Source: Myxococcota bacterium | Lineage (GTDB): Bacteria > Myxococcota > JAJVIH01 | NCBI GenBank assembly: GCA_022072125.1 | Contig: JAJVIH010000050.1 | Span: forward strand, 41,464-105,463 | Reading direction: 5' to 3' | Length of the DNA: 64,000 nucleotides | Part shown: piece by piece, positions 1 through 64,000 of the stretch | Position numbering within the stretch: the stretch's first letter is position 1 | Layout of the letters: each line of letters starts with the position of its first letter | Made by a program: the position numbers and the translations under genes | The notes under the pieces: model-generated | Database searches by the model: none | What the model was told of the DNA's origin: nothing | What the model saw: only the letters and a program-made list of their open reading frames with translations

Positions 1-653
1 AGCACGCCATTGCGATCATATTGTCCGATGGCGCAGTGGGGCTCGATGGGCGCGTGCGTGGTGTTTTCAAAATAAAAATGATCCTCGTCCACGACATCGG
101 CCCTGGCGAAACCGCCTTCCATGTCTCCAAATTCCAGGAAGACATGCTTGGACAGGTTTCCATCCTTCGCCTTTTCGTTGACCTTGATCTCCGGATGTTC
201 GCGCGCCTGTTCCGGGCTGAGCACCGCGGGCAGGACTTCATACTCCACTTCGATCAGCTCCAGCGCGCGGTTGGCGGTGTCTTCGTCCACCGCCGCGACC
301 GCCGCCACGCCATCGCCCACAAACCGGGTTTTGTCCGTACACAGCGGGTATTCGTCTTGCGTCCACGGGATGATGCCATAGGCGATCGGCATGTCGTTTC
401 CGGTCACCACCGCATGCACGCCAGGCAGCGCCAGGGCTTTCGAGGCGTCAATCTTCCGGATGCGCGCGTGGGCGTGTATGCTGCGCAGAATTTTGGCGTG
501 CAGCATGCGCGGCAGTACGATGTCGTCCGTATACAGGGCCTCGCCGCTGACCTTTTTGAGCCCTTCGGGCTTGCGCGGCTGCCGGCCCACCACCTTGAAG
601 GTCCGTCCTTTGTTGGGATTGGAAACCGGCATTTCGTTGAGTTTTTTGCTCAT
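1..653 (-). CDS. Molybdenum hydroxylase large (molybdopterin-binding) subunit, N-terminal part
   Basis: Partial gene running off the left edge. From ATG at 653 the reverse strand reads MSKKLNEMPVSN, then VSGEALYTDDIVLPRMLHA and ILRSIHAHARIRKIDASKA. These are the opening motifs of the xanthine dehydrogenase / CO dehydrogenase / 4-hydroxybenzoyl-CoA reductase large subunit (a/b hammerhead domain). The ATG overlaps the TGA of the upstream [2Fe-2S] gene (ATGA), so the two are translationally coupled. The family binds molybdopterin cytosine dinucleotide and hydroxylates or reduces aromatic and heterocyclic substrates. The Mo-binding half lies outside the window, so the substrate cannot be assigned. 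Only about 217 codons are visible. The ORF-track entries on the + strand here are shadows. Confidence 0.85.
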   Translation of the reverse strand, partial: MSKKLNEMPVSNPNKGRTFKVVGRQPRKPEGLKKVSGEALYTDDIVLPRMLHAKILRSIHAHARIRKIDASKALALPGVHAVVTGNDMPIAYGIIPWTQDEYPLCTDKTRFVGDGVAAVAAVDEDTANRALELIEVEYEVLPAVLSPEQAREHPEIKVNEKAKDGNLSKHVFLEFGDMEGGFARADVVDEDHFYFENTTHAPIEPHCAIGQYDRNGV

Positions 654-1129
654 GGCCGGGCCTCCCGCAGGCGCGCGGCGGCCTGCTCCACCGCGTCGAG
701 AATCTTGGTGTAGCCGGTGCAGCGGCACAAGTTGCCCGCGAGCGCCTGCTTGATCTCCTCGCGGGTGGGCGAGGGATTGTGTTCCAGCAGGGCGGCGGCG
801 GACATCAGGATGCCCGGGGTGCAGAAGCCGCATTGGGCGGCGCCGTTCAGATCAAAACAGTCCTGCAGCGGATGGAGGCCCTGGGGCGTGGCCAGCCCCT
901 CGACCGTGCGCACATCCCGCCCTTCCGCGCCGAGCGCCAGGGTCAGGCAGGACAGTTCCGGACGCCCATCCACGATGACGGTGCAGGCGCCGCAGTCGCC
1001 CTTGTCGCAGCCCTGCTTGGAGCCCGTCAGACCCAACTCGTAACGGAGGGCTTCCAGCAGGGTCCAGTGGGGCGGAATGGCGATTTCATGGGGTTCGCCA
1101 TTGACCCGGAGCGTGCAGACAACCTTCAT
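650..1129 (-). CDS. [2Fe-2S] subunit of a molybdenum hydroxylase (HcrC/CoxS/XdhC-like)
   Basis: 159 residues, normal for the small iron-sulfur subunit. The N-terminal ferredoxin-like domain holds GCDKGDCGACTV (residues about 40-51) with a further Cys near 61. The C-terminal helical domain holds CGFCTPG and CRCTGY, which bind the second [2Fe-2S] cluster next to the molybdenum cofactor. The protein passes electrons between the Mo centre on the large subunit (overlapping downstream gene) and FAD or another acceptor. No FAD subunit gene is visible in this window; it may lie beyond the left edge or be absent. No clear Shine-Dalgarno is seen before the ATG at 1129. Family assignment is firm, the substrate unknown. 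Confidence 0.93.
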   Translation of the reverse strand: MKVVCTLRVNGEPHEIAIPPHWTLLEALRYELGLTGSKQGCDKGDCGACTVIVDGRPELSCLTLALGAEGRDVRTVEGLATPQGLHPLQDCFDLNGAAQCGFCTPGILMSAAALLEHNPSPTREEIKQALAGNLCRCTGYTKILDAVEQAAARLREARP

Positions 1130-1465
1130 GTTCCAACCGTGAATGGGAAGAAAAACCAGGGGACAAGGTTACCGCGCGCGCGGCGCCGCCGGCAAGGTTC
1201 AAGCGCTCTGACGCAAGCGCAAGAGCGGCGGCCAAGCGGGAGGGAATCCGCCCGCCGCGCCTGGGAGCCATTTCCGGATTGCATGCGGTTTTACGGCCCC
1301 CGGCCGCCGTTGCGCCGGGCGTCTCCACCTCTTGTGGCGCGGGGATGCGCGTTGGGGGGAGGTCATCCCTTCACAGCCGCTCCTCTCCCGGTTTCGCGGG
1401 AAACTGGACGGGGAGATGGGAATATATCCGGCGAATATGGATGCGCGAAAGGCCGGGGGCAGGTT
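1130..1465. other. Intergenic stretch between the hydroxylase operon and a lipoprotein gene
   Basis: About 336 bases without a supportable gene. It holds the 5' leader of the minus-strand hydroxylase operon and the 3' flank of the minus-strand lipoprotein gene at 1466. No convincing -35/-10 pair, U-tailed hairpin or small gene was seen. The ORFs reported here lack family features and look like GC-rich shadows. Confidence 0.5.
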
Positions 1466-3037
1466 TTACGGACCGCAGGCCGGATCGCGGGTGATGTCCT
1501 CGGGCCGCGTGTGACACTGGCCGTTCACCACGGTCTGGGATTCCGGTTGGCCATCCTTGATCTTGAAATTGAAGAAGGGTTGCCGCGCGCCTTTTTCGGG
1601 CAGGGTGATGCAACAGGTGAATTTGGCCTGGCCGTTGAAATTCAGCACCACATTGGCGTTGGCCTTCGCCGGTTGGGTGCAGGCCCCATCGGCGAAGAAA
1701 GCGCAGTCGTTGCCATATTGGATCAGCACGTTGAAATCGCCGTTGATGGCGTTGCTGGTGAAGTAGTTGATCGCCTCCTCGTTGGATTTGGGCGCGTCGG
1801 TGCGGGAGAACACCGGCGAATTGACGCCTTCCACCTTCAGGGAGGCGCTCCAGGCGGGCGTGATTTTATCCTTCGAGCAGAGATTTTCCTCGCCATCCAG
1901 CGGATTGCCGAAGAACATGTTCACGTCGCGGGTGTCCTTGTCGGTGCCGTTGCTGGAATGGGTCAGTTTGAGTTGGACCTTGTTGTACACGGTCACGCCC
2001 ACCTGCACCGGGTCGCTGACCAGGTTGGCGGCGTCCTCGACCACCAGTTCGATGACATAGTTGCCCGGAACATCGTAGGTGATGAAGAAATTGTTGGCGG
2101 TTTTGTCGTTTGGCGCCGTGACCGTGCTGCCCTGCGGAGCGGTTTTGATCGCCCAGTTATAGCGGACGATCGGACGGCCCGAGCCGCTGGCGCTTTTGGC
2201 TCCCGAGATATTGATGTGATCACCCACGCCGCGAAAATCCTTGGCGTTGACGGGGTCTTTGTTGTCAATCTGGATCACCGCCGTGGGTTTGCCGACCACC
2301 CGTCCGGACAGCGATATCTCCAGCGGGGAATCCGGGCCCGTATGGTTCAGCCGGACGATGCAGTCCTTGAGCACGAAGGCCTGCGGCTCCACTGGCTCGA
2401 AGGTGAATTTGATTTCCTTGGTGGCGCCGGAGGGAATGGGCGCGGGCAATCCGCCCGCATCCACATTGACGCCCTTGCAGACTGGCGGCACTTCCGTGCT
2501 CTCCAGCGTCACATCCACGTTGGAGGCGTTGGTCACCACCAGCTTCTGTTCCGCCTTGCCGCCCGCCTGGATGTCGCCGAAGTTCAACTCCGCCTTGTCG
2601 GACCTCAGGGACACCTCGGAAACACACCGGCCCTGGCGGCACAGGTTTTCACCCTCGCAATTGGTTTTCACCACCCACTGGAAGCAGGTGGGGGCGTTCT
2701 GGCGGCACTCCTGCACGCTGTTGCCCTTGCAGCGGACTTCGCCCGCGCTTTCGCAATCGCTGACGCAGGGCTGCGTGTCTCCTGGATCCGTGTCGGGAAC
2801 AACAATGTCATCGGGCGCCGTATCGGGAACGCCGGCGTCCTCCACCGCGGCGCCGCCTGCGTCAGTCACCGGCGGAAGGTTGCCGGCGACGCATTGGTTC
2901 CGGGCCGGATCGCAGGTGAAGCCCTGGGGACAGGGTTGCCCACGGGAGCAATCAATCACAAAATCGGAATAATTGACCTGCAGCGAGCAACCGGCCAGAC
3001 AGGCCAGGGTGGAAATATACAGGGCCGCACGGAGCAT
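1466..3037 (-). CDS. Exported lipoprotein with Asp/Cys-rich linker, Hydin-like Ig domain and PKD-like domain
   Basis: 523 residues from ATG at 3037; the longer ORF in the track starts inside the neighbouring gene. A lipoprotein signal ends in LACLAGC. The mature start has CPQGFTCDPARNQC, a Cys-knot-like signature common on Myxococcota surface lipoproteins. An acidic linker (PDTAPDDIVVPDTDPGD) follows, then a second Cys-rich segment near residues 95-145. Residues about 150-245 look like an ASPM/SPD-2/Hydin Ig-like repeat (LNFGDIQAGGKAEQKLVVTN). Residues about 270-350 look like a PKD-type beta-sandwich (VRYNWAI ... VPGNYVIELVVEDA). It starts two bases after the stop of the upstream gene at 3040, so they form an operon. 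Probably a surface or periplasmic structural or binding protein; no enzymatic motif was seen. Confidence 0.8.
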   Translation of the reverse strand: MLRAALYISTLACLAGCSLQVNYSDFVIDCSRGQPCPQGFTCDPARNQCVAGNLPPVTDAGGAAVEDAGVPDTAPDDIVVPDTDPGDTQPCVSDCESAGEVRCKGNSVQECRQNAPTCFQWVVKTNCEGENLCRQGRCVSEVSLRSDKAELNFGDIQAGGKAEQKLVVTNASNVDVTLESTEVPPVCKGVNVDAGGLPAPIPSGATKEIKFTFEPVEPQAFVLKDCIVRLNHTGPDSPLEISLSGRVVGKPTAVIQIDNKDPVNAKDFRGVGDHINISGAKSASGSGRPIVRYNWAIKTAPQGSTVTAPNDKTANNFFITYDVPGNYVIELVVEDAANLVSDPVQVGVTVYNKVQLKLTHSSNGTDKDTRDVNMFFGNPLDGEENLCSKDKITPAWSASLKVEGVNSPVFSRTDAPKSNEEAINYFTSNAINGDFNVLIQYGNDCAFFADGACTQPAKANANVVLNFNGQAKFTCCITLPEKGARQPFFNFKIKDGQPESQTVVNGQCHTRPEDITRDPACGP

Positions 3038-3039
3038 GT

Positions 3040-4233
3040 TCAGAACTCCAGTTGCAGATTCAGGCCGGCTTGCCCAGGACCCGCCACGGGAAACAGCCGC
3101 CACGAACGCGCCGGCGGCGCGCTGCTGTTGCTGTCCAGTACAAACAAGATGATGGAAGCCGCCGCCGCGGCCCCGCCCACGCCGTATCCCACGATGGACA
3201 CCATGGTGAAGGTGTTGGCCTTGGAGGCGTTGTCATCAATCGCCTGCAAGGTGATGGGCGCGCGGGTCTCCTTGGCCGTGTTCAGATCGCCGACCGCGCC
3301 ATTGCGCAGGATCATGCCGGTGACGCCGGTGGCGATCCCCGCGACCGCCAGACCCGCCATGGACCAGGCGGCGATTTTCATGCCGGAGCCGCGTGTTCCA
3401 TCGCCGATGGGGCCGTTTTTTCCGGAGTGGGTGACGCATTTGAAGTCGTTGATGATGGATTCGTCGTTGTAAAAGGCCTTGGCCACCTCGACCGCCAGTT
3501 TGGCGTAATCTTGATCGGAACCCGACTTGAGGTTGATTTCATAGCTGGATTCCGACTTGCCGCTTTTGCCGTCGTAGCGGGTGTACATGATGGTGATCTT
3601 GTTCATCTGCACGCGCACGCTGCCCGCCAGTATCGAGACAAAACCCAGCTTTGCGCCGTTTTTCTCGATGCAGGGGCCATCGGTGCAGACGGCCAGGCGC
3701 GAACCCGTGGGTCCCAGCTTCGCGATCAGGTCGCGGGAGGTGTAAACCTCGCCGGTTTTCCAGCAGGCGGCGGTGTTCTCCATGGCCTGGTTGAACGCGG
3801 TGACCACCTCGCCATGGTCATCGGGAACCGGCAAATCAATGAACGCATGGATGGTTTTTCCCCTGGGAAGCAGGGTCTGCGGCTCGGGCGCGGCCATGGA
3901 TGTGGGCGTCGCCGGGGCCCAGACCGCGTCAAACTCCTCGCGGGGAATCATCTTGAGCATGGGCAGCGGGTAATAACCGCGCTCGCCTTTCATGTTCTCG
4001 ATCAGCGCCCAGGTGGCGTCATGGCGCTGGATCAGCTTGACCGGATCATTCTTGGAGACAAAGAAGACCTTTGGCGCTTCTTTTTCCGGACCGATGCGGG
4101 CGTTATACCCCCCGGTGGCGATGGCGGGTTCAAAATCCTGCGCCCGACCCGCCGATGGAAGGATCAGCATCAGCCCAAGCAGAGCAGTTCCAGCCCAGGC
4201 TGGGATTCTCTTGACTGCCAGATCAAAGCTCAT
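3040..4233 (-). CDS. Exported protein with SH3b-like N-terminal region and two C-terminal membrane segments
   Basis: 397 residues from ATG at 4233 (MSFDLAVKRIPAWAG). A Sec signal peptide ends near PSAGRAQD. Residues about 35-90 (ARIGPEKEAPKVFFVSKND, then WALIENMKGERGYYPL) resemble a bacterial SH3b fold. The middle region has a Cys pair (AVCTDGPCIEK). The C-terminal part has two hydrophobic helices (IAAWSMAGLAVAGIATGV and TMVSIVGYGVGGAAAAASI) separated by a short loop, then a short tail. This layout recalls myxobacterial PEGA/SH3 envelope proteins, but I do not recognise a named family. An in-frame ATG 27 bases upstream is possible. The 1211-residue ORF covering 3040-6675 is this gene fused in frame to antisense of the next gene. 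Operon with the lipoprotein gene at 3037 (2-bp gap). Confidence 0.75.
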   Translation of the reverse strand: MSFDLAVKRIPAWAGTALLGLMLILPSAGRAQDFEPAIATGGYNARIGPEKEAPKVFFVSKNDPVKLIQRHDATWALIENMKGERGYYPLPMLKMIPREEFDAVWAPATPTSMAAPEPQTLLPRGKTIHAFIDLPVPDDHGEVVTAFNQAMENTAACWKTGEVYTSRDLIAKLGPTGSRLAVCTDGPCIEKNGAKLGFVSILAGSVRVQMNKITIMYTRYDGKSGKSESSYEINLKSGSDQDYAKLAVEVAKAFYNDESIINDFKCVTHSGKNGPIGDGTRGSGMKIAAWSMAGLAVAGIATGVTGMILRNGAVGDLNTAKETRAPITLQAIDDNASKANTFTMVSIVGYGVGGAAAAASIILFVLDSNSSAPPARSWRLFPVAGPGQAGLNLQLEF

Positions 4234-4431
4234 GATGGAGCCAGTATAATGCCACGCCATGGAATGTCCAACCAAAAATGGTTCCGGCGGCCTCCCGGCG
4301 TCCTGGAAAGACAGGCAGTCCGGCCTGCCCATGCCGGATGTTTCAATCTGACGCGAGACACCCGCGTTTCTTGGGGGAACCGCCGGTTTTGAAGATGGAG
4401 AGGATTTGAAAACAAAAGGGAGATTTTCTGG

Positions 4432-4460
4432 TTGAAGGCGGGTGACATTTCTGTTATCGT
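4432..4460 (+). promoter_or_regulatory. Candidate sigma-70 promoter for the Met-zincin lipoprotein gene
   Basis: TTGAAG (4432-4437), a 17-base spacer, then TATCGT (4455-4460). The gene starts 52 bases downstream behind AGAAGGAGAGCCCAC, a strong Shine-Dalgarno. Predicted from sequence only. Confidence 0.45.
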
Positions 4461-4512
4461 GCTGCCTTCGGGTGTTTGAAATCCCGCTTCCGGCCATAGA
4501 AGGAGAGCCCAC

Positions 4513-7500
4513 ATGTCCCAGTGGAAATTGAAGTTGGCGCGAGGCCTGCTGGCTGTCTCGGCGCTTGGCATGATGTTCGCAAGCTGCGCCGAGACCCGTC
4601 CTGACCGGGTTTACGTGCAGCCCAACTATCTCAAGAAGTCCAACTTCGATGGAACCTGGTACTACCGGGTCACCATCACCGATGTGCCTTACGCCACCGG
4701 ATTCACCTTCATCGGTTTCCAGAACCAGATGGAGAAAATCCGCTGGGAGGTGATGGAAGACCAACTTGTCGCCTACCGCACCTACGAGCATATCCAGGAC
4801 GGCGACGGGCGGGGGAACAATCCCAACTATCGCGGCGCCCCGGTGGCCTCGTACCGCATCACCAGCCATTTCGACATCCTCCGGTCGTATAACCCGACCA
4901 CCGGCGAGGAATTCAACATCTGGGAGGAAAACGCCCGTGATCGTCCCTGGTACGAGCGCGAGTACATGCGCGTGGACTGGTCCCGCAACCTGATCAGCGC
5001 CGAGTTTGACAATATGTTCGTGCTCTCCACGAACAAGACCGAACAGGTGGCTTTCTACGCCCAGCCGAACGACACCCAGAACGCCCCCGTCATCACGGAC
5101 AACTATGTGGACATCACCGGCAAGATGATGGTCACCCCGAGCACCATGGAGTTTCCGGGATACGGTTCGCTGCCCGCCTGCTACTACATTTACAGCCTGG
5201 AAGACTGCAATTCCCAGACCATCACCTACCGCGCCTCCTTCCGGAAGAAGGATGAAACCCGTCAGTACGAACCGCTGGTCTTCACCGACAAGATGATGGA
5301 GGAGTTCGGCTACTTCTCCACCGAGCGCAAGGGCTATGATCGCAGCTACGGCACGGTCGAGAGCAAGCGCATCCGTTTCATCAACCGCCACAATATCTGG
5401 TCGGAATACTACACTTCCGACGGCAAGCGCATTCCCGAGCATGAGCGCAAGGACGTGCGTCCGATTGTTTACTGGGTGAACCGGGAAATGCCCAAGGCCC
5501 TGATCCCCGAAACAATCGCGCTGGCTGAACAGTTCAACGAGGCTTTCACCACCACGGTGAACGAGGCGCGCCGCCTGTCCGCCATCCGGGCCGGCGTCCC
5601 GGTGGTTGGAGACGCCCGCAATCACAATTTCATGATCCCCAAGGATCGGAAAGTGTTCATTCTCTGCCCGAACAATCCGGTCAAGGCCGGCGACCCCAGG
5701 GAGTGCGGGGATCCGGGCTTCTCCCCCAATATCGGAGACCTGCGTTACAATCTGGTGGTGTGGGTGGATAAGCCCCACCTGGCCAGCCCCCTGGGTTACG
5801 GACCTTCCGCCGCCGATCCCGAGACCGGCGAGATCATCCAGGGCAACGCCTTCCAGTACGGCGCCGCGCTGGACACCTACTCCAGCTACGCCCGCGACCT
5901 GGTGCTGCTGATGAACGGGGAAATCTCCGAGTTCGAGGTCACCAACGGATTCAACGTGCGCCAGGCAGTCCAGCAGGCCGCCGCCAGCCAGCGGTCCCCC
6001 TATCCGGAATACTCCCAGGCCGACGTGGAGCGGATGGTCAAGAACATGGACAACCGCTGGGTGAACAATGATCAGCTTCCGCCGATCAGCTTCGACGACA
6101 CCCTGAACCTGCGCCAGCGCCTGCAGGATCGCATCAACACCTTGGCGGACCGCGGTGTTTTCAAGCGGGGCGATCCCAAATACCGCGCCCGCCTGGACTC
6201 CCTGCGCGGCACGGACATCGAGAACCGCATGATGAATGCGGAAATCCTGATGTCCGCGGGTATTGATCCGCAATCGCCGATTAGCGATCCCGCGACCCTG
6301 CGCCGCGCTTCTCCGTTCAATGTGCTGGATCCGCAGATTCACCGCGAACGGATGCGCATCAAGAACAAGCTGTACGGCATGTCCATCGAACACGCCGAAT
6401 TCATGGACGATTCCATTCTTGGCCTGGCGCTGGCCTACAAGGGCGAACTGGATCGCCAGAAGATCTGGCGCAAGCTCCGCCGCCTGATTTGGCGCGGCGT
6501 GACCGAGCACGAAATCGGCCACACCGTGGGTCTGCGCCATAACTTTGAAGGCAGCTACGACGCCCTCAATTTCCATCCGCGTTACTGGCAGCTCCGCATG
6601 AAGGACGGCAAGCCGGGCGTGCGTTATCAGGACAAGCCGACCAACGAGGAATTGACCGACGAGGGCAGCGGCCATGGCATCCGCGAGTACCAGTACTCAT
6701 CCATCATGGATTACGGCGCCAAATTCAATGGCGATTTCCATGGCCTGGGACGCTACGACCGCGCGGCCATCAAGTTTGGATACGGCGGAATGATGGAGGT
6801 CTTCAAGAACCAGACCGCCAACCAGAACGCCTCCAAGTTTGACGCCTCCCTGGTCAAATATTTCTCGTTGTTCTCCTTCCCGCTGCCCATCAAGGGCAGC
6901 ACGGAGAATCCGGATGGCATCCACTACACCGAGTTTCCGGGTATTTTCGGCGACCTGGCGGGCGGCATGATCGAGATCACCACGCCGGCGCGCGACCCCG
7001 CCGACCCCGATGTTCTCACCGACGGCGCTGCGTACAAATACATGGTGCCGGGCGAGGACTTCGATAACCGCGACAACGTCTTCTACGACGAGGTCATCAG
7101 CGCGTTCGGCTTCCCGGCCGACTCCAAGCTGCGCGACAGGCAGGATCGTCCGGTGGTGCCTTACCGCTTCTGCTCGGATGAGTTCGCGGGAGCGTCCATC
7201 ACCTGCAGCCGTTTCGATGAAGGCGCCGACCCCTACGAGGTGATGGAGAACAATCTCCGCACCTACCGGAACTACTACATCTTCAATGCGTTCAAGCGCG
7301 ACCGCGTGGGCTTCAATCCCTCCGGTTACGTGACCCGCATCATGGACCGTTACCTCGACCAGATCAAAAGCTTCATGAATTACTACGTGTTGTTCAAGGG
7401 CATCATCACCAGCGAGAAGTGGTTTTCCGCTCCCGATGGCTTTGGTCCCTTCACCGTGGCGGTGAATGACGGCTTCAACACCCTGGCGGAGACGTTGACC

Positions 7501-8406
7501 ATGCCCGAGCCTGGCCAATACCGGCAGGAAACCCGCGGCGACGGCAGCCGCTGGTGGGTCAACGATAGCACCGCTCCCTGCCGCGGCGGCAACGGCTGCG
7601 TCACCCTCACCGACGGACGTTATTTCGCCACCAACTGGGACAACGATTCGGGCTATTACTGGTTCGACAAGGTGCTGCATGTCGGGTTCTTCCTTGACAA
7701 GGCCATGGCGATCCAGCTCATGAGCGATTACCGCACCTACTTCCTCGGCCGCGATACCGCCACCGACGTGCGTGAGTACGCCATCAGCTTCTACAACCTG
7801 TATGGCCCGCAACTCGACGAACTCTTTGGCGGCATCATCACCGAGGACATGACCAAAATCGCGCCCTACTTCGACCAAGGGAAACTCGTGAAGCGCCGCT
7901 TCTCCGAGCCCAACTGGAGTCCGAAGCTGGACGCCCTGGTCAGTCCATCCACGTCCTTCACGGTGCAGTTGTACGCCACGGTTTTCGGCATGGCGCTGTT
8001 CCCCGGCAACTGGGATGCGACCTTCCAGGATCGCACCCGCATCTGGGTCAAGGGCGGCCGCGAAGGTCTTGAGCCCACCGGCGAGACGGTGACTTTCACC
8101 GATCCGAACAGCAAGCTGACCTACGTGGCCTCGTCCTACAAGGACAAGGATGGCGTGGAGCGCGGTATCGCGGCGCAGATGATCAACAAGGCCAATCTGC
8201 TCATGGCGCGCTCCAAGGGCTTTACCACCGTGGAAGCCCTGAAGGCCTCCGAGGCGCCCGGCACCGGCCAGGTCACCCCGACCCTGAACGAGGCCCAGCG
8301 CAAGGCCGCCCAGGCCATGCTGAATGACTGGATTGACAACCTGAACATGGCGCGTTCGGTTTCGCTCCGGTTCGGCTATATCCCGTTCGATTTCTTCCTC
8401 GAATAG
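4513..8406 (+). CDS. Large zinc-dependent Met-zincin lipoprotein metalloprotease
   Basis: 1297 residues. A lipoprotein signal peptide ends in MMFASC (Cys 25). The zinc site is HEIGHTVGLRHNFEGS (about residue 670), the extended HExxHxxGLxHNFxxS motif of the Met-zincin / EcxA-like zinc-binding domain (DUF4953-type). The Met-turn follows about 65 residues later as SSIMDYGAKF. Long flanking regions correspond to the DUF5117/DUF5118-like parts of these proteins, though this one is longer than most. The mature protein should sit lipid-anchored in the envelope and cleave proteins or peptides. Transcribed alone: divergent from the operon at 4233, with its own terminator at 8424. The catalytic call is strong; the substrate is unknown. 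Confidence 0.9.
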   Translation: MSQWKLKLARGLLAVSALGMMFASCAETRPDRVYVQPNYLKKSNFDGTWYYRVTITDVPYATGFTFIGFQNQMEKIRWEVMEDQLVAYRTYEHIQDGDGRGNNPNYRGAPVASYRITSHFDILRSYNPTTGEEFNIWEENARDRPWYEREYMRVDWSRNLISAEFDNMFVLSTNKTEQVAFYAQPNDTQNAPVITDNYVDITGKMMVTPSTMEFPGYGSLPACYYIYSLEDCNSQTITYRASFRKKDETRQYEPLVFTDKMMEEFGYFSTERKGYDRSYGTVESKRIRFINRHNIWSEYYTSDGKRIPEHERKDVRPIVYWVNREMPKALIPETIALAEQFNEAFTTTVNEARRLSAIRAGVPVVGDARNHNFMIPKDRKVFILCPNNPVKAGDPRECGDPGFSPNIGDLRYNLVVWVDKPHLASPLGYGPSAADPETGEIIQGNAFQYGAALDTYSSYARDLVLLMNGEISEFEVTNGFNVRQAVQQAAASQRSPYPEYSQADVERMVKNMDNRWVNNDQLPPISFDDTLNLRQRLQDRINTLADRGVFKRGDPKYRARLDSLRGTDIENRMMNAEILMSAGIDPQSPISDPATLRRASPFNVLDPQIHRERMRIKNKLYGMSIEHAEFMDDSILGLALAYKGELDRQKIWRKLRRLIWRGVTEHEIGHTVGLRHNFEGSYDALNFHPRYWQLRMKDGKPGVRYQDKPTNEELTDEGSGHGIREYQYSSIMDYGAKFNGDFHGLGRYDRAAIKFGYGGMMEVFKNQTANQNASKFDASLVKYFSLFSFPLPIKGSTENPDGIHYTEFPGIFGDLAGGMIEITTPARDPADPDVLTDGAAYKYMVPGEDFDNRDNVFYDEVISAFGFPADSKLRDRQDRPVVPYRFCSDEFAGASITCSRFDEGADPYEVMENNLRTYRNYYIFNAFKRDRVGFNPSGYVTRIMDRYLDQIKSFMNYYVLFKGIITSEKWFSAPDGFGPFTVAVNDGFNTLAETLTMPEPGQYRQETRGDGSRWWVNDSTAPCRGGNGCVTLTDGRYFATNWDNDSGYYWFDKVLHVGFFLDKAMAIQLMSDYRTYFLGRDTATDVREYAISFYNLYGPQLDELFGGIITEDMTKIAPYFDQGKLVKRRFSEPNWSPKLDALVSPSTSFTVQLYATVFGMALFPGNWDATFQDRTRIWVKGGREGLEPTGETVTFTDPNSKLTYVASSYKDKDGVERGIAAQMINKANLLMARSKGFTTVEALKASEAPGTGQVTPTLNEAQRKAAQAMLNDWIDNLNMARSVSLRFGYIPFDFFLE

Positions 8407-8423
8407 CGGAAGATTGTTCTCCC

Positions 8424-8465
8424 CGCATCAGGCCGTTGGGAAATCCAGCGGCCTGATGCGTTTTT
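8424..8465 (+). terminator. Rho-independent terminator after the metalloprotease gene
   Basis: Perfect 12-bp inverted repeat CGCATCAGGCCG / CGGCCTGATGCG (8424-8435 and 8449-8460) with a 13-base loop, followed directly by TTTTT. It begins 18 bases after the stop codon. Confidence 0.92.
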
Positions 8466-8528
8466 CAGGGGTCGCCCCCCGTGACCGCCGTGGCTGCATG
8501 GGGTGAAAACTTCGCGGGTCATGACCCC

Positions 8529-8584
8529 ATTCCCGAAATGAAAAAAGCCAGGAATTTCAGTTCTGAAATCCCATTTCGGGAGTG
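8529..8584. repeat. Nested inverted repeat in the gene-free stretch 8466-8872
   Basis: Outer arms ATTCCCGAAATG (8529-8540) and CATTTCGGGAGT (8572-8583) enclose an inner imperfect palindrome GGAATTTCAG/TTCTGAAATCC (8551-8571). There is no U-tract, so it is not a standard terminator. It could fold as a coaxial double hairpin or be a dispersed intergenic repeat; only one copy is visible here. Confidence 0.6.
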
Positions 8585-8730
8585 AAACCATCAAGCGGCG
8601 TCTTTTTCAGGAAGTCCGGCCATTTCTCATGCAGTTGTGTGGTGAAATCTGATTCGGATTGACACATGGCGTTAAAACCAATGGTGGCATGTTTTTTGCT
8701 TGCATATACGGCGAAGTGCCAATCCCACCC

Positions 8731-8826
8731 CTCCACTCTACGGAGTGGAGCAGAAAACCACCTCCTTTTTTATCCGCCACTGTGTCCTATCCACGTGTTC
8801 CCGCGAGACGAACGGATGTTCGTCTC
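8731..8826 (+). promoter_or_regulatory. Two-hairpin structured leader in front of the pseudouridine synthase gene
   Basis: Two perfect stem-loops lie between the upstream terminator and the gene at 8873. The first is CTCCACTC-TACG-GAGTGGAG (8731-8750), 8 bp with a UACG (UNCG-type) tetraloop. The second is GAGACGAAC-GGAT-GTTCGTCTC (8805-8826), 9 bp with a 4-base loop, ending 46 bases before the start codon. A T6 run lies between them. A TTGACA at 8659-8664 could be a -35 box but has no good -10 partner. Possible 5'-UTR control element or small RNA; function unknown. Confidence 0.45.
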
Positions 8827-8872
8827 CCCCCCTCCCCCCTTTCAACGGCGCTTCCTTTCCAGCAGGTGAAAA

Positions 8873-9784
8873 TTGAAACCGGGGCTTCTTCATTACCTGA
8901 TTGAAGCCGGGGAACCTGAAGGCGAGCGCATGGACAAGGCGCTTTCCAGCCTGACAGGCTATTCCCGGATTCAGGTGAGAAAATTTCTGTCGGAAGGCAA
9001 GGTGCGGGTGGATGGCAAGGTGATGCGGATCGCGTCCCGGCTGGCCCGCCCGGGCATGCGCATTGAATTGTTTCTGGACCCCTCGGAGAAGGATCGGCTG
9101 GTTCAGCACAAAATCCCCATCATTTTCCAGAGCCGGGAATTGCTCGTGGTCAATAAACCGGCCGGGTTGCCGGTATCGCCCACCCGGTCGCAAACCAGCG
9201 AAAGCGTGGAGCGCCTGATGCACGGCCAGACCGGAAAAAACTGGCGCGCCGTCCACCGTCTCGATCAGCCGGTCAGCGGGGTCTTGATGCTGGCCCATTC
9301 GGACAAGGCCATCGCTCAGCTTTCCGCCTGGTTCAAGGCGCGGCAGGTCGCCAAAACCTACCACGCCCTGCTTCACCACCCGGAACGTTTGCATGACGGC
9401 GAGTGGCGCGATCTGGTGAGCCGCAAGGGAGCGGCCAAAATGGGCGACGAAGGCGCCCGCGAGGCCGTCACCCGGGTGTATGTGCTCGGGAACCGGGGCG
9501 CCTGCGCACTCGCCCAGCTTGAGCCCGTGACCGGGCGTTACCATCAATTGCGCATTCAGGCCGCCCTGCACGATGTTCCGGTGGTGGGCGACAAACGCTA
9601 TGGGGCGGTGGACGGGGCGCCCAGGCTGTTCTTGCATGCGGCGGGGGTGCGCCTGACGGCGGGCCAGCTTCCTGACTGGTGCGGTCCCGGATATTTCAGC
9701 GCCGATCCGCCAGAGGATTTTTTCCTTTACCACGGCGGCATCCGGCGTCCCACCCTGCCCATGGTGCATCGCCGGGGGGTATGA
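8873..9784 (+). CDS. RluA-family RNA pseudouridine synthase with S4 domain
   Basis: 303 residues from a TTG start. An N-terminal S4 RNA-binding domain spans about residues 18-75 (ERMDKALSSLTGYSRIQVRK, then EGKVRVDGK). The catalytic domain has VVNKPAGLPVS and AVHRLDQPVSGVLML, where the Asp of HRLD is the conserved nucleophile. The usual Thr of the RLDxxTSG motif is Val here. The C-terminal part has PVTGRYHQLRIQAA and PVVGDKRYG, both typical. It isomerises uridine to pseudouridine in rRNA or tRNA; the target site cannot be told from sequence. Start choice: TTG at 8873 has AGGTG just upstream, while the first ATG (8930) would clip the start of the S4 domain. Preceded by a structured leader. Confidence 0.9.
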   Translation: MKPGLLHYLIEAGEPEGERMDKALSSLTGYSRIQVRKFLSEGKVRVDGKVMRIASRLARPGMRIELFLDPSEKDRLVQHKIPIIFQSRELLVVNKPAGLPVSPTRSQTSESVERLMHGQTGKNWRAVHRLDQPVSGVLMLAHSDKAIAQLSAWFKARQVAKTYHALLHHPERLHDGEWRDLVSRKGAAKMGDEGAREAVTRVYVLGNRGACALAQLEPVTGRYHQLRIQAALHDVPVVGDKRYGAVDGAPRLFLHAAGVRLTAGQLPDWCGPGYFSADPPEDFFLYHGGIRRPTLPMVHRRGV

Positions 9785-9845
9785 GTTCCGGAACGGAATC
9801 CGTCTTCCGGATGTCCGCGGTGGAACCGTGATCCGCGCCGGGGAA

Positions 9846-10109
9846 TCAGTACAATCCGTTTTTCGGCTGGTGTTCGCGCGGCCCGGTGCGTTGCTCCAGT
9901 TCCGCCGCCGCCCTGGAGAGCATTGCCCCCGCCGAATCCAGACGCTGGCGCAGCACGCCGATGCGCGCTTCCATCTCCCGCAGTTCATCCGGGTCGGGCA
10001 GGTGGAGCGCCCGTTGCAGGGATTGGGTTCCCGCCCGGACAACGGCGATCGCCTCGCGCCCCCGCGCGAACAACCGCCCCCACTGGATGGAAGAATTGGT
10101 CTTTTCCAT
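9846..10109 (-). CDS. Small coiled-coil protein of unknown function
   Basis: 87 residues from ATG at 10109 (MEKTNSSIQWGRLF), behind AGGCGG. The second half is a predicted amphipathic helix or coiled coil (LREMEARIGVLRQRLDSAGA and following), rich in Glu, Arg and Ala. No signal peptide or known motif. Divergent from the SPOR lipoprotein gene (95 bases between starts), so they may share a control region. The size and helical character recall phasin-like or PHA-associated small proteins, but this is only a resemblance. Confidence 0.5.
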   Translation of the reverse strand: MEKTNSSIQWGRLFARGREAIAVVRAGTQSLQRALHLPDPDELREMEARIGVLRQRLDSAGAMLSRAAAELEQRTGPREHQPKNGLY

Positions 10110-10204
10110 GCCGCCTGATCTCCAGATGCCGGATCCGCGGAGGGCGGTATGTTGAGCCGCGCCCGCGAACAGGGTAGGTATGGGGACTGCCGGACTTTCT
10201 GTCA

Positions 10205-11914
10205 ATGATGTTCTTTCTGAAATCCCGCTGGTTCCCCGTGCTGGCCGCCATGCTCTGCCTGGCCGCCTGCGAGGGATGCAAATCGAGGAAAGACGCGGCT
10301 CCCGCCGCCGCGCCCGCCACCGCCGCCGCGGTCACGGCCCCGGACCCCGTGGTTCCGGCCACGCCGCCGGCTTCCACCCAACCGGCGGCGGCCGGCGAAC
10401 TTCAGATTTACGAGGGCCGGATCGAACAACTGCGGAGGGAATGGGCCTTCGCCGTCCAACTCAAGGCCGTGCAGGATTCCGTCCAGGCGGACTCGCTGGC
10501 CGTCCAACTCCGGGCGTTGGGATATCCGGCCTTCCATGTCGCCGCGGACTTGAAGGACAAGGGCGTCTGGCGGCGCATCCGGCTTGGTCCCGCGGGAAGC
10601 CGTCTGGGCGCCGAGACCTGGTTGCGCCAGGCGGCGTCCGATCCGCGCGTGCATGCCCTGCTGGACACCAGGGCGGCTGATTTTTTTGTCGCCCCCAGCC
10701 CGGGACATGCGGTCGTGGCGGCGGCGGAAGCCGCTTACCTGCGGGAGCCTGAACTTCATGGCGTGGTCGTCAGTTCCGTGGAATTTCCGGACGGAGCGGG
10801 TCACGGACTTGTCGCCTGGGCCCCGGGCCGGACCACCGCGCGGGTGGTGTGGAGCGTGGACAAAACCGTCCATGACGTTCCCATTCCGCTGATGTGGGAA
10901 GACTGCGTCATGTGCAAGAGTATTCCGTTTGACGGCCCAGGCGCGGTCACGGAAGTGCGGCCCGCGCTGGCGGGCAGACTGTTCGGCGAACGGTTTCCCC
11001 ATGTGATCGTGCTGGAGATCACCCTCGATCAGTCGCACAAACTCTGGCAGGTCATCGTCCCTGGCGGCGACGGCGTCATCGAGAGCCAGCGCACCGCCGT
11101 CGTGCGCGAATGGACCTCCAGCCGCGACACCCAGACGGCCTCGCCGTGGTTCGCGGACGCCGCGGACAATGGTTTCCGCTACCTGATTCTGGAAAAAACC
11201 TGGCGGCGCCTGCACGGACGCAGCCTGTGCAAGATGTGGCGCGACGTGGAGGTGCTGGGCCCGGTGGGCATGCGCGTCGCCCCGGTGGAGCCATCGGGAT
11301 TCATCAAGCGCGGCGCGCTGGCCCTGGGTGCGGATGAAATGCGGTCGCTTTCCCTGTGGGCGCTGCGGAACCGCTATTTCACCTTCGCCGCCGACGCCAT
11401 GCTGGATCGCATCAAGCGCGAACCGTGGAATGAAACCTACCGCGACGACGCGGCGGCGCTGGCCGAGGGTCTGGAAAAAGCGGGGGCGAATTTCGTGCTG
11501 GCCCGCTTCCACGCCGCCCTGATCACGCCGGGTTTTCCGCTGGAAAGCATGGGGAGAGTGGGTTTTGAAAAGGCGATGAAACGGGTCATCGAGGATGCGC
11601 AGATTATCCGCGATCCCGGTTGCGATGCGGCGCCGCTGGCGGCGGTCTACGACCCCAAAAAGCCGTCGCTGGACGAGGAAGGTTACCTGAAGCAGACGGC
11701 GGCGTTCGTGGATCCGGTGCGCGTGCCCTATGATTTTTACGATATCCTGGGCCGGAATCTTTACCCGCCCGGCAATGAACTGCCGCCGTTCATGAAGACC
11801 TGGCTGGGCATTCTGCGCAAGGAGTCGCCGGATGTCTGGGAAAACGTCGCCGATCTACTCAACATCGCCAAGCCCGAACCTGGCGAACAAACGCCCGGTG
11901 AAAGCGGCGAATAA
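10205..11914 (+). CDS. SPOR-domain lipoprotein
   Basis: 569 residues. A lipoprotein signal ends in CLAAC (Cys 22), followed by an Ala/Pro-rich linker (residues about 30-62). Residues about 75-150 match a SPOR domain: FAVQLKAVQDSVQADSLAVQ, then LRALGYPAFHVAA, and finally GVWRRIRLGPAGSR. SPOR domains bind denuded peptidoglycan glycan strands at division septa. The remaining 420 residues show no family I recognise; they include a Cys pair in WEDCVMCKSIPFDG, which could bind a metal or haem-like group. Unlike FtsN/DedD/RlpA, the SPOR domain here is N-terminal. Probably anchored in the outer membrane facing the wall. Convergent with the membrane protein gene at 11976. Confidence 0.82.
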   Translation: MMFFLKSRWFPVLAAMLCLAACEGCKSRKDAAPAAAPATAAAVTAPDPVVPATPPASTQPAAAGELQIYEGRIEQLRREWAFAVQLKAVQDSVQADSLAVQLRALGYPAFHVAADLKDKGVWRRIRLGPAGSRLGAETWLRQAASDPRVHALLDTRAADFFVAPSPGHAVVAAAEAAYLREPELHGVVVSSVEFPDGAGHGLVAWAPGRTTARVVWSVDKTVHDVPIPLMWEDCVMCKSIPFDGPGAVTEVRPALAGRLFGERFPHVIVLEITLDQSHKLWQVIVPGGDGVIESQRTAVVREWTSSRDTQTASPWFADAADNGFRYLILEKTWRRLHGRSLCKMWRDVEVLGPVGMRVAPVEPSGFIKRGALALGADEMRSLSLWALRNRYFTFAADAMLDRIKREPWNETYRDDAAALAEGLEKAGANFVLARFHAALITPGFPLESMGRVGFEKAMKRVIEDAQIIRDPGCDAAPLAAVYDPKKPSLDEEGYLKQTAAFVDPVRVPYDFYDILGRNLYPPGNELPPFMKTWLGILRKESPDVWENVADLLNIAKPEPGEQTPGESGE

Positions 11915-11975
11915 GCGGCGGGCGGGGGCCGGGAAAATCCCGGACCGGAAACCGCGTCCGCCGGCGGTCAGCGGG

Positions 11976-12428
11976 TCATGCGCCGCCCATGCGGTAGCGC
12001 AGCACCGTCACCATCAGCACCACGATAAACGCATCCATCAGGATGGCCGCGAGCATGGCCAGCACCATGTTGGGGGCGGGCGGGTCCCCCTCTCCCTTGT
12101 TGTACCGGCGAGACATGCCCGCCAGCATGCCTTCGATGGTCCACAGGCCGATGATCAGGGTGAGCTTTCCATGAAACCATCCCTGCTTCATGATGCCCAT
12201 GCCGTACTTCTCCGTGATCATCCAGATACCGGTGGCCAGCGCCAGCGACTGCGCGGGGATGGACAGTTTCAAAAACAGTCCGCGCTGGAATTTCGCCCAT
12301 GCTTCATCGGGTTTCCGGACCTGTGAAATCTGCACGAAAAACGCGGAGGCGTGTCCCACGAACGCCCCGATCCAGACGATATCAAAGAAGATGTGAAGGC
12401 CACGGAGCAGGTTGTAATCCATGATCAT
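11976..12428 (-). CDS. Four-helix membrane protein, HemJ/CopD-like
   Basis: 150 residues with about four hydrophobic segments. Motifs LRGLHIFFDIVWIGAFVGH, then ALATGIWMITEKYG, and finally WFHGKLTLIIGLW resemble HemJ (protoporphyrinogen oxidase) and CopD-like proteins, where conserved His and the H-x-K-L stretch bind haem. The fit is partial, so HemJ function is not claimed. Its ATG at 12428 overlaps the TGA of the upstream gene (ATGA), which fixes the start and indicates translational coupling to the large membrane protein. Confidence 0.65.
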   Translation of the reverse strand: MIMDYNLLRGLHIFFDIVWIGAFVGHASAFFVQISQVRKPDEAWAKFQRGLFLKLSIPAQSLALATGIWMITEKYGMGIMKQGWFHGKLTLIIGLWTIEGMLAGMSRRYNKGEGDPPAPNMVLAMLAAILMDAFIVVLMVTVLRYRMGGA

Positions 12429-14029
12429 TCCCTCGGTGCGGTCAGGCAGAGGCGCGTATTATAAACTTGGACGCCGCCAAATTCACCAGCGCTGGCGGCG
12501 CAGGACAACCGCTGGAGCGCGGGTTCAAATCCGGCGCCCAGGTATTCCCGCAGTTCATCGTCCGCGATGACGGCGCCGGTTTTTTCCTCGCGCAGGACTT
12601 TCAACAGGGAATCGGGCCCCAGCGCGGCGGCGCGGGTCAGGGCCGCGCCGCGTTTTTCCGCGGAGGGGTAGACCCGCGGCGGCGCCAGCGTCAGCCTGGA
12701 ACCGCCGGATCGCGCCGCCAGCAATGACAGGCGCGGCCCAGCCAGAATGGCGCCGCCGGGTGCGGTTTCGTGGGCCGCATCCACGGCCTGACGCGCGTCA
12801 TCTGTCAGGTGAACCGGCGCCCGCGCTTCCCGGCTGCTCTGGATGGCCAGGCTCCATTGCTGAATGGTGGTGGGCGCGCCCAGCACGGCCACCACGGCGG
12901 CGACAATCCACGGCGGCGCGGTGATGACGGAGCCGGGCCAGCGCATGGGCTGCATGACCAGCAACAGCACGGGAATCATCATTCCGAAACCCGGACGGTG
13001 GGCGCCCGGCAGCGGAAAGGCGGCGGTGATGAGCGCGACCACTATCCAGACGCCCAGAAACTGCACCCGGCGGAAGCTGGCGTTGGCGATCAGCGGCAAC
13101 AGCGCCGCCAGCAGGGGCGCGCCCAGTTGCGCCAGGACCAGGAACGCCGGGGGGGACTCTCCGCCCTGGGGTGAAAACCACACCACCGCGGCGTCGCCGC
13201 CATGGGAAAAATAATGGTGCAGCGCGGGGAGCGCCGCCAGCGCCATGCCGCCCGTGCGGGTGATGCGCCAGATGCGATCGGTGCGGTCCAGGCCGAATCC
13301 GAATGACCACGCGAGCATGACCAGCACCCATTGCAGCAACGCGATGGGAAATATCCAGGACACCAGAAAGACGCCGATGCAGGCGAAGATCATGGCGCCC
13401 GCCCGCTCCAGTTCCATGCTGGAATAGGACCAGCACATGGCGAAGGTGAACACGCCCGCGGCGAGCGGCAAATCGGCGCCCCAGATCATCATCAGGCTGG
13501 GCGCGTATTCGGCGATGGCGTGATCGGCTCCCGCGCCCACGCCGGTCCACTCCAGGAAAACCCCAAATCCGCTGGCGGCGCAGGCCATGGCCGGGACCAG
13601 CCACGGGCGTCCGATGGTGTAATTGAAGGTGCGCGCCGCGTGGAACAGGGATGCGCACAGCACCAGCACGCCAATCACCCGCAGCAGAATCACCGCGCCC
13701 AGGGTGGTGGAAGTCAGGCGTCCCGCCAGCAGCCAGACGGGCTGGAAAAATCCGCCGCCGCCAGGGCCGAACTGATCGGAAAACGAATGGGCGCCCGCGA
13801 CAGCCTGGGACAGCCCCTGCGCCAGCCAGAAGGCCATGCCATCGGCGCGCGGGCCCGCGGCGCCGGAAAAGGTTCCGCCGTCAATCCGGCCGGTGAAGAG
13901 CGGGATGGAAAAAAACACGGCGGCGGTGAGCGAGGTGATCCAGAACCCGGGCGAGCGAAGCGCGATCCACAGTGAATTGATCGCTGGAGACAGCGGCGTT
14001 TCCGACAGGTAGGGCTGGATGCTTTTCAT
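12425..14029 (-). CDS. Polytopic membrane protein, GT-C-like
   Basis: 534 residues from ATG at 14029 (MKSIQPYLSETPL). About ten hydrophobic segments fill residues 20-420, followed by a soluble C-terminal domain of about 110 residues (VHLTDDARQAVDAAHETAPG and following). The early loop (MAFWLAQGLSQAVAGAHSFSD) and overall plan resemble GT-C type glycosyltransferases or O-antigen-type membrane proteins, but I see no diagnostic DD/DE motif in the first loop. Function unknown. Coupled by ATGA overlap to the small HemJ/CopD-like protein. Starts further upstream (14050, 14098) are possible; none has a clear Shine-Dalgarno. Confidence 0.7.
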   Translation of the reverse strand: MKSIQPYLSETPLSPAINSLWIALRSPGFWITSLTAAVFFSIPLFTGRIDGGTFSGAAGPRADGMAFWLAQGLSQAVAGAHSFSDQFGPGGGGFFQPVWLLAGRLTSTTLGAVILLRVIGVLVLCASLFHAARTFNYTIGRPWLVPAMACAASGFGVFLEWTGVGAGADHAIAEYAPSLMMIWGADLPLAAGVFTFAMCWSYSSMELERAGAMIFACIGVFLVSWIFPIALLQWVLVMLAWSFGFGLDRTDRIWRITRTGGMALAALPALHHYFSHGGDAAVVWFSPQGGESPPAFLVLAQLGAPLLAALLPLIANASFRRVQFLGVWIVVALITAAFPLPGAHRPGFGMMIPVLLLVMQPMRWPGSVITAPPWIVAAVVAVLGAPTTIQQWSLAIQSSREARAPVHLTDDARQAVDAAHETAPGGAILAGPRLSLLAARSGGSRLTLAPPRVYPSAEKRGAALTRAAALGPDSLLKVLREEKTGAVIADDELREYLGAGFEPALQRLSCAASAGEFGGVQVYNTRLCLTAPRE

Positions 14030-14248
14030 TGGCGCGGACCGTATCCCCATTGAAATACCATGGCAAGAAGTTGATAAGACTGGCGCCCGGATCACCATGA
14101 CGGATTTCCGCTCTGGATTTTTTCAAGCCATGATCCGCCATGGCGTCCCCCGGATAGAGGGGAGAAAACGCCCCGCTCTCGCGTCTCGCGGCGGACCGGG
14201 GTAAAACCGGGCGCCTGTCAGGATCAACACCGGAATCGGGACTGGAAC

Positions 14249-15901
<1,653 letters not shown>

Positions 15902-16078
15902 GACGCGGCCTTCAAGCCGCCGCCCAGGCTTCCGGCGGGTTCAGGTTCACAGGACGGAACAAGGGTTGCTCCGGCGCGGAACAAACCGGACATTTCCTCT
16001 GGACACCTGTTGACGCGGTGCGTTACAAGCAGAGGGACGCCGGCGATTCGCCACCTGCTGGCGCAAGGATGAACGCCG

Positions 16079-19000
16079 ATGAAACATCCGACCCTTCCGG
16101 TCAACGCCGCGGGTTTTCCGCGCCCGGTTGGACTGTACGATCCGCGGTTTGAGCACGACGCCTGCGGCGTTGCGCTGGTCGCCCAGTTGTCGGGCGAGGC
16201 CAACCACGCCGTGGTGGAAAACGCCATCCAGGCGCTGACCAACCTGGAGCACCGCGGCGCGATCGGCGGCGACGCCAAGACCGGAGACGGCGCCGGGGTG
16301 ATGGTCCGTCTGCCCGACGCCTTCCTGCGCCGCATCTGTTCCGATGAAGGGCTGCTCTTGCCGCCCCCGGGCGAATACGCCGCCGGGATTGTCTTCTTGC
16401 CCACGCAGGAATTTGTCGCCGCACGGTGCGCGCGCGCGCTGGAAGGCGCGGTTGCGGCGGAAGGCTGCGAGGTCCTGTGGTGGCGCGACACCCCCATCAG
16501 CGAGGACGCGGTTGGCGCGCAGGCCCAGCGCACCATGCCGCGCATCCGCCATGTGATCATCTCGCGCGGCAAGGTCCCCGCCGAAGCCTTTGAGCGCAAG
16601 CTCTACGTCATCCGCCGGCTGGCGGAGAAAGCCGCCGCCGGTTTCGAGGATGTGGACGCCAGTCAGTTCTACGTGTGCAGCCTGTCTTCCCGCACCATGG
16701 TGTACAAGGGGCTGATGAGCGCGAGTCAGCTCAACACCTTTTACCCCGATCTGATGGCCGCGGATTTCAGCAGTCCCTTCGCCCTGGTGCACCAGCGGTA
16801 CAGCACCAACACCCTGCCCATGTGGGCGCTCGCCCAGCCGTTCCGCTTCGTCGCCCACAACGGCGAGATCAACGCCCTGCGCGGCAACATCAACCGCATG
16901 AAAGCCCGTGAGGCGGCGCTGCATTCCGGGCTGCTGGGCGCGGACATCGAAAAACTCAAGCCCGTCATCCAGGAATGGGGAAGCGATTCCGCCATTTTCG
17001 ACAACGTGCTGGAACTGCTGACCGCCGCCGGGCGATCTCTGCCCCATGCGCTGATGATGATGGTCCCCGAGCCCTGGGGCGAGAAATACGCCATGAGCGC
17101 CGACCGCCGGGCCTTCTACGAATACCATTCCGCGATGATGGAGCCGTGGGACGGCCCCGCCGCGATGATGTTCGCCGACGGCCGGTATGTCGGCGCGACG
17201 CTGGATCGCAATGGTCTGCGGCCCGCCCGCTACACCGTCACCTCCGACGGCATGATCGTGGTCGCCAGCGAGACGGGGGTGCTGGACCTTCAGCCCGAGC
17301 GGATCGTCCGGCGCGGGCGGTTGGCCCCCGGGCGCATGCTGCTGATTGACCTGCACGAAAAACGCATCGTCCCCAATTCGGAGCTGAAGTCGCGGGTGTC
17401 GCGGCAGAAGCCCTACCGCCACTGGCTGCAGCAGAACCGCGTGGACCTGAAGGGCCTTTTCCAGCCCGGGGTGGAGCCCCGCGAACCGGATGACCAGTTG
17501 TTGCGCGCGCAACACCTCTTCGGATACACGGCGGAGGATATCACCGACATCATCCTGCCCATGGCGTCGAAAGGGCAGGAGCCGGTCGGCTCCATGGGCA
17601 ACGATGTCAACCTCCCCGTGCTCTCGGAGCGGCCGCAACTGCTGTTTTCCTACTTCAAGCAGAACTTCGCCCAGGTGACCAACCCGCCGATTGATCCGCT
17701 GCGCGAGGAACTGGTCATGTCGCTGGCGAACTGGGCTGGACACGAGCGCAACCTGCTGGAGGAAACCCCGGAACATTGCCGCATGCTGCGGCTCAACCAG
17801 CCCATCCTGACGCCGGCCGACATGCGGCGGCTCCGCAATTCCCGGCTGCCCGAACTGGCGGACCGGGATATCCCCATGCTGTTCGATTCGCGCGGCGGCG
17901 GCGCGGCCCTGCGCGAGGCGCTGGAACGCATGTGCGCCATGGCCGTGGAGGCCATTGAAAACGGCGCGCACCTGCTGCTGCTGACCGACCGGGACGCCGG
18001 ACCCGATCAGGCGCCCATCCCCTCGCTGCTGGCGGTGTCGGCGCTGCACCAGCACCTGATCCGCAAGGGCCTGCGCCACCGTGCGGGCGTCATGGCGGAG
18101 TGCGGCGACGCGCGCGAGGTCATGCATTTCGCGCTGCTCATCGGTTTCGGCGCCAATGGCGTGTGTCCGCGGGTGGCCATCGCCACCATCCGCGCGCTGG
18201 CGGAAGACGGCCTGATCGAAGGGATGGATGATCCCGAGGAGGCGCTTGATCTGTACATCACCGCGATCCGCAAGGGCTTGCTCAAGACCTTCAGCCGCAT
18301 GGGCATTTCGACCCTGCAGAGCTTCGCGGGATCGCAGATCTTTGAAGCCATCGGACTGGATCGCAACCTGGTGCGCGAGCATTTCGCCGGGTCGGTTTCG
18401 CGTCTCGGCGGAATTGGTCTGGAAGAACTGGCGCGCGAGGTCGAGTTGCGAAGGCTGCGCGCATGGCCGGAACACGGCGATCCGGACCCGCTGCTGGATC
18501 CGGGCGGCGTGTATCACCTCCGCCTCGGCGGCGAAAAGCACGGCTGGACGCCGGATGTGGTCTACAAGCTGCAACAGGCCGTGCGCACCAATGATTACGC
18601 GGTCTTCAAGGAATATTCCGCCCTCGTGGATGACCAGTCGCGCGATCGCAAGACCCTGCGCGGCCTGTTGAAGTTCCGCCCCGCGCAGGCGATTCCCCTG
18701 GACGAGGTGGAGCCGGTGGAAAATATCGTCCGGCGATTCGTCACCGCGGCGATGTCCTATGGCTCCATCAGCCTGGAAACCCACGAAACCATCGCGCTGG
18801 CGCTGAACCGCATCGGCGGCCGCAGCAATTCCGGCGAGGGCGGCGAGGATCCCACCCGCTACCATCCGGCGCCCGATGGTTCGAGCCGCCGCTCCTCCAT
18901 CAAGCAGGTGGCGTCGGGACGCTTCGGCGTGACCACGGAATACCTGATCAACGCCGATGAACTGCAGATCAAGATGGCCCAGGGCGCCAAGCCGGGGGAG

Positions 19001-20656
19001 GGCGGACAGCTTCCCGGCCACAAGGTCACGGAAGATATCGCGCGGGTGCGCCACACCACGCCCTTCGTCACGCTGATCTCGCCGCCGCCGCACCACGACA
19101 TTTACTCCATCGAGGATTTGGCGCAGCTCATCCACGATCTCAAGACGGTCAATCCGCGGGCTTTCGTCAGCGTCAAACTGGTGTCGGAAGCCGGCGTGGG
19201 CACCATCGCTTCCGGCGTCGCCAAGGCCAACGCCGATCTGGTGCTGATCTCCGGCCACGACGGCGGCACCGGCGCCTCGCCATGGACCTCGATCATGCAT
19301 ACCGGCACGCCATGGGAGTTGGGCCTGGCGGAAGCCCATCAGTCGCTGATCCACAACGGCCTGCGCGATCGCATCCGCGTGCAGACCGACGGCCAGCTCC
19401 GCACCGGCCGCGATCTGGCCATCGCCGCGCTGCTGGGCGCCGAGGAGTTCGGTTTCGGCACGGCGATTCTGGTCGCGCTGGGCTGCATCATGATGCGCAA
19501 ATGCCACCTCAACACCTGTCCGGTCGGCGTGGCCACGCAGGACCCGGAACTGCGCAAGCGCTTCACCGGACTGCCCGTCCACGCGGAACGGTTTCTCCTC
19601 TTCATCGCCGCTGAAATGCGCGAACACATGGCCCGCCTGGGTTTCCGCACGGTGGAGGAAATGGTGGGGCGGGTGGACCATCTCATGTACTCCCCGCCGG
19701 AGGATCACTGGAAGGCCAGGAGTCTGGACCTGGCGCCGCTGCTGATCCCCCTTCATCCGGGCGAGGGACGCGCCATCCACTGCACGCGAAAGGAGCCATC
19801 CCCAGCGGCCGCCCCGCTGGATGAAGACCTGATCGCCAGCGCGAAACCGGCCCTGGATCATCGCACGCCGGTGCGCATCCAGCGGCCCGTGCGCAACGTC
19901 CACCGCGCGGTGGGCGGGCGCCTGAGCGGGGAGATCGCCCGGCGCTACGGCGCCAAGGGCCTGCCGCCGGAGACCATCCGCGTGTCGCTGCGCGGCTCCG
20001 CGGGCCAGAGCCTGGGCGCTTTCCTGATGCCCGGCGTGTTCATCGAGGTCGAGGGAGACGCCAATGACTACGTGGGCAAGGGCATGTGCGGCGGACGCAT
20101 CGCCATTCGCCCGCCCAGCGAGTCCCGGGTGATCTCGCACGAGGCCATCATCGCCGGAAACACCGCCCTCTACGGGGCCACCGGCGGCGAACTGTACCTG
20201 TGCGGCGGCGCGGGCATGCGTTTCGCCGTGCGCAACAGCGGCGCGCGCGCGGTTGTCGAGGGCCTGGGTGATCACGGTTGCGAATACATGACCGGCGGCA
20301 TGGTCGTGGTGCTGGGCGAAACCGGCTACAACTTCGCGGCGGGAATGAGCGGCGGCGTGGCCTACGTCTATGACGAGACGGAGATGTTCGACACCCGCTG
20401 CAACCTCGACACCGTGGACCTGGAGACGGTCTGGACCCGGCAGGATCAGGAGACCCTCCGCCGCATGCTGGAAAACCATCACCAGTTCACCGGCAGCAAA
20501 CGCGCGGCCAATATCCTGAACAACTGGGAAACCCATCTGCCGCGTTTCGTGAAGGTCATGCCCATCGAATACAGGAAGGTCATGGAGCGCATGAAGATGC
20601 AGGAAGAATTTGAAGCCTCCGCCGTCTCCGCCACCGAAGAGGTCTTCCATGGCTAA
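16079..20656 (+). CDS. gltB: Glutamate synthase (NADPH) large subunit
   Basis: 1525 residues, full length. Makes two glutamates from glutamine and 2-oxoglutarate using electrons from GltD. The N-terminal amidotransferase begins after a short propeptide: EHDACGVALVAQL, where Cys becomes the N-terminal nucleophile. The central and FMN-binding synthase domain follow (GEGGEDPTRYHP; HDGGTGASPWTSIMH). The [3Fe-4S] ligands are in CIMMRKCHLNTCPVGVATQ. The C-terminal Gly-rich beta-helix (GXG repeats) starts near residue 1290. Start at 16079 is preceded by AAGGATG at about 9 bases. gltD overlaps its last 8 bases. The 1590-residue antisense ORF at 15947-20719 is a GC-rich shadow. Confidence 0.98.
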   Translation: MKHPTLPVNAAGFPRPVGLYDPRFEHDACGVALVAQLSGEANHAVVENAIQALTNLEHRGAIGGDAKTGDGAGVMVRLPDAFLRRICSDEGLLLPPPGEYAAGIVFLPTQEFVAARCARALEGAVAAEGCEVLWWRDTPISEDAVGAQAQRTMPRIRHVIISRGKVPAEAFERKLYVIRRLAEKAAAGFEDVDASQFYVCSLSSRTMVYKGLMSASQLNTFYPDLMAADFSSPFALVHQRYSTNTLPMWALAQPFRFVAHNGEINALRGNINRMKAREAALHSGLLGADIEKLKPVIQEWGSDSAIFDNVLELLTAAGRSLPHALMMMVPEPWGEKYAMSADRRAFYEYHSAMMEPWDGPAAMMFADGRYVGATLDRNGLRPARYTVTSDGMIVVASETGVLDLQPERIVRRGRLAPGRMLLIDLHEKRIVPNSELKSRVSRQKPYRHWLQQNRVDLKGLFQPGVEPREPDDQLLRAQHLFGYTAEDITDIILPMASKGQEPVGSMGNDVNLPVLSERPQLLFSYFKQNFAQVTNPPIDPLREELVMSLANWAGHERNLLEETPEHCRMLRLNQPILTPADMRRLRNSRLPELADRDIPMLFDSRGGGAALREALERMCAMAVEAIENGAHLLLLTDRDAGPDQAPIPSLLAVSALHQHLIRKGLRHRAGVMAECGDAREVMHFALLIGFGANGVCPRVAIATIRALAEDGLIEGMDDPEEALDLYITAIRKGLLKTFSRMGISTLQSFAGSQIFEAIGLDRNLVREHFAGSVSRLGGIGLEELAREVELRRLRAWPEHGDPDPLLDPGGVYHLRLGGEKHGWTPDVVYKLQQAVRTNDYAVFKEYSALVDDQSRDRKTLRGLLKFRPAQAIPLDEVEPVENIVRRFVTAAMSYGSISLETHETIALALNRIGGRSNSGEGGEDPTRYHPAPDGSSRRSSIKQVASGRFGVTTEYLINADELQIKMAQGAKPGEGGQLPGHKVTEDIARVRHTTPFVTLISPPPHHDIYSIEDLAQLIHDLKTVNPRAFVSVKLVSEAGVGTIASGVAKANADLVLISGHDGGTGASPWTSIMHTGTPWELGLAEAHQSLIHNGLRDRIRVQTDGQLRTGRDLAIAALLGAEEFGFGTAILVALGCIMMRKCHLNTCPVGVATQDPELRKRFTGLPVHAERFLLFIAAEMREHMARLGFRTVEEMVGRVDHLMYSPPEDHWKARSLDLAPLLIPLHPGEGRAIHCTRKEPSPAAAPLDEDLIASAKPALDHRTPVRIQRPVRNVHRAVGGRLSGEIARRYGAKGLPPETIRVSLRGSAGQSLGAFLMPGVFIEVEGDANDYVGKGMCGGRIAIRPPSESRVISHEAIIAGNTALYGATGGELYLCGGAGMRFAVRNSGARAVVEGLGDHGCEYMTGGMVVVLGETGYNFAAGMSGGVAYVYDETEMFDTRCNLDTVDLETVWTRQDQETLRRMLENHHQFTGSKRAANILNNWETHLPRFVKVMPIEYRKVMERMKMQEEFEASAVSATEEVFHG

Positions 20657-22100
20657 ACCCACGGGATTCATGGAGTTCACCCGCGAGGACCCGCCCAAAC
20701 GTCCGGTCGAGGAGCGCATCCGCGACTTCCGCGAATTCGAGGGATACCTGCCGCACGGCCGGCTGATTCAGCAGGCGTCCCGCTGCATGGACTGCGGCGT
20801 GCCCTTTTGCCACGCCCACGGTTGCCCCACGGAAAACCGCATTCCCGAATGGATTGATCAGGTCCGCATGGAACGCTGGCGGGATGCGCTGGACCTGCTC
20901 CATTCCACCGACAACTTCCCCGAGTTCACCGGGCGCGTCTGCCCGGCGCCCTGCGAAAACGCCTGCACGCTGGGCATCAACCAGCCCGCCGTGACCATCC
21001 GCCACATCGAATTGCAGATCATCGAACGCGGATGGCGCGAGGGATGGGTCACGCCGCGCCCCGCCGGCGAACACACGGGCCTGAAGGCGGCGGTGGTGGG
21101 TTCGGGGCCCGCGGGTCTCGCCTGCGCGCAGGAACTGGCGCGGCGCGGCCATGCGGTGACCGTCTTCGAGCGGGATGATCGCGTCGGCGGGCTGCTGCGC
21201 TACGGCATCCCGGATTTCAAGCTGGAGAAACATGTCATTGATCGCCGCCTGCGGCAGATGGAAGCCGAAGGCGTGGTGTTTGAAACCGGCGTGGATGTGG
21301 GCGTGGATTTGTCCTCGCGCTACCTGATGCGCAGTTTCGACGCGGTGGCCCTGACCATCGGCGCCATGATTCCGCGCCCGGTGGATGCCGCGGGGCGCGC
21401 GCTGGCGGGCGTCCACTACGCCATGGAATACCTGACCCAGCAGAACCGGCGCACCGCCGGCGATCGCGAACCTCCGTCCGGAATCATCAACGCCGCCGGC
21501 AAGCGCGTGGTGGTGATCGGCGGCGGCGACACCGGTTCGGACTGCATCGGCACGGCTCACCGGCAGGGCGCCGCGTCCGTGTCGCAACTGGAGATTTTGC
21601 CCCGTCCGCCGGACAGCCGCGCGCCGGACAATCCCTGGCCCACCTGGGCGAAGGTGCTGCGCGCCTCCCATTCCCACGAGGAGGGCTGCGAGCGCTACTG
21701 GAATATCTCCACGAAGGAATTTCTCGGGGAGAATGGCCAGGTGACGGCGCTGCGGTGCGCGCGCGTGGAGTGGACGCCATCCGCCGGCGGCCGCATGGAA
21801 CTGAAGGATGTTCCCGGCGGCGAACTGATCCTGCCCGCGGATCTGGTGCTGATCGCGGCGGGTTTCACGGGTCCCGCGCTGGGAAGCCTGCGCCAGGAGT
21901 TGAATCTCGCGCTTTCGCCCGGCGGGACCGTGCGGGTGGACAGCCAGATGATGACCAGCACGCCGGGGGTTTTCGCCGCCGGAGACTGCGTGATCGGCGC
22001 TTCGCTGGTGGTGCGCGCCCTGCACCAGGGCCGCGTGATGGGACAGCGCATGCATGACTGGCTGCTGCGGCAGGATTCGCGTTCCGCGGCGGCGGAATAG
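20649..22100 (+). CDS. gltD: Glutamate synthase small subunit
   Basis: 483 residues from ATG at 20649 (MAKPTGFMEFTRED), with GAGG in the end of gltB as ribosome site; the longer ORF start at 20610 lies inside gltB. Transfers electrons from NADPH through FAD and [4Fe-4S] clusters to GltB. Two Cys clusters at the N-terminus (RCMDCGVPFCHAHGCPTEN and CPAPCENACTLG) bind [4Fe-4S]. FAD site: GSGPAGLACAQELARRGH. NAD(P)H site: VVVIGGGDTGSDCIGTAHR. C-terminal FAD motif: TSTPGVFAAGDCVIGASL. Translationally coupled to gltB, as usual in bacteria. Confidence 0.97.
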   Translation: MAKPTGFMEFTREDPPKRPVEERIRDFREFEGYLPHGRLIQQASRCMDCGVPFCHAHGCPTENRIPEWIDQVRMERWRDALDLLHSTDNFPEFTGRVCPAPCENACTLGINQPAVTIRHIELQIIERGWREGWVTPRPAGEHTGLKAAVVGSGPAGLACAQELARRGHAVTVFERDDRVGGLLRYGIPDFKLEKHVIDRRLRQMEAEGVVFETGVDVGVDLSSRYLMRSFDAVALTIGAMIPRPVDAAGRALAGVHYAMEYLTQQNRRTAGDREPPSGIINAAGKRVVVIGGGDTGSDCIGTAHRQGAASVSQLEILPRPPDSRAPDNPWPTWAKVLRASHSHEEGCERYWNISTKEFLGENGQVTALRCARVEWTPSAGGRMELKDVPGGELILPADLVLIAAGFTGPALGSLRQELNLALSPGGTVRVDSQMMTSTPGVFAAGDCVIGASLVVRALHQGRVMGQRMHDWLLRQDSRSAAAE

Positions 22101-22224
22101 GATTTCACCGGCAATCGGGTCCGCAGCGCCATGGAAGGCCATTCCGCGGCGGCGTTTCCACGGCCGGCTGGACGGACCAGGCGCGATGCCTCATCATTCT
22201 CCCGTTTTCAGCCGGAGAATAACC

Positions 22225-22539
22225 ATGAGACTGATTGGCGTCATCATCCTTGCGGCGGCGTGTTGGGCCCCTGTTTCCGCGCTCGCCGGTAAATCGGCCT
22301 GCGTCAGGGCCTGTGACAAAAGCCGGGCGGCCTGCAAATGCAAGGCGAAAGACGAGGCATGCCGCGCTGCTTGCGAGGACGCGCGGTTGACCTGCCGCAA
22401 GACCTGCGAGGACAAGGCGTCGAACTGCAAATCCGCCTGTTCCAACACCTCCAGCAAATGTCTGGTGGCCGCCAGCAGCGACGCCCGCCGCGCCGCCTGC
22501 GAAAAGCAGGAAGCCTCCTGTGTCAAAGGTTGCGACTGA
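22225..22539 (+). CDS. Small secreted Cys-rich helical-repeat protein
   Basis: 104 residues from ATG at 22225, behind GGAGA at 7 bases. A Sec signal peptide ends in SALAG. The mature part of about 80 residues has about 14 Cys spaced mostly as C-x3-C-x6, an 11-residue period (CRAACEDARLTCRKTCEDKAS is typical, here quoted across repeats). The residues between are helix formers (Ala, Lys, Glu, Asp). This suggests long amphipathic helices locked by disulfides or lined by thiols, or a metal-binding helical bundle. I do not recognise a family. It follows gltD by 124 bases and is probably transcribed separately or by read-through. Confidence 0.75.
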   Translation: MRLIGVIILAAACWAPVSALAGKSACVRACDKSRAACKCKAKDEACRAACEDARLTCRKTCEDKASNCKSACSNTSSKCLVAASSDARRAACEKQEASCVKGCD

Positions 22540-22707
22540 AGCCCGTTGTCCAGGTCCAGCGCGGCGGGAGGTGTTCACCCGCGCCCTGGGACGGATTCGC
22601 CCGCTTCAGCATCCGGTTCCCGCGGCAGGGAAAAGCGGCGCTCACCGTGGAAAGGCGGCGGCGCCGTTTCGCGCATTCGATTGTGGAGTCATGCGGGCGG
22701 AAGCGGA

Positions 22708-23643
22708 TCAAGCGTCCAGATCGGCCTGGGACAGGCCCACCCGGTCAAACTCCTGTTGCAGGTATTCGGCGGCGCGGTGGGCGATGTACTCCACCACGTT
22801 CATTTCGCCGGGAGTGAAGCTGTCGTTGGCCTTCTTGTTGATCAGTTCAAGCGCGCCGTACACCCGTTCCTGGTTCTTGAGCGGCACGCACAGGATGGAG
22901 CGGGTCTTGAAATTCAGCTTCTTGGATATCTCGGCGTAGAACCGGGGGTCGCGGTTCACATCGCTGATGGCCAGCGACACGCCGTGCATCACCGAGAATC
23001 CGACGATGCCCATGCCATAGGGCACGCGCAGCTTCAGCAGTTCGTTCTTCGCCGGACCGGACGCCGTTTCAAAATACATGTCCAGCCGGTTGATGTCCGA
23101 CAGGATGATGGATGCCGCCTCGCAATGGACGTATTTCTCGGCCAGGTTCATGAACCCTTCCAGCACCGCCTTCTGCGGGCTTCCGCTGGCGATTTCATTG
23201 GTGGCCTCGAACAGATCGGCGAGGGCGGCGTCCACGTCAATATCCCGGACGGGCGCCTGGCGGGCCATGGACGGCGCCTGCACATGGGGGGCGCGCATGA
23301 CTTCCATGGGCGTGTCGGGCATCTGCATGGCCGCGACGCGCAGGATGCTCTCCTTCGACGGGGCTGGGTGCGCCGGGGCGTGCTGCGCCGGAACCGCGGC
23401 GGCCTTCAGCACCTCCCCCTGCAGTTCACGGATGCGGAAGACCCGGCCTGATTTGGAATCCGAGACGTTGATGGAGCCGTCCTGCTGGATGTCTATCAGC
23501 AGGTTCTGGACGGAAACCCCCGACTTGCCATAGGTGGAAAGCCCTGCCTGGAGCGCGTTCAGCCAGTTGTCGGACTGGAGCCGGATGGTGACGTCATTGC
23601 CGGCGGCGTCGCTCTGCGGCATGAAAACTTCAAACACGGCCAT
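22708..23643 (-). CDS. GAF-domain sensory protein
   Basis: 311 residues from ATG at 23643 behind GGAGG at 7 bases; the longer ORF start adds an unsupported N-terminus. Residues 1-75 form a compact domain (MAVFEVFMPQSDAAGNDVTI and WLNALQAGLSTYGKSG) that appears to be a separate module. An Ala/Pro-rich linker with Met-rich stretch follows. Residues about 155-305 are a GAF domain (CEAASIILSDINRLDMYFET, GIVGFSVMHGVSLAISDVNR, SILCVPLKNQERVYGALELI). GAF domains bind small ligands or chromophores; no output domain is attached, so it may act on a partner protein. Monocistronic by context. Confidence 0.82.
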   Translation of the reverse strand: MAVFEVFMPQSDAAGNDVTIRLQSDNWLNALQAGLSTYGKSGVSVQNLLIDIQQDGSINVSDSKSGRVFRIRELQGEVLKAAAVPAQHAPAHPAPSKESILRVAAMQMPDTPMEVMRAPHVQAPSMARQAPVRDIDVDAALADLFEATNEIASGSPQKAVLEGFMNLAEKYVHCEAASIILSDINRLDMYFETASGPAKNELLKLRVPYGMGIVGFSVMHGVSLAISDVNRDPRFYAEISKKLNFKTRSILCVPLKNQERVYGALELINKKANDSFTPGEMNVVEYIAHRAAEYLQQEFDRVGLSQADLDA

Positions 23644-23835
23644 GGGTAGCCCTCCAGGTGCGTGGCGCAGGTTGGGGATTGTGCCAGTTGAAACCAGACG
23701 CGAACGTAACCACCGGGTGAAATCCAAGTCAAGGACTGGCCCGGTGCGTGGTGCGGAAATCCCCCCAGCGGCTTCGCCAGGCGAAAAAGTGGGGGAGAGA
23801 AGAACCGCGCGGGTGACATGCGCTGGAACCGCTCC

Positions 23836-23867
23836 AAACAAAACAGCGGGCTCCGCCGGGAGCCCGC
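23836..23867 (-). terminator. Rho-independent terminator after the rhodanese-MoeB gene
   Basis: On the minus strand GCGGGCTCC-CGGC-GGAGCCCGC (perfect 9-bp stem, 4-base loop, 23846-23867) is followed by TGTTTTGTTT. It starts 24 bases after the stop of the gene at 23891. Confidence 0.85.
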
Positions 23868-23890
23868 CGCCGCGTGATTGGCCGGGGAAC

Positions 23891-25063
23891 TTACGCCGCG
23901 ATGGCGCAGAACTGCTCGTAATCAATCAGTTCGCGGATTTCCGGATTGTCGCCGCAGACCTTGCAATGGGCGTCCCGCCGCAGTTTCATCTCGCGGAACT
24001 TCATGTTCAGCGCGTCGAACATCAGCAGGCGGCCCGAGAGCACGTTGCCCTTGCCCAGGATGATCTTGATCGCCTCCATCGCCTGGATGCTGCCCACAAT
24101 GCCCGGGAGCACGCCCAGCACGCCCGCTTCCGAACAGGAAGGAACCATGCCCGGAGGCGGCGGTTCCGGATACAGGCAGCGATAGCACGGGCCATCCTGG
24201 TAATTGTACACGGTCGCCTGCCCCTCGAAACGGAAGATCGATCCGTGGACATTGGGCTTGCCCAGCATCACGCAGGCGTCGTTGATCAGGTAGCGCGTGG
24301 GAAAATTGTCGGTGCCGTCCACCACGATGTCGAATTTCTCGAAAATCCCCATCACGTTCTGGCTCGACAGGCGATCCTGATAGGGAATGATATTGACATC
24401 GGGGTTCAGGCCCTTGAGACGCTTGGCCGCCGATTCCACCTTCGGAACATTGATCATGTCGGTGGAGTGCAGAATCTGGCGCTGCAGGTTGGATGCGTCC
24501 ACCACGTCCGGATCGATCACGCCCAGCGTGCCAACGCCCGCCGCGGCCAGGTAGAGGGCGGCGGGACTTCCCAGCCCGCCCGCGCCGACCAGCAGCACCT
24601 TGGCGTCGAGCAGTTTTTTCTGGCCGGTTTCGCCCACCTCGGGGAGCATGATGTGACGGCTGTAACGGTCGCGCTGGTCCGCGCTGAGTTCGCGCTCCTG
24701 CGCGATGGGCAGGTTGTGGCGCTTCCAGCCGTTGAAGCCGGTATCCAGGGACGACACGTTGGTATAGCCCATCAAGGCCAGCGACTGGGCGGCCAGCGCC
24801 GAGCGGTTGCCGCCCGCGCAGTACAGCACCACGTGCTTGTCGCGCGCGGGAACATGCTCCTCGATGCGCAGTTCCAGAAAACCGCGGGCGATATGAACAG
24901 AGTGGGGGATGAACCCGGCGCGGCGTTCATCTTTTTCACGCACGTCAATAATGACCACCTCGCCATGTTCGGCCTTGGGAACCAGTTCATGAACCTGGTC
25001 AGCGGTGACTTCCCTGACGGCCTTGCGGGCGCGGCTGATCAACTCCTGGGACGAAACGGACAT
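23891..25063 (-). CDS. moeB: Rhodanese - MoeB/ThiF adenylyltransferase fusion
   Basis: 390 residues behind GAGGAGA. Residues about 15-125 are a rhodanese domain with active-site loop YCAGGNRS. Residues about 135-385 are a MoeB/ThiF E1-like domain: YSRHIMLPEVGETGQ, ATP site VGAGGLGSPAALYLAAAGVG, Cys-containing crossover VPSCSEAGVLGVLPG, and zinc ligands CYRC and CKVC. Such proteins adenylate the C-terminal Gly of MoaD/ThiS-type sulfur carriers and load sulfur on them, for molybdopterin or thiamine synthesis. Here the rhodanese is N-terminal, the reverse of MOCS3/MoeZ. moaC (33976) and a molybdenum hydroxylase (1-1129) in the window fit a molybdopterin role; thiL at 26931 leaves thiamine open. 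Confidence 0.88.
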   Translation of the reverse strand: MSVSSQELISRARKAVREVTADQVHELVPKAEHGEVVIIDVREKDERRAGFIPHSVHIARGFLELRIEEHVPARDKHVVLYCAGGNRSALAAQSLALMGYTNVSSLDTGFNGWKRHNLPIAQERELSADQRDRYSRHIMLPEVGETGQKKLLDAKVLLVGAGGLGSPAALYLAAAGVGTLGVIDPDVVDASNLQRQILHSTDMINVPKVESAAKRLKGLNPDVNIIPYQDRLSSQNVMGIFEKFDIVVDGTDNFPTRYLINDACVMLGKPNVHGSIFRFEGQATVYNYQDGPCYRCLYPEPPPPGMVPSCSEAGVLGVLPGIVGSIQAMEAIKIILGKGNVLSGRLLMFDALNMKFREMKLRRDAHCKVCGDNPEIRELIDYEQFCAIAA

Positions 25064-25098
25064 GGTGATTTCTCCTCGAAAACCAGTAACGGTTCAGA

Positions 25099-25125
25099 AT
25101 TAAACCTGCGAACGGCGGCTGTCAA
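25099..25125 (-). promoter_or_regulatory. Candidate promoter of the rhodanese-MoeB gene
   Basis: On the minus strand TTGACA (25125-25120) and TTTAAT (25104-25099) are separated by 15 bases, a short but usable spacing. They lie 36 bases upstream of the ATG, in a locally AT-richer leader. Confidence 0.45.
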
Positions 25126-25326
25126 ATACCGCTTATTCCCATCGGAAATGGTTATAATCACAACTGGTTCGCCTGGCAAGGGGATTTTGCCCGTCTGGAA
25201 TCCATTCCCGGGGGAAGGTGTCCGCCTGCATTCATCCACCAGTCCACGGCCCAGCCAGACAGCGCCGGGGCGAGGTGAGCAAGCGGAAAAGGCAGGCCGG
25301 TTCGCGGGCGCATATTACGCCGCACC

Positions 25327-26934
25327 CTATTGCCGTGGAGAGGCGGTTCCGGCGGCGGATGCGGGGGCCGCCGGCGGCAGCAAGGCGCCCTGATCCTCGC
25401 AGGCCCAGCCGCAGGATGTGCGTTCTTCCGCCATTTCCAGCGCCCAGCGTTTCATCGGTGAGTCCAGCCGCTCCTGCCGCAAGGTCCGCACGCCCTGGCA
25501 GGCGAGACCCCGCCGCGCCGGCGCTGCCCCGAAAAGCAGCACGGTCCCCGCCGCGCGCGCCAGTTCCAGCGAGTCCGGCGGCAGGCCGGCCAGCGCGGAC
25601 AATCCCGCATGGCCGCGCATGGGCGTGAAGAGGCGCATCTGGTCGCGGGCGTGGTCGCGGGCGTTCTCGATCCATCCCTGCCAAGCGTACTGGAAGGGCC
25701 ATGCGGCGAGCGTCTCCTCTTCCAGTCCGGCATGGCGGAGCGCGGACTGGGCTCCATCCGCCGGGGTCATGGCGCCGCAGGGCTCGACCATGGCGCTCAT
25801 GCGGCGCATGATATCGGAAAACAGTTTTTCCGCGCCCGCCGCACGGGCGTCGCGGGACGCCGCCGCGAGCAGCAACAGCAGCATGCGGGGGCCGTAGCCG
25901 CGCAGCGTGCAGGCGTTTTCCTCCAGCCGGGCGGGACGGATGAAATCCAGCCAGTCCAGGCCATCGGCCACCGGTGAAGGCGGAATATCCCCGCGGTTCA
26001 GCAATCCCTTCTCGTGCAGGGCGCGGATGTAGTCCGCGATGGGTTTGACCTCGTCCTCCACCACCGTGTGCTTCCAGCCCGCGCAGGCGTCTCCCGGTTT
26101 CGGCGTGAGCGCCGCGCGCAACACATCCGGCATGGCGGGACGCCAGTCCGGCGTTCGCGCGCGATCTTCGCGGAGGCGATCCCAGGCCGCGCGCAAATGC
26201 GCGCCCGCCATGAGCAGCCAGGCCCCGTGCAGCGCGGCCCCGGGCGCGACGCCGCTCTCCCCCCTGCCCAGCGCCGCGAAGCGCGTCCCCAGCGTTCCGA
26301 ACAGGCTGGCGGTTTCGCGGATAACCGCCGGTTCGGCCTTCAGCGGCGGCAGGGGGTAGCGCTCCAGAAACAGATCGGCGGGAGACACCGTGACTCCCGG
26401 TGTCTGGATCATCAGCCAGCGGTATTCTTCTTCCGGCGTTTGCGGATCGCGCAGCCACCACACCGCGCCCGAAGCCAGCATCAGCATCCCCGCCGCCGCC
26501 GCCCGGCGGATTTTCGCCCGGGGTGAAAACGGACGGAAGTGATGCAAACCCAGCGCCAGCGCCGCCCAGGCCAGAATCACCACCCGGACCCCATCCCCCT
26601 TCACCAGGACAAAATCCGCCGCCGCCATGCCGGAAAGCACGGTCAGGGACAATTCCAGGGCCAGGCCCGCCATCCCCGCCACCCATCCCGCCATCCCCGG
26701 AGGCCAGTTCCCGCCCACACCCCACGCCGCCACGCGCAGCACGATGATCACGCATGGGACCACCGCGCCATCCAGCAGGCGGGAGGATTCATCCATCGCG
26801 CTCCAGCGGCGCAACAGCGGTGCGAAAATTCCCCCGCCGTCCACGGAGGTGGATGACAGGACGGCGATGATCAACCACTCCAGGATCGCCGCGTTCCAGC
26901 GCAGCATTCCCGCCGCCAGCGCCCGCCGGCTCAC
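25327..26934 (-). CDS. Membrane protein with large C-terminal domain, unknown function
   Basis: 535 residues from GTG at 26934, which overlaps the TGA of thiL (GTGA) and fixes the start by coupling. The N-terminal 170 residues hold about four to five hydrophobic segments (LEWLIIAVLSS; VVPCVIIVLRVAAWGVGG; MAGLALELSLTVLSG; GVRVVILAWAALALG). The rest is a helical soluble domain without a motif I recognise, including a Leu-rich segment (MLLLLLAAASRDARAAGA). The Pro/Ala-rich C-terminus is probably disordered. Last gene of the MglA-like / kinase / thiL operon. No function assigned. Confidence 0.7.
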   Translation of the reverse strand: MSRRALAAGMLRWNAAILEWLIIAVLSSTSVDGGGIFAPLLRRWSAMDESSRLLDGAVVPCVIIVLRVAAWGVGGNWPPGMAGWVAGMAGLALELSLTVLSGMAAADFVLVKGDGVRVVILAWAALALGLHHFRPFSPRAKIRRAAAAGMLMLASGAVWWLRDPQTPEEEYRWLMIQTPGVTVSPADLFLERYPLPPLKAEPAVIRETASLFGTLGTRFAALGRGESGVAPGAALHGAWLLMAGAHLRAAWDRLREDRARTPDWRPAMPDVLRAALTPKPGDACAGWKHTVVEDEVKPIADYIRALHEKGLLNRGDIPPSPVADGLDWLDFIRPARLEENACTLRGYGPRMLLLLLAAASRDARAAGAEKLFSDIMRRMSAMVEPCGAMTPADGAQSALRHAGLEEETLAAWPFQYAWQGWIENARDHARDQMRLFTPMRGHAGLSALAGLPPDSLELARAAGTVLLFGAAPARRGLACQGVRTLRQERLDSPMKRWALEMAEERTSCGWACEDQGALLPPAAPASAAGTASPRQ

Positions 26935-27938
26935 GTGGTTCCGTCCGGGCCGCCGCGCGCTTTCAGGTGGTCATGCCCGCCCAGGGTTTCCCACTCCGGA
27001 CGGCGGCGGCCATGGTGAAGAACCATGATGGACGAATCGCCTTCCGTGAATGCGCCGATGACGGTCAGCGGCGCCGGACCGGGCCATTGCGTCAGATCAA
27101 AATCCGGCGGCAGGGCGCACAGCAGTTCGTAGTCGTCTCCGCCGATCAGCGCGCACCGCCGCGCCCGTTCGTCTCCGCCCGCGCGGATGAGCGCCGGATC
27201 AACGGGCAGCCGTTCCGCATCCACCCGCGCGCCGGCATCCGACGCGGCGCACAGATGGTGAAGGTCCTGCAGCAAACCATCGGAGAGATCAATCGCCGCG
27301 CGCACGCCCATTTTCACCAGCGTCTGGCCTTCCTTCAGCCGGACCGGGGGACGCCAAAACCGCGCCGCCAATTCCGGCGGGGTCACCACCGGCGAGGGGG
27401 CGGCGCCGGACAACTCCTCCAGCACGTAGCGGGAGGCGCCGATGGAGCCCGTCACGGCGATGCGATCGCCGGGCCGCGCGGCGGAGCGCAGCATCACGCC
27501 CCCGGGCAGGCGTTGGCCCAACACGCTCATGGTCAGCGTCACTCCGGAACGGGAGGCGGAAATATTGCCGCCCGCCAGCGCCAGACCGGCGGCCGCAAGC
27601 CCCTGGATCACGCCGTCAATCAGTCCATCCATGACGGATTCATCCAGTCCGCGCGGAATCCCCAGCGACCAGAAGAGCGCCGCCGCCTCGCCGCCCATCG
27701 CGGAGATGTCGGATACGGCCGCGGCCACGGCGCGGAATCCCACGTCCGCGGGGTCCGACCAGGCGAAGCGGAAATGAATGTCTTCGTGAGCGGCGTCGGT
27801 GGTGACCAGAACGTCCCGGTCGAAGCGGAGGATGGCGCAGTCATCGCCGATGCCGGTCAGGACATGATCCGATTGCAATGCGGCGGCGCGCCGGCGGATG
27901 CGCTCAATCCAGTCAAATTCTCCCACGCAGGAAGGCAA
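26931..27938 (-). CDS. thiL: Thiamine-monophosphate kinase
   Basis: 335 residues. Phosphorylates thiamine monophosphate to thiamine diphosphate with ATP, the last step of thiamine synthesis. Motifs of the PurM/ThiL fold: TGIGDDCAIL, TTDAAHEDIHFRF, AVSDISAMGGEA, GLALAGGNIS, AIDLSDGLLQDL and IGGDDYELL. Start: TTG at 27938 has GAGGAG at 8 bases; a GTG at 27926 (VGEFDW) is the alternative and aligns better with many family starts. It begins 29 bases after the histidine kinase gene and overlaps the next gene by GTGA, so it sits inside a signalling operon. Confidence 0.95.
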   Translation of the reverse strand: MPSCVGEFDWIERIRRRAAALQSDHVLTGIGDDCAILRFDRDVLVTTDAAHEDIHFRFAWSDPADVGFRAVAAAVSDISAMGGEAAALFWSLGIPRGLDESVMDGLIDGVIQGLAAAGLALAGGNISASRSGVTLTMSVLGQRLPGGVMLRSAARPGDRIAVTGSIGASRYVLEELSGAAPSPVVTPPELAARFWRPPVRLKEGQTLVKMGVRAAIDLSDGLLQDLHHLCAASDAGARVDAERLPVDPALIRAGGDERARRCALIGGDDYELLCALPPDFDLTQWPGPAPLTVIGAFTEGDSSIMVLHHGRRRPEWETLGGHDHLKARGGPDGTT

Positions 27939-27967
27939 GACAGGCGCTCCTCAACCGGAAGGATGGT

Positions 27968-29218
27968 TCAGCCCTGCGGGCCGGCCAGGGGCAGCACGAT
28001 GGAGAATTTGCTGCCTTTTTCCACCTGGGATTCCACCTCGATTTCGCCGCCATGGGCGCGCACGATGCCGCGCGCCAGCACCAGCCCCAGGCCGGCGCCG
28101 CCATGCTCGCGCGTGGTCGAACTGTCGGCCTGGTAGAAGGCTTCAAAAATGTGGGGAATGTCTTCCTCGCGGATGCCCACTCCCTGATCTTCCACCGTCA
28201 CCACGGCGGAATCGTGGCTCTGCTTCAGGAAGGGATGGCTGAAGCCGCCCTGCGATGAAGCGCCCGCGGATTTGCGTGCGGCAATCGTCACGCGGATTTT
28301 TCCGCCATTGCGGGAAAACTTGACCGCGTTGTCCAGGATGAAGGTGATGGCCTCGGTCATGCGCCGGCGATCCGCGGACAGCGGCGGGATGGATTCCGGC
28401 AGGACCATTTCGATTTCAATGCGTTTCTCCGCCGCGACGGCCTGCACCCGGTTGACCGCCGCCAGCACCAGGTCCTGCAGCCGGACCGGATCGGTGCTGA
28501 ATTCCAGCGCCGCGGAGTCGGTGCGGGTGACTTCCAGCAGGCCGTTGATCATCTGCAGCAGCGATTTGCCGCGCGTCAGCACAATCTGCAGGTAGTTGCG
28601 TTGCTCGTCGTTGAGCGGACCCGCGACGCCCTCGGTCAACAGTTCGCTGTAGCCCATGATGGAGGTGAGCGGGGTCTTCAACTCGTGGCTCACCGTGGAG
28701 AGAAAACTCGACTTGGCCCGGTCCAGTTCCGCCAGGCGCAGGTACGCCTGTTTCAGTTCCCGGGTTTTGCGGTCCACCTCCGCGTGCGAGGCCGCCATGG
28801 TGTCCAGGTGCATGGTCTGGGTCATGGCGCTTTTCGCCGACTGGAACAGGATATTCTCGAACGCCTGGGCGATGACCTTGCCAAGTTGGTCCACCGGCTG
28901 GCTGAGCCGATCGCTTTTGGCGTAGGGGCCAATCACCACCGTGCCGACCAGATCGCCGTTCAACTCCACCGGAAAATAATGAGCGGCTTCCTCGCCGGCG
29001 CCCGGGGAGACGCGCGAATCCGGCAGGCTGGTGTCGGCGAAAGGTTCGCCTTCCGCGTCGAGCAGACGGATGGGCACCCCGGCGATGGACTGGAAACAGG
29101 CGCATAGCTCGCGCGCCAGATCGGCCTTGATCAGGTCGCGCAGGTGGTAGGACGGCTCCAGCAGGGTTACTGCGGCGGCGTTGTGTCCGTCAGGATTTTG
29201 TGGGCGGGCTTCCGGCAT
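27968..29218 (-). CDS. Sensor histidine kinase with PocR-like sensory domain
   Basis: 416 residues. Residues about 25-125 (LRDLIKADLARELCACFQSI and IRLLDAEGEPFADTSL) resemble the PocR sensory fold. A helical linker follows. HisKA at about 165-235 has SFLSTVSHELKTPLTSIMGY with the phospho-acceptor His. HATPase_c has FILDNAVKFSRNGGKI, EDQGVGIREEDIPHIFEAFY and GAGLGLVLARGIVRAHGG. No transmembrane segment is visible, so it is probably cytoplasmic. Its ATG overlaps the 3' end of the MglA-like GTPase gene by 29 bases. No response regulator is in the window, so the partner is unknown. Confidence 0.92.
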   Translation of the reverse strand: MPEARPQNPDGHNAAAVTLLEPSYHLRDLIKADLARELCACFQSIAGVPIRLLDAEGEPFADTSLPDSRVSPGAGEEAAHYFPVELNGDLVGTVVIGPYAKSDRLSQPVDQLGKVIAQAFENILFQSAKSAMTQTMHLDTMAASHAEVDRKTRELKQAYLRLAELDRAKSSFLSTVSHELKTPLTSIMGYSELLTEGVAGPLNDEQRNYLQIVLTRGKSLLQMINGLLEVTRTDSAALEFSTDPVRLQDLVLAAVNRVQAVAAEKRIEIEMVLPESIPPLSADRRRMTEAITFILDNAVKFSRNGGKIRVTIAARKSAGASSQGGFSHPFLKQSHDSAVVTVEDQGVGIREEDIPHIFEAFYQADSSTTREHGGAGLGLVLARGIVRAHGGEIEVESQVEKGSKFSIVLPLAGPQG

Positions 29219-29909
29219 TGGGAACCAGACCTTGCGGCGGGCGGTTGGCGAGCACGCTCAAATCAAGGTGTTTGAAGATATTCGCCAGAAATTCCTTCTT
29301 CTGGATGCCAAACTTGTTGGAGAACTCGTGTTTCTTCTCCAGGCTGTCGAAAGTCATGGCGAGCAGGCCGAACAGGGTTTCCACCACCCCCAGCCCCTGC
29401 AACGCGATCGCCTTGAACACGGGATTGGGGCTTTGCGCCTTGAATTCATCCACCTCGGCGTCGGTCTGGATGTCGGGCAGGTCGCGTTTGTTGAACTGGA
29501 TGGCGATGGGAATCTCCGCCGGATCCACCCCGTTTTTGCGCAGGTTCTCGACCAGGTTCTTGAAGGCGGCGTGGTTGTTGTCAATCTGGTTGCGCTGGCT
29601 GTCCGCGATGAAGGCCACCGCGTCGGCGCCCGCCAGCACCATGCGCCGCGTGGCGTCGTGGATCACCTGTCCCGGAACCGTGTACAGCTTCAGCTTGACC
29701 TTCATGCCGCTCGCGGTGTCGAAAAACACCGGCAGCAGGTCAAAAAACAGCGTGCGGTCTTCGTGGGTGTCCAGCGTCATCAGGCGGCCGCGGCATTCCG
29801 GATTGACCAGCGTGTGAATCACCTGGAGATTGGTGGTCTTTCCGGACAAGGCGGGGCCGTAATAAACCAGTTTGAGCACCACCTCTCGCTGCGAGATGTT
29901 AAACTGCAA
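29190..29909 (-). CDS. MglA-type small Ras-like GTPase
   Basis: 239 residues from TTG at 29909 (M-QFNISQREVVLKLVYYG), with a GGGG-containing site upstream. G1/Walker A: GPALSGKTTNLQ. Switch II is TVPGQ rather than DxxG, as in MglA. G4: FNKRDLPD. MglA-like GTPases set cell polarity and gliding or twisting motility in Myxococcota and relatives and are controlled by the roadblock protein MglB. This one has a C-terminal tail of about 45 residues beyond the GTPase core, and no MglB gene is adjacent; a roadblock-like gene lies at 42865. First gene of the operon with the kinase, thiL and a membrane protein. Confidence 0.9.
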   Translation of the reverse strand: MQFNISQREVVLKLVYYGPALSGKTTNLQVIHTLVNPECRGRLMTLDTHEDRTLFFDLLPVFFDTASGMKVKLKLYTVPGQVIHDATRRMVLAGADAVAFIADSQRNQIDNNHAAFKNLVENLRKNGVDPAEIPIAIQFNKRDLPDIQTDAEVDEFKAQSPNPVFKAIALQGLGVVETLFGLLAMTFDSLEKKHEFSNKFGIQKKEFLANIFKHLDLSVLANRPPQGLVPNAGSPPTKS

Positions 29910-30154
29910 CTTGCTTCACCCCTTCACGCACCGGGAAGTTTCATTGCGGTGAGGATACCATACCGCCAAAAAAATCAAAGGGGAATCCGCCTGGTCAAGG
30001 GCGGATTGGGGCGTCCGGAACGCCCGCGCGTCCGCCGCCGCGATTTCGGGTCAATCCGGAACATCTCCGCCATGCCGCTCCGGGTCTTCGCCCGCCGTGC
30101 GCCGGGGTTCCGCGGGCCGCGCATGAATCGCGGCGCCCCGCGCGCGAGCCGGCC

Positions 30155-31357
30155 TCAACACGACACCGGCTGGCCGGAGCTGATGTCAATCATCCGCTGC
30201 AGGGCCGCCCGCGACCAGTGAATATCCCGCGGCGGCACCTTGACCGGATTCACCACTTCGCCCTCGCTCAGCCGGTCCAACACGTACAGCAGATATTGCG
30301 GACGGATGCGGTACATGGTCGCGCACAGGCATTGATAGGGCGACAGCGAGGTCACGAATTTTTCGCCCTCGAACTGTTTCTTGAGGCGGTTGACCAGGTG
30401 AATCTCCGTGCCGACCGCGAATTTCGACCCGGCGGGCGCCCCCTGGACGGTCTTGATGATGGAGGAGGTCGAGCCCGACTCATCGGCGGCCTGCACCACC
30501 TCGAACGCGCATTCCGGATGCACGATGATGCGGATATCCGGAACCTTCGCGCGCCAGAACCGCACATGGTCCACGGTGAACCCCTGGTGGACGCTGCAAT
30601 GCCCCTTCCACAGAATCACCTTCGCGGCGCGCAACTGCTCCGGCGTGTTGCCGCCGTACTTGAGCCGCGGGTCCCACACCGCCATCTGCTCCAGCGGCAC
30701 GCCCATGCGGAAGGCCGTGTTGCGCCCCAGGTGCTGGTCCGGGAAAAACAGCAGCCGCTCGCCCCGGCTGAACGCCCAGCGGATGATCTTCTCCGCGTTG
30801 GAACTGGTGCAAACCGCTCCGCCATGCCGGCCCACGAAAGATTTCAGGTCCGCGGACGAGTTCATGTAGGTGATGGGAACCGGATGCGCGGCCCCCGCCT
30901 CCTCCAGTTCGCCCCAGGCGAGGACGACATCGCGCAGGTTGGCCATATCGGCCATGGTGCAGCCCGCCCGCAGGTCCGGCAGGATGACCGTGGACTGGCC
31001 GTTGGTCAGCACATCGGCGCTCTCCGCCATGAAATGGACGCCGCAGAAGATGATATACTTCGGACCGAGCGCGGCGGCGTTCTTCGACAGTTCGTAGGAA
31101 TCACCGGTGAAATCGGCGAAGCGGATGACATCGTCCTGCTGGTAATGGTGGCCCAGGATGACCAGATCCCGGCCGAACCGGGCCTTGCGCGCGGCGATGC
31201 GGCGCAGGACTTCCTCCTCCGGCAGATGCACGTATTCCGGAGGCAGGCCCGTCAGGGCGTCGCGGGCGTGCGCGCCCTCGTGTTCATCGCTGGCGCGCAG
31301 CAGGGCTTCGGCGAAGGATTGCCCGCGGGCGGGAGTTGGCGAGGGAGATTCACTCAT
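30155..31357 (-). CDS. nadA: Quinolinate synthase
   Basis: 400 residues from ATG at 31357 (MSESPSPTPARGQSF), behind GGAGG at 8 bases; the longer ORF start is unsupported. Condenses iminoaspartate with dihydroxyacetone phosphate to quinolinate in NAD synthesis, using an oxygen-sensitive [4Fe-4S] cluster. Motifs: VILGHHYQQDDVIRFADFTG, IIFCGVHFMAESADVL, ITYMNSSADLKSFVG, VCTSSNAEKI, IIVHPECAFEVV and SPYQCLCATMYR. The cluster Cys are those in FCGVHF, VCTSSN and the C-terminal CLCATM segment. nadB and nadC are not nearby. Monocistronic. Confidence 0.97.
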   Translation of the reverse strand: MSESPSPTPARGQSFAEALLRASDEHEGAHARDALTGLPPEYVHLPEEEVLRRIAARKARFGRDLVILGHHYQQDDVIRFADFTGDSYELSKNAAALGPKYIIFCGVHFMAESADVLTNGQSTVILPDLRAGCTMADMANLRDVVLAWGELEEAGAAHPVPITYMNSSADLKSFVGRHGGAVCTSSNAEKIIRWAFSRGERLLFFPDQHLGRNTAFRMGVPLEQMAVWDPRLKYGGNTPEQLRAAKVILWKGHCSVHQGFTVDHVRFWRAKVPDIRIIVHPECAFEVVQAADESGSTSSIIKTVQGAPAGSKFAVGTEIHLVNRLKKQFEGEKFVTSLSPYQCLCATMYRIRPQYLLYVLDRLSEGEVVNPVKVPPRDIHWSRAALQRMIDISSGQPVSC

Positions 31358-31553
31358 GCGTTGGGCCTCCGCCCGTGGGCGGGCAGGGACGCGCACAATA
31401 TAACCGGCGCCGGTTTGCTGGCAATGAAGCCAAAGGGGGATGACGGGCTCCTGCAATCCCATCCGCGCGGCGGTCTCCGGCGGCGCCTGGGGATGCGGCC
31501 CATGGGATCGTATCGAAAACCGCCCGAACGGATTTCCGTGGGACGGCGCCCCC

Positions 31554-32207
31554 TCAATAGCTGTAGGGGACGTACGGGGGACGCGGGGTGTTCACCCATT
31601 CCTGGATGGATGGGCGCTTCCAGTTGAACTCCGCATAGTGGCGCACGTGATCCGGGACCTCGTCGCCGTTCAGAATCAGGCGGTGCAGCATGAAGGTCAG
31701 GTCCGCGTCCGCCATGGACCAGTTGGCGAACAACTGCGTCTGGCCTTCGCCCACCAGTTGGCCCGCCACGCGCCGCAACTTGTCCGCCGCCGCCCGCGCC
31801 TTGTCCGTCAGCGGCGCCTTGGCGCGCTCGAAAAACATGGTCGTGGTCGGACGCTCTTCGCGCAGGGCCAGCAGATCGCTGCGCAACCATGACATGACAT
31901 GGCGGGCGCGGGCGCGCTCCTGCATATCCGCCGGGAACAGGCGCGGATGGGCCGGCGGCGGGAACACCTCTTCCAGGTATTCGCTGATGGCGCTGGATTC
32001 GCTGAGCCAGAATCCGTTGTGGTTCAGCATGGGCACGCGGGCGGTCACTCCGTGTTTCTGAAAAAAACCGGTCGCATTTTCGCGGTCGCCCAGTGAAAGC
32101 GTCTGCACCTCGAACGGAACGCCCTTTTCCTTCAGCGCCACCCAGGCGGAAAACACATAGGGGCTGTACCAGAATTTTTCGCCGTACAGGGTCAGTTGAT
32201 CGGGCAT
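31554..32207 (-). CDS. yfcF: Glutathione S-transferase, YfcF-like
   Basis: 217 residues from ATG at 32207 (MPDQLTLYGEKFWYSPYVFS). Thioredoxin-fold N-terminal domain with SPYVFSAWVALKEKG, VPMLNHNGFWLSESSAISEY, then the helical domain with RARHVMSWLRSDLLALREER. These follow Escherichia coli YfcF closely over the full length, including LILNGDEVPDHV near the C-terminus. YfcF has glutathione transferase and peroxidase activity and helps in oxidative stress. The longer ORF (to 32357) extends past the likely start, which has AAGGAGC upstream. Monocistronic. Confidence 0.9.
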   Translation of the reverse strand: MPDQLTLYGEKFWYSPYVFSAWVALKEKGVPFEVQTLSLGDRENATGFFQKHGVTARVPMLNHNGFWLSESSAISEYLEEVFPPPAHPRLFPADMQERARARHVMSWLRSDLLALREERPTTTMFFERAKAPLTDKARAAADKLRRVAGQLVGEGQTQLFANWSMADADLTFMLHRLILNGDEVPDHVRHYAEFNWKRPSIQEWVNTPRPPYVPYSY

Positions 32208-32430
32208 GGCTGAATGCTCCTTCCTGTTGGGTTGCAGTGCGCGGGTCTCCATCCGCTTGTATGACTTTCTCCCATCGCTTGCGCGGCGGCGGGGAAAACG
32301 CCGTTTCGCGATGGGATGATCCGGATTGAGCCGGGATTCCCTTTTCCCATCAGGCAAGCAATGCAGAGGGGAAGGCGCGAGGTTCCGGCGTCGCGGCCGC
32401 CCGGGTCATGCAATCCGTCCGGCATGGAAA

Positions 32431-33426
32431 TCACGGCCCGGCCGATGGCTGGTACAGCCCCGGCACGATATCGCAGGGGCCGCACCCAGAGCGGGGATGC
32501 TCGTTGAAACAGGCCTCGGTGGCCCGGCGCAGCGCAAGCCCGGAAATCGTCTCCGGCGCCGGCGCGATGACGCGGAAAAACGGTTTGCGTCCCTCTTCAT
32601 AGGTCGAGGGCAATTCCTCGCCCGGACCCGCGCATTCCACCACGTAATCGAGATGCGGGAGCGTCTCGATCTCCTTCTCCGCGGCGGAAAGCCGGGCCTT
32701 CACGTCGTTGTAGGCCGCCACCACGCGATCCTGCCGCACGGCGAAACGCCCCGGCGGATAGCGGGTGAGAAAGGCCTCGATGCGATCCATGCGGTCCAGC
32801 GGCGTCGGCAACGCGGGCAACTGGGCCAGCAATTCCTGGTGGCTGGACAACATCCGGGCCGTGAAGCTGTCCTCGCTGAGCAGCAAATCAAACTGGCGGC
32901 GGAAGGGCGCGGCCAGCATGCGCTCGGCCCTGGCGCCCAGCCGCGGACCCAGGGTGTCCCAGCCGCGGCCCGGCAGCACCACCTGGTTGAGCACTTCCTT
33001 CGAGCCCACATGGACCAGCGCCACCTCGGCCTTGAGGCGTCCGCCGCCGGTCAGGCCAATCACCGTGGTGAGCACCGACTCCACGTCCAGGTCGGCGCCG
33101 ATCAGGGAGACGCATTCGCGATCCGCCCCGCATTTCATGACATCCTGCTTGCGTTTCTCCAGGACGTTGAACACCTGCGAAGGCGGGATCACGGTGAATC
33201 CGGGGCGCACCCCCTGAGCGTATTTGCCCAGCATGCGGGCCGCGCCCTGCGCGGTGACGCCCTGCACCCCGGAGGCGATGCGCACCGGGAAAATCGCCAC
33301 CGATTGCAGGCGATCGCCCTGGGCCGCCGGCGCGGGGGATGGCGCGGGCTTTGCGGCGCCCGTTCCCTGCGCCCACGCCGCGCCCGCCAACAGAAGAATC
33401 AGAACCAGCAACCACGCCCGCTTCAT
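32431..33426 (-). CDS. Exported protein of unknown function
   Basis: 331 residues from ATG at 33426. The signal peptide is MKRAWLLVLILLLAGAAWAQ. After an Ala/Pro linker, residues 40-150 (SVAIFPVRIASGVQGVTAQG, FTVIPPSQVFNVLE, CGADRECVSLIGADLDVESV) look like the FlgO/CsgG-type fold used by many periplasmic proteins that begin 'VAVLPF...' with a Cys pair, here KCGADREC. The remainder has Cys pairs near the C-terminus (CFNEHPRSGCGPC). Starts 5 bases after the stop of the cyclic-nucleotide-binding gene, so co-transcribed. Function not assigned. Confidence 0.72.
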   Translation of the reverse strand: MKRAWLLVLILLLAGAAWAQGTGAAKPAPSPAPAAQGDRLQSVAIFPVRIASGVQGVTAQGAARMLGKYAQGVRPGFTVIPPSQVFNVLEKRKQDVMKCGADRECVSLIGADLDVESVLTTVIGLTGGGRLKAEVALVHVGSKEVLNQVVLPGRGWDTLGPRLGARAERMLAAPFRRQFDLLLSEDSFTARMLSSHQELLAQLPALPTPLDRMDRIEAFLTRYPPGRFAVRQDRVVAAYNDVKARLSAAEKEIETLPHLDYVVECAGPGEELPSTYEEGRKPFFRVIAPAPETISGLALRRATEACFNEHPRSGCGPCDIVPGLYQPSAGP

Positions 33427-33431
33427 GGTTC

Positions 33432-33902
33432 TCAGAACCGCGTCATGGCGAAGAACGCCGTGATCTTGTCGTTGGTTTCGCGCAACCGCCGGGACAGCGT
33501 GCGCACGAAGCTCCACAGGACCTCGTAGGCGAGGTCCTTGTTCATGAAGAGAAGATTGTCGAAGGGCTCCCGCTCGATGGCCCACAGGGTGCAGGCCTCG
33601 TGGCAGATGGCGTCGGCGGAGCGCGGCTGGTTGTCAATGATGGCCATCTCGCCGAAGTAGGCGCCATCGCGCAGGATGGTCAGGGCCTCCTCGCCGATGC
33701 CCTCGATGTTGCGCGAGATGCGCACCGCCCCGTCCACCACGATGTACAGGGTGAAATCCTGGACGCCCTCGCGGAAGATGACCTCGTTCTTCCGGAATTT
33801 GACCTCGCGGATCAGGTCCGCCACCAGTTGAAGCTGGTCATGGGTTAGGTTGGCGAAAAGTTCGATGTTGCGCAGCCGCGCGGTATCCATATGATCGGCC
33901 AT
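33432..33902 (-). CDS. Cyclic-nucleotide-binding domain protein
   Basis: 156 residues from ATG at 33902. One complete cNMP-binding beta-barrel: LRNIELFANLTHDQLQLVAD, EVIFREGVQDFTLYIVVDGA, and phosphate-binding cassette FGEMAIIDNQPRSADAI. There is no helix-turn-helix, so it is not a Crp-type regulator; it probably senses cAMP or cGMP and acts on a partner. The final helix (LAYEVLWSFVRTLSRRLRET) matches the C-helix. Upstream of and close to an exported protein gene. Divergent from moaC with 73 bases between starts. Confidence 0.9.
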   Translation of the reverse strand: MADHMDTARLRNIELFANLTHDQLQLVADLIREVKFRKNEVIFREGVQDFTLYIVVDGAVRISRNIEGIGEEALTILRDGAYFGEMAIIDNQPRSADAICHEACTLWAIEREPFDNLLFMNKDLAYEVLWSFVRTLSRRLRETNDKITAFFAMTRF

Positions 33903-33975
33903 GATGCCCCCGGCGAGGCCGCAAGCTAACACGCGGTTCCGCTGGAAACAACCCGCATGCCCCCCCGGAGACCCA

Positions 33976-34494
<519 letters not shown>

Positions 34495-34509
34495 GACGGG
34501 GGGAACGAA

Positions 34510-34536
34510 GAACCTGTCCGGCGGAGCGGTCAAGCG
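34510..34536. repeat. 27-bp direct repeat, copy 1
   Basis: GAACCTGTCCGGCGGAGCGG followed by TCAAGCG, identical to 35697-35723. It lies between the moaC stop and the 3' end of the frameshifted lipoprotein gene; on the minus strand it is 95 bases downstream of that gene. Confidence 0.85.
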
Positions 34537-34630
34537 CGTTCATCCATCGGATTCCCGGGCTTGACCCCATGCCAGGCGCTGGAATGGCTGCTCAGGGGCG
34601 GGGGACAAGCTCCAGCACATCAACAGCGCA

Positions 34631-35601
34631 TCAAGGTGTTGGTTCAGGGGCCCAAGGTGGCCATGAATCCCTTGAGTACGATGAATCAACATGTTCTCCG
34701 GCATCGGGTCCACGACGGATGTATTTACAATCGTCCGTATAGTTGCGTTCATAGTCAAGGTAGTGATCACAACGCCCATCGCAGTAGCCCGGTTCTTGCC
34801 GTGACGCGAACAGAAAACATTCGCCAATCTGCTCAATTCTCTCATAACAGTCATTGCAACATTTGTCGGCGGCCTTCCGGCATTTCTCCGACCAGTTGGT
34901 GCGGTCGAAATTCCGGGGAACGGGGTTGGGGGTGCGTTCATTCACATGGGTGCAATGTTCAAACATCCACTCTTCTCCCTGAAAACAGGGGATATACTCG
35001 GCGGCGGCGTAAGATTCGGTTTTTCCATCCGGACATTGCACGGTGAGGGTTCCTGGCGCCCGCTTGTGGTAGGAAGGAGCTTCAGTGGATTGCCAGGTCG
35101 CCAGATACTCCAGACCATACGGGTCGAGGAAAATCATTTGCACGCGCAGCTTTTGTATCGGATCGTTTCCTGGCGCGGCTTTGCTTTCATATATCAAGCG
35201 ATTGTGAAAGCTCATTCGATAATGGGTGGGCTCGGCCCAGGCCGCCTGGGTGGGAACATCTGGTGCCCCGATTCCCATTCGATGCTGTAATTGTCCAGCA
35301 TGGATGAGCCGTCCGCGAGAATGGCCTTGTCCCTCTCTTTATACAGGCATTTTCCCGAATGGTAGGGGATATCCCGGTATAGTTTGACCAGGCAGGAATT
35401 GGCCTGCTTCAGCTTTTCCCAGCATTCGGGGAGTAGCAGGTCCACCGACCCCCCGTTAATAACTGATTTAATCTCCCTGGTGCCCGAGGGCGAGGCTTGG
35501 GATAAAGGGGGGATTTCGGGTTGAACGCTGGTACATGCGTTCATCACCATGACGGCCAGAATGAGTGGGCATGTCCACCATGTGCGGGAATGTGTGTTCA
35601 T
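34631..35601 (-). pseudogene. Frameshifted small lipoprotein gene, paralogue of the gene at 35748
   Basis: Two overlapping minus-strand frames form one gene. Frame A starts at ATG 35601 with lipoprotein signal ending in MVMNAC and runs to about 35240, reading LLLPECWEKLKQANSCLVKL and SIEWESGHQM. Frame B carries on from about 35260 to the stop at 34631, reading AEPTHYRMSFHNRLIYES, TLTVQCPDGKTESYAA and a Cys-rich tail (about ten Cys in the last 80 residues). The intact paralogue has matching blocks (RPECQQVLEANQSCLTKL, RWSSGH, SLAVMCPGGKRESF) in a single frame, in the same order. One missing C in the run TTCCCACCC on the coding strand near 35247-35255 would explain the shift. Either a decayed gene or a sequencing error. 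Function unknown. Confidence 0.75.
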
Positions 35602-35696
35602 CTCTGACTCCACGCCAAGCCGATGCTGATGAGCGGTGTTTGATGCAAATCCGTCATGGCGGAATACGGGGCTCCGCAACAAAACAGGAAAAGCAT

Positions 35697-35723
35697 GAAC
35701 CTGTCCGGCGGAGCGGTCAAGCG
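35697..35723. repeat. 27-bp direct repeat, copy 2
   Basis: Exact copy of 34510-34536. On the minus strand it lies 25 bases downstream of the small lipoprotein gene at 35748-36320, the same side as copy 1 relative to its paralogue. Confidence 0.85.
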
Positions 35724-35747
35724 GGACCCGAACGCAGTCCGGCGTGA

Positions 35748-36320
35748 TTATTGGCCTGCGTTTTCTGGCGTGCAATTGCCGGGCCAGCGGTTTGGACCGG
35801 TGGCTTTCAGCAGGCCGACACAGGATTCGTTCATGCGCCCCACCATGAAAGATTCCCGTTTGCCGCCGGGGCACATGACAGCCAACGAATAGTGTTGTTG
35901 ATCACCTTTGGTTTCATAATGAATGGGAGAATATTTAATGCCAGTGAAAAAATAATCGTCTTGTGGGTTTTTAATTGATTCGCCGTGCCATGGCATGGAA
36001 AAACAAAACGAACCGGCTTTTTCCATGGTCCATATCTCTCGGTTCATCTTGAGCACGTGACCACTCGACCAGCGGATAACGGTTTCATCTCGAGTGGTGG
36101 ATGCCGTGCAGGCTCCCGTCACCACGCCACAGGGCTCGTTCAGCTTGGTCAGGCAGGACTGGTTGGCTTCCAGCACCTGCTGGCATTCCGGCCTGAAAAA
36201 CAGCACATGCGATGCTTGTTCTGGCATGAGAGGGTCAGGATCAATGATGAGTTCATCCTCGCATGACACCAAGCCCATCCCCATCATCAGCAGGACCGCA
36301 GCCGTCCACAATGAGTTCAT
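35748..36320 (-). CDS. Small Cys-rich lipoprotein, unknown function
   Basis: 190 residues from ATG at 36320, behind GGAG at 6 bases. Lipoprotein signal ends in GMGLVSC (Cys 20). The mature part has about nine Cys in blocks: RPECQQVLEANQSC, EPCGVVTGAC, FCFSMPWHG, AVMCPGGKRES and a final NESC. These suggest a small disulfide-bonded domain facing the periplasm or surface. The ATG overlaps the TGA of the subtilase-like gene (ATGA), so its amount is tied to that protein. By position it could be an inhibitor, chaperone or co-surface partner of the protease-like protein; this is inference. Paralogue of the frameshifted gene downstream. Base composition is AT-richer than in surrounding genes. Confidence 0.78.
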   Translation of the reverse strand: MNSLWTAAVLLMMGMGLVSCEDELIIDPDPLMPEQASHVLFFRPECQQVLEANQSCLTKLNEPCGVVTGACTASTTRDETVIRWSSGHVLKMNREIWTMEKAGSFCFSMPWHGESIKNPQDDYFFTGIKYSPIHYETKGDQQHYSLAVMCPGGKRESFMVGRMNESCVGLLKATGPNRWPGNCTPENAGQ

Positions 36321-38674
36321 TTTGTGCTCCATGCGATGGCGACACGAATATCCCTGGACGTCAGGCCGTATTGGGTCACCACTGCCTGACAAGTATAATT
36401 GCCGAGCAGATTGCTTTTTGAATCAATATATATTCCCTCGGAGTTGCCGGTAAAGTTGCGTGATCCGAATATTATAAAGCTCTTATGTGCATGTTTTGTC
36501 TCGCAAAGAAAAAATAAATCCAGATCAGCGTGATTTTCCTTTTCACACCCTGTGACATCTCCGGGAGTGCAAATGGGAGTGATTTCCCATGCCATGACCA
36601 CCCTGATTTGACCGGTGGGGGCGGGTTGAATGGGGATGTTCAGATTCATGGCCCGCAGACCCAACTCATTCGTTGTGTCCCAAAACTTGTCCCGGCGGAA
36701 ATCCGAGGGCCTGATGATGCTTTCTTCCCAACCATTTTCGCGGGGTTGTTGAGGGTTCAATCTTCCCCCACGTGGTCCCCGGATCAAATCCAGGGCACTC
36801 CGTACATTTAAAAAGCCGTAACCAGCATGATGATCCAGATTTTGCAATTTGACATCATCAAGGTTAATTCCCATCCATGGTGGAGGACTGTTTATGATTT
36901 TACCCACCTCGGGCAAAATCGGACCGTCCCATGGCAATGGAAAGGCAAACACCCGATCCATGAAAATATCACCGTTACCTCCTAAACTCATCCAGTATGT
37001 GCCCATGTGGTCAGCGGACGCGAAGAGGATTGCCTGGGCCAAATGAGGTCGTTGGATGATGTGTGGTTCAATGGCCATTATTCTTGCCACCGCGCTGGTT
37101 ACAAAAGGTGCCGAGAGACTTGTACCACTCTCTAATACACGTTCCAGCGGCTCATTATCCCCCGGAACTTCCACGTCTTGTCCACGCGCCATGAGATGGG
37201 GCATTTCCATGAGTCTGCCGAATGATCGTTGGTTGCTGATCGAGGAAAAATCGGCCCGCCCAGCTTGTTTGTAGCTAAATTCACGTATGTGGAGTGGTTT
37301 TGGTGTGGCGCCGACAACGAAACCATTGTACAGGCTATGGCTGACAAACGCCTCATGGTCCCGAAAACATTTCAGATGCCCTTCTTGGCCATCATCGGGG
37401 TTGATGACATCCGCAAAAGTATCGATCCGCGAGCATCTGCCCTGGTTTCCGGCGGAGGCGACCCAGACATGTCCGCTTATTGTAGCGAGATAGTCGGCAT
37501 ACCGGTCTATCACGCTGCGCGTGAAACGCTCATCCACGTATTCCTCGTAACGATCCTGGCCGTCGTCATCGCGGTCCCATTCAAACGCGAGTCCAAAAGA
37601 CATATTGCTTACCTGATATCTGGCCAGCGGCATTAAATAGGTCAAGCCCTGGTCGCCAAAACCACCATCTTTTAATTTAAACCATCCCAGCTTGGCGCCG
37701 GGAGCTCCACCACGGGCGCTCATACCACTTGCGGGGCCGTTCCGGATAATTGAACTGACTTTGACAACATGGGCTGCTTCACATGGATCATCGAGTGAAA
37801 CATATTCATCGGGACCCAACCCGTAGTTCCCGATCCATGCGGGACCACGCCCACATGGTTCCACTACGGCAATATTGATGCCTTGCCCCCCCACGCTACT
37901 TGAAGGAAATTTATGATGAATAAACAAATCAGAAGAAAGCAAAGAGGGCTTGTCATCATCATGGTTGTGAGTTTCAACCCCTCCACTTTCTCCATCATAT
38001 ATCACCTCTATTTTACCGAGAGCCTTGTTCCGCAGGGCGACAAAATCATTGGCCGGCAGAGTCACTTCAATCATCGGGCCAAATATCTTTTTCACTTGGG
38101 CATAGGAATCCTCATTGATATCGAGTCGGTCAAGCACCACGCTCTGCTCGGCAAGCCATGCGGAGGCCAATTGCTCGATGGTGGCGCCCGCCGCCTTCAT
38201 CGCGAAATAGTTCTCGGGGGCGTACAGCCACAGGATCATCCTCACCGGGTCGGCGCCCTTGCCCTCGGCGATCATCCGCGCCACCCGCGACTCCAGCGAG
38301 GGCTGGACAAACCACGGCGCCTCGCTGTCGGCGCGCACGGGCGCCGGGGCCTGGAATTTTTTCGGCACCACCGACCCCTCCGGAAATCCCTCTTCCAGCG
38401 GAATCAGCAACCGCACGCCCTCGTTCTCGGCGTACAGGGCGTATCCCCTGGGGACGCCCCCGCCGGAAACGCCGCCATCGCGGCCGCCCGCCACGCCGCC
38501 CTGGCCCTGGCGGACATCGTTGTTCGTGGTGGAATTGTTCGTGGAGGTACAGTTGCCGCCCGAACACGAGGTGCTGGTGTTCGTGATCGTGATCGGCGGC
38601 ATGGAGGTCTGACATCCCGCCAGCATGTGGCTTGCCAGCGCCATGACCGTGATGGTGAGGGATTTCGCGTTCAT
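36317..38674 (-). CDS. Subtilase (S8)-like lipoprotein with Glu at the catalytic Asp position
   Basis: 785 residues from ATG at 38674 behind GGAG. Lipoprotein signal ends in HMLAGC (Cys 21). Residues 22-55 are a Ser/Thr/Asn-rich leader (PPITITNTSTSCSGGNC) shared with the gene at 38710. A Gly-rich stretch and a prodomain-like region follow to about residue 240. The S8 core runs about 260-640: INIAVVEPCG (Glu where D-T/S-G is expected), CEAAHVVKVSSII (His), VSNMSFGLAF, WVASAGNQG (oxyanion Asn), ESGTSLSAPFVTSAVA (Ser). The C-terminal domain is a PPC/P-like beta-sandwich (RVVMAWEITP, ADLDLFFLCE). Cys-rich. Coupled by ATGA to the small lipoprotein. GC-rich 5' quarter, AT-richer remainder. Activity uncertain because of the Glu substitution. 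Confidence 0.85.
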   Translation of the reverse strand: MNAKSLTITVMALASHMLAGCQTSMPPITITNTSTSCSGGNCTSTNNSTTNNDVRQGQGGVAGGRDGGVSGGGVPRGYALYAENEGVRLLIPLEEGFPEGSVVPKKFQAPAPVRADSEAPWFVQPSLESRVARMIAEGKGADPVRMILWLYAPENYFAMKAAGATIEQLASAWLAEQSVVLDRLDINEDSYAQVKKIFGPMIEVTLPANDFVALRNKALGKIEVIYDGESGGVETHNHDDDKPSLLSSDLFIHHKFPSSSVGGQGINIAVVEPCGRGPAWIGNYGLGPDEYVSLDDPCEAAHVVKVSSIIRNGPASGMSARGGAPGAKLGWFKLKDGGFGDQGLTYLMPLARYQVSNMSFGLAFEWDRDDDGQDRYEEYVDERFTRSVIDRYADYLATISGHVWVASAGNQGRCSRIDTFADVINPDDGQEGHLKCFRDHEAFVSHSLYNGFVVGATPKPLHIREFSYKQAGRADFSSISNQRSFGRLMEMPHLMARGQDVEVPGDNEPLERVLESGTSLSAPFVTSAVARIMAIEPHIIQRPHLAQAILFASADHMGTYWMSLGGNGDIFMDRVFAFPLPWDGPILPEVGKIINSPPPWMGINLDDVKLQNLDHHAGYGFLNVRSALDLIRGPRGGRLNPQQPRENGWEESIIRPSDFRRDKFWDTTNELGLRAMNLNIPIQPAPTGQIRVVMAWEITPICTPGDVTGCEKENHADLDLFFLCETKHAHKSFIIFGSRNFTGNSEGIYIDSKSNLLGNYTCQAVVTQYGLTSRDIRVAIAWSTK

Positions 38675-38709
38675 CCGTCAACTCCGGGGTGGCGAACCGG
38701 CGGAATGCA

Positions 38710-40312
38710 TCAGGGGGTGAACTCCAGTTTCCACGCCGTGCCGAAGGCTTCCGGCGCGCCGATGGGCAGGGTCGAGCCCACCATCCAGAAGGCGGCGGAG
38801 CTGGTTGTCGTGGGGGGCGGGGGAGCGAGCATGGTTCCCCACACGCCGCGCACCGAGGTCTTGCTCAGCAGGTATTTGTTGTCGGTGGTGTCGGCGTCCA
38901 GCTTTTGAAACACCGGGGCGGCGGCGGCGAAATCCGCCCAGGCCACCATGCCGTTGTCGCCCGCCACCAGGACCGGACGCTTGTTTCCGGCCACCGCGCC
39001 AAACACGCCGCGCAGATGCCCCGCCCCCGTGACGGGGCCGCTCAGGTTCGCCCATGAGGAGGTGTTCTTGCGCGCCAGGGTTCCGCTTTCGCCCACCACG
39101 ACGATATCGGCCGATGGGTTGGGCGCCGCGAACCAGACCCCATGCAGGTGGGGCGAGGCGGAGTTGGTTCCGCGTTGCACCACGAAGGCTGGAGCGCCCA
39201 GGCCGGAATCGCGGGTGAAGGTGGTTCCGGCTCCGTCGGTGGAGATCAGCACCTCCCCGGATTCGCCCACCGCCACCACGGTGATGGGGGAAGCGGTGGC
39301 GGAGTTGTCCTTCACCATGGCGTGAATGGCGTAAATCTCGCGCGCATCCGCCGGAAGGGTGGCGGAGGTGATCGTGCCGCCGCCGCCGGCCACCTCGTGG
39401 TAGCGGGTGATTTTCACGCCGTTGACGGCGGATTTGACGGCCCACCACACAAAGCGCTCGTCCAGTCCGGTGGCGTTTTTGCGGACCACCGCGGTGACAT
39501 CGTACGCGCGGGAGTTGGCGTCCGCGCCGTCACCCAGACCGGAGAGGACCCAGGGGCTGGCCAGCGGAGCGGTTTTGGGCAGGTGATATTTGCGTTTGTA
39601 GGTGGGGGTGGAGGCCGGAATGGCGTCGTGGCCGGTGGAGCGGGCGGTGATGCCAGTGCCCAGGCCATCCAGCCCCACGGCGGCGAAGACCGATTCATCG
39701 TTCAGGTGGAAGCCGTGGATATCGGGATCGGTGAGAGAGGGAATGGGGTTGTCCATGTTCCCCAGGTGACCCGTGCGCAGGCTGATGATGCGGTGGGCGT
39801 TGCCAGCGGTGGCGACCATGGGGGCTTCCCCGCCGATGTTCACGCCGTACACGGCGTTGAGCGGCGTGATATCGGCCACTCCGGCGGTTTCCAGATCGCC
39901 GTTCATCAGCATGAGGGGACCCACGCCGGGGCCGCTTCCGGCATCGGCGCCGGTGTCCGGCGTGACGTCTCCGAAGCCGCCGTCCGCGGGGCTGGTGTCG
40001 CCCGAACCGTTGTCGCCGGGAAAAACATCGGAGGCGCCGGCGTCGCGCGGGGGCCGGGGCTCGAAGGGGTCGGGCAGTTCGGGAAACTCGACGCCTTCCC
40101 CAGCGGCGGCGGCCTGGGTTTGTCCGGTGGTATTGCTGGTGGTGGTGGAGTTGCTCGCCGTGCAGTCGCCATCGGAGCACGAGGTGCTCATGTTGGTGAT
40201 GGTGATGGGCGGCAGGGAAGCCTGACATCCGGCGAGCAGAAACAGGCCGGTCAGCGCGGCGGTCAGTCTACGGTTGGCATGGCCTTTGCTGGGGGGGGGG
40301 TAGGTGGCGCAT
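38710..40312 (-). CDS. BNR/Ycf48-like beta-propeller lipoprotein with start out of frame across a G10 tract
   Basis: The track ORF starts at 40191 (MSTSCSDGDC), but the same frame extends upstream through an unmistakable lipoprotein signal (RRLTAALTGLFLLAGCQ) and PPITITN, matching the leader of the gene at 36317. That extension has no ATG, GTG or TTG. The only good start is ATG at 40312 behind AAAAAGG, seven bases away, and it is one base out of frame because of ten C (coding strand). Nine C would give MRHLPPPSKGHANRRLTAAL and a 534-residue lipoprotein. As written, translation stops after 14 codons. The mature protein has Asp/Gly-rich linkers, then BNR-like blades (DESVFAAVGLDGLGTG, EVLISTDGAGTTFTRDSG, NKRPVLVAGDNGMVAW). 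Likely surface-exposed binding protein. 35 bases before the subtilase gene, same operon. Confidence 0.72.
40291..40300. repeat. Homopolymeric G10 tract inside the 5' coding region
   Basis: Ten consecutive G on the + strand, ten C on the coding strand, located 9 to 19 bases inside the ATG at 40312. Its length decides whether the start is in frame with the signal peptide and the mature protein (nine or twelve: in frame; ten or eleven: early stop). Confidence 0.9.
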
Positions 40313-40613
40313 GGTCAATCCTTTTTAGGCTCTGGGGGAGTCGCCGGTTTGCGCTCGATACTGCCTGATTCATCGCAATGGTGCCTAAATGCGCAGCCAC
40401 TGTCAAGGGATTTTTTTCTTCGCTCAAACCTGAACGTGTTGTGTCTTCCCCGCGCGATCGGGATTGGCGCGGCATTGGCGCCGCCAGCGTGAATGCATGG
40501 GGAATTTGACGCTGGAGCCGCGTTCCCCGCGCGGCGGCGCGGAGGGGAATCGTCCGGAAGCGCGTTGTTGGACGATGCGGGGAGCGGCGCGCGTGATCAG
40601 CGCCGGGGGGTGA
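40313..40613 (-). promoter_or_regulatory. Promoter region of the lipoprotein operon
   Basis: Gene-free stretch of about 300 bases upstream of the propeller lipoprotein. On the minus strand a consensus TTGACA (40406-40401) is followed 17 bases later by CACCAT, a weak -10, giving a leader of about 60 bases. The strong Shine-Dalgarno AAAAAGG lies at about 40319-40325. The part nearer 40550-40613 is GC-rich with no gene signal; it is the 3' flank of the barrel protein gene. Confidence 0.4.
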
Positions 40614-41303
40614 TCACCAGGGTTCGACGGGCGCGGGTCCGCCGAAGAAAAAGATCACGCCGAGATTGATGCTGTTGCCAGACAGGGGGACGCGGACGCC
40701 ATCCAGTTTGGGAATCGCCGTCCAGTAGAAGGTGTCGTCGAGGAACAGACCCACGTGGCGGCTCAGATCAAAGCGTACGCCTGCTCGCAGCATCAGATAC
40801 TGGTTCTGGCCTCCGCCCTCCAGTTCAGAGCCTGTTGTATCGGTGGCGTAGGCGATGGTGAACCAGTTACCCAGGCCCAGCGCCAGAAACGGCACGACCA
40901 CCTCATCCACGTCGAGAAAGAAGGTTCCCGTCAGCCCCAGCAGGATATGATGGCTGTCCATCTTCCTGCCCTTCACGCTCTCCAGCGAGTCGTGGGCGTA
41001 GCCGGTTTCAATGCCCAAATCCACGAAATGCAGCGGCTGCCAGGAGAAGCGGGCGGTCGCCAGCGGGGGGACGAGCAGGTAGCTCTTCAGTTGATCGCCC
41101 TTGAGTTGCAGGGAGTCGCGGACGGGGCCGCGGGGGATCATATGGTAGCCGCCGGTGATGGCGATGGCGCCGCGTCCCGAGCGGGGCCGTGCTTCTGCGG
41201 CGCAAGGAAGAGCAAACGCGGCGGTCAAAAATGTAATATATATTGCTACATCAATGTATCGTAACAGCATCAATCTAAAATTATTTTTGTATTTCAAATA
41301 CAT
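40614..41303 (-). CDS. Outer-membrane beta-barrel protein
   Basis: 229 residues. A signal peptide ends near ALPCAAEA. The mature part alternates polar and hydrophobic residues as in 8-strand barrels: GAIAITGGYHMIPRG, FVDLGIETGYAHDS, HHILLGLTGTFFLDVD, YLMLRAGVRFDLSRHVGLFL, and a C-terminal strand with aromatic end (INLGVIFFFGG). This fits an OmpA/OmpW-like or 'outer membrane beta-barrel' protein without a periplasmic domain. Start: ATG at 41303 or 41270 (MLLRYIDVAIYI); neither has a Shine-Dalgarno. The 5' end lies in an AT-rich stretch. Stand-alone gene, 301 bases downstream of nothing it obviously pairs with. Confidence 0.75.
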   Translation of the reverse strand: MYLKYKNNFRLMLLRYIDVAIYITFLTAAFALPCAAEARPRSGRGAIAITGGYHMIPRGPVRDSLQLKGDQLKSYLLVPPLATARFSWQPLHFVDLGIETGYAHDSLESVKGRKMDSHHILLGLTGTFFLDVDEVVVPFLALGLGNWFTIAYATDTTGSELEGGGQNQYLMLRAGVRFDLSRHVGLFLDDTFYWTAIPKLDGVRVPLSGNSINLGVIFFFGGPAPVEPW

Positions 41304-41482
41304 GATTGTCTGATGCGATGCGTCATGAAAGCGCCGATTTATTTTTATGTAGTTGTTCTGCTAATTCGCCGGAGGATGGGCGCTCCGCTCCAACCTGGGC
41401 GGACAGGCAAGAATCCATCGTAAGATATTGAATAAAAATGATAATTTTTGTTTCCTCCAAAAAAGTTTTTCCTGAATCAAAA

Positions 41483-41499
41483 TTGGCACGCGGATTGCT
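41483..41499 (+). promoter_or_regulatory. Consensus sigma-54 (RpoN) promoter
   Basis: TTGGCACG-CGGA-TTGCT: exact match to the -24 (TTGGCACG) and -12 (TTGCW) elements with the required 4-base spacing. It lies 76 bases upstream of the ATG of the small membrane protein at 41576, on the same strand, inside an AT-rich stretch where an enhancer-binding protein could dock. Confidence 0.85.
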
Positions 41500-41575
41500 A
41501 ATACGTTGCCCGACGAAATGGCCCGGCGGAACGCCGCAAGCCCAACCCAGAATCCTTCAGACCGGAGCAAAAGTC

Positions 41576-41878
41576 ATGAAAACCTTCTCGAACACCCAGG
41601 AATTTCCCCGCTTCGCCTCCTCCCGCAAGGCTTCCTCGCGGCGCTTTTCCTTCGACGGGAATTTCGCCCGCGCCCTGGCGGTGATTGGTCTGTGGCTGGC
41701 CGCCTTCGTGGGGTATTCGATGAATGATTCCGTTGAGCAGCGCGCGCTGGGCGTGGCCCGCTTCGCCAGCCCCGGCTGCAAGGAATTCCGCGTGACCGGC
41801 GTGGAAGTCGAAGGCAAGTACTCCTACGTCTCCGTGGACGCCTGCGGTGAGTACGAAGTCTACGGCGTGATGAACTGA
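41576..41878 (+). CDS. 100-residue single-pass membrane protein under sigma-54 control
   Basis: 100 residues from ATG at 41576 behind GGAG at 8 bases; the longer ORF runs upstream through the promoter. The first 40 residues are soluble and basic (FPRFASSRKASSRRFSF), then a transmembrane helix (ALAVIGLWLAAFVGYSM), then a C-terminal domain of about 45 residues with a Cys pair (PGCKEFRVTGVEVEGKY and SVDACGEYEVYG). Basic N-terminus inside and Cys pair outside suggest an inner-membrane protein with a disulfide-bonded periplasmic mini-domain. I know no family. Monocistronic: its own sigma-54 promoter upstream and a strong terminator 51 bases downstream. Confidence 0.82.
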   Translation: MKTFSNTQEFPRFASSRKASSRRFSFDGNFARALAVIGLWLAAFVGYSMNDSVEQRALGVARFASPGCKEFRVTGVEVEGKYSYVSVDACGEYEVYGVMN

Positions 41879-41929
41879 TTTCCGCGGCGCGATTCCGCCG
41901 CGAACCGTTGGGCTGCCGGAAGAGCCTGG

Positions 41930-41964
41930 ACGCTGGGATTGTGGGGGATCCCAGCGTTCTTTTT
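41930..41964 (+). terminator. Rho-independent terminator after the sigma-54-controlled gene
   Basis: Perfect 10-bp stem ACGCTGGGAT / ATCCCAGCGT (41930-41939 and 41948-41957), 8-base loop, then TCTTTTTG. Confidence 0.9.
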
Positions 41965-41987
41965 GTTTCCCGTCCTGTTGTTGTTCC

Positions 41988-42221
41988 TCACTTCCCGCCC
42001 TTGCGCTTGCTGTTCCACACCCGCGCGAGGCCGGTTGTCAGCGCGATCACCCCGGGCCAGAAGGTCACCATCGCCAGCAGGCCCAGGCCAATGGGATTGG
42101 GGTTGGGGTCGGAGGTAAGTCCCAGTTCAGCGGCGATGATCACCGCTATCAAGGGACCCGCTCCGCCGATCAGCAACAGCAGGCCCAGCCACACCAGTTT
42201 GGATTTCAGGTAGTCTTTCAT
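41988..42221 (-). CDS. Small two-helix membrane protein
   Basis: 77 residues from ATG at 42221 (MKDYLKSKLVWLG). Two hydrophobic helices (VWLGLLLLIGGAGPLIAVII and LLAMVTFWPGVIALTTGL) joined by a short Asn/Pro-rich loop, with a basic C-terminus. The 298-residue ORF of the track adds Arg-rich shadow sequence. No family recognised. It lies 77 bases downstream of the MmcQ/YjbR-like gene and may be co-transcribed. Confidence 0.65.
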   Translation of the reverse strand: MKDYLKSKLVWLGLLLLIGGAGPLIAVIIAAELGLTSDPNPNPIGLGLLAMVTFWPGVIALTTGLARVWNSKRKGGK

Positions 42222-42298
42222 CGGGTCATCCGGTGGTTTCCCGGCGGCCTGCGCCCAAGCCTTTCCGGGAGAAGGTGGCTGTTTTCCGCCCGCGGCGA

Positions 42299-42664
42299 TT
42301 ACCGGGGCGGATTTTTCCTCCGGGCTGTTTTGCGGGCGCCCCCGGGGGAATCCCATATCAGGCCATGGCTTTCCGCGATCCAGAGGATCAGCGTATCTGG
42401 CGGAATATCCGCGCCGGCCTTGACCGTCATCCAGCCGTTGGCGCCCACCTTGCAAAACCGGGGCTGCCGTTGGGCCCATTCCCGCGCCGCGGGCGCCGAG
42501 GGGCCAGGTTTCATCATGACATCGGCGGCGCCCAGGAAAACAAAGGCCTTGCGATGAACCTTGAAGGTCCTTTTCTCCAGCGCCGTTCCCTCGCAGGCGA
42601 CGCCTTCTTCGGCCATTGGCAGCGTCATGGCGGCTTGTCTCAGGGGATGAATGAATGGATGCAT
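42299..42664 (-). CDS. MmcQ/YjbR-like protein
   Basis: 121 residues from ATG at 42664 behind AGGAG at 6 bases. The order of elements matches the MmcQ/YjbR fold: EKRTFKVHRKAFVFLGAADV (conserved K-V-x-x-K-A-F-x-F-L), MMKPGPSAPAAREWA, KVGANGWMTVKAG and LILWIAESHGLI. The fold resembles a double winged DNA-binding domain but function is unproven in the family. The C-terminus is basic (GGARKTARRKNPPR). Confidence 0.75.
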   Translation of the reverse strand: MHPFIHPLRQAAMTLPMAEEGVACEGTALEKRTFKVHRKAFVFLGAADVMMKPGPSAPAAREWAQRQPRFCKVGANGWMTVKAGADIPPDTLILWIAESHGLIWDSPGGARKTARRKNPPR

Positions 42665-42864
42665 GGGGGCTCCTGGCGCCGGGCGGCCCCATTGTCCCGC
42701 CTGCGCCGCCGCCCCGCAAGAAAGCGCATTGGCCGGTAGTCTGGACAAATGCGGATAGGCCGTTCAGCGGAACGTGGGGGGGAACCGTTCTCGATCCATT
42801 TCCGGGTTTGATGTGGTGATTGCGCCGGTGACAATCCCCAAAGCCGGCGCCGCCATGCCGGCGC

Positions 42865-43260
42865 CTATAATTGGGCGTTTTCAAACACCTGACGCGCCTT
42901 GGAATACGCCATGCCCAGGTTGGCGCCCACGGGGCAGACCACCACTCCGGCGATATTGCGGTTGCATTTCAGGCGGCCGAAGATATGCAACAGATTGGTG
43001 GAGAAGATCACGAACTCCTGAAAATACTGGGTTTTTTCAGGATTGTCGCGAAGCTGGTTGAACACATGCTCGATGGCCAGCACCTTGTCGCCCTGGTACA
43101 GTTCGTGGGTGGCGAGGGCCACGAGTTCCAGGATTTCCTGGGGGTGGGAATCGTGGGTCCGGACTCCCAGCAACAAGCCGGTATTCAATTCGACAAGTCC
43201 CGCGGCCACCGCCCTCGGCACTGATTCCATCAACTCATTGATGACCGTATGAACCCGCAT
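42865..43260 (-). CDS. Roadblock/LC7-like protein
   Basis: 131 residues behind GGGAGGAG, a very strong Shine-Dalgarno. Sequence plan fits a roadblock/LC7 (profilin-like) domain: INELMESVPRAVAAGLVEL, LLLGVRTHDSHPQEILELVA, FQEFVIFSTNLLHIFGRL and NIAGVVVCPVGANLGMAYSK. Roadblock proteins regulate MglA/Ras-like GTPases; one such GTPase is at 29190 but not adjacent. This shorter class is also found alone in proteobacteria. 124 bases after topoisomerase VI A; possibly a separate unit. A GGCGCCG-CGGCGCC hairpin overlaps its stop, without a good U-tract. Confidence 0.65.
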   Translation of the reverse strand: MRVHTVINELMESVPRAVAAGLVELNTGLLLGVRTHDSHPQEILELVALATHELYQGDKVLAIEHVFNQLRDNPEKTQYFQEFVIFSTNLLHIFGRLKCNRNIAGVVVCPVGANLGMAYSKARQVFENAQL

Positions 43261-43384
43261 GAATCTCCTCCCGGATGCGAAAGCTCCCCCGCCTGCGCCA
43301 CCTCATCACGATTGCAAAGGTACCGCAATCCCGTGCGTTCCGTGAGGAGGGGGTGTGCTCCGGCCTGAAGCTTCCGCTGTCCGG

Positions 43385-44506
43385 TTATGGGAGAAACTGC
43401 CCGGGGTTGGCGATTTTGGCGGGCAGGTACTCGTCAATCACGAAATTCAGGCCCCATTTGGCCAGCGCCTGCTGCTCCGCGCGGACGCCCATGTTGATCA
43501 GGTCCTCCATGGCGTCAGCCCATTTTTTGTGGACATGGAAAAAGGGGTCGTTCTTGAGGGCGTCGCGGGCGCGCTTGATATCCACGTCCTTGAGCGGATG
43601 GGTGGGCAGTTTGTAACGCCTGATGTCCTCCGGGGTCACGCCCAGGTAGCGGGCCTGGGGCACGCAGAAAAACTGGTTGATATGCGCGGCGTTTCCGGAG
43701 CCCACCTTGAGGGTGCGGTAGATATTGGAGATTCCGTAGGGATCGCAGTCCACGAAGGCGTAGACGGGGATTTTCATTTCATCGCTGAGGCGGCGGACGA
43801 ACCGGCGGCATGCGCGGGAAGGCACGCCGCCCATGCCGATGATGATGCAGTTCATCTTCTTCCAGAACTTGTGATACTGGAGACGGTCGAATACGCCGCC
43901 GGTTTCAATCGCCAGAATGAATTTCGCGCTGGTTTTGAACCCCAGGTGGTCCACCCGCTTGGGAATGGAATAGGCGCCGGAGCCGAAGCGCGTGCAGTCA
44001 ATCTCGATGGTTTCTCCGGTTTCGCGGTCGCGATCATACACGATCAGTTCGCCGCCGACGGCGCCGCCGTGCTCCTCGGGCAGAAAACGCAGTTCCTCGC
44101 GCGAGACGCCATGCAGGGAGAACATCGCCTCGATGTCGTCCATCACGGTGTCGGATTCGTCCTGCTCGTGAAACATCGCCTCGCCCCAGTTCTTGGACTG
44201 GTAATAGGCGTCCCGCTTGGTGGCGAAGTCGTTGGTGACCACCAGTTCCTTCGACAGCGCCATCATGCGCAGGGTCTGGGCGAAGGTCTTGACGGTGTTG
44301 ACGGTGAGCGTGCGCTGTTTCTTGTGGCGGCCCATTTCAAAGTAGCCGCGCCTGGTGTCGTATTTGACGTTCTGCAGGCTGCGCACCGGAAAATCCATGA
44401 CCGGCTTCGAGAGCCTGTTGATCTTGTCATAGACCTGCCGCGCCACCTTCTCGATGCTCTCGATGGTGATCTGATCCAGCTTGCTGTTGATGGTGACTTC
44501 CGACAT
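43385..44506 (-). CDS. top6A: DNA topoisomerase VI subunit A (Top6A/Spo11 family)
   Basis: 373 residues from ATG at 44506; the longer ORF extends into top6B. This subunit makes the double-strand break. The winged-helix CAP domain has the catalytic Tyr in ATKRDAYYQSKNWGEAMF. The Toprim domain has the Mg-binding acidic residues: ILAIETGGVFDRLQ (Glu) and VYAFVDCDPYGISNIYRTL (DxD). DIRRYKLPTHPLKDVDIKRA near the C-terminus is also typical. Length matches archaeal Top6A. The gene follows top6B by 17 bases on the same strand. Topoisomerase VI relaxes and decatenates DNA in archaea and plants and is found in only scattered bacteria. Confidence 0.95.
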   Translation of the reverse strand: MSEVTINSKLDQITIESIEKVARQVYDKINRLSKPVMDFPVRSLQNVKYDTRRGYFEMGRHKKQRTLTVNTVKTFAQTLRMMALSKELVVTNDFATKRDAYYQSKNWGEAMFHEQDESDTVMDDIEAMFSLHGVSREELRFLPEEHGGAVGGELIVYDRDRETGETIEIDCTRFGSGAYSIPKRVDHLGFKTSAKFILAIETGGVFDRLQYHKFWKKMNCIIIGMGGVPSRACRRFVRRLSDEMKIPVYAFVDCDPYGISNIYRTLKVGSGNAAHINQFFCVPQARYLGVTPEDIRRYKLPTHPLKDVDIKRARDALKNDPFFHVHKKWADAMEDLINMGVRAEQQALAKWGLNFVIDEYLPAKIANPGQFLP

Positions 44507-44523
44507 GGCGTCTGACCCCGGGG

Positions 44524-46569
44524 CTACATTTTGCGGGAGCGCGACAACACCTCGTGCAGGTTTTCCTCGGTGCGTTCGCGTTCCGGTTTGCCCAGCTTGA
44601 GGATTTGCTCCAGCGACTCGCCGATATGCGGGATGTACTTCTCGATGTACCCGCGCTTTTTCATTTCGTCGGCCATGCGCCGCTGCTTGCGCAGGTAGAT
44701 GCCCAACTCCCGCCCGCATTCCTGCATGGCGAGCTTCATTTCCTTGATGATTTCCGGATAGTGCGCGATCGCCTCTTTCGATTCGCTGGTGAAAGGCACC
44801 CACACGCTGGCGATATGCACCGCCAGGGTTAGCGGCCCGGATGGCAAGGCGCCCTTGCTCTGCTGCAACTGGTAGTTCTTCCACGCCACCTGAACGGCGC
44901 TTTTGTACACGGCGCAGGCGCTCTGCTGATAGAGCAGGGGGACCCGGTTCGCGAACCGCACAAGCTGGATCAGTTCATCGGCCGGCTGTTCGCCGCCGTA
45001 AGCCAACGCCACCTCCACCAGGAACGGATTGCCCCGGTACACCGAGGGCGGGCGCGTGCGCGCGGTGTAAAAATCCGCCTTGACCTGCTGCCTCAGTCCC
45101 GCCATCAACTGCTCCTCGCCGATGGGCGAGAGGCAGTTGGTGGGCGGCGCCATCAATTTGGTTTTGTTGATGGCCTGGTAGAGCGCCTCGGCGCCCTCCC
45201 GCCGCACCTTCTTCGGTTGCGAATCGGGGGAGACGCCGGCGGCCTTGCAGATCTCCTCCGCCGCCCGCGGGCTGACGCGCGAGAAATCATTGGACAGGAA
45301 GCCCCGCATGTTGCGGGCGTCGGTGCTCTCCAGCTTTTTGATCAGGATGCCGAGTTCGACGCCGTGCGGATGGGGTTTGATCTCCCGGGCTTCCGGCGGA
45401 AGCTCATTCGCCGCGCGTTCATACTCAAAGGTCTCGCCGCGCGGATTCCGGTAGCTGAAGCGGGCGTGGGGATTGGCGATGGCCGTCTGCTCCACATAAC
45501 CTTCGACCGATTGCCTGCCGCCGCGATAGAGCCCCTGCAATTCGATGGACACCCGGGTGCCGTGGGGAATGGGTTTGGCGAGCAGGTCCTCGCCGTCCTT
45601 CCACTCGATGGTCTCGTCCTTGAGGATGACCGGGTTGTTTTTCACCATGTCCATCTGGACCACGAAATGGTGCGCGGGCTGTTTGTCGCCGGTGCGGCTG
45701 ACGACATCCACCGGCTGGCCGGTGGTGAGCTGGCCGTACATGCCGGCCGCGGAAATGCCGATGCCCTGTTGCCCACGCGACTGCTTGAGGCGGTGAAATT
45801 TCGACCCATACAGCAGCTTGCCGAAAATCTTGGGGATCTGCTGCCGCACGATGCCCGGGCCATTGTCGGTGACGGTGATGCGGAAGCGATCCTCCGCCGC
45901 CCCGGGATCAATTTCGATTTTGATGCTGGGCAGGATGCCCGCTTCCTCGCAGGCGTCCAACGAGTTGTCCACCGCTTCCTTGACGGTGGTGAGCAGCGAT
46001 TTGATGGGGTTGTCGAAGCCCAGCAAATGCCGGTTCTTGGTGAAAAATTCGGAGATGGAAATCTCGCGCTGGTTGGCCGCCATCTCGTGGGCGGTCACGC
46101 GCTTGCGGGCGCCTTTCACCGGTTTGGGCGGAGCGGCCTGCTCCAACTCCTCTTGGGCGGGGGGAGCGGTCCGGGTCCGCTTGGGGGCGTCCGCGGGTTT
46201 TGATCCCGGTGCGGCGTCCGCGGGGGAGGGCGGTTTGCCTTTCCCGCGCGCGGTTTTGGCGGGAGCCTCCGCGGCTTTTTCCCGGGCTGGTGGTTTGGAA
46301 ATGGATTTTCCGGGCTTGCCGGCTCCCTTGCTTTCCGCTTTCCCAGGCCGGTCAGGCGCGGCGGCCTTGCCGTTTTTCGCCGGCGCCTTGCCGCTGGCGG
46401 GCTTGGCCGGCGGGGCTTTGGCGCTCGCGGGGGCGCTTTTGCCGCGCGCGGCGGCGCGGGAGGTCTCGCCCGCCGGTTCGCCAAACAGCGAAAGGGTCGC
46501 GGCGTCCGCGGGGTTGCGCCCGCGGGCTTCCGCCGCGGGGCCGGAATCTTGCTGCTCCACCGGATTCAT
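44524..46569 (-). CDS. top6B: DNA topoisomerase VI subunit B with Lys/Ala/Pro-rich N-terminal extension
   Basis: 681 residues. Core from about 158: EFFTKNRHLLGFDNPIKSLL, GHKL ATPase motifs KEAVDNSLDACEEAGILP, VTDNGPGI and SRGQQGIGISAAGMYGQ, then H2TH and transducer domains (RMADEMKKRGYIEKYIPHIG near the C-terminus). ATP binding dimerises B and drives strand passage through the break made by A. Residues 1-155 are unlike archaeal Top6B: low-complexity Lys/Ala/Pro/Gly/Ser (APPAKPASGKAPAKNGKAAA), like histone H1 tails, probably disordered and DNA-binding. No Shine-Dalgarno is seen at the ATG (46569), so the start could differ, but the extension is open and Lys-rich in one frame only. Confidence 0.93.
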   Translation of the reverse strand: MNPVEQQDSGPAAEARGRNPADAATLSLFGEPAGETSRAAARGKSAPASAKAPPAKPASGKAPAKNGKAAAPDRPGKAESKGAGKPGKSISKPPAREKAAEAPAKTARGKGKPPSPADAAPGSKPADAPKRTRTAPPAQEELEQAAPPKPVKGARKRVTAHEMAANQREISISEFFTKNRHLLGFDNPIKSLLTTVKEAVDNSLDACEEAGILPSIKIEIDPGAAEDRFRITVTDNGPGIVRQQIPKIFGKLLYGSKFHRLKQSRGQQGIGISAAGMYGQLTTGQPVDVVSRTGDKQPAHHFVVQMDMVKNNPVILKDETIEWKDGEDLLAKPIPHGTRVSIELQGLYRGGRQSVEGYVEQTAIANPHARFSYRNPRGETFEYERAANELPPEAREIKPHPHGVELGILIKKLESTDARNMRGFLSNDFSRVSPRAAEEICKAAGVSPDSQPKKVRREGAEALYQAINKTKLMAPPTNCLSPIGEEQLMAGLRQQVKADFYTARTRPPSVYRGNPFLVEVALAYGGEQPADELIQLVRFANRVPLLYQQSACAVYKSAVQVAWKNYQLQQSKGALPSGPLTLAVHIASVWVPFTSESKEAIAHYPEIIKEMKLAMQECGRELGIYLRKQRRMADEMKKRGYIEKYIPHIGESLEQILKLGKPERERTEENLHEVLSRSRKM

Positions 46570-46848
46570 GTGCGTGTGTTAACAGAGCCCCCGCCGTGGG
46601 AAAAATCACCGCGTGGGGATTGATATTTTTGCTGGGGGTCAGGTCTGGGGCTGGGTGAAAAGCCGCCGCTGGCGGGCTGAAAAACGGGGTCAACCCACGG
46701 GCGAGCCGTGAGGGCCTGCTCCGGGCGGCGGCGTGCGGATGGCGTTCCGCCAGGTTTTGGCCCCCCTGATTCCTTTTCATTGCCTCCGGCGCGCCGCGTT
46801 GTTACAATTTCGCTGGTGCGACGGCGGGGGCCGCCAACGCAGGTTGTC

Positions 46849-47895
46849 ATGCAGCTTCACGATTCCCTTATCGAACCGCTTGGAGTCTCCCGGCTGACCG
46901 CGCCCCTTCCCTTTGCTCCCGAAGCGGAACCCGTCAACTTTTACCTGGCGGATGATTCCCAAGGCGTCGCCCTGATTGACACGGGCCTGATCCCCGATGA
47001 CGGCCTCGACCGCCTCGTTCATGAACTGCGCCGGCGCGGATACGGCCTCTCCAACATCACCCGCGTCATCGTCACGCATGGCCACCTGGACCACTTCGGC
47101 CTGGCCCGCCGCATCCAGGACGCCGCCGGTTGCCCCGTGCTGGTCAGCCCCGGCGACCTGCCCAAACTCGGCGCCACCGAGCACGATGTGCGCCGATCGG
47201 TGGAGATGTATTCCCAGTACCTGCCGCGCATGGGCTGCCACGCGGACGCCGTGGAGGACATGCGGCAGTTTTACCACGCCATGAACGCGCTCGGGGAAGC
47301 GGTGGGCGATTTGACCCCCCTGAGGGACGGCGAAATCCTGCAATTCCGCCGCTTCAGCGTGGAAGTGATTCCCTGTCCGGGCCATACCAGCGGCCTGGTT
47401 TGTCTGTATGACCGGGAGCACGGCGTCCTGTTTTCCAATGACCACCTCCTGCTGGATTCCTCGCCCAATCCTTTCGTGGAACTGGATACGGAGTCGGGGG
47501 AGAAGCGGTTCCGCAGCCTGCCGGAATATTTGCGCAGCCTGGATCGCGTGGAGCAACTGGATGCGCGGATCACCGCCCCCGGCCATGGCCCGCTCTTCCG
47601 CGATCACCGCCGGGTGATCGCCCTGCTGCGCCGTTTCCACCAGCGCCGCCAGTTCAAGATCATGTCCGCGCTGGATGGCCTGGGGTGCGCCGACGCCCAA
47701 ACCATCGCGCGCGCGGCGTTTTCGCCCACCACGCCGTTCGGGAATTTCATGCTGCTGTCCGAGGTCATCGGCGGGCTGGAACTGCTCGAACAGGACGGGC
47801 GCGTCCGGCGCGGCCTGCACAACGGCCGCGAGGTGTACGAAAGCTGTCCGGACAACGCCCGGATTGCGGCCGCGCGTCACACAAACGTTGCTTGA
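46849..47895 (+). CDS. Metallo-beta-lactamase-fold hydrolase
   Basis: 348 residues from ATG at 46849 (MQLHDSLIEPLGVSRL). Zinc motifs: THGHLDHFG (HxHxDH), CPGHTSG, FSNDHLLLD and APGHGPLF. Residues about 255-335 form a C-terminal winged-helix-like domain (RRQFKIMSALDGLGCADAQT and LSEVIGGLELLEQDGRVRRG) as in LACTB2-like or glyoxalase-II-like MBL proteins. May hydrolyse thioesters, lactones or RNA; not resolvable here. Divergent from top6B with 279 bases between starts, a stretch with an imperfect GC hairpin (46662-46679) and nothing else supportable. Confidence 0.88.
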   Translation: MQLHDSLIEPLGVSRLTAPLPFAPEAEPVNFYLADDSQGVALIDTGLIPDDGLDRLVHELRRRGYGLSNITRVIVTHGHLDHFGLARRIQDAAGCPVLVSPGDLPKLGATEHDVRRSVEMYSQYLPRMGCHADAVEDMRQFYHAMNALGEAVGDLTPLRDGEILQFRRFSVEVIPCPGHTSGLVCLYDREHGVLFSNDHLLLDSSPNPFVELDTESGEKRFRSLPEYLRSLDRVEQLDARITAPGHGPLFRDHRRVIALLRRFHQRRQFKIMSALDGLGCADAQTIARAAFSPTTPFGNFMLLSEVIGGLELLEQDGRVRRGLHNGREVYESCPDNARIAAARHTNVA

Positions 47896-47921
47896 CCCGC
47901 TGACGGGGCGGTTTCTATCCT
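47892..47921 (+). promoter_or_regulatory. Candidate promoter of the kinase-kinase-phosphatase operon
   Basis: TTGACC (47892-47897), 18-base spacer, TATCCT (47916-47921), 28 bases before the ATG at 47950. The -35 box overlaps the stop codon of the MBL gene. Confidence 0.45.
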
Positions 47922-47949
47922 GCCGCCATCTCTTGCCTGTGGATTCAGC

Positions 47950-48699
47950 ATGCCAACCGCAAAACCATCCTCCACGGTGAAAACCGCCGCCCAGCCGGCT
48001 CCGGTTCCCCCGCGCGTGACGCCCGATAATCCGCAACGTCCGTACCCCGGCGCGCTGATTGTCGTGGAAGGGATTGACGGCTCCGGCAAAAGCACCCAGC
48101 TTTATCTGCTCAAGCGCTGGCTGGAGATCAGCGGATACAAAATCCATTTCACCGAGTGGAATTCATCCCCGCTGGTGAAAAGCGCGACCAGCCGCGGCAA
48201 GAAGAAAAAGCTGCTCACGCCCTCCACCTTCTCGATGATCCACGCGGCGGACTTCGCCGACCGCTGCGAAAGGCAGATCCTTCCCCTGCTGCAGAGCGGC
48301 TACCTGGTGCTGGCGGACCGGTATATCTACACCGCGTTTGCGCGCGACGGCGCGCGCGGTTGTCCGGAGGCGTGGCTGCGCAACCTCTACAACTTCGCTC
48401 CGCAGCCGGACATCACCTTCTACTTCCGTGCGCCGCTGGAAGTCTCGATCAACCGCATCCTCGTGGGCCGCCCGGCCCTGAAATACCACGAGGCGGGCAT
48501 GGATCTGGGCCTGTCCCTCGACCCGGTGGAGAGCTTCAAGATTTTCCAGGGCATGATCCTCGACGGGTATGACCGCATGGTGGCCACCGACAATTTCGTG
48601 CTGATGGACGGCACGCAACAGGTCAACCGCCTGCAGAAACACATGCGCGGGATTGTCCGCTCCAGGATTGATCTCAACCGCTACAGGGTGAAGCCATGA
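47950..48699 (+). CDS. Thymidylate-kinase-like P-loop kinase, paralogue 1
   Basis: 249 residues. After a 35-residue Pro/Ala-rich lead: IVVEGIDGSGKSTQLYLLKR (intact Walker A), VLADRYIYTAFARDGARG (DRY motif) and PDITFYFRAPLEVSINRI, all in the TMPK order. The LID region and the dTMP-specific residues are not the standard ones (KSATSRGKKKKLLTPSTFSM replaces the usual substrate loop), so dTMP may not be the substrate. Tandem with a divergent paralogue (ATGA overlap) and a Ppx/GppA-HD protein, which suggests a joint role in nucleotide or polyphosphate metabolism rather than housekeeping dTTP synthesis. Confidence 0.82.
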   Translation: MPTAKPSSTVKTAAQPAPVPPRVTPDNPQRPYPGALIVVEGIDGSGKSTQLYLLKRWLEISGYKIHFTEWNSSPLVKSATSRGKKKKLLTPSTFSMIHAADFADRCERQILPLLQSGYLVLADRYIYTAFARDGARGCPEAWLRNLYNFAPQPDITFYFRAPLEVSINRILVGRPALKYHEAGMDLGLSLDPVESFKIFQGMILDGYDRMVATDNFVLMDGTQQVNRLQKHMRGIVRSRIDLNRYRVKP

Positions 48700-49523
48700 G
48701 CGCCGCCGCGAGAAAAAAGAAGTCCGTCAGGGCAGACCGCAACCGCAAGAAAGCGGCGGAATTGCTGGAAAACGATCTGGACCTCACCTTCGCCAAGCGG
48801 TTTTTTGACACGCCGCTGCCCGGCCACGCCCCCGAGGAATGGACCGGCAAACTGATCGTGGTGGAAGGATCCGACGGCTCCGGGCGCAGCACCCACATCG
48901 CCCTGCTCAAGGAATGGCTGGAGTCGCAAGGCTTCGCGGTGGAGACCATGGGGCTGCGGCGATCCAACCTCATCGCCAGGGATCTGGACGAAATCCTCGC
49001 CCATAACGTGGTGACCAGCCGGACGCTGGCGCTGCTGTACGCCACCGACTTGTACGACCAGCTCGAAAACCGCATCATTCCGGCGCTGCGGGCGGGGCTG
49101 ATTGTGCTGGCGGACCGCTATTTCTTCTCGCTGGTGGCGCGGGCGGCGGTGCGCGGCATCGCCCGCGGCTACCTGGAGAAAATCTACGGCATGACCATCC
49201 GCCCGGACATGACCTTCCGCCTCAAGGTGCCGCCGCAGATTGCGTTCGAGCGCGAGTTCCGGAAAAACCAGATGATCAGTTTCTGGGAATCGGGCCGCGA
49301 CATGCACCTCTCCGACAGCCTGTATGAATCCTTTGTCAGCTACCAGTCGAAAATCGCCGGCGAGTTGGACGTGCTGTCGAAAAAATACGGCTTCATCGAA
49401 ATCAGCGCCGAGGGAAGCATCCCGCGCGTCAACGAAGCCTTGCGCCGCCATGTCGCGGAACACCTCGGCATCCGCAGCACCAAATTCACCCCTTCCAGCG
49501 CGCTGATTCACCTCTGGCGCTAG
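48696..49523 (+). CDS. Thymidylate-kinase-like protein, paralogue 2, with Arg in Walker A
   Basis: 275 residues. The N-terminal 50 residues are basic and helical (AAARKKKSVRADRNRKKAAE). Then IVVEGSDGSGRSTHIALLKE: the Walker A Lys is Arg. DRY motif LADRYFFSLVARAAVRG and PDMTFRLKVPPQIAFEREF align with paralogue 1. The C-terminal half diverges (MHLSDSLYESFVSYQSKIAG). Losing the P-loop Lys normally abolishes or greatly lowers catalysis, so this may be a regulatory subunit of paralogue 1; TMPK dimers make that plausible. Starts by ATGA overlap with paralogue 1 and ends 7 bases before the Ppx/GppA-like gene. Confidence 0.85.
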   Translation: MSAAARKKKSVRADRNRKKAAELLENDLDLTFAKRFFDTPLPGHAPEEWTGKLIVVEGSDGSGRSTHIALLKEWLESQGFAVETMGLRRSNLIARDLDEILAHNVVTSRTLALLYATDLYDQLENRIIPALRAGLIVLADRYFFSLVARAAVRGIARGYLEKIYGMTIRPDMTFRLKVPPQIAFEREFRKNQMISFWESGRDMHLSDSLYESFVSYQSKIAGELDVLSKKYGFIEISAEGSIPRVNEALRRHVAEHLGIRSTKFTPSSALIHLWR

Positions 49524-49530
49524 GCTTTCG

Positions 49531-51144
49531 ATGACCGCTCCCATCACCATCGCCGCGATTGACGCCGGGTCCAACGCCGTCCGGATGACCATTCTGGGGG
49601 TGTATTCCCCCGCCGAGGCGGTGAAGCTGGAGAGCGAGCGGGCGCCGGTGCGCCTGGGGCATGGCGTGTTCACCCGCCAGATGCTGGATGAACGGCAGAT
49701 TGACGAAGCGGTGCGCGTGTTCATGCATTTCCGCTCGTTGTTCGACCGCCATCGCGTACAGAAATACCGGGCGGTGGCGACCTCCGCCGTGCGCGACAGC
49801 CAGAACCGCGATGTGCTGCTGGGCCGCATCGCCCGGGAGGCCGGCATCGAACTGGAAACCATTGACGGCATCGAGGAGGCGCGCCTGGTGCGATCCGCCG
49901 TCGCCCACGCCTTTGGCGGCAAGGCGCATCCGCGGCTGATCCTCGATCTGGGCGGCGGCAGTCTCGAGATCAACGACATGAATGGCGATGTGGTGCGCCG
50001 CTCCGTCACCCTTCCGCTGGGAACCGTCCGGCTGATGGAGAGCTTCGGCATCACCGGGCCCATGGTGGAAGAAGAAGTCAAGATGGTCCGCCGCTATGTC
50101 CGCGGGCTGGTGCAGGGCTTTTTCGGCGAGCGGGAGGATTTCTCGCGCAGCCTGGCGGCGGTATGCGGCGGCAACGCCGAGGCGCTGGCGCGTATCGCCC
50201 CCGCGCCGTCCGTTCACGGATGTCCGGCGATTGATCTGAACGCCCTGAACAACCTGCTGCCGCAGATGCTGGCCATGGATATCCGCGAGCGGATGAAAGC
50301 CTACGCGGTGCGCAAGGATCGCGCCGAGGTCATGGGGCTGGCGGCGATCGTGCTCACCACCCTGGGGAAAATGCTGGAGATAGGCGTCCTGCACACGCCC
50401 GAGGTGGGGGTGCGCGAGGGCGTATTGCGGGATCTCATCGCCGATCATTTCGGATTGCCGGTGGCGGCGATGCAGGGGGAAAAATCCCAGGCGCTCCTGG
50501 CGGCGGCGCGCGAGTTCTCGCACCGGTTGGGCTACCATTCGCCGCATGCGGAGCAGGTCCGGCACCTCGCGGCCTCGTTGTTTGATCAACTCCAGCAGCG
50601 CCACAAACTGGGGCCGGAGGAAAAGCTGACCCTCGAAATCGCCGCCATGCTGCATGACCTGGGCCATGTGGTGAACCGCAAGAGCCACCACAAACACAGC
50701 GAATACCTGGTCCGCCACGGCAATATTCCGGGTTTTGAAGGCGCCATGCGGGAGATGGCCACCTGCCTCGTGCGTTTCCACCGCAAGACCATGCCGGACA
50801 ACGGCAATGAGTCCTACGCGGCGTTGACGCGGGACCAAAAGAAGACCCTGCGCAAACTGATGGCGCTGTTGCGCATCGCGGATGGGCTGGATTTCGATTA
50901 CCGCCAGACCATTCAGGACGTGACCCTCGAATTCAAGCCCGGACAGGCGCAGTTCAGGCTGCACATGAAGCGTCCGTCCACCATCGCCCTGTGGGGCGCG
51001 CAGCGGAAGGCCGGGCTGTTTGAGCAGGAATTCGGCCTGGCGCCGTCCTTCGTTCTCGACATGGAACGGGCGGAACCCGGCGATGAATCGCCGGACAATC
51101 AGCCGCTGGCGCAAATCATTCCCTACCGCGGCCAGGCGCGCTGA
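49531..51144 (+). CDS. Ppx/GppA phosphatase with HD-type C-terminal domain
   Basis: 537 residues. The N-terminal actin-like ASKHA domains have AAIDAGSNAVRMTIL, AVATSAVRDSQNR, IDGIEEARLV and LILDLGGGSLEIND, as in exopolyphosphatase / pppGpp phosphatase. The C-terminal domain (about 320-480) is HD-like: EIAAMLHDLGHVVNRKSHHKHS, where His-Asp is the metal site, with further His residues. Acts on polyphosphate and/or (p)ppGpp. Third gene of the operon with two TMPK-like proteins, 7-base gap. A shared role in phosphate or stringent-response metabolism is inferred from the context only. Confidence 0.92.
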   Translation: MTAPITIAAIDAGSNAVRMTILGVYSPAEAVKLESERAPVRLGHGVFTRQMLDERQIDEAVRVFMHFRSLFDRHRVQKYRAVATSAVRDSQNRDVLLGRIAREAGIELETIDGIEEARLVRSAVAHAFGGKAHPRLILDLGGGSLEINDMNGDVVRRSVTLPLGTVRLMESFGITGPMVEEEVKMVRRYVRGLVQGFFGEREDFSRSLAAVCGGNAEALARIAPAPSVHGCPAIDLNALNNLLPQMLAMDIRERMKAYAVRKDRAEVMGLAAIVLTTLGKMLEIGVLHTPEVGVREGVLRDLIADHFGLPVAAMQGEKSQALLAAAREFSHRLGYHSPHAEQVRHLAASLFDQLQQRHKLGPEEKLTLEIAAMLHDLGHVVNRKSHHKHSEYLVRHGNIPGFEGAMREMATCLVRFHRKTMPDNGNESYAALTRDQKKTLRKLMALLRIADGLDFDYRQTIQDVTLEFKPGQAQFRLHMKRPSTIALWGAQRKAGLFEQEFGLAPSFVLDMERAEPGDESPDNQPLAQIIPYRGQAR

Positions 51145-51213
51145 ACGCCGCGCCCGATCATCCCTCCCGGAACCGGACCCGGCGCGGGACAGAATACCGG
51201 TCCGGAACAGGCG

Positions 51214-51744
51214 TTATGCGGAAGTCCGTTTCTTCTTCGCCGCTCCGGTTTTCGCCGCGGGCTGGGAGGCGGTCTTGGCTTTCGCCGGCGTTTTGGGGGC
51301 CGCCGGTTTCGCCGGAGCGGGTTTCGCGGAACCCTTTCCCCCCTTTGTTTCAGCCGGAGATTTGGAGCCGCTCTTTTTCGCCGTTTTCACCTTGGGCGGC
51401 AGCCGCGCAATCTCCACGAAAGCCTCCGCCAGGAAATCCGCGAGTTTGCCGGGATTGTCCGCCACCGCCCGGGGAATTGTGTACCAGTCCGTCATGCCCT
51501 TGCCAGCGCCCATGGGGTTGAAAACCGGAACGTCCGCCAGCACGGGAAACTTGTCCCGCAGCCCGTTGGGCAGCCGGATCACCATGTCGTTCTGGAACAT
51601 ACCCGCGAAAAAATGCCCGTTCACGAAGCCGCATGCGTAGCCAAACATCTTCTTGCGCTCGACCAGCGGATGATCCGGCAGGGCGTTGTGAAAACGCTCC
51701 GCCACGGCGGGATCGGATTTGACCCAGGGCCCTGTGGGTTTCAT
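51214..51744 (-). CDS. TfoX N-terminal-domain protein with Lys/Ala/Pro-rich tail
   Basis: 176 residues behind AAAGGAG. Residues about 10-110 match the TfoX N-terminal (YjdF/MmcQ-like) fold: VERKKMFGYACGFVNGHFFA, MFQNDMVIRLPNGL and FNPMGAGKGMTDWYTI. Residues about 118-176 are a disordered basic tail of Lys, Ala and Pro (PAPAKPAAPKTPAKAKTA), as in histone H1-like bacterial proteins, likely to bind DNA or RNA. The same type of tail is on topoisomerase VI B in this window. Function unknown; TfoX proper controls competence in gamma-proteobacteria but only part of it is present here. Confidence 0.85.
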   Translation of the reverse strand: MKPTGPWVKSDPAVAERFHNALPDHPLVERKKMFGYACGFVNGHFFAGMFQNDMVIRLPNGLRDKFPVLADVPVFNPMGAGKGMTDWYTIPRAVADNPGKLADFLAEAFVEIARLPPKVKTAKKSGSKSPAETKGGKGSAKPAPAKPAAPKTPAKAKTASQPAAKTGAAKKKRTSA

Positions 51745-51910
51745 GAAAATCTCCTTTGTCCACGGCGAATCCGCAAAACGGCCGCGCCACGGACCACGCG
51801 CCAGGTCATGAATGGAATGTCTTTTCCAAGTCTGCTCCGCCGGTCCGCCGGACGCAAGCCGGGCGCCTCGCGGCAGTTCGTGGGAAGGCCTTCCAGCCGC
51901 GCCGGCAAGC

Positions 51911-53455
51911 CTATCGCCCGCAGGCGAGCAGGGGGCCTTCGCGTACGATGGCCGCGCAGCCGTCCGTGGCGTCCACCGGCTCGAAATGCAGGCCGTGGAT
52001 GCTCCAGCGGTACCGGGGCATCGCCGGATTGGCGGGCAATTCCTCCTGGATCATGCGGAACAGGAACGGGATTTCGTGGCGTTCGTGCAGTTCGATGGTC
52101 GAGCGCGGCGAACCGCGCGCCGCCATGGCTTTCACCAGCCGCAGCTTGTGGATATAGGCCACGCCATAATCGCCGCGCAGCCCGCCCGCGTGTTTGAGTT
52201 CCTTCCACACGCGCCAGTTGAAGTCTGTCCACCACACCGCAATCAGCAGCACCGGAACCATCAGAATGGCCGTGAGCGCCGCCTGCTGGAGACGCTCCGG
52301 ACTTCCGGACCGCCGGCGGAACAACGCTGTCTCCACGCTGTACAGAATGGCGCCGATGGCCAGGAAATGAGCCGGATAGGCGATGATGAAGTAGTGGGGA
52401 AATATCTTCAGTCGCGTCAGTCCGAACACCAGAAAGGGCGCCGCCAGCCAGAACGCGGAGATCCAGTACGGCGCGGCCTGGCTTAGTTCGGGGATGCGCT
52501 CGCTCCCAATCTTGCGCACGCGCAGGAAACCCAGGGCCAACAGGGCGAAGAACCCCACGCCCAGGATGACCGCCATGCCCTGGTTCGCCGGGGTTTCAAA
52601 TCCCGCGGGCAGAACCCCGGCGGCGGCGGACGGAACTTCCCCGTTGTAGTGGAAGCCATTGGCGGAACCAAGCGAGGTCAGCAGATCAAAGGCGTGTTCG
52701 AGCCGCGCGGGCGTCCATTTCTCCACGGAAGAGCCGGGGGACTCGCCTTTTCCGATGGACAACATGCGGACGATGTCCTCGCCCCGGGTGCGGATGAGAT
52801 GAACGATATAGGGGACGAGCAACCCGATGGCCAGCAGCACGCCATTGATGAACGCCCCGGGATCGTATTTGCCGCGCCGGTGGAACAGCGCCAGCGATCC
52901 CGCGGTCACCGCCAGCGCGACGTATCCGGAAAAATGGATCTGCCAGACCAGGCACAGCGCCGGAAACAGGCCGATCGCGGCGTAACTCAGCCGTTCCGAA
53001 GCCACCTTGATCAGGCAGTACAGCACAATCACCGTGAACAGCGGCAGCAGGTCCTGCGCCCAGATTTTGCGGGAGTACAGCACCGCCCAGGGATTGACGG
53101 CGAACAGCAGCGCCGCGGAAAACGCCGCGGGGGTGGAGAACAGCCGGCGCGCCAGGTGGTAGGTCAGCACCACCGCGGCGACATTGCACAGGCCGACAAA
53201 GGCGGCCACGAACAGCGGGTCCGGATTGAGGAACGCCGCCGGGGCCAGCAGGTACAGAAAGGCCGGCGGATTGTAAACGCCCACGCTCGACATCAGGCCG
53301 GTGACGGGCGGCTTGCCGTCGCGCACGAACTCCAGCGTCAGCGCCAGCGCGTCCGCCTCGTCCAGCTTGAACTCCATCCACTCCAGTCCGAAGAAGCGGA
53401 AGAAGCCCGCGGCGATCGCCAGGATCGCCATCAACACCCAGTCAATTCGTCGCAC
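51911..53455 (-). CDS. Glycosyltransferase family 39-type (ArnT/PMT-like) membrane protein
   Basis: 514 residues from GTG at 53455 behind GGAG. About ten to eleven hydrophobic helices. The first periplasmic loop carries EFKLDEADALALT (GT-C acidic motif D-E-A) and PPAFLYLLAPAA, and LFSTPAAFSAALLFAVNPWAV is typical of GT39 (dolichyl-phosphate-mannose-protein mannosyltransferase-like). It transfers a sugar or lipid-linked group in the periplasm. Substrate unknown. Starts 21 bases after the large exported protein gene at 53477; probably an operon. Confidence 0.82.
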   Translation of the reverse strand: MRRIDWVLMAILAIAAGFFRFFGLEWMEFKLDEADALALTLEFVRDGKPPVTGLMSSVGVYNPPAFLYLLAPAAFLNPDPLFVAAFVGLCNVAAVVLTYHLARRLFSTPAAFSAALLFAVNPWAVLYSRKIWAQDLLPLFTVIVLYCLIKVASERLSYAAIGLFPALCLVWQIHFSGYVALAVTAGSLALFHRRGKYDPGAFINGVLLAIGLLVPYIVHLIRTRGEDIVRMLSIGKGESPGSSVEKWTPARLEHAFDLLTSLGSANGFHYNGEVPSAAAGVLPAGFETPANQGMAVILGVGFFALLALGFLRVRKIGSERIPELSQAAPYWISAFWLAAPFLVFGLTRLKIFPHYFIIAYPAHFLAIGAILYSVETALFRRRSGSPERLQQAALTAILMVPVLLIAVWWTDFNWRVWKELKHAGGLRGDYGVAYIHKLRLVKAMAARGSPRSTIELHERHEIPFLFRMIQEELPANPAMPRYRWSIHGLHFEPVDATDGCAAIVREGPLLACGR

Positions 53456-53476
53456 GCCGATCTCCGCGCCGGGCGT

Positions 53477-55525
53477 TCATTCCTCGCAGCCCAGCAATCC
53501 GTCTTCTTGCAGTTCCAGCGTGGAGCCCACGCGCTGCGGGTCATTGGGCGCCCGGAGCACGCCCACCTTGTACGCCTTCTTTTTTTCCAGCCGCTGGATG
53601 ACCTTGCCCTCGTACTGGCAGCCGAATTCGCAATCCCATTTCACGCAGGCGCCGGTTTTCCAGCCCTGCCTCAGGCGATCGGCCCGTTTCCTTTTGGCTT
53701 CCACGTCGCCCTTCGCGGCCAGTTCCTTCTGCTTCTTCTCCACCGCCGCGCGCATGGCGGCGGAAGCCATGGCGACGCCCGCGTTGGGCCCCTTGATCTT
53801 CAGCGTCAGCACGGCGGGCGGGCGGGAAAATTCCAGGCCATTGTCCTCCACCGGTCCGAGATCGCCCGAAAGAAAACGATCCGCGAGGTGTTTCGGCGTG
53901 ATGATCTTCGCCTTGCGGTTGAAAAGCTGGAACAGGGCCATGGATCGGTTCTGGTGCGGGAAGGGGCAGATTTCCACCTCCCAGAGCTTGCCGCCGTCGA
54001 AACGGCCCACCAGTTCGATGCGCGCGCCGCCGGCCTGCACGGCGCGGCAGGCCTCGTCGCCGGCCCCCGACAGGCACAGGCATTGTTCGCCGGGTTCGTT
54101 GTCGCCGGTCAGCGGCTGCAGGGTTTTTCCAGAGGCGAATTCGGCTTGACCGCTCCCCCATTTCACCTGCCCGGCGTTCTCGATCCACGGGCGCAGGAAG
54201 GCCAGGTCCCCCAGCGCCTCGTCAATGGATTTGTCGGTCATGCGCCCCGCGGCCTGGCGGGCGAACGCCGCATAATCCGCTTCCAGTTTCGATTTGAACG
54301 CCTTGTCCAGGACGAAGGCGCGGCAGCCCTCGCTGGCCGCGGCGTAATGGCGGAACGATTCGCCGTCCCCCGGCTTTTCCCTGGGGAGGATCGCCTTGCA
54401 CGCGGCCTCCACGGCGGGTTGCGCCTCGCCGTAATTCTTCTCTTCCGGAAAGGACGCCTGGAACTGCAGCAGCGATCCGGTCATGGCGGCCAGGTCCTTG
54501 CTGTTGGCGGGCTTCATGGCGGCGACGGACTTGAGCCAGCGTTCGCGGAAGCGCGGCAGCAACGAGGCGGCGGCGCCGCGATCGCCGAAAATCTCGATGA
54601 ACGCCACCACCTCGGCGCGCGTCTCCTCGATGGGAATGGCGCTGTTCGACAGCATGGCGGAGATTTTTCCGCGCCACTGGAAGGCGATCAGATCCTTCAT
54701 CTTCACGGGCAGGTTGCGCGCCGCCGGAGCCGTGAATTTGTCCACCGTGTCCACGGCGGCGAGCAGATCGCGCACGCCCGCCGATCCGCCCTGGTAGGAT
54801 TTCAGGTACAACTGGGCGATCCGCTCGAATTCCTTCTCCAGTTCAGCGGTCTCCACGGCGCCCGGGAACATTTCCTTGTAGGGCGTGATTTCCTTCCAGG
54901 TGTTTTCCAGGGCCGTGAGGTATTCCTTCGTCCCGGGGGCGGCGGCGTTTTCCGTTTGCCGGATCAGCGTGGTCAGGATTTTGCTCCAAGCGGCGCGCAG
55001 CGCGCCGGTATGCGGGTCCACCAGATCGGCGCGGTTGGTGAATTTCCGGATGGCGGTGAAGCAGCGGGCGATCGCCTTTCCGTCAGCGGCGGTATTGACG
55101 GGCCAGGCGGCGAGGCGAAGGAGCAGCCGGTCCATATCCGACTGGGTGAGTTCATAAGTCGCGACGGCCTGTCCCCGGTATTTCCAGGTGCGTTTCACCT
55201 TGCCATCGGGTCCCGTCACCTCGACTTTTTCATCGCCGAAGCCGGACAGGTCCACCGAGGCGTCTTCCGAAGCGCGTGCGGCGTCGGCGTCAGGAAACCC
55301 CATCTCGATCAACTGGCGGCGGATTTCACCGCGCGCGCTGTCCTTGAAAAAATCCTTCGCCTTGCCGGAATCCGGACCGAGCAGTTCGTTGTTCTGGTAT
55401 TCGCCGCGCACGGTGAAGGTTTGGGCGAAGGCTCCGGCGCCGGGCAGAAGCAGCAGGGCCGCGGCGACGACCGGGGCCGCCCAGTTTCGCGGCATGGGGA
55501 GACAAGGGGCTTCAAGCGGCGTCAT
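53477..55525 (-). CDS. Large exported protein of unknown function
   Basis: 682 residues from 55525 (or ATG at 55495, MPRNWAAPVV). Signal peptide ends near GAGAFAQ. No family recognised. The middle 400 residues are helical, with SPEEKNYGEAQ-like and AAASEGCRAFVLDKAFKSKL segments. Near residue 480 a Cys-rich loop (EQCLCLSGAGDEACRAVQAG) and near the C-terminus WKTGACVKWDCEFGCQYEGK, which looks like a small SH3-like or RcsF-like disulfide domain with QYEGKVIQRLEKKKAYKVG. Probably periplasmic. Followed by the GT39-type gene. Confidence 0.65.
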   Translation of the reverse strand: MTPLEAPCLPMPRNWAAPVVAAALLLLPGAGAFAQTFTVRGEYQNNELLGPDSGKAKDFFKDSARGEIRRQLIEMGFPDADAARASEDASVDLSGFGDEKVEVTGPDGKVKRTWKYRGQAVATYELTQSDMDRLLLRLAAWPVNTAADGKAIARCFTAIRKFTNRADLVDPHTGALRAAWSKILTTLIRQTENAAAPGTKEYLTALENTWKEITPYKEMFPGAVETAELEKEFERIAQLYLKSYQGGSAGVRDLLAAVDTVDKFTAPAARNLPVKMKDLIAFQWRGKISAMLSNSAIPIEETRAEVVAFIEIFGDRGAAASLLPRFRERWLKSVAAMKPANSKDLAAMTGSLLQFQASFPEEKNYGEAQPAVEAACKAILPREKPGDGESFRHYAAASEGCRAFVLDKAFKSKLEADYAAFARQAAGRMTDKSIDEALGDLAFLRPWIENAGQVKWGSGQAEFASGKTLQPLTGDNEPGEQCLCLSGAGDEACRAVQAGGARIELVGRFDGGKLWEVEICPFPHQNRSMALFQLFNRKAKIITPKHLADRFLSGDLGPVEDNGLEFSRPPAVLTLKIKGPNAGVAMASAAMRAAVEKKQKELAAKGDVEAKRKRADRLRQGWKTGACVKWDCEFGCQYEGKVIQRLEKKKAYKVGVLRAPNDPQRVGSTLELQEDGLLGCEE

Positions 55526-55693
55526 GGCGAATCCTTCGGTGGAGTGGGACGGCGACCATCAAACCCGGCGGTGAATGGAATGCGGCCCCTCTAGCATATT
55601 CCCGCCCGCCTTGCACCTGCATGGCGGCGGGGCCTGGCCGTCCGGCGGTTTGGACCCAGCGCGTCCGGCCAAGTCTGGATCCGGCGCCGCCCC

Positions 55694-56689
55694 TCAGTCG
55701 AGGACCTGGCGCTGGGGGTACAACTGGCCGCTGTTGACCAGTTCAGCCGGGAACTCCAGCCAGTCAATGCCGCCGCGGGCGTCGCGCATGACCACCCACA
55801 GCATCAGGTTCGCCGTGTCCCCGGATGCGATCACCGGCGTCTGGAAGATGGATGCGTCGCTGTCCTCGCTGGCGGCCGAACGGAACGAGTCCAGCCGGCC
55901 CGCGGTGGTGTAGAAGGAATAGACCAGGTCCTCGCCCACCAGTTTTGTGCTCCCGTCAAGCTGGATTTTTGGATAGGGCTCCGCCGAGCCTTCCACCGGA
56001 ACCGGGTCCAGCTTGATGAAGCGGCCCGATTCCAGCAGGTTGACGGCGCCGGGAGTCAATACTTTTTTGTCCGCCAGCACGCCGGCCAGTCGCGGATTGC
56101 CATTGAGGGGCGGCTTTTCGCGGATGATCACCCGCTTGAGCGCGGTCACGCTCTCTTCGCCGGCGGTGACCTTCAGGCTGACCAGCACGGGAATGCCTTC
56201 CTTGGGGAAAGCGAACGATCCGCCGGTGGATCCGCCGCCCGATCCAGGCGGACGGCTGGCGAAGTTGTCCCGCAACTCCGGAATCGCGGCGATGGTGGCG
56301 GTCACCGCGTCGAAAACGCGGAAGGTCCAGGTCTTCTCCGGACTGCCGGGAATGGCGCTGCGGGGCCCCGTGCAGTCAAATTCAGTGAAGGCGGAGCCGC
56401 CGATCTCGAAGCCGCAGACTCCCCAGGCGTAGGTGATGGGGCGGCCCGCGCCCTTGGGATCGGCCACCAGCGCGTCCATCCTCACCTCGGCGGTGAACAG
56501 TTCGTCCAGGGCGATCTCCGGGCGATCGGCGCGCACGCCAAGCACGCGCAATTTCTCCACGATTTCGGGGCGGGGCAGATCCTCGCCGCAGCCGGCGATG
56601 GCCATGGTCAGCGCCGCCGCGGCAAGGGCGGTCAGGAGCATGGCGGGTTTCCAGGGGCGCCGGAGTGAAAACAGATCAAACGGCTTCAT
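55694..56689 (-). CDS. Lipoprotein, last gene of the TonB operon
   Basis: 331 residues from ATG at 56689 behind GGAGG at 8 bases (ATG at 56695 has a 2-base spacing and is less likely). Lipoprotein signal ends in TMAIAGC. Mature part opens with VEKLRVLGVRADRPEIALDE, a lead seen on Myxococcota lipoproteins beside TonB receptors, and has an internal Cys pair region (WGVCGFEIGG, EFDCTGPRS) and beta-rich C-terminal half. Eight bases after the receptor gene, so it is probably its outer-membrane lipoprotein partner; the ligand is unknown. Confidence 0.8.
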   Translation of the reverse strand: MKPFDLFSLRRPWKPAMLLTALAAAALTMAIAGCGEDLPRPEIVEKLRVLGVRADRPEIALDELFTAEVRMDALVADPKGAGRPITYAWGVCGFEIGGSAFTEFDCTGPRSAIPGSPEKTWTFRVFDAVTATIAAIPELRDNFASRPPGSGGGSTGGSFAFPKEGIPVLVSLKVTAGEESVTALKRVIIREKPPLNGNPRLAGVLADKKVLTPGAVNLLESGRFIKLDPVPVEGSAEPYPKIQLDGSTKLVGEDLVYSFYTTAGRLDSFRSAASEDSDASIFQTPVIASGDTANLMLWVVMRDARGGIDWLEFPAELVNSGQLYPQRQVLD

Positions 56690-56703
56690 GTCCATCGCCT
56701 CCG

Positions 56704-59403
56704 TCAGAACTCCGCCCGCACGCCAAACGCGGGGAAGATGGGCAGGCCCATGAATTCAGTGGACGCGGCGTAGTCGTAGCTGTACTGCACGCCTTCCACG
56801 CCGCGGTTGTTATAGACGTTCTGAACGTCCAGGTAGAAATCGAGGGTCCACTCGTCGAAGATGTATTTCTTGTCCACGCGCAGATCGAGGGAGTGGAACA
56901 GGGGATTGCGCACGCTGTTCGTGGCCCCGGGAATGGGCAGGTAAGTGTCGTTGTCGGCGTCGTAGACGCCGCGCAAGAGGGGGGTGCGCAGGTTGCCCGA
57001 GGCCAGGCGGAAGCGGAAGCCAATCTCCCATTCGTGCGGCAGGCGGAAGGTTCCCAGCGTGGTCAGGATATGGGTCTGGTCCGAGGTGAACAGGCGGTAG
57101 GGCTGTTCGTCCCTGGCGCGGCGCTCGCCGCGGCTCAGGGTATAGGCGATCCAGCCGAAGAAATACTGGGTGGGATCATGCCGGAGCAGAAACTCCATGC
57201 CGTAGGAGCGTCCCGCGCCCTGGTTGCTCTGGTTGAGCGGAACCACTTCGCCGTTGCTGTTGATGCGGGTGGCGTTGCTATCGGCGCGCACCACCAGGTT
57301 GTTCATGTCGTTGAAGAAGCCCACCACGTCGAGTTTGAGGAAGCTGAGAATCTGCTGTTCAAACCCCAGGGAGTACTGCCATGAGTATTCCTGTATCAGG
57401 TCCGGATTGCCGATGGACTCCGCCGTTTCATCGCCCGTGGGCGCCTGGCTGTAGAGGCCGATGGCCCCCTTGACGGCGGTTCCTTCGAGGAATTGCCAGC
57501 GCGTGTTCAACCGTGGGCCGAAATTGATGAGGCGGATGTCCGAATAGTAGTCGGCGCGGATTCCCGGGTTGACGGCCAGCTTTTTGTCGAAGAGGAATTG
57601 CAGTTCGGCGAACAGGGCCGCATCCGCCTGCCAGCCCTCGATCACCGCCTGGCGAACGCCCTGGGACGTGCCGGGATTGGTGACCTCGCCTTCCTTGGGA
57701 GGAGCGCCGGGGGCGATGATTTTGAAGGTGTCGAAGCGGATTTCATTGTCCGTGCCCGCGCGCAGGCTGAGCCAATCCGTGAAACGCAGGGTGAGGGTGT
57801 CCCGCATGGTGAACAGCCAGGTGCGGGCGTCCACATCCACCGGCTGGCCCACCTTGAGCAGGAAGGCCTCGTATCCGGCGCCCAGCACCACCACGTTCTG
57901 GACATCCCTGGAGGGTTTGAACGTGTAGTTGGTCTGCAGGCGGTGGAAATAATTCTTGTTGAAGAAGGTTCCGCGGAAGGCCGGGTCGGCGCCCGGCGGC
58001 TCGGGATTCAGCAGCCTGAATTCGTCATCCGAGCCGAAGAGGTAAATCTTGAGTTTGTGCTTCGCGTCAATATTGAAGCTGTAAAGAACCTGATAGTCGT
58101 AATAGACAGGCGCCACGGTCAGGTCCACGCCCGAATTTTGGGGAATCACCAGCGGCAGGATGAGATCATAATAGCTGCGGTGCCCGGCGATGGTGAGGCC
58201 CATCTTGCTGGTGAGGGGAATCTCCAGCGCCACGCCGGTGTCGAAGAGGTTGGCGTCCACCACGCCGTGCAGGCGGTCGAGGCGCGGCTCCTTGAGGGTG
58301 ATGTCCACGATGCCCGCGATGTTGCGGCCATAGTAGGCGCTGTATCCGCCGGGGAAGAAATTGATGTCCTGCACCACGTCGCTGTTGACGGTGGCGCGCA
58401 GGCCGCCGAAGTGGAAGAGCCGCGGGATGCGCTGCCCCTCCAGGAAGACGCCGGAGTCGCGGGCCTCGCCGCCGCGCACCAGCAGGGCGCCGCCAAATCC
58501 CGGCACGCGGGCCACGCCGGGCAGGTTCTGGACGACGCGCAGGGTGTCGCCGTTGGCGCCGGGAATTTTGCGGATCTCCTGCACCGAGATGGTGCGCTGG
58601 ACGACTTCCTTGACCTCCTTGCGGGCGCGGACGCGGATTTCGTAGGGGTTGTAGCTGGTTTTTTGCAGATAATAACGGACTTCGGTGACCTTGCCCTCGA
58701 CAATCAGATCGCCGGTTTTGAAAGGCTCGTAACCCTTGGCCTCCACGGCGACGATATAGCGTCCAGGCGGCACGCCGCGGAATGAGAACCGGCCATCGGC
58801 GTCCGTGAAGTCCTTCGCCCCGGTCTCCGTGATCACGATTCCGGCGCCGGCGATCTTTTCTTTCGTGCCGCGCGACAGCAGCACGCCCGTGAAATTGACA
58901 GGCGCTTCCGCCGGTTCTCCGCTGGCGGAGGGCGTCGCGCCGCCGATATCCGTGGTGACGCTTCGCCGGATCACGAAATTGTATTCGTAAAGGATGCGGA
59001 CCGGGGCGGGCTTGCCATCTATCTCCGCCGGAGAAAACCGGAAGCGCGTGGCGGCGTTGACGGCGGCCTGCTCAAAGCCCTCGCCGGGATAAGCAGAGGG
59101 CTCGGCCACCTCGACCTGGGTGACCGCCCCCGCCGCGGTGATGGTGAACTGGAGCACCACCCGCGCCTCCCGGCCCTCGGCGAAGGACTTGGGCGGGTAA
59201 TCGGCCTCGGCGAATTCCAGCATCTGGGGATACCGGGTGATCTGGGGACCCTGGGCGGCGGCGGCGGTGGCCGCGGCGGCGTCCCCCGCCCGCGGCGAGG
59301 CGGACTCCGCGCCGGTCGCCTGGGCCATGCCCATGGAAGGCAGGACCATGGCCGCCAGCAACAGGAAGGCTCTGCCGGACAGGGCGATGAAAAAACGTCT
59401 CAC
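56704..59403 (-). CDS. TonB-dependent receptor with N-terminal TonB_C and carboxypeptidase-like domains
   Basis: 899 residues from GTG at 59403, which overlaps the tonB stop (GTGA); the track start at 59421 is a TTG 18 bases earlier. Signal peptide ends near MGMAQA. Residues about 50-145 match the TonB C-terminal domain (ARVVLQFTITAAGAVTQVEV, GFEQAAVNAATRFRFSPAEI). Residues about 165-245 are a carboxypeptidase-like beta-sandwich (GRFSFRGVPPGRYIVAVEAK). The plug follows (RKIPGANGDTLRVVQNLPGV, VFLEGQRIPRLFHFGGLRAT), then a 22-strand-type barrel ending in FPAFGVRAEF. A receptor carrying its own TonB_C domain is unusual. Substrate unknown. Confidence 0.93.
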   Translation of the reverse strand: MRRFFIALSGRAFLLLAAMVLPSMGMAQATGAESASPRAGDAAAATAAAAQGPQITRYPQMLEFAEADYPPKSFAEGREARVVLQFTITAAGAVTQVEVAEPSAYPGEGFEQAAVNAATRFRFSPAEIDGKPAPVRILYEYNFVIRRSVTTDIGGATPSASGEPAEAPVNFTGVLLSRGTKEKIAGAGIVITETGAKDFTDADGRFSFRGVPPGRYIVAVEAKGYEPFKTGDLIVEGKVTEVRYYLQKTSYNPYEIRVRARKEVKEVVQRTISVQEIRKIPGANGDTLRVVQNLPGVARVPGFGGALLVRGGEARDSGVFLEGQRIPRLFHFGGLRATVNSDVVQDINFFPGGYSAYYGRNIAGIVDITLKEPRLDRLHGVVDANLFDTGVALEIPLTSKMGLTIAGHRSYYDLILPLVIPQNSGVDLTVAPVYYDYQVLYSFNIDAKHKLKIYLFGSDDEFRLLNPEPPGADPAFRGTFFNKNYFHRLQTNYTFKPSRDVQNVVVLGAGYEAFLLKVGQPVDVDARTWLFTMRDTLTLRFTDWLSLRAGTDNEIRFDTFKIIAPGAPPKEGEVTNPGTSQGVRQAVIEGWQADAALFAELQFLFDKKLAVNPGIRADYYSDIRLINFGPRLNTRWQFLEGTAVKGAIGLYSQAPTGDETAESIGNPDLIQEYSWQYSLGFEQQILSFLKLDVVGFFNDMNNLVVRADSNATRINSNGEVVPLNQSNQGAGRSYGMEFLLRHDPTQYFFGWIAYTLSRGERRARDEQPYRLFTSDQTHILTTLGTFRLPHEWEIGFRFRLASGNLRTPLLRGVYDADNDTYLPIPGATNSVRNPLFHSLDLRVDKKYIFDEWTLDFYLDVQNVYNNRGVEGVQYSYDYAASTEFMGLPIFPAFGVRAEF

Positions 59404-60293
59404 GATCCGTCCAGTTCCCAACTCCAGGGGATTGGGATGCGATCAGCCTGGGCCTCGCCATCCACCAGCTTGGGGCTGAAGCGCAGCAGGGCGGCGTATT
59501 TTTTCGCCGCGATGTCGAGTTGGTAGGTATTTTCGCCGTCGCCTGGTTTAATCGTCTTTTCCTCGCCGTCCACCAGCAGCTTGATGGAAATCACCTGCAC
59601 GCCGGTGACGGCGCCCCCGGCGTTGATGGATACGATCAGGTTCACCACGCCTTCGATGCCCAACTCCTTGGCCTCGCGCGGGTAATTCTGCCGCGCCAGG
59701 CGGACGATTTCCTCCAGGTTGGCCAGGGCGGCGGCCTTGACCACCGGATCGCGTTTCGGCGCCGCCTGGACGGGAACGGCGGCGGCGGAGCCTCCCGGTC
59801 CGCCGGTGCTGGGCGTTTTCGCCGGACCGGCGGTCCTGCCCATCATGGTGTCGCCGCCCCCCGCGAAGAGCATGCCGCCGGAGCCCGTGCCAAAACTGTT
59901 GCTGCTCATGGCGATGACCGGCAGGTTGCTGGGCGGGCCGGGATTGTTGGCCGCGGCGGCCGGAGGCAGATCCGGGGGCGGCGGCGTCTCCGGCGGCGGC
60001 GGAAGTTCCGGGGGCGGTGGCTTGGCCGGCTCTGGAACCGGCGGTTTGGGTTTGGGCGCCTCAGCCATTTTCGGCGGCGGTTTGGGCTCCTCGCGCGGCG
60101 GCGGGGGGGGCGGAGGAGGTTCCGGCGGCGGGAGCGGCGGCGGGGGCTCCGCTTTGGGTTTCGCCGTGACCGTCACCAGCGAACGCCTGTCGGGCGGCTT
60201 CTGGAATTGCGGGGCGATGACCACGGTCGCCGCGAAACTGGCGTGCAAGGCCAGCGACACGGCGGCGGCGGTGATGAAATGTCCCCGGGTCAT
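59400..60293 (-). CDS. tonB: TonB energy transducer
   Basis: 297 residues. N-terminal anchor helix (ITAAAVSLALHASFAATVVI), long Pro/Glu/Lys-rich periplasm-spanning segment (residues about 45-125, with PPPPLPPPEPPPPPPPPREE), Gly/Ser linker, then TonB_C (LARQNYPREAKELGIEGVVN and AGGAVTGVQVIS). Carries proton-motive energy from ExbB/ExbD to the outer-membrane receptor. The TonB_C domain is longer than in Escherichia coli, with an insertion (KLLVDGEEKTIKPGDGENT). Middle gene of the operon; GTGA overlap with the receptor gene. Confidence 0.93.
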   Translation of the reverse strand: MTRGHFITAAAVSLALHASFAATVVIAPQFQKPPDRRSLVTVTAKPKAEPPPPLPPPEPPPPPPPPREEPKPPPKMAEAPKPKPPVPEPAKPPPPELPPPPETPPPPDLPPAAAANNPGPPSNLPVIAMSSNSFGTGSGGMLFAGGGDTMMGRTAGPAKTPSTGGPGGSAAAVPVQAAPKRDPVVKAAALANLEEIVRLARQNYPREAKELGIEGVVNLIVSINAGGAVTGVQVISIKLLVDGEEKTIKPGDGENTYQLDIAAKKYAALLRFSPKLVDGEAQADRIPIPWSWELDGS

Positions 60294-60313
60294 GGTTCTG
60301 TCACCCGCCGCGC

Positions 60314-60742
60314 TCAGGGGCGCCGCGCCGCCTCGACATCCTTCTTGTCAATCTCAAGGGCGAATTTTTCAATGCCCAGGCCTTTGACCACGTCAATGAC
60401 GTACACGATGTATTTGTACTCCACCTTGCCGTCCCCCGCGATGGCCACCTGCACGTTCTTGTCCTTCGCATATTCCGCCGCGATCTCCTGGCGCATGGCG
60501 GCGTCGCTTTTCTCCGCGCCGTTCAGGAAAATCCTGCCCTGGGAATTGACGACGATATTCAGCGTGGTGGGCGGGGTGTCTCCGGCGTTGGCCGCCTTGG
60601 GCAGATCCACCTTGATGCTGGGATTCATGATGATGCTCGCCGTCACCATGAAAATGATGAGCAGCACCAGCACGATATCCACCAGCGGGGTGACGTTGAT
60701 GCCCGAGATGATTTCCTCGTCGTTCTGGGTCTGACCGGCCAT
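60314..60742 (-). CDS. exbD: ExbD/TolR biopolymer transport protein
   Basis: 142 residues behind GGGAG. One transmembrane helix with the proton-carrying Asp in INVTPLVDIVLVLLIIFMVT, followed by a periplasmic domain (KVDLPKAANAGDTPPTTLNI, VQVAIAGDGKVEYKYIVYVI). Forms the proton channel with ExbB to power TonB. Between exbB (19 bases) and tonB (20 bases). Confidence 0.95.
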   Translation of the reverse strand: MAGQTQNDEEIISGINVTPLVDIVLVLLIIFMVTASIIMNPSIKVDLPKAANAGDTPPTTLNIVVNSQGRIFLNGAEKSDAAMRQEIAAEYAKDKNVQVAIAGDGKVEYKYIVYVIDVVKGLGIEKFALEIDKKDVEAARRP

Positions 60743-60761
60743 GGCGTTTCTCCCGGGCGGA

Positions 60762-61391
60762 TTATTGCTCGCGCTCCGCCTTGAGGCGGGCGATCATGAA
60801 GCGGCACAGGGCGTCGGCGCTGTTCATGATGGTCTTCAGCCGGCGCTGGAAATAGTTGAAGGCGATGACCGCGGGAATGGCCACCAACAGCCCGATGGCG
60901 GTGGCGACCAGCGCCTCGGCGATGCCCGCCATGACCGCGGCGGAACCGGCGGTGGTGTTCTTCGACAGATCATCGAAGGCCTTGATGATGCCCAGCACGG
61001 TGCCGAACAGACCGATGAACGGCGCGTTGGAGCCGACCGTTCCGAGGAAGGTCAGGTTTTTTTCCAGATTGAGACGCTCGCGCGCCGCTGAACCGGCCAC
61101 CACTTCCTCGACGGTCTGAGCCCCTTCCCGGTGGCGCTCCGCCGCGGCGGCGAATATGCGCCCATGCACCGTGTTGGAGGACGCCGCGCGCTCCCCCGCC
61201 TCGCTGAACCGGCCGTCGCGGAGCAGCTTTTCCAGTTCAGGCTGCAAGGCGGCGACGCCCCGGTCGGCGTTGCGGAAGACCATGATCCGCTCCACCATGA
61301 GCAGAATGGATACGAAAGACAGGGCGATCAGGACCCACATGACCCATTCGGCGCCCAACAGGGTGAAACCCAGCGATAACTTGGTGATCAT
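60762..61391 (-). CDS. exbB: ExbB/TolQ/MotA-family proton channel protein
   Basis: 209 residues with three transmembrane helices: WVMWVLIALSFVSILLMVER, then LGTVGSNAPFIGLFGTVLGI and the conserved IAEALVATAIGLLVAIPAVI. The typical G-LFGTV-G and Glu/Thr-Ala-x-G-L motifs are intact. Forms the pentameric channel around ExbD. First gene of the exbB-exbD-tonB-receptor-lipoprotein operon, with a good promoter at 61442-61470. Confidence 0.95.
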   Translation of the reverse strand: MITKLSLGFTLLGAEWVMWVLIALSFVSILLMVERIMVFRNADRGVAALQPELEKLLRDGRFSEAGERAASSNTVHGRIFAAAAERHREGAQTVEEVVAGSAARERLNLEKNLTFLGTVGSNAPFIGLFGTVLGIIKAFDDLSKNTTAGSAAVMAGIAEALVATAIGLLVAIPAVIAFNYFQRRLKTIMNSADALCRFMIARLKAEREQ

Positions 61392-61441
61392 TCCCGGTTC
61401 CGGTTAGACTGAACAAGGTTTTTCCGCACCCCCGGGCGCGG

Positions 61442-61470
61442 ACTATAAGTTTGGATGCAGGCAGCGGCAA
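61442..61470 (-). promoter_or_regulatory. Candidate promoter of the exbB-exbD-tonB operon
   Basis: On the minus strand TTGCCG (61470-61465), 17-base spacer, TATAGT (61447-61442). The exbB ATG is 50 bases downstream. No Fur-box-like 19-bp repeat was evident, so iron control is not supported. Confidence 0.6.
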
Positions 61471-61494
61471 GCAGGCCCCCTCTTTCCGCCCGCG

Positions 61495-63447
61495 ATGGAT
61501 TTAACCGCTGAAAGCACTTTTGCAACCCCGGCCGCGGGGAGTCCGCTGCCTTCTGTTGGAGCCCTGGACTCTCCCGCCGGCGGCATGAGCGATTATGGCG
61601 CATTCCTGCGGGCGCTGGCGCGGCGGGCCGCTGGCGAGCGGGATGGCCATGGCCAGGCGGTCCTCGCCGGGTGGATCGGCGCCCTCGTGATTCTTCAGGG
61701 CGAATTGGCGGCGCTGGCGATCAGCGTGGATCATATCCCCTGGCGGGAAGCCGGGCCGTCCTTCCTGCTGGTGATGGCGGCGGCCGCTTTCGCCGGGGGA
61801 CTGGCCGGTCAATTGTGCTGGGTGGGCGCGGGCCGCCTGCTGCGCGTGCTCCGCCGCCATGATCCGCGCCGGTTGTGGGCGTCCGGATTGGCCGCCGGAC
61901 TATTGATCCTGGCTTATCCCGCCGTCCGCACCCTGATGGCGAAACACGAATTGCTGGAGAACCTGGACTGGCCGCCGTGGATTGTCCTGTCCGCGGGGAT
62001 GCTGGGGGCGGGGCTCATGGCCCTGCGCCTGGGCGTGCATCCTGTCCGGCTGGGATGGCGGACTTCGCTGGCGGTTGGACTGGTTCCCTGGGCGGCGGCG
62101 GGGGGCCTGGCCCTATGGCCGCTGGCGGGCGAATCCGCCTACTGGGCGTTCCAGAAAACCGCCTTCACCACCGAGTTCATGGCGCGCACGCCGGTTTTCC
62201 GCCCGGAAACCCATCGCATGAAGGGGCATCCGCTGAAGCCCGCGATTCCGGAGCCCCCGGCGCTGGCCGCGGCGGTTTCAGGCGATCCAGCGTCCATGGC
62301 GGCGGCGTCCCGGCCGCGCGTGCGGAATATCGCCGTGATCATGATTGACACCCTGCGCGCCGACCACGTGGGCGCCTGGGGATACCCGCGCAACATCACC
62401 CCCAACCTGGATCGTTTCGCCGCCAACGCCGTGCTGTTTGAACGGGCCTTCGCCCAGCATCCCCAGACCTGGCGCAGCGTGCCTTCCATGTTGTCGGGAC
62501 GGCTGGCCTCCGGACTGCGGATGACGGACGAACGCTACGCCCGCGTGCTGCCGGAAAACGAGATGATGGCGGAGGTGTTCTCCCGTCACGGCCTGTTCAC
62601 GGCGGCGTGGGTGTCCCACTGGCTGCTGCTGCCGGAGCGGGGGATCAGCCAGGGCTTCCAGCACGTGAACCACGCGGTGGTCACCACCGACAAAATCCGC
62701 ATGAACAGCAAGGAGATCGCGGGTCCGGTCAACGAGACCCTGCTGCCCTGGGTGCGGGAGCAATTGCCCGGCAAGGACGGCTTTTTCCTGTTCGTGCATT
62801 ACTACGACTGCCATTCGGGCTACCTGCGGCACGCCGGATTCCCCCATTTCGGCGACAGCCCGCGCGACCGCTACGACCATGAAATCGCCTACACGGATCA
62901 TCACGCGGGCGAGTTGATCCGGACGCTGGAGGCGGCGCCCTTCGCCGGGGAGACCGCGATTTTCATCACCTCGGATCACGGCGAGGGATTTGGCGATCAC
63001 GGCTACCAATGGCACGGCAAGGATTTGTACAACGATCAGATTCACGTGCCGCTGCTGGTTCGCGTGCCGGGAGTGGCGCCGCGGCGGGTCAAACACCCGG
63101 TCGCCCTGCTCGACATGGCCCCCACCTGGCTGGAATTGCTGGGGATTCCACGCCCGGAAGGGCTGGCGCTGGCGGGGTATTCGCTCACCCCGTTTTTCCA
63201 GCCCGGCCGCGAATGGGAGCGCCCGCCGGTGTTTTCCCAGCAGGTGGGGGACGCCGCCCATTTCGCCCGCCGCACGGTCATCGAGGGGCGGTACAAACTC
63301 TACCACAACCAAGCGTTCAAATATTTCCGGCTGTTCGATATTGAACAGGACTACCACGAGACCCGCAACCTGGTGGATTCCGAACCGGCGTTGCGCGAGC
63401 GCCTGCTGGGCGTGCTGAACGCCCTCGACCCCGCTGGCGGGGAATAG
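61495..63447 (+). CDS. Membrane-anchored sulfatase-like (alkaline phosphatase superfamily) protein
   Basis: 650 residues. N-terminal 225 residues hold about five hydrophobic helices. The catalytic domain begins near residue 275: IAVIMIDTLRADHVGAWGYP (metal Asp), NITPNLDRFAANAVLFERAF, and a nucleophile region WRSVPSMLSGR, where Ser stands in the C/S-x-P-S/x-R position. Second metal site: FITSDHGEGFGDHG. C-terminal GRYKLYHNQAF and ETRNLVDSEPALRERL. Could hydrolyse sulfate esters or act as a phosphoethanolamine or phosphoglycerol transferase on the envelope; the N-terminal helices favour the envelope role. Divergent from exbB (103 bases). Confidence 0.88.
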   Translation: MDLTAESTFATPAAGSPLPSVGALDSPAGGMSDYGAFLRALARRAAGERDGHGQAVLAGWIGALVILQGELAALAISVDHIPWREAGPSFLLVMAAAAFAGGLAGQLCWVGAGRLLRVLRRHDPRRLWASGLAAGLLILAYPAVRTLMAKHELLENLDWPPWIVLSAGMLGAGLMALRLGVHPVRLGWRTSLAVGLVPWAAAGGLALWPLAGESAYWAFQKTAFTTEFMARTPVFRPETHRMKGHPLKPAIPEPPALAAAVSGDPASMAAASRPRVRNIAVIMIDTLRADHVGAWGYPRNITPNLDRFAANAVLFERAFAQHPQTWRSVPSMLSGRLASGLRMTDERYARVLPENEMMAEVFSRHGLFTAAWVSHWLLLPERGISQGFQHVNHAVVTTDKIRMNSKEIAGPVNETLLPWVREQLPGKDGFFLFVHYYDCHSGYLRHAGFPHFGDSPRDRYDHEIAYTDHHAGELIRTLEAAPFAGETAIFITSDHGEGFGDHGYQWHGKDLYNDQIHVPLLVRVPGVAPRRVKHPVALLDMAPTWLELLGIPRPEGLALAGYSLTPFFQPGREWERPPVFSQQVGDAAHFARRTVIEGRYKLYHNQAFKYFRLFDIEQDYHETRNLVDSEPALRERLLGVLNALDPAGGE

Positions 63448-63719
63448 CCGGCAATCCGGGTGTCACTCGCGCCCGCCGTTTCCCACTGCCATTGCCCGCC
63501 TCCGATCCACCACTCCCCGCCGTATGTACTGGAGAGATTATCCGCGCCGTGTGCTGTCGTGCGCCGCCGCCATCAATCCACCGCATCACGCTTCCCCACT
63601 AATCGGGCGCCTCACTCGCCGGATGCGCCACCACTCGCCGGGCATGTCACTCGCCGGACCCGCCGCCGCCGGACGCACCACCCGCCAAAGCCCACCCATC
63701 AAGGGTGGAGTCGCCGCTT
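63448..63719. other. Low-complexity gene-free stretch with short CACTCGCCGG repeats
   Basis: Three exact copies of CACTCGCCGG at 63613-63622, 63632-63641 and 63648-63657, in a C-rich stretch. A CCACCC-TTGAT-GGGTGG hairpin (about 63686-63703) lies after the stop of the partial minus-strand gene, with a poor U-tract. No gene supported. Confidence 0.45.
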
Positions 63720-64000
63720 TCAACCCGGTTTTTCAGGGTCCGGACAGGCTTCGCCCATCCACGCGCCCGGCTGCGTCCACACCTGTTCTGGTTCGCCTGG
63801 CGTTTGGCGGCCAGACGGGGCAGGAATATAAAAACTGGGATCCCAGCCCGCGACGGAGTTGGCGTCCATCCACGGGTCCGCAAGCGGAGCCTGCGCATGC
63901 GGGATGTCTCCCCGCACGGCGCAGGTCGCCATGGCAGCGATGTCGCCGCGCTTCCGGCCAAGTTCCGCCCATGGCCGGCGCAGACTCACCGCCTCGATGG
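63720..64000 (-). CDS. C-terminal part of an unidentified gene at the right edge
   Basis: An open minus-strand frame enters from the right edge (IEAVSLRRPWAELGRKRG) and ends with TGA at 63720, giving about 93 residues, including VAGWDPSFYIPAPSGRQTPG and a Trp/Pro-rich end. Trp, Asp and Gly spacing looks more protein-like than the two overlapping alternative frames. No family recognised; it could be the end of an enzyme or secreted protein. Low confidence because only the tail is visible. Confidence 0.4.
   Translation of the reverse strand, partial: IEAVSLRRPWAELGRKRGDIAAMATCAVRGDIPHAQAPLADPWMDANSVAGWDPSFYIPAPSGRQTPGEPEQVWTQPGAWMGEACPDPEKPG

Follow-up and report, generated by a model that had tools for sequence, protein, structure and literature searches.

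A poly-C tract behind the start codon of a lipoprotein gene as a candidate phase-variable switch in a small gene family of a Myxococcota bacterium

The gene described here lies on the minus strand of a 64,000-nucleotide stretch of DNA from a Myxococcota bacterium, the whole of which we call the window. Read in the direction of the gene, its leader contains the sequence TTGACA (40401..40406), a putative –35 element with a presumed promoter role, as judged from an alignment of three related leaders, and then GCATTT-GGCA. These are followed by the Shine-Dalgarno-like sequence AAAAAGG (40320..40326), located 7 nt from an ATG start codon (40310..40312), and, after the segment CGCCACCTA, by a run of ten C (40291..40300; G10 on the plus strand), directly past which stands AGCAAAGGCCATGCC. 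A lipoprotein frame of 526 codons (38710..40290, minus strand) begins with AGC at 40290, after the tract. Reading from ATG 40312 through the C10 tract does not enter this frame and gives instead the peptide MRHLPPPQQRPCQP, 14 codons and a stop (40268..40312, minus strand). Upstream of the tract the lipoprotein frame stays open for 27 nt with no ATG, GTG or TTG. The earliest start in this frame, ATG 40191, lies beyond the lipobox Cys, and coding potential extends upstream of this ATG (score 281 to 302). Automatic annotation would place the start at ATG 40191, after the signal peptide, and the lipoprotein nature of the gene would therefore be missed. The initial annotation had reported that ATG 40312, with AAAAAGG seven bases away, is put out of frame by the ten C, and these sequence facts were exact. 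Its statement that the lipoprotein frame has no usable start also held, with none before the signal peptide and ATG 40191 post-lipobox.

When tract length was varied in silico, it decided between the full open reading frame and a truncated peptide. Tracts of 9 or 12 C gave 533 or 534 codons from ATG 40312 with the N-terminus MRHLPPPSKGHANRRLTAALTGLFLLAGC; tracts of 7, 8, 10, 11 or 13 C gave only 13–16 codons. The earlier proposal that nine C restores the lipoprotein agrees with these lengths, although twelve C would restore it too, and the 14-codon product proposed for ten C corresponds to the peptide read from ATG 40312.

The N-terminus of the lipoprotein frame, SKGHANRRLTAALTGLFLLAGCQAS, is by sequence a lipoprotein signal with the lipobox LLAGC, as had been claimed for the frame downstream of the tract. 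A surface or secreted product is predicted from the signal peptide and lipobox, which are followed by a Ser/Thr/Asn-rich linker and Ycf48-like propeller-type repeats. The designation of the protein as a propeller stood in part. It is backed by homology (E 1e-6) to the tail of one of the paralogues described below, a tail itself weakly similar to Ycf48, but not by Pfam or the structure model: searches of Pfam and NCBIfam returned no family for the window protein, and its predicted structure had a mean pLDDT of 34. Downstream, across a 35-nt gap, lies the gene for an S8 (subtilase) lipoprotein (36317..38674, minus strand) with a related leader, a normal ATG and no tract. Topoisomerase VI is unusual in bacteria. 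On the minus strand of the window, the interval 43385–46569 encodes a topoisomerase VI B subunit (Pfam PF09239) and then, by eye, a probable A subunit.

The G+C content of the window is 63.5%, and dinucleotide shuffles gave a chance expectation of 1.09 C10 runs per 64 kb; genome-wide there were 37 C/G tracts of at least 9. The C10 alone at the window locus is not above chance. Its significance comes from the fact that paralogues share the leader, not from the homopolymer by itself. The pattern CATGCGC followed by six or more C and then AGCAA occurred at exactly three places in the genome (reversed control, 0), and all three matches precede the same lipoprotein leader and are out of frame.

In this genome a leader profile picked out seven genes of the lipoprotein leader family. 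Four have an ordinary ATG and no tract (the S8 protease at 38674, one gene on contig C44 and two on contig C64), and the remaining three have a poly-C leader: the window gene and a pair on contig C44 that we call C44a and C44b. The ATG of C44a is at 6558 of L073, a piece of contig C44, and this copy reads ATGCGCCGTGT plus C8, out of frame by one; that of C44b is at L073 4148, and this copy reads ATGCGCCGTGTT plus C8, out of frame by two. Alignment of the three poly-C leaders gave a common order of TTGACA, GC(A/C)TTT-GGCA, Shine-Dalgarno sequence (CGGAGG in the C44 copies), CATGCGCC with the shared ATGCGCC and its invariant ATG, at least 8 C, and AGCAA. The frame offsets differ, being +1 in the window gene, +1 in C44a and +2 in C44b, and so do the tract lengths, at C10 in the window gene and C8 in each C44 copy. 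When the four leading codons were held fixed (MRHL, MRRV and MRRV), the runs in the window gene, C44a and C44b were 10, 7 and 8 C long, whereas the lipoprotein frame would require 6, 9 or 12. C44a and C44b differ by one base at the tract edge, which by sequence comparison could be either a change of the C tract together with a synonymous C/T substitution or one T inserted beside an unchanged C8. In C44a an in-frame GTG lies 13 nt beyond the Shine-Dalgarno sequence; C44b has no in-frame ATG, GTG or TTG ahead of the signal peptide.

Over the first 80 codons after the tract, C44a and C44b showed 11 differences, 9 of them synonymous and 2 nonsynonymous. Against a synonymous opportunity of 27%, this 9:2 excess has P = 2.6e-4, and the corresponding ratios in the other two frames were 1:9 and 3:7. 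Judged by this substitution pattern, the lipoprotein frame is under purifying selection between the C44 copies. Beyond the common leader, the bodies of C44a and C44b are unlike. Because the same leader precedes different bodies, promoter and leader seem to move together; and as the paralogues are related by duplication, the tract does not have three independent origins. The tail of C44b, read from a second frame (L073:1709-2524), is the part that is related to the window protein at E 1e-6 and weakly to Ycf48. The passenger body of C44b contains a second frame break, near L073:2510-2540, and for this reason the gene may be decaying; alternatively to a gene broken twice, C44b could hold a second recoding site. 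The Ycf48-like tail (ORF 1706–2524, within L073 1706–2540) is in another frame than the body, for which a GCGC duplication near 2535 may be responsible.

A second lipoprotein leader, MNARTERNTAMKTMLLL-TAAMAAAGCQSSGGGVTLNN, has a normal ATG and is present in three nearly identical copies (L073:1494-1706, L070:14909-15127 and L070:13360-13509). The bodies behind these copies differ, and one copy is apparently fused to an unrelated frame (GSGDCARAPCGSLLDYGAGLG). The placement of this leader before different bodies suggests leader shuffling.

C/G tracts elsewhere in this genome, surveyed by pattern searches and in selected sequence stretches, served as controls. Tracts of at least 9 were held in frame by 13 called genes, and three of these tracts have a length of ten. 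In a stricter test of coding on both sides, 12 tracts of at least 8 lay within one continuous coding frame, and one apparent frame shift was a TGATG gene junction. Among the tracts examined, a strong Shine-Dalgarno sequence and ATG followed by at least 8 C, out of frame and with no other good start, were found together only in the three family members. The other poly-C starts of this genome that seemed out of frame looked like ATGs within longer open frames, shadow frames or genes that begin normally further on. On contig C28 (36077–36088, in L122), an ATG is followed directly by C9 (ATGCCCCCCCCC) in frame and in a TGATG overlap with the upstream gene; this is another candidate slippage site, which would be in the ON state. 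The longest tract found in the genome, a G15 on contig C5 (18982–18996; L047:1501-1515), has no called gene directly over it. Long C/G tracts also lie near contig starts (C5:30-39, C9:126-136, C64:60-68 and C73:19-29), and since several tracts adjoin contig ends, the assembly seemingly breaks near them.

No orthologue of the window protein was found among 38 relatives, none of which shares genus or family with the window, nor did GTDB genome contigs contain one, and there was no match to it among plasmids. Across 195 genomes of the phylum, the leader profile matched the seven members in this genome and one further, marginal sequence; it had no match in genome contigs, nor did the leader DNA pattern in viral contigs. 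Elsewhere in the phylum, most starts of the Shine-Dalgarno–ATG–C9 type keep the frame or are followed by a start further on. Two long-contig genomes from this phylum (L164 of G139 and L166 of G082) have Shine-Dalgarno–ATG–C10 or –C11 starts that are out of frame with the downstream coding frame, and these are possibly further contingency loci. A search of one open-access literature collection for simple-repeat phase variation in Myxococcota or Deltaproteobacteria returned no relevant report.

The tract probably acts as a contingency switch of the slipped-strand (simple-sequence-repeat) type for a small lipoprotein family, all three poly-C members of which are OFF in the consensus sequence. Translation would begin at the conserved ATG of the leader, and replication slippage in the C run, presumed to be hypermutable, would shift the downstream frame. 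Matching lengths (9 or 12 C in the window gene) would then yield the full lipoprotein and other lengths a peptide of 13–16 codons, so that ON and OFF states could alternate within a population; the lipoprotein would presumably be located at the surface, where switching might confer an advantage. In all three leaders the homopolymer (C10 in the window gene and C8 in both C44 copies) lies past the start codon at the 5' end of the coding region and reaches the length of about 8–9 or more that marks such loci. In meningococci, deep resequencing found homopolymers of at least 8 to be mostly variable (PMC5084427), and PhasomeIt applies a cut-off of at least 9 for poly-G (PMC5953494). A point against a switch is that the 8-C tracts on C44 are short for fast switching. 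The phase-variable switch proposed in the initial annotation gains from the two out-of-frame poly-C paralogues, their differing offsets, the purifying selection and the genome-wide tract control, but the OFF state of all three copies also fits +1 frameshifting (in two of the three) or decay. If two of every three lengths are OFF, three OFF copies in the assembled consensus have a chance of 0.30.

The lipoprotein could also be made from a fixed tract if some ribosomes slipped forward on the CCC-C proline codons, by programmed or leaky +1 frameshifting. A shift of exactly +1 would bring both the window copy and C44a into frame, and CCC-C near a start is the classic +1-slippery site; such frameshifting rises when proline tRNA is without m1G37, and one of the sites tested was codon 2 of lolB, a lipoprotein gene of E. 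coli (PMC7803779). However, C44b needs +2 or –1, so the family does not share one shift (+1, +1 and +2), and slippage on CCC-C does not require ten C. No stimulatory RNA structure was detected near the tract (z-score –1.0), though not every +1 site needs one, and no hairpins were found at the tract. We regard frameshifting as an unlikely explanation of the tract; it could also supply a low basal level of lipoprotein in the OFF state. Translation of the lipoprotein might instead begin in its own frame at a non-standard codon, or the short out-of-frame ORF might act as a regulatory leader peptide; the in-frame GTG near the Shine-Dalgarno sequence of C44a gives this alternative some support. The window copy and C44b have no in-frame ATG, GTG or TTG before the signal peptide, however, and the short ORF varies in length and sequence among the copies, leaving this alternative very improbable.

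Permanent OFF states would arise if ordinary tract mutation had led to frameshift decay of a small paralogous family, as the out-of-frame state of all three copies and the second frame break of C44b would suggest. Such decay fits less well with a window frame that is intact across 526 codons and has strong coding potential, with purifying selection between C44a and C44b, and with conservation of the promoter, Shine-Dalgarno sequence and ATG. It is possible for C44b, less so for the window gene, and we judge it improbable for the family. Assembly or sequencing error would mean that the real tract has 9 C and that the gene is never off. Errors arise most often in homopolymers, and this is a draft genome of 78 contigs, but each of the three paralogues would have to be wrong, and C44b would call for a different correction. 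A generic homopolymer fault is unlikely because other long C/G tracts in genes, including those of 8–10, keep the frame, and because such a fault would not pick out one gene family; we therefore consider error quite improbable.

Beyond slippage switching of the individual genes, we tentatively propose a phase-variable leader cassette, in which promoter, Shine-Dalgarno sequence, ATG, poly-C and lipoprotein signal may have been copied before different passenger domains, each of which would gain a stochastic ON/OFF switch, in a phylum for which the literature collection searched gave no report of such loci. The type of switch itself is already well known. Most known simple-sequence contingency loci belong to host-adapted pathogens and commensals. 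If the slippage reading is true, bet-hedging by replication slippage would extend to uncultured, probably Myxococcota, lineages, and the question would arise of what these lipoproteins evade or recognise (phages, predators or prey).

As at the slipped-strand poly-C and poly-G contingency loci of Neisseria, Campylobacter and Helicobacter, a long G/C homopolymer lies just past the start codon, here in genes for predicted surface proteins; tract lengths that miss the frame yield a short peptide, and several loci occur per genome. The present case differs in having three related loci rather than dozens, with tracts of 8–10 in the assembled consensus, and in joining a shared promoter-leader to different passengers in an uncultured bacterium of 63.5% G+C. 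The inlA gene of Listeria monocytogenes likewise has a homopolymer at the 5' end of a surface-protein gene, a poly(A) tract that mutates ~1000-fold above the average point mutation (PMC2831843). Its truncated peptide has 8 aa compared to 14 here; the tract is poly-A there and poly-C here, and tract mutation, measured in inlA, is inferred here. E. coli lolB (PMC7803779), also a lipoprotein gene, resembles the window gene in its CCC-C close to the start. At lolB, however, frameshifting lowers synthesis, whereas here it would be required for synthesis, and one of the three copies needs another shift.

Follow-up and report, generated by a model that had tools for sequence, protein, structure and literature searches.

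The window, by which we mean the whole stretch of DNA analysed (64,000 nucleotides of a Myxococcota genome), carries on its forward strand a short gene that is preceded by a sigma-54-type promoter element and followed by an intrinsic terminator. In window coordinates the features of the locus are the following:

41288–41302, no strand assigned: palindrome TGTATTTCAAATACA, no more than a candidate binding site for an activator, some 180 bp 5' of the -24 box
41483–41499, forward strand: sigma-54 -24/-12 element TTGGCACG-N4-TTGCT, an exact match to YTGGCACGNNNNTTGCW
about 41510, forward strand: predicted transcription start, from the usual spacing with -12 taken as the C of TTGC
41510–41575, forward strand: predicted 5' untranslated leader of 66 nt, from the promoter position
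41564–41567, forward strand: Shine-Dalgarno sequence GGAG, 8 nt 5' of the ATG at 41576, from the sequence
41576–41878, forward strand: coding sequence of a 100-aa membrane protein, from translation, third-position G+C and coding score
41663–41719, forward strand: single membrane helix (codons 30–48), hydropathy peak 1.61
41771–41875, forward strand: C-terminal mini-domain (codons 66–100), predicted to be periplasmic, from an AlphaFold2 model
41928–41967, forward strand: intrinsic terminator, a 13-bp stem (41928–41959) followed by the T-rich tail TTTTTGTTT

Genes on the minus strand lie to either side. At 43385–46569 two adjoining genes resemble topoisomerase VI subunits B and A, as judged from their translations read by eye, and at 36317–38674 a lipoprotein with a subtilase domain is encoded, whose N-terminal S/T/N-rich stretch is like that of the adjoining poly-C lipoprotein described below.

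The promoter element reads TTGGCACGCGGATTGCT, that is TTGGCACG-CGGA-TTGCT with CGGA as the N4 spacer, and presents the -24 GG and the -12 GC at canonical spacing. An earlier sequence-only reading of this DNA had called it an exact -24/-12 element, and rightly so; no other exact match to the extended consensus exists in the 64 kb of the window, and 100 dinucleotide shuffles yield 0.01 on average. An order-2 Markov model with the window as training sequence expects 0.35 exact matches on both strands of the 3.97-Mb genome. The sequence-only reading had tied its case to the presence of rpoN, and here absence is excluded: the genome has one copy (PF04552, E 5.3e-68, in an open frame of 496 aa). It also encodes enhancer-binding (AAA+) proteins in number, with 15 matches to PF00158 above 190 bits, and Pfam scans of ten of these activators show input domains of the receiver, FHA or GAF kind before the AAA+ and HTH domains.

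A match to the consensus is nevertheless not proof of use, because the majority of mapped sigma-54 sites in E. coli, which are mostly intragenic, seem to be transcriptionally inactive (PMC4591121). The same observation lends some credit to an alternative in which the -24/-12 match is inactive or arose by chance, and a housekeeping or ECF-type promoter that went unrecognised in the A+T-rich sequence upstream (41304–41482 is 59% A+T) drives the gene. Coincidental matches do occur in this genome: two exact ones, in the loci L013 and L014, and a one-mismatch site at 40274 were rejected as promoters, since each lies antisense to a lipoprotein gene. The site at 41483–41499 differs from these and from the largely intragenic inactive sites of E. 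coli in being intergenic; it is correctly oriented and lies at a normal distance from its gene, the ATG at 41576 being 76 nt downstream, and the same Markov model expects 1.3e-5 exact matches within 300 bp upstream of any given gene. A search of 41200–42300 for a sigma-70-type promoter gave no match. Taken together, these points make transcription from another promoter rather improbable, and 41483–41499 is very probably a real sigma-54 promoter.

Sigma-54-type matches are in excess in the wider genome as well, though not all of them are promoters. The pattern TGGCAC-N5-TTGC occurs 14 times, compared with 4 times for its reversed control, and the extended pattern with one mismatch allowed occurs 38 times, compared with 14. 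There are ten exact extended matches, of which four belong to one repeated contig-end element and two are those in L013 and L014; this leaves about five independent plausible exact sites, the one studied here included, where 0.35 would be expected. Immediately behind the plausible sites, counting exact ones and those one mismatch away, lie genes for lipoproteins (L009, L012 and L015), a single receiver domain (L003), an RpoH-like sigma factor (L005), a type IV pilin (L132), an FHA-type activator (L140) and a Fis-like HTH protein (L131). The near-consensus site of the RpoH-like sigma gene lies 72 nt 5' of it (L005/L137, G000:C6:52886-52902). Sigma-54 has been described as governing the exterior of the bacterial cell (PMC3162934), and judging by the genes behind the other good -24/-12 sites the gene at 41576–41878 would fit a surface- or envelope-directed sigma-54 regulon.

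The activator that would serve this promoter is harder to place. A search for an enhancer-binding site at 41350–41480 had been proposed; nothing found upstream of 41483 rises above chance, and the best palindrome, at 41288–41302, is equalled in about 15% of shuffles and overlaps the possible start of a divergent gene. No activator gene was recognised adjoining the gene. The locus thus resembles known sigma-54 (RpoN) promoters in its exact extended consensus, its intergenic position, orientation and distance, and in the presence of rpoN and of activators in the genome, and it differs from them in having neither a recognised enhancer site nor a recognised activator of its own and in a transcription start that is predicted.

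The remainder of the unit is conventional. The predicted leader has no significant fold (fold z-score 0.14), and the Shine-Dalgarno sequence and the terminator are as normal and as strong, respectively, as the sequence-only reading had described them. Third-position G+C in the coding sequence is 82% and the coding score 22.5; the score falls to 12.6 when the frame is extended back to 41438, which supports the ATG at 41576 as the start. A lone gene behind a sigma-54 promoter is an ordinary arrangement for such promoters, and these sequence features give good support to a sigma-54-dependent transcription unit of one gene, whose product is a small membrane protein with one helix. This much of the earlier interpretation stands, but the signals it had proposed (stress, nitrogen, motility or development) are indistinguishable from one another here, and the 'tight control' it had invoked would follow from the general working of sigma-54.

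The protein has the one membrane helix and the pair of cysteines that had been ascribed to it: residues 30–48 are the sole hydrophobic stretch, and the sequence contains just two cysteines, Cys68 and Cys90. Residues 1–29 are basic, with a net charge of +4 over residues 1–30, and by the positive-inside rule the N-terminal tail is predicted to be cytoplasmic and the C-terminus to lie outside (N-in/C-out). An AlphaFold2 model, computed from a three-sequence alignment, shows a helix at 28–64 and strands at 71–79, 82–89 and 92–99 that would form a three-strand beta-meander. Confidence in the model is moderate (mean pLDDT 65.6, pTM 0.42, with block pLDDT values of 73–81 over residues 51–100). We infer a disulfide between Cys68 and Cys90.

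The protein has no match in Pfam, NCBIfam, PHROGs or the sequences of the PDB. Phages and plasmids searched by tblastn, 57 further genomes of the phylum at E 0.001, and genome contigs queried with the 100-aa protein alone gave none either. By these searches it is almost without known relatives, a near-orphan. A Foldseek comparison of its model with the PDB returned nothing at E 0.001 or better; the best match is to an archaeal type IV pilus subunit and falls short of significance (E 0.23, rmsd 19). That match, together with the near-consensus sigma-54 site in front of a type IV pilin gene (L132) in the same genome, is what could be said for a minor pilin or pseudopilin, a sigma-54-controlled protein likewise composed of a helix, a beta-sheet and a C-terminal disulfide loop. 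There is no Pfam pilin match, and when the sequence before the helix was inspected by eye the prepilin motif G|F-T-L-x-E, with Glu at +5, was absent, on which ground a pilin identity was rejected; such a role is scarcely credible.

The gene layout, in which an activator-dependent sigma-54 promoter drives the gene of a small membrane protein, is also reminiscent of pspG. In E. coli this gene belongs to the PspF regulon and its product is a Psp effector (PMC2763126). A membrane-stress effector working like PspG is very unlikely here, however, as PspA/IM30 is absent from the genome (95.8% complete; 9 of 14 control genomes were positive) and NCBIfam scans of ten activators gave no score at or above the PspF cut-off. 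No sequence likeness to PspG was found, and the protein differs in its Cys-paired, predicted periplasmic mini-domain. A Cys-paired outer domain is not known as a feature of PspG.

Some distant kinship may nonetheless be discernible. An orthologue search with the C-terminal domain had been proposed; performed loosely with the C-terminal 47 residues it gave weak matches, among which inspection by eye singled out a 120-aa protein of like layout (L021), the others being set aside as they do not share it. A profile of the 100-aa protein and L021 retrieved L044. These two proteins of 120–121 aa, encoded at L053/L044 in JACRCP010000298.1 and at L054/L021 in JAOAFA010000037.1 (both 'Deltaproteobacteria' MAGs), share 64% identity with each other and about 25% with the 100-aa protein, with which they have in common a short N-terminal tail, one helix and then a P-x-C-[RK] ... 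CG-x4-Y mini-domain. Layout and the order of cysteines and strands agree: a single-sequence fold of L053, of modest confidence, has strands at 67–73, 79–85 and 88–94, and its cysteines are placed relative to them as in the 100-aa protein. Pairwise hhalign of the 100-aa protein with the two gives P 1.7e-4. On the other side of the ledger, a profile of the two relatives from which the 100-aa protein was excluded reaches only E 0.056 in the latter's own genome, a value that unrelated matches equal elsewhere, and across 195 genomes this profile does not single out the 100-aa protein. The two proteins have a C-terminal extension that the 100-aa protein does not have. Their genes lie directly 3' of genes for a thiolase and an adenosine-specific-kinase-like protein (translations read by eye), whereas the neighbours of 41576–41878 differ and include neither, and the flanking stretches available for the two show no sigma-54-like site. 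We regard them as candidate relatives, not proven ones. The statement that the protein has no known family stands as far as Pfam, NCBIfam, PHROGs and the PDB are concerned and is qualified by this distant pair of candidates.

The mini-domain brings to mind a second set of proteins. A short C-P-x(n)-GCG-x4-Y domain, sought with real sequences only, occurs in 73 of the 195 genomes of the phylum (e.g. L089-L118), often in tandem copies and often borne by lipoproteins. Its features follow the same order as in the 100-aa protein (Cys, strand, strand, CG-x4-Y, strand), and hhalign brings the cysteines, the CG and the tyrosine into register with P 0.02 for the 100-aa protein by itself and P 0.0067 when the two candidate relatives are included. 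One might see in the 100-aa protein a diverged, membrane-anchored member of this lipoprotein family with the same surface role. The profile of the mini-domain, however, scores it at 1.3 bits, below many of its shuffled versions (best 13.0), and in this genome the family profile has no match at E 0.05. The C-P...GCG-x4-Y proteins are lipid-anchored or soluble and often tandem, whereas the 100-aa protein would be held by a membrane helix and is not recognised by their profile. Membership in the family is on balance unlikely; the likeness is a lead, not proof of homology or of membership. Tentatively, the 100-aa protein and its two candidate relatives might constitute an undescribed single-helix envelope family in which a disulfide staples the beta-meander. 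The family would be a remote relation of the C-P...GCG-x4-Y lipoprotein domain, and in this lineage its gene would have been placed under sigma-54 as a separate unit; we hold this to be possible, though we would not expect it.

As a whole the locus is probably best explained as a sigma-54-controlled one-gene unit for an inner-membrane protein whose periplasmic, disulfide-stapled mini-domain has an accessory role in the envelope. In this scheme the sigma-54 RNA polymerase would wait at 41483–41499 in a closed complex, to be opened with ATP by one of the cell's approximately 15 enhancer-binding proteins loaded somewhere upstream. The mRNA would run from about 41510 to the terminator at 41928–41967 and cover the one gene. 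Its 100-residue product would be inserted into the inner membrane, the basic tail remaining inside and the 35-residue, three-strand mini-domain stapled by Cys68–Cys90 facing the periplasm, where it might bind or steady another envelope component whenever the signal is on, as part of the surface-directed sigma-54 regulon. The sequence itself shows the promoter match, the gene, its terminator, rpoN, the activators, one hydrophobic helix and the two cysteines, from which the use of the promoter, the topology, the disulfide, the fold and the role in the envelope are deduced. The envelope role itself is drawn from just two things, the predicted location of the protein and the company that its gene keeps in the regulon.

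The locus supplies a credible sigma-54 target in a bacterium that is otherwise uncharacterised, and it directs attention to a Cys-paired membrane mini-protein not described before. The matches on the reverse strand of the repeated lipoprotein genes show that even a flawless fit to the -24/-12 consensus may be spurious, which calls for care in promoter calling. The C-P...GCG-x4-Y mini-domain is common in the phylum, appears to be unnamed in Pfam and NCBIfam judging by the searches with the 100-aa protein, and merits a family model.

Two further observations are more surprising than the main gene. The first concerns the repeated contig-end element with an exact sigma-54 site, whose four copies are located at G000:C9:105-121, C20:69915-69931, C25:105-121 and C77:9772-9788 (L006, L008, L010 and L016). 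Three of them share a strong palindrome, GATGCAAC-ACCCT-GTTGCATC, about 100 bp upstream of the sigma-54 site, and the fourth has a different palindrome and is divergent to the gene of an FHA-type activator. The transcribed part of the element runs off the contigs.

The second concerns the poly-C lipoprotein family. In the minus-strand lipoprotein gene that extends from 38710 to about 40314, a tract of ten C residues (40291–40300) just 3' of the ATG leaves the frame out of register as assembled; a tract of 9 or 12 C would give an open frame that runs through a good lipoprotein signal peptide (MRHLPPPSKGHANRRLTAALTGLFLLAGC). From its sequence the gene looks phase-variable, and an assembly error is possible. 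L013 and L014 (G000:C44, reverse strand, about 1491-1500 of each locus) are paralogues with C8 tracts near the start, and each is out of frame by a single base, one longer and one shorter, the pattern that a phase-variable surface family would be expected to show.
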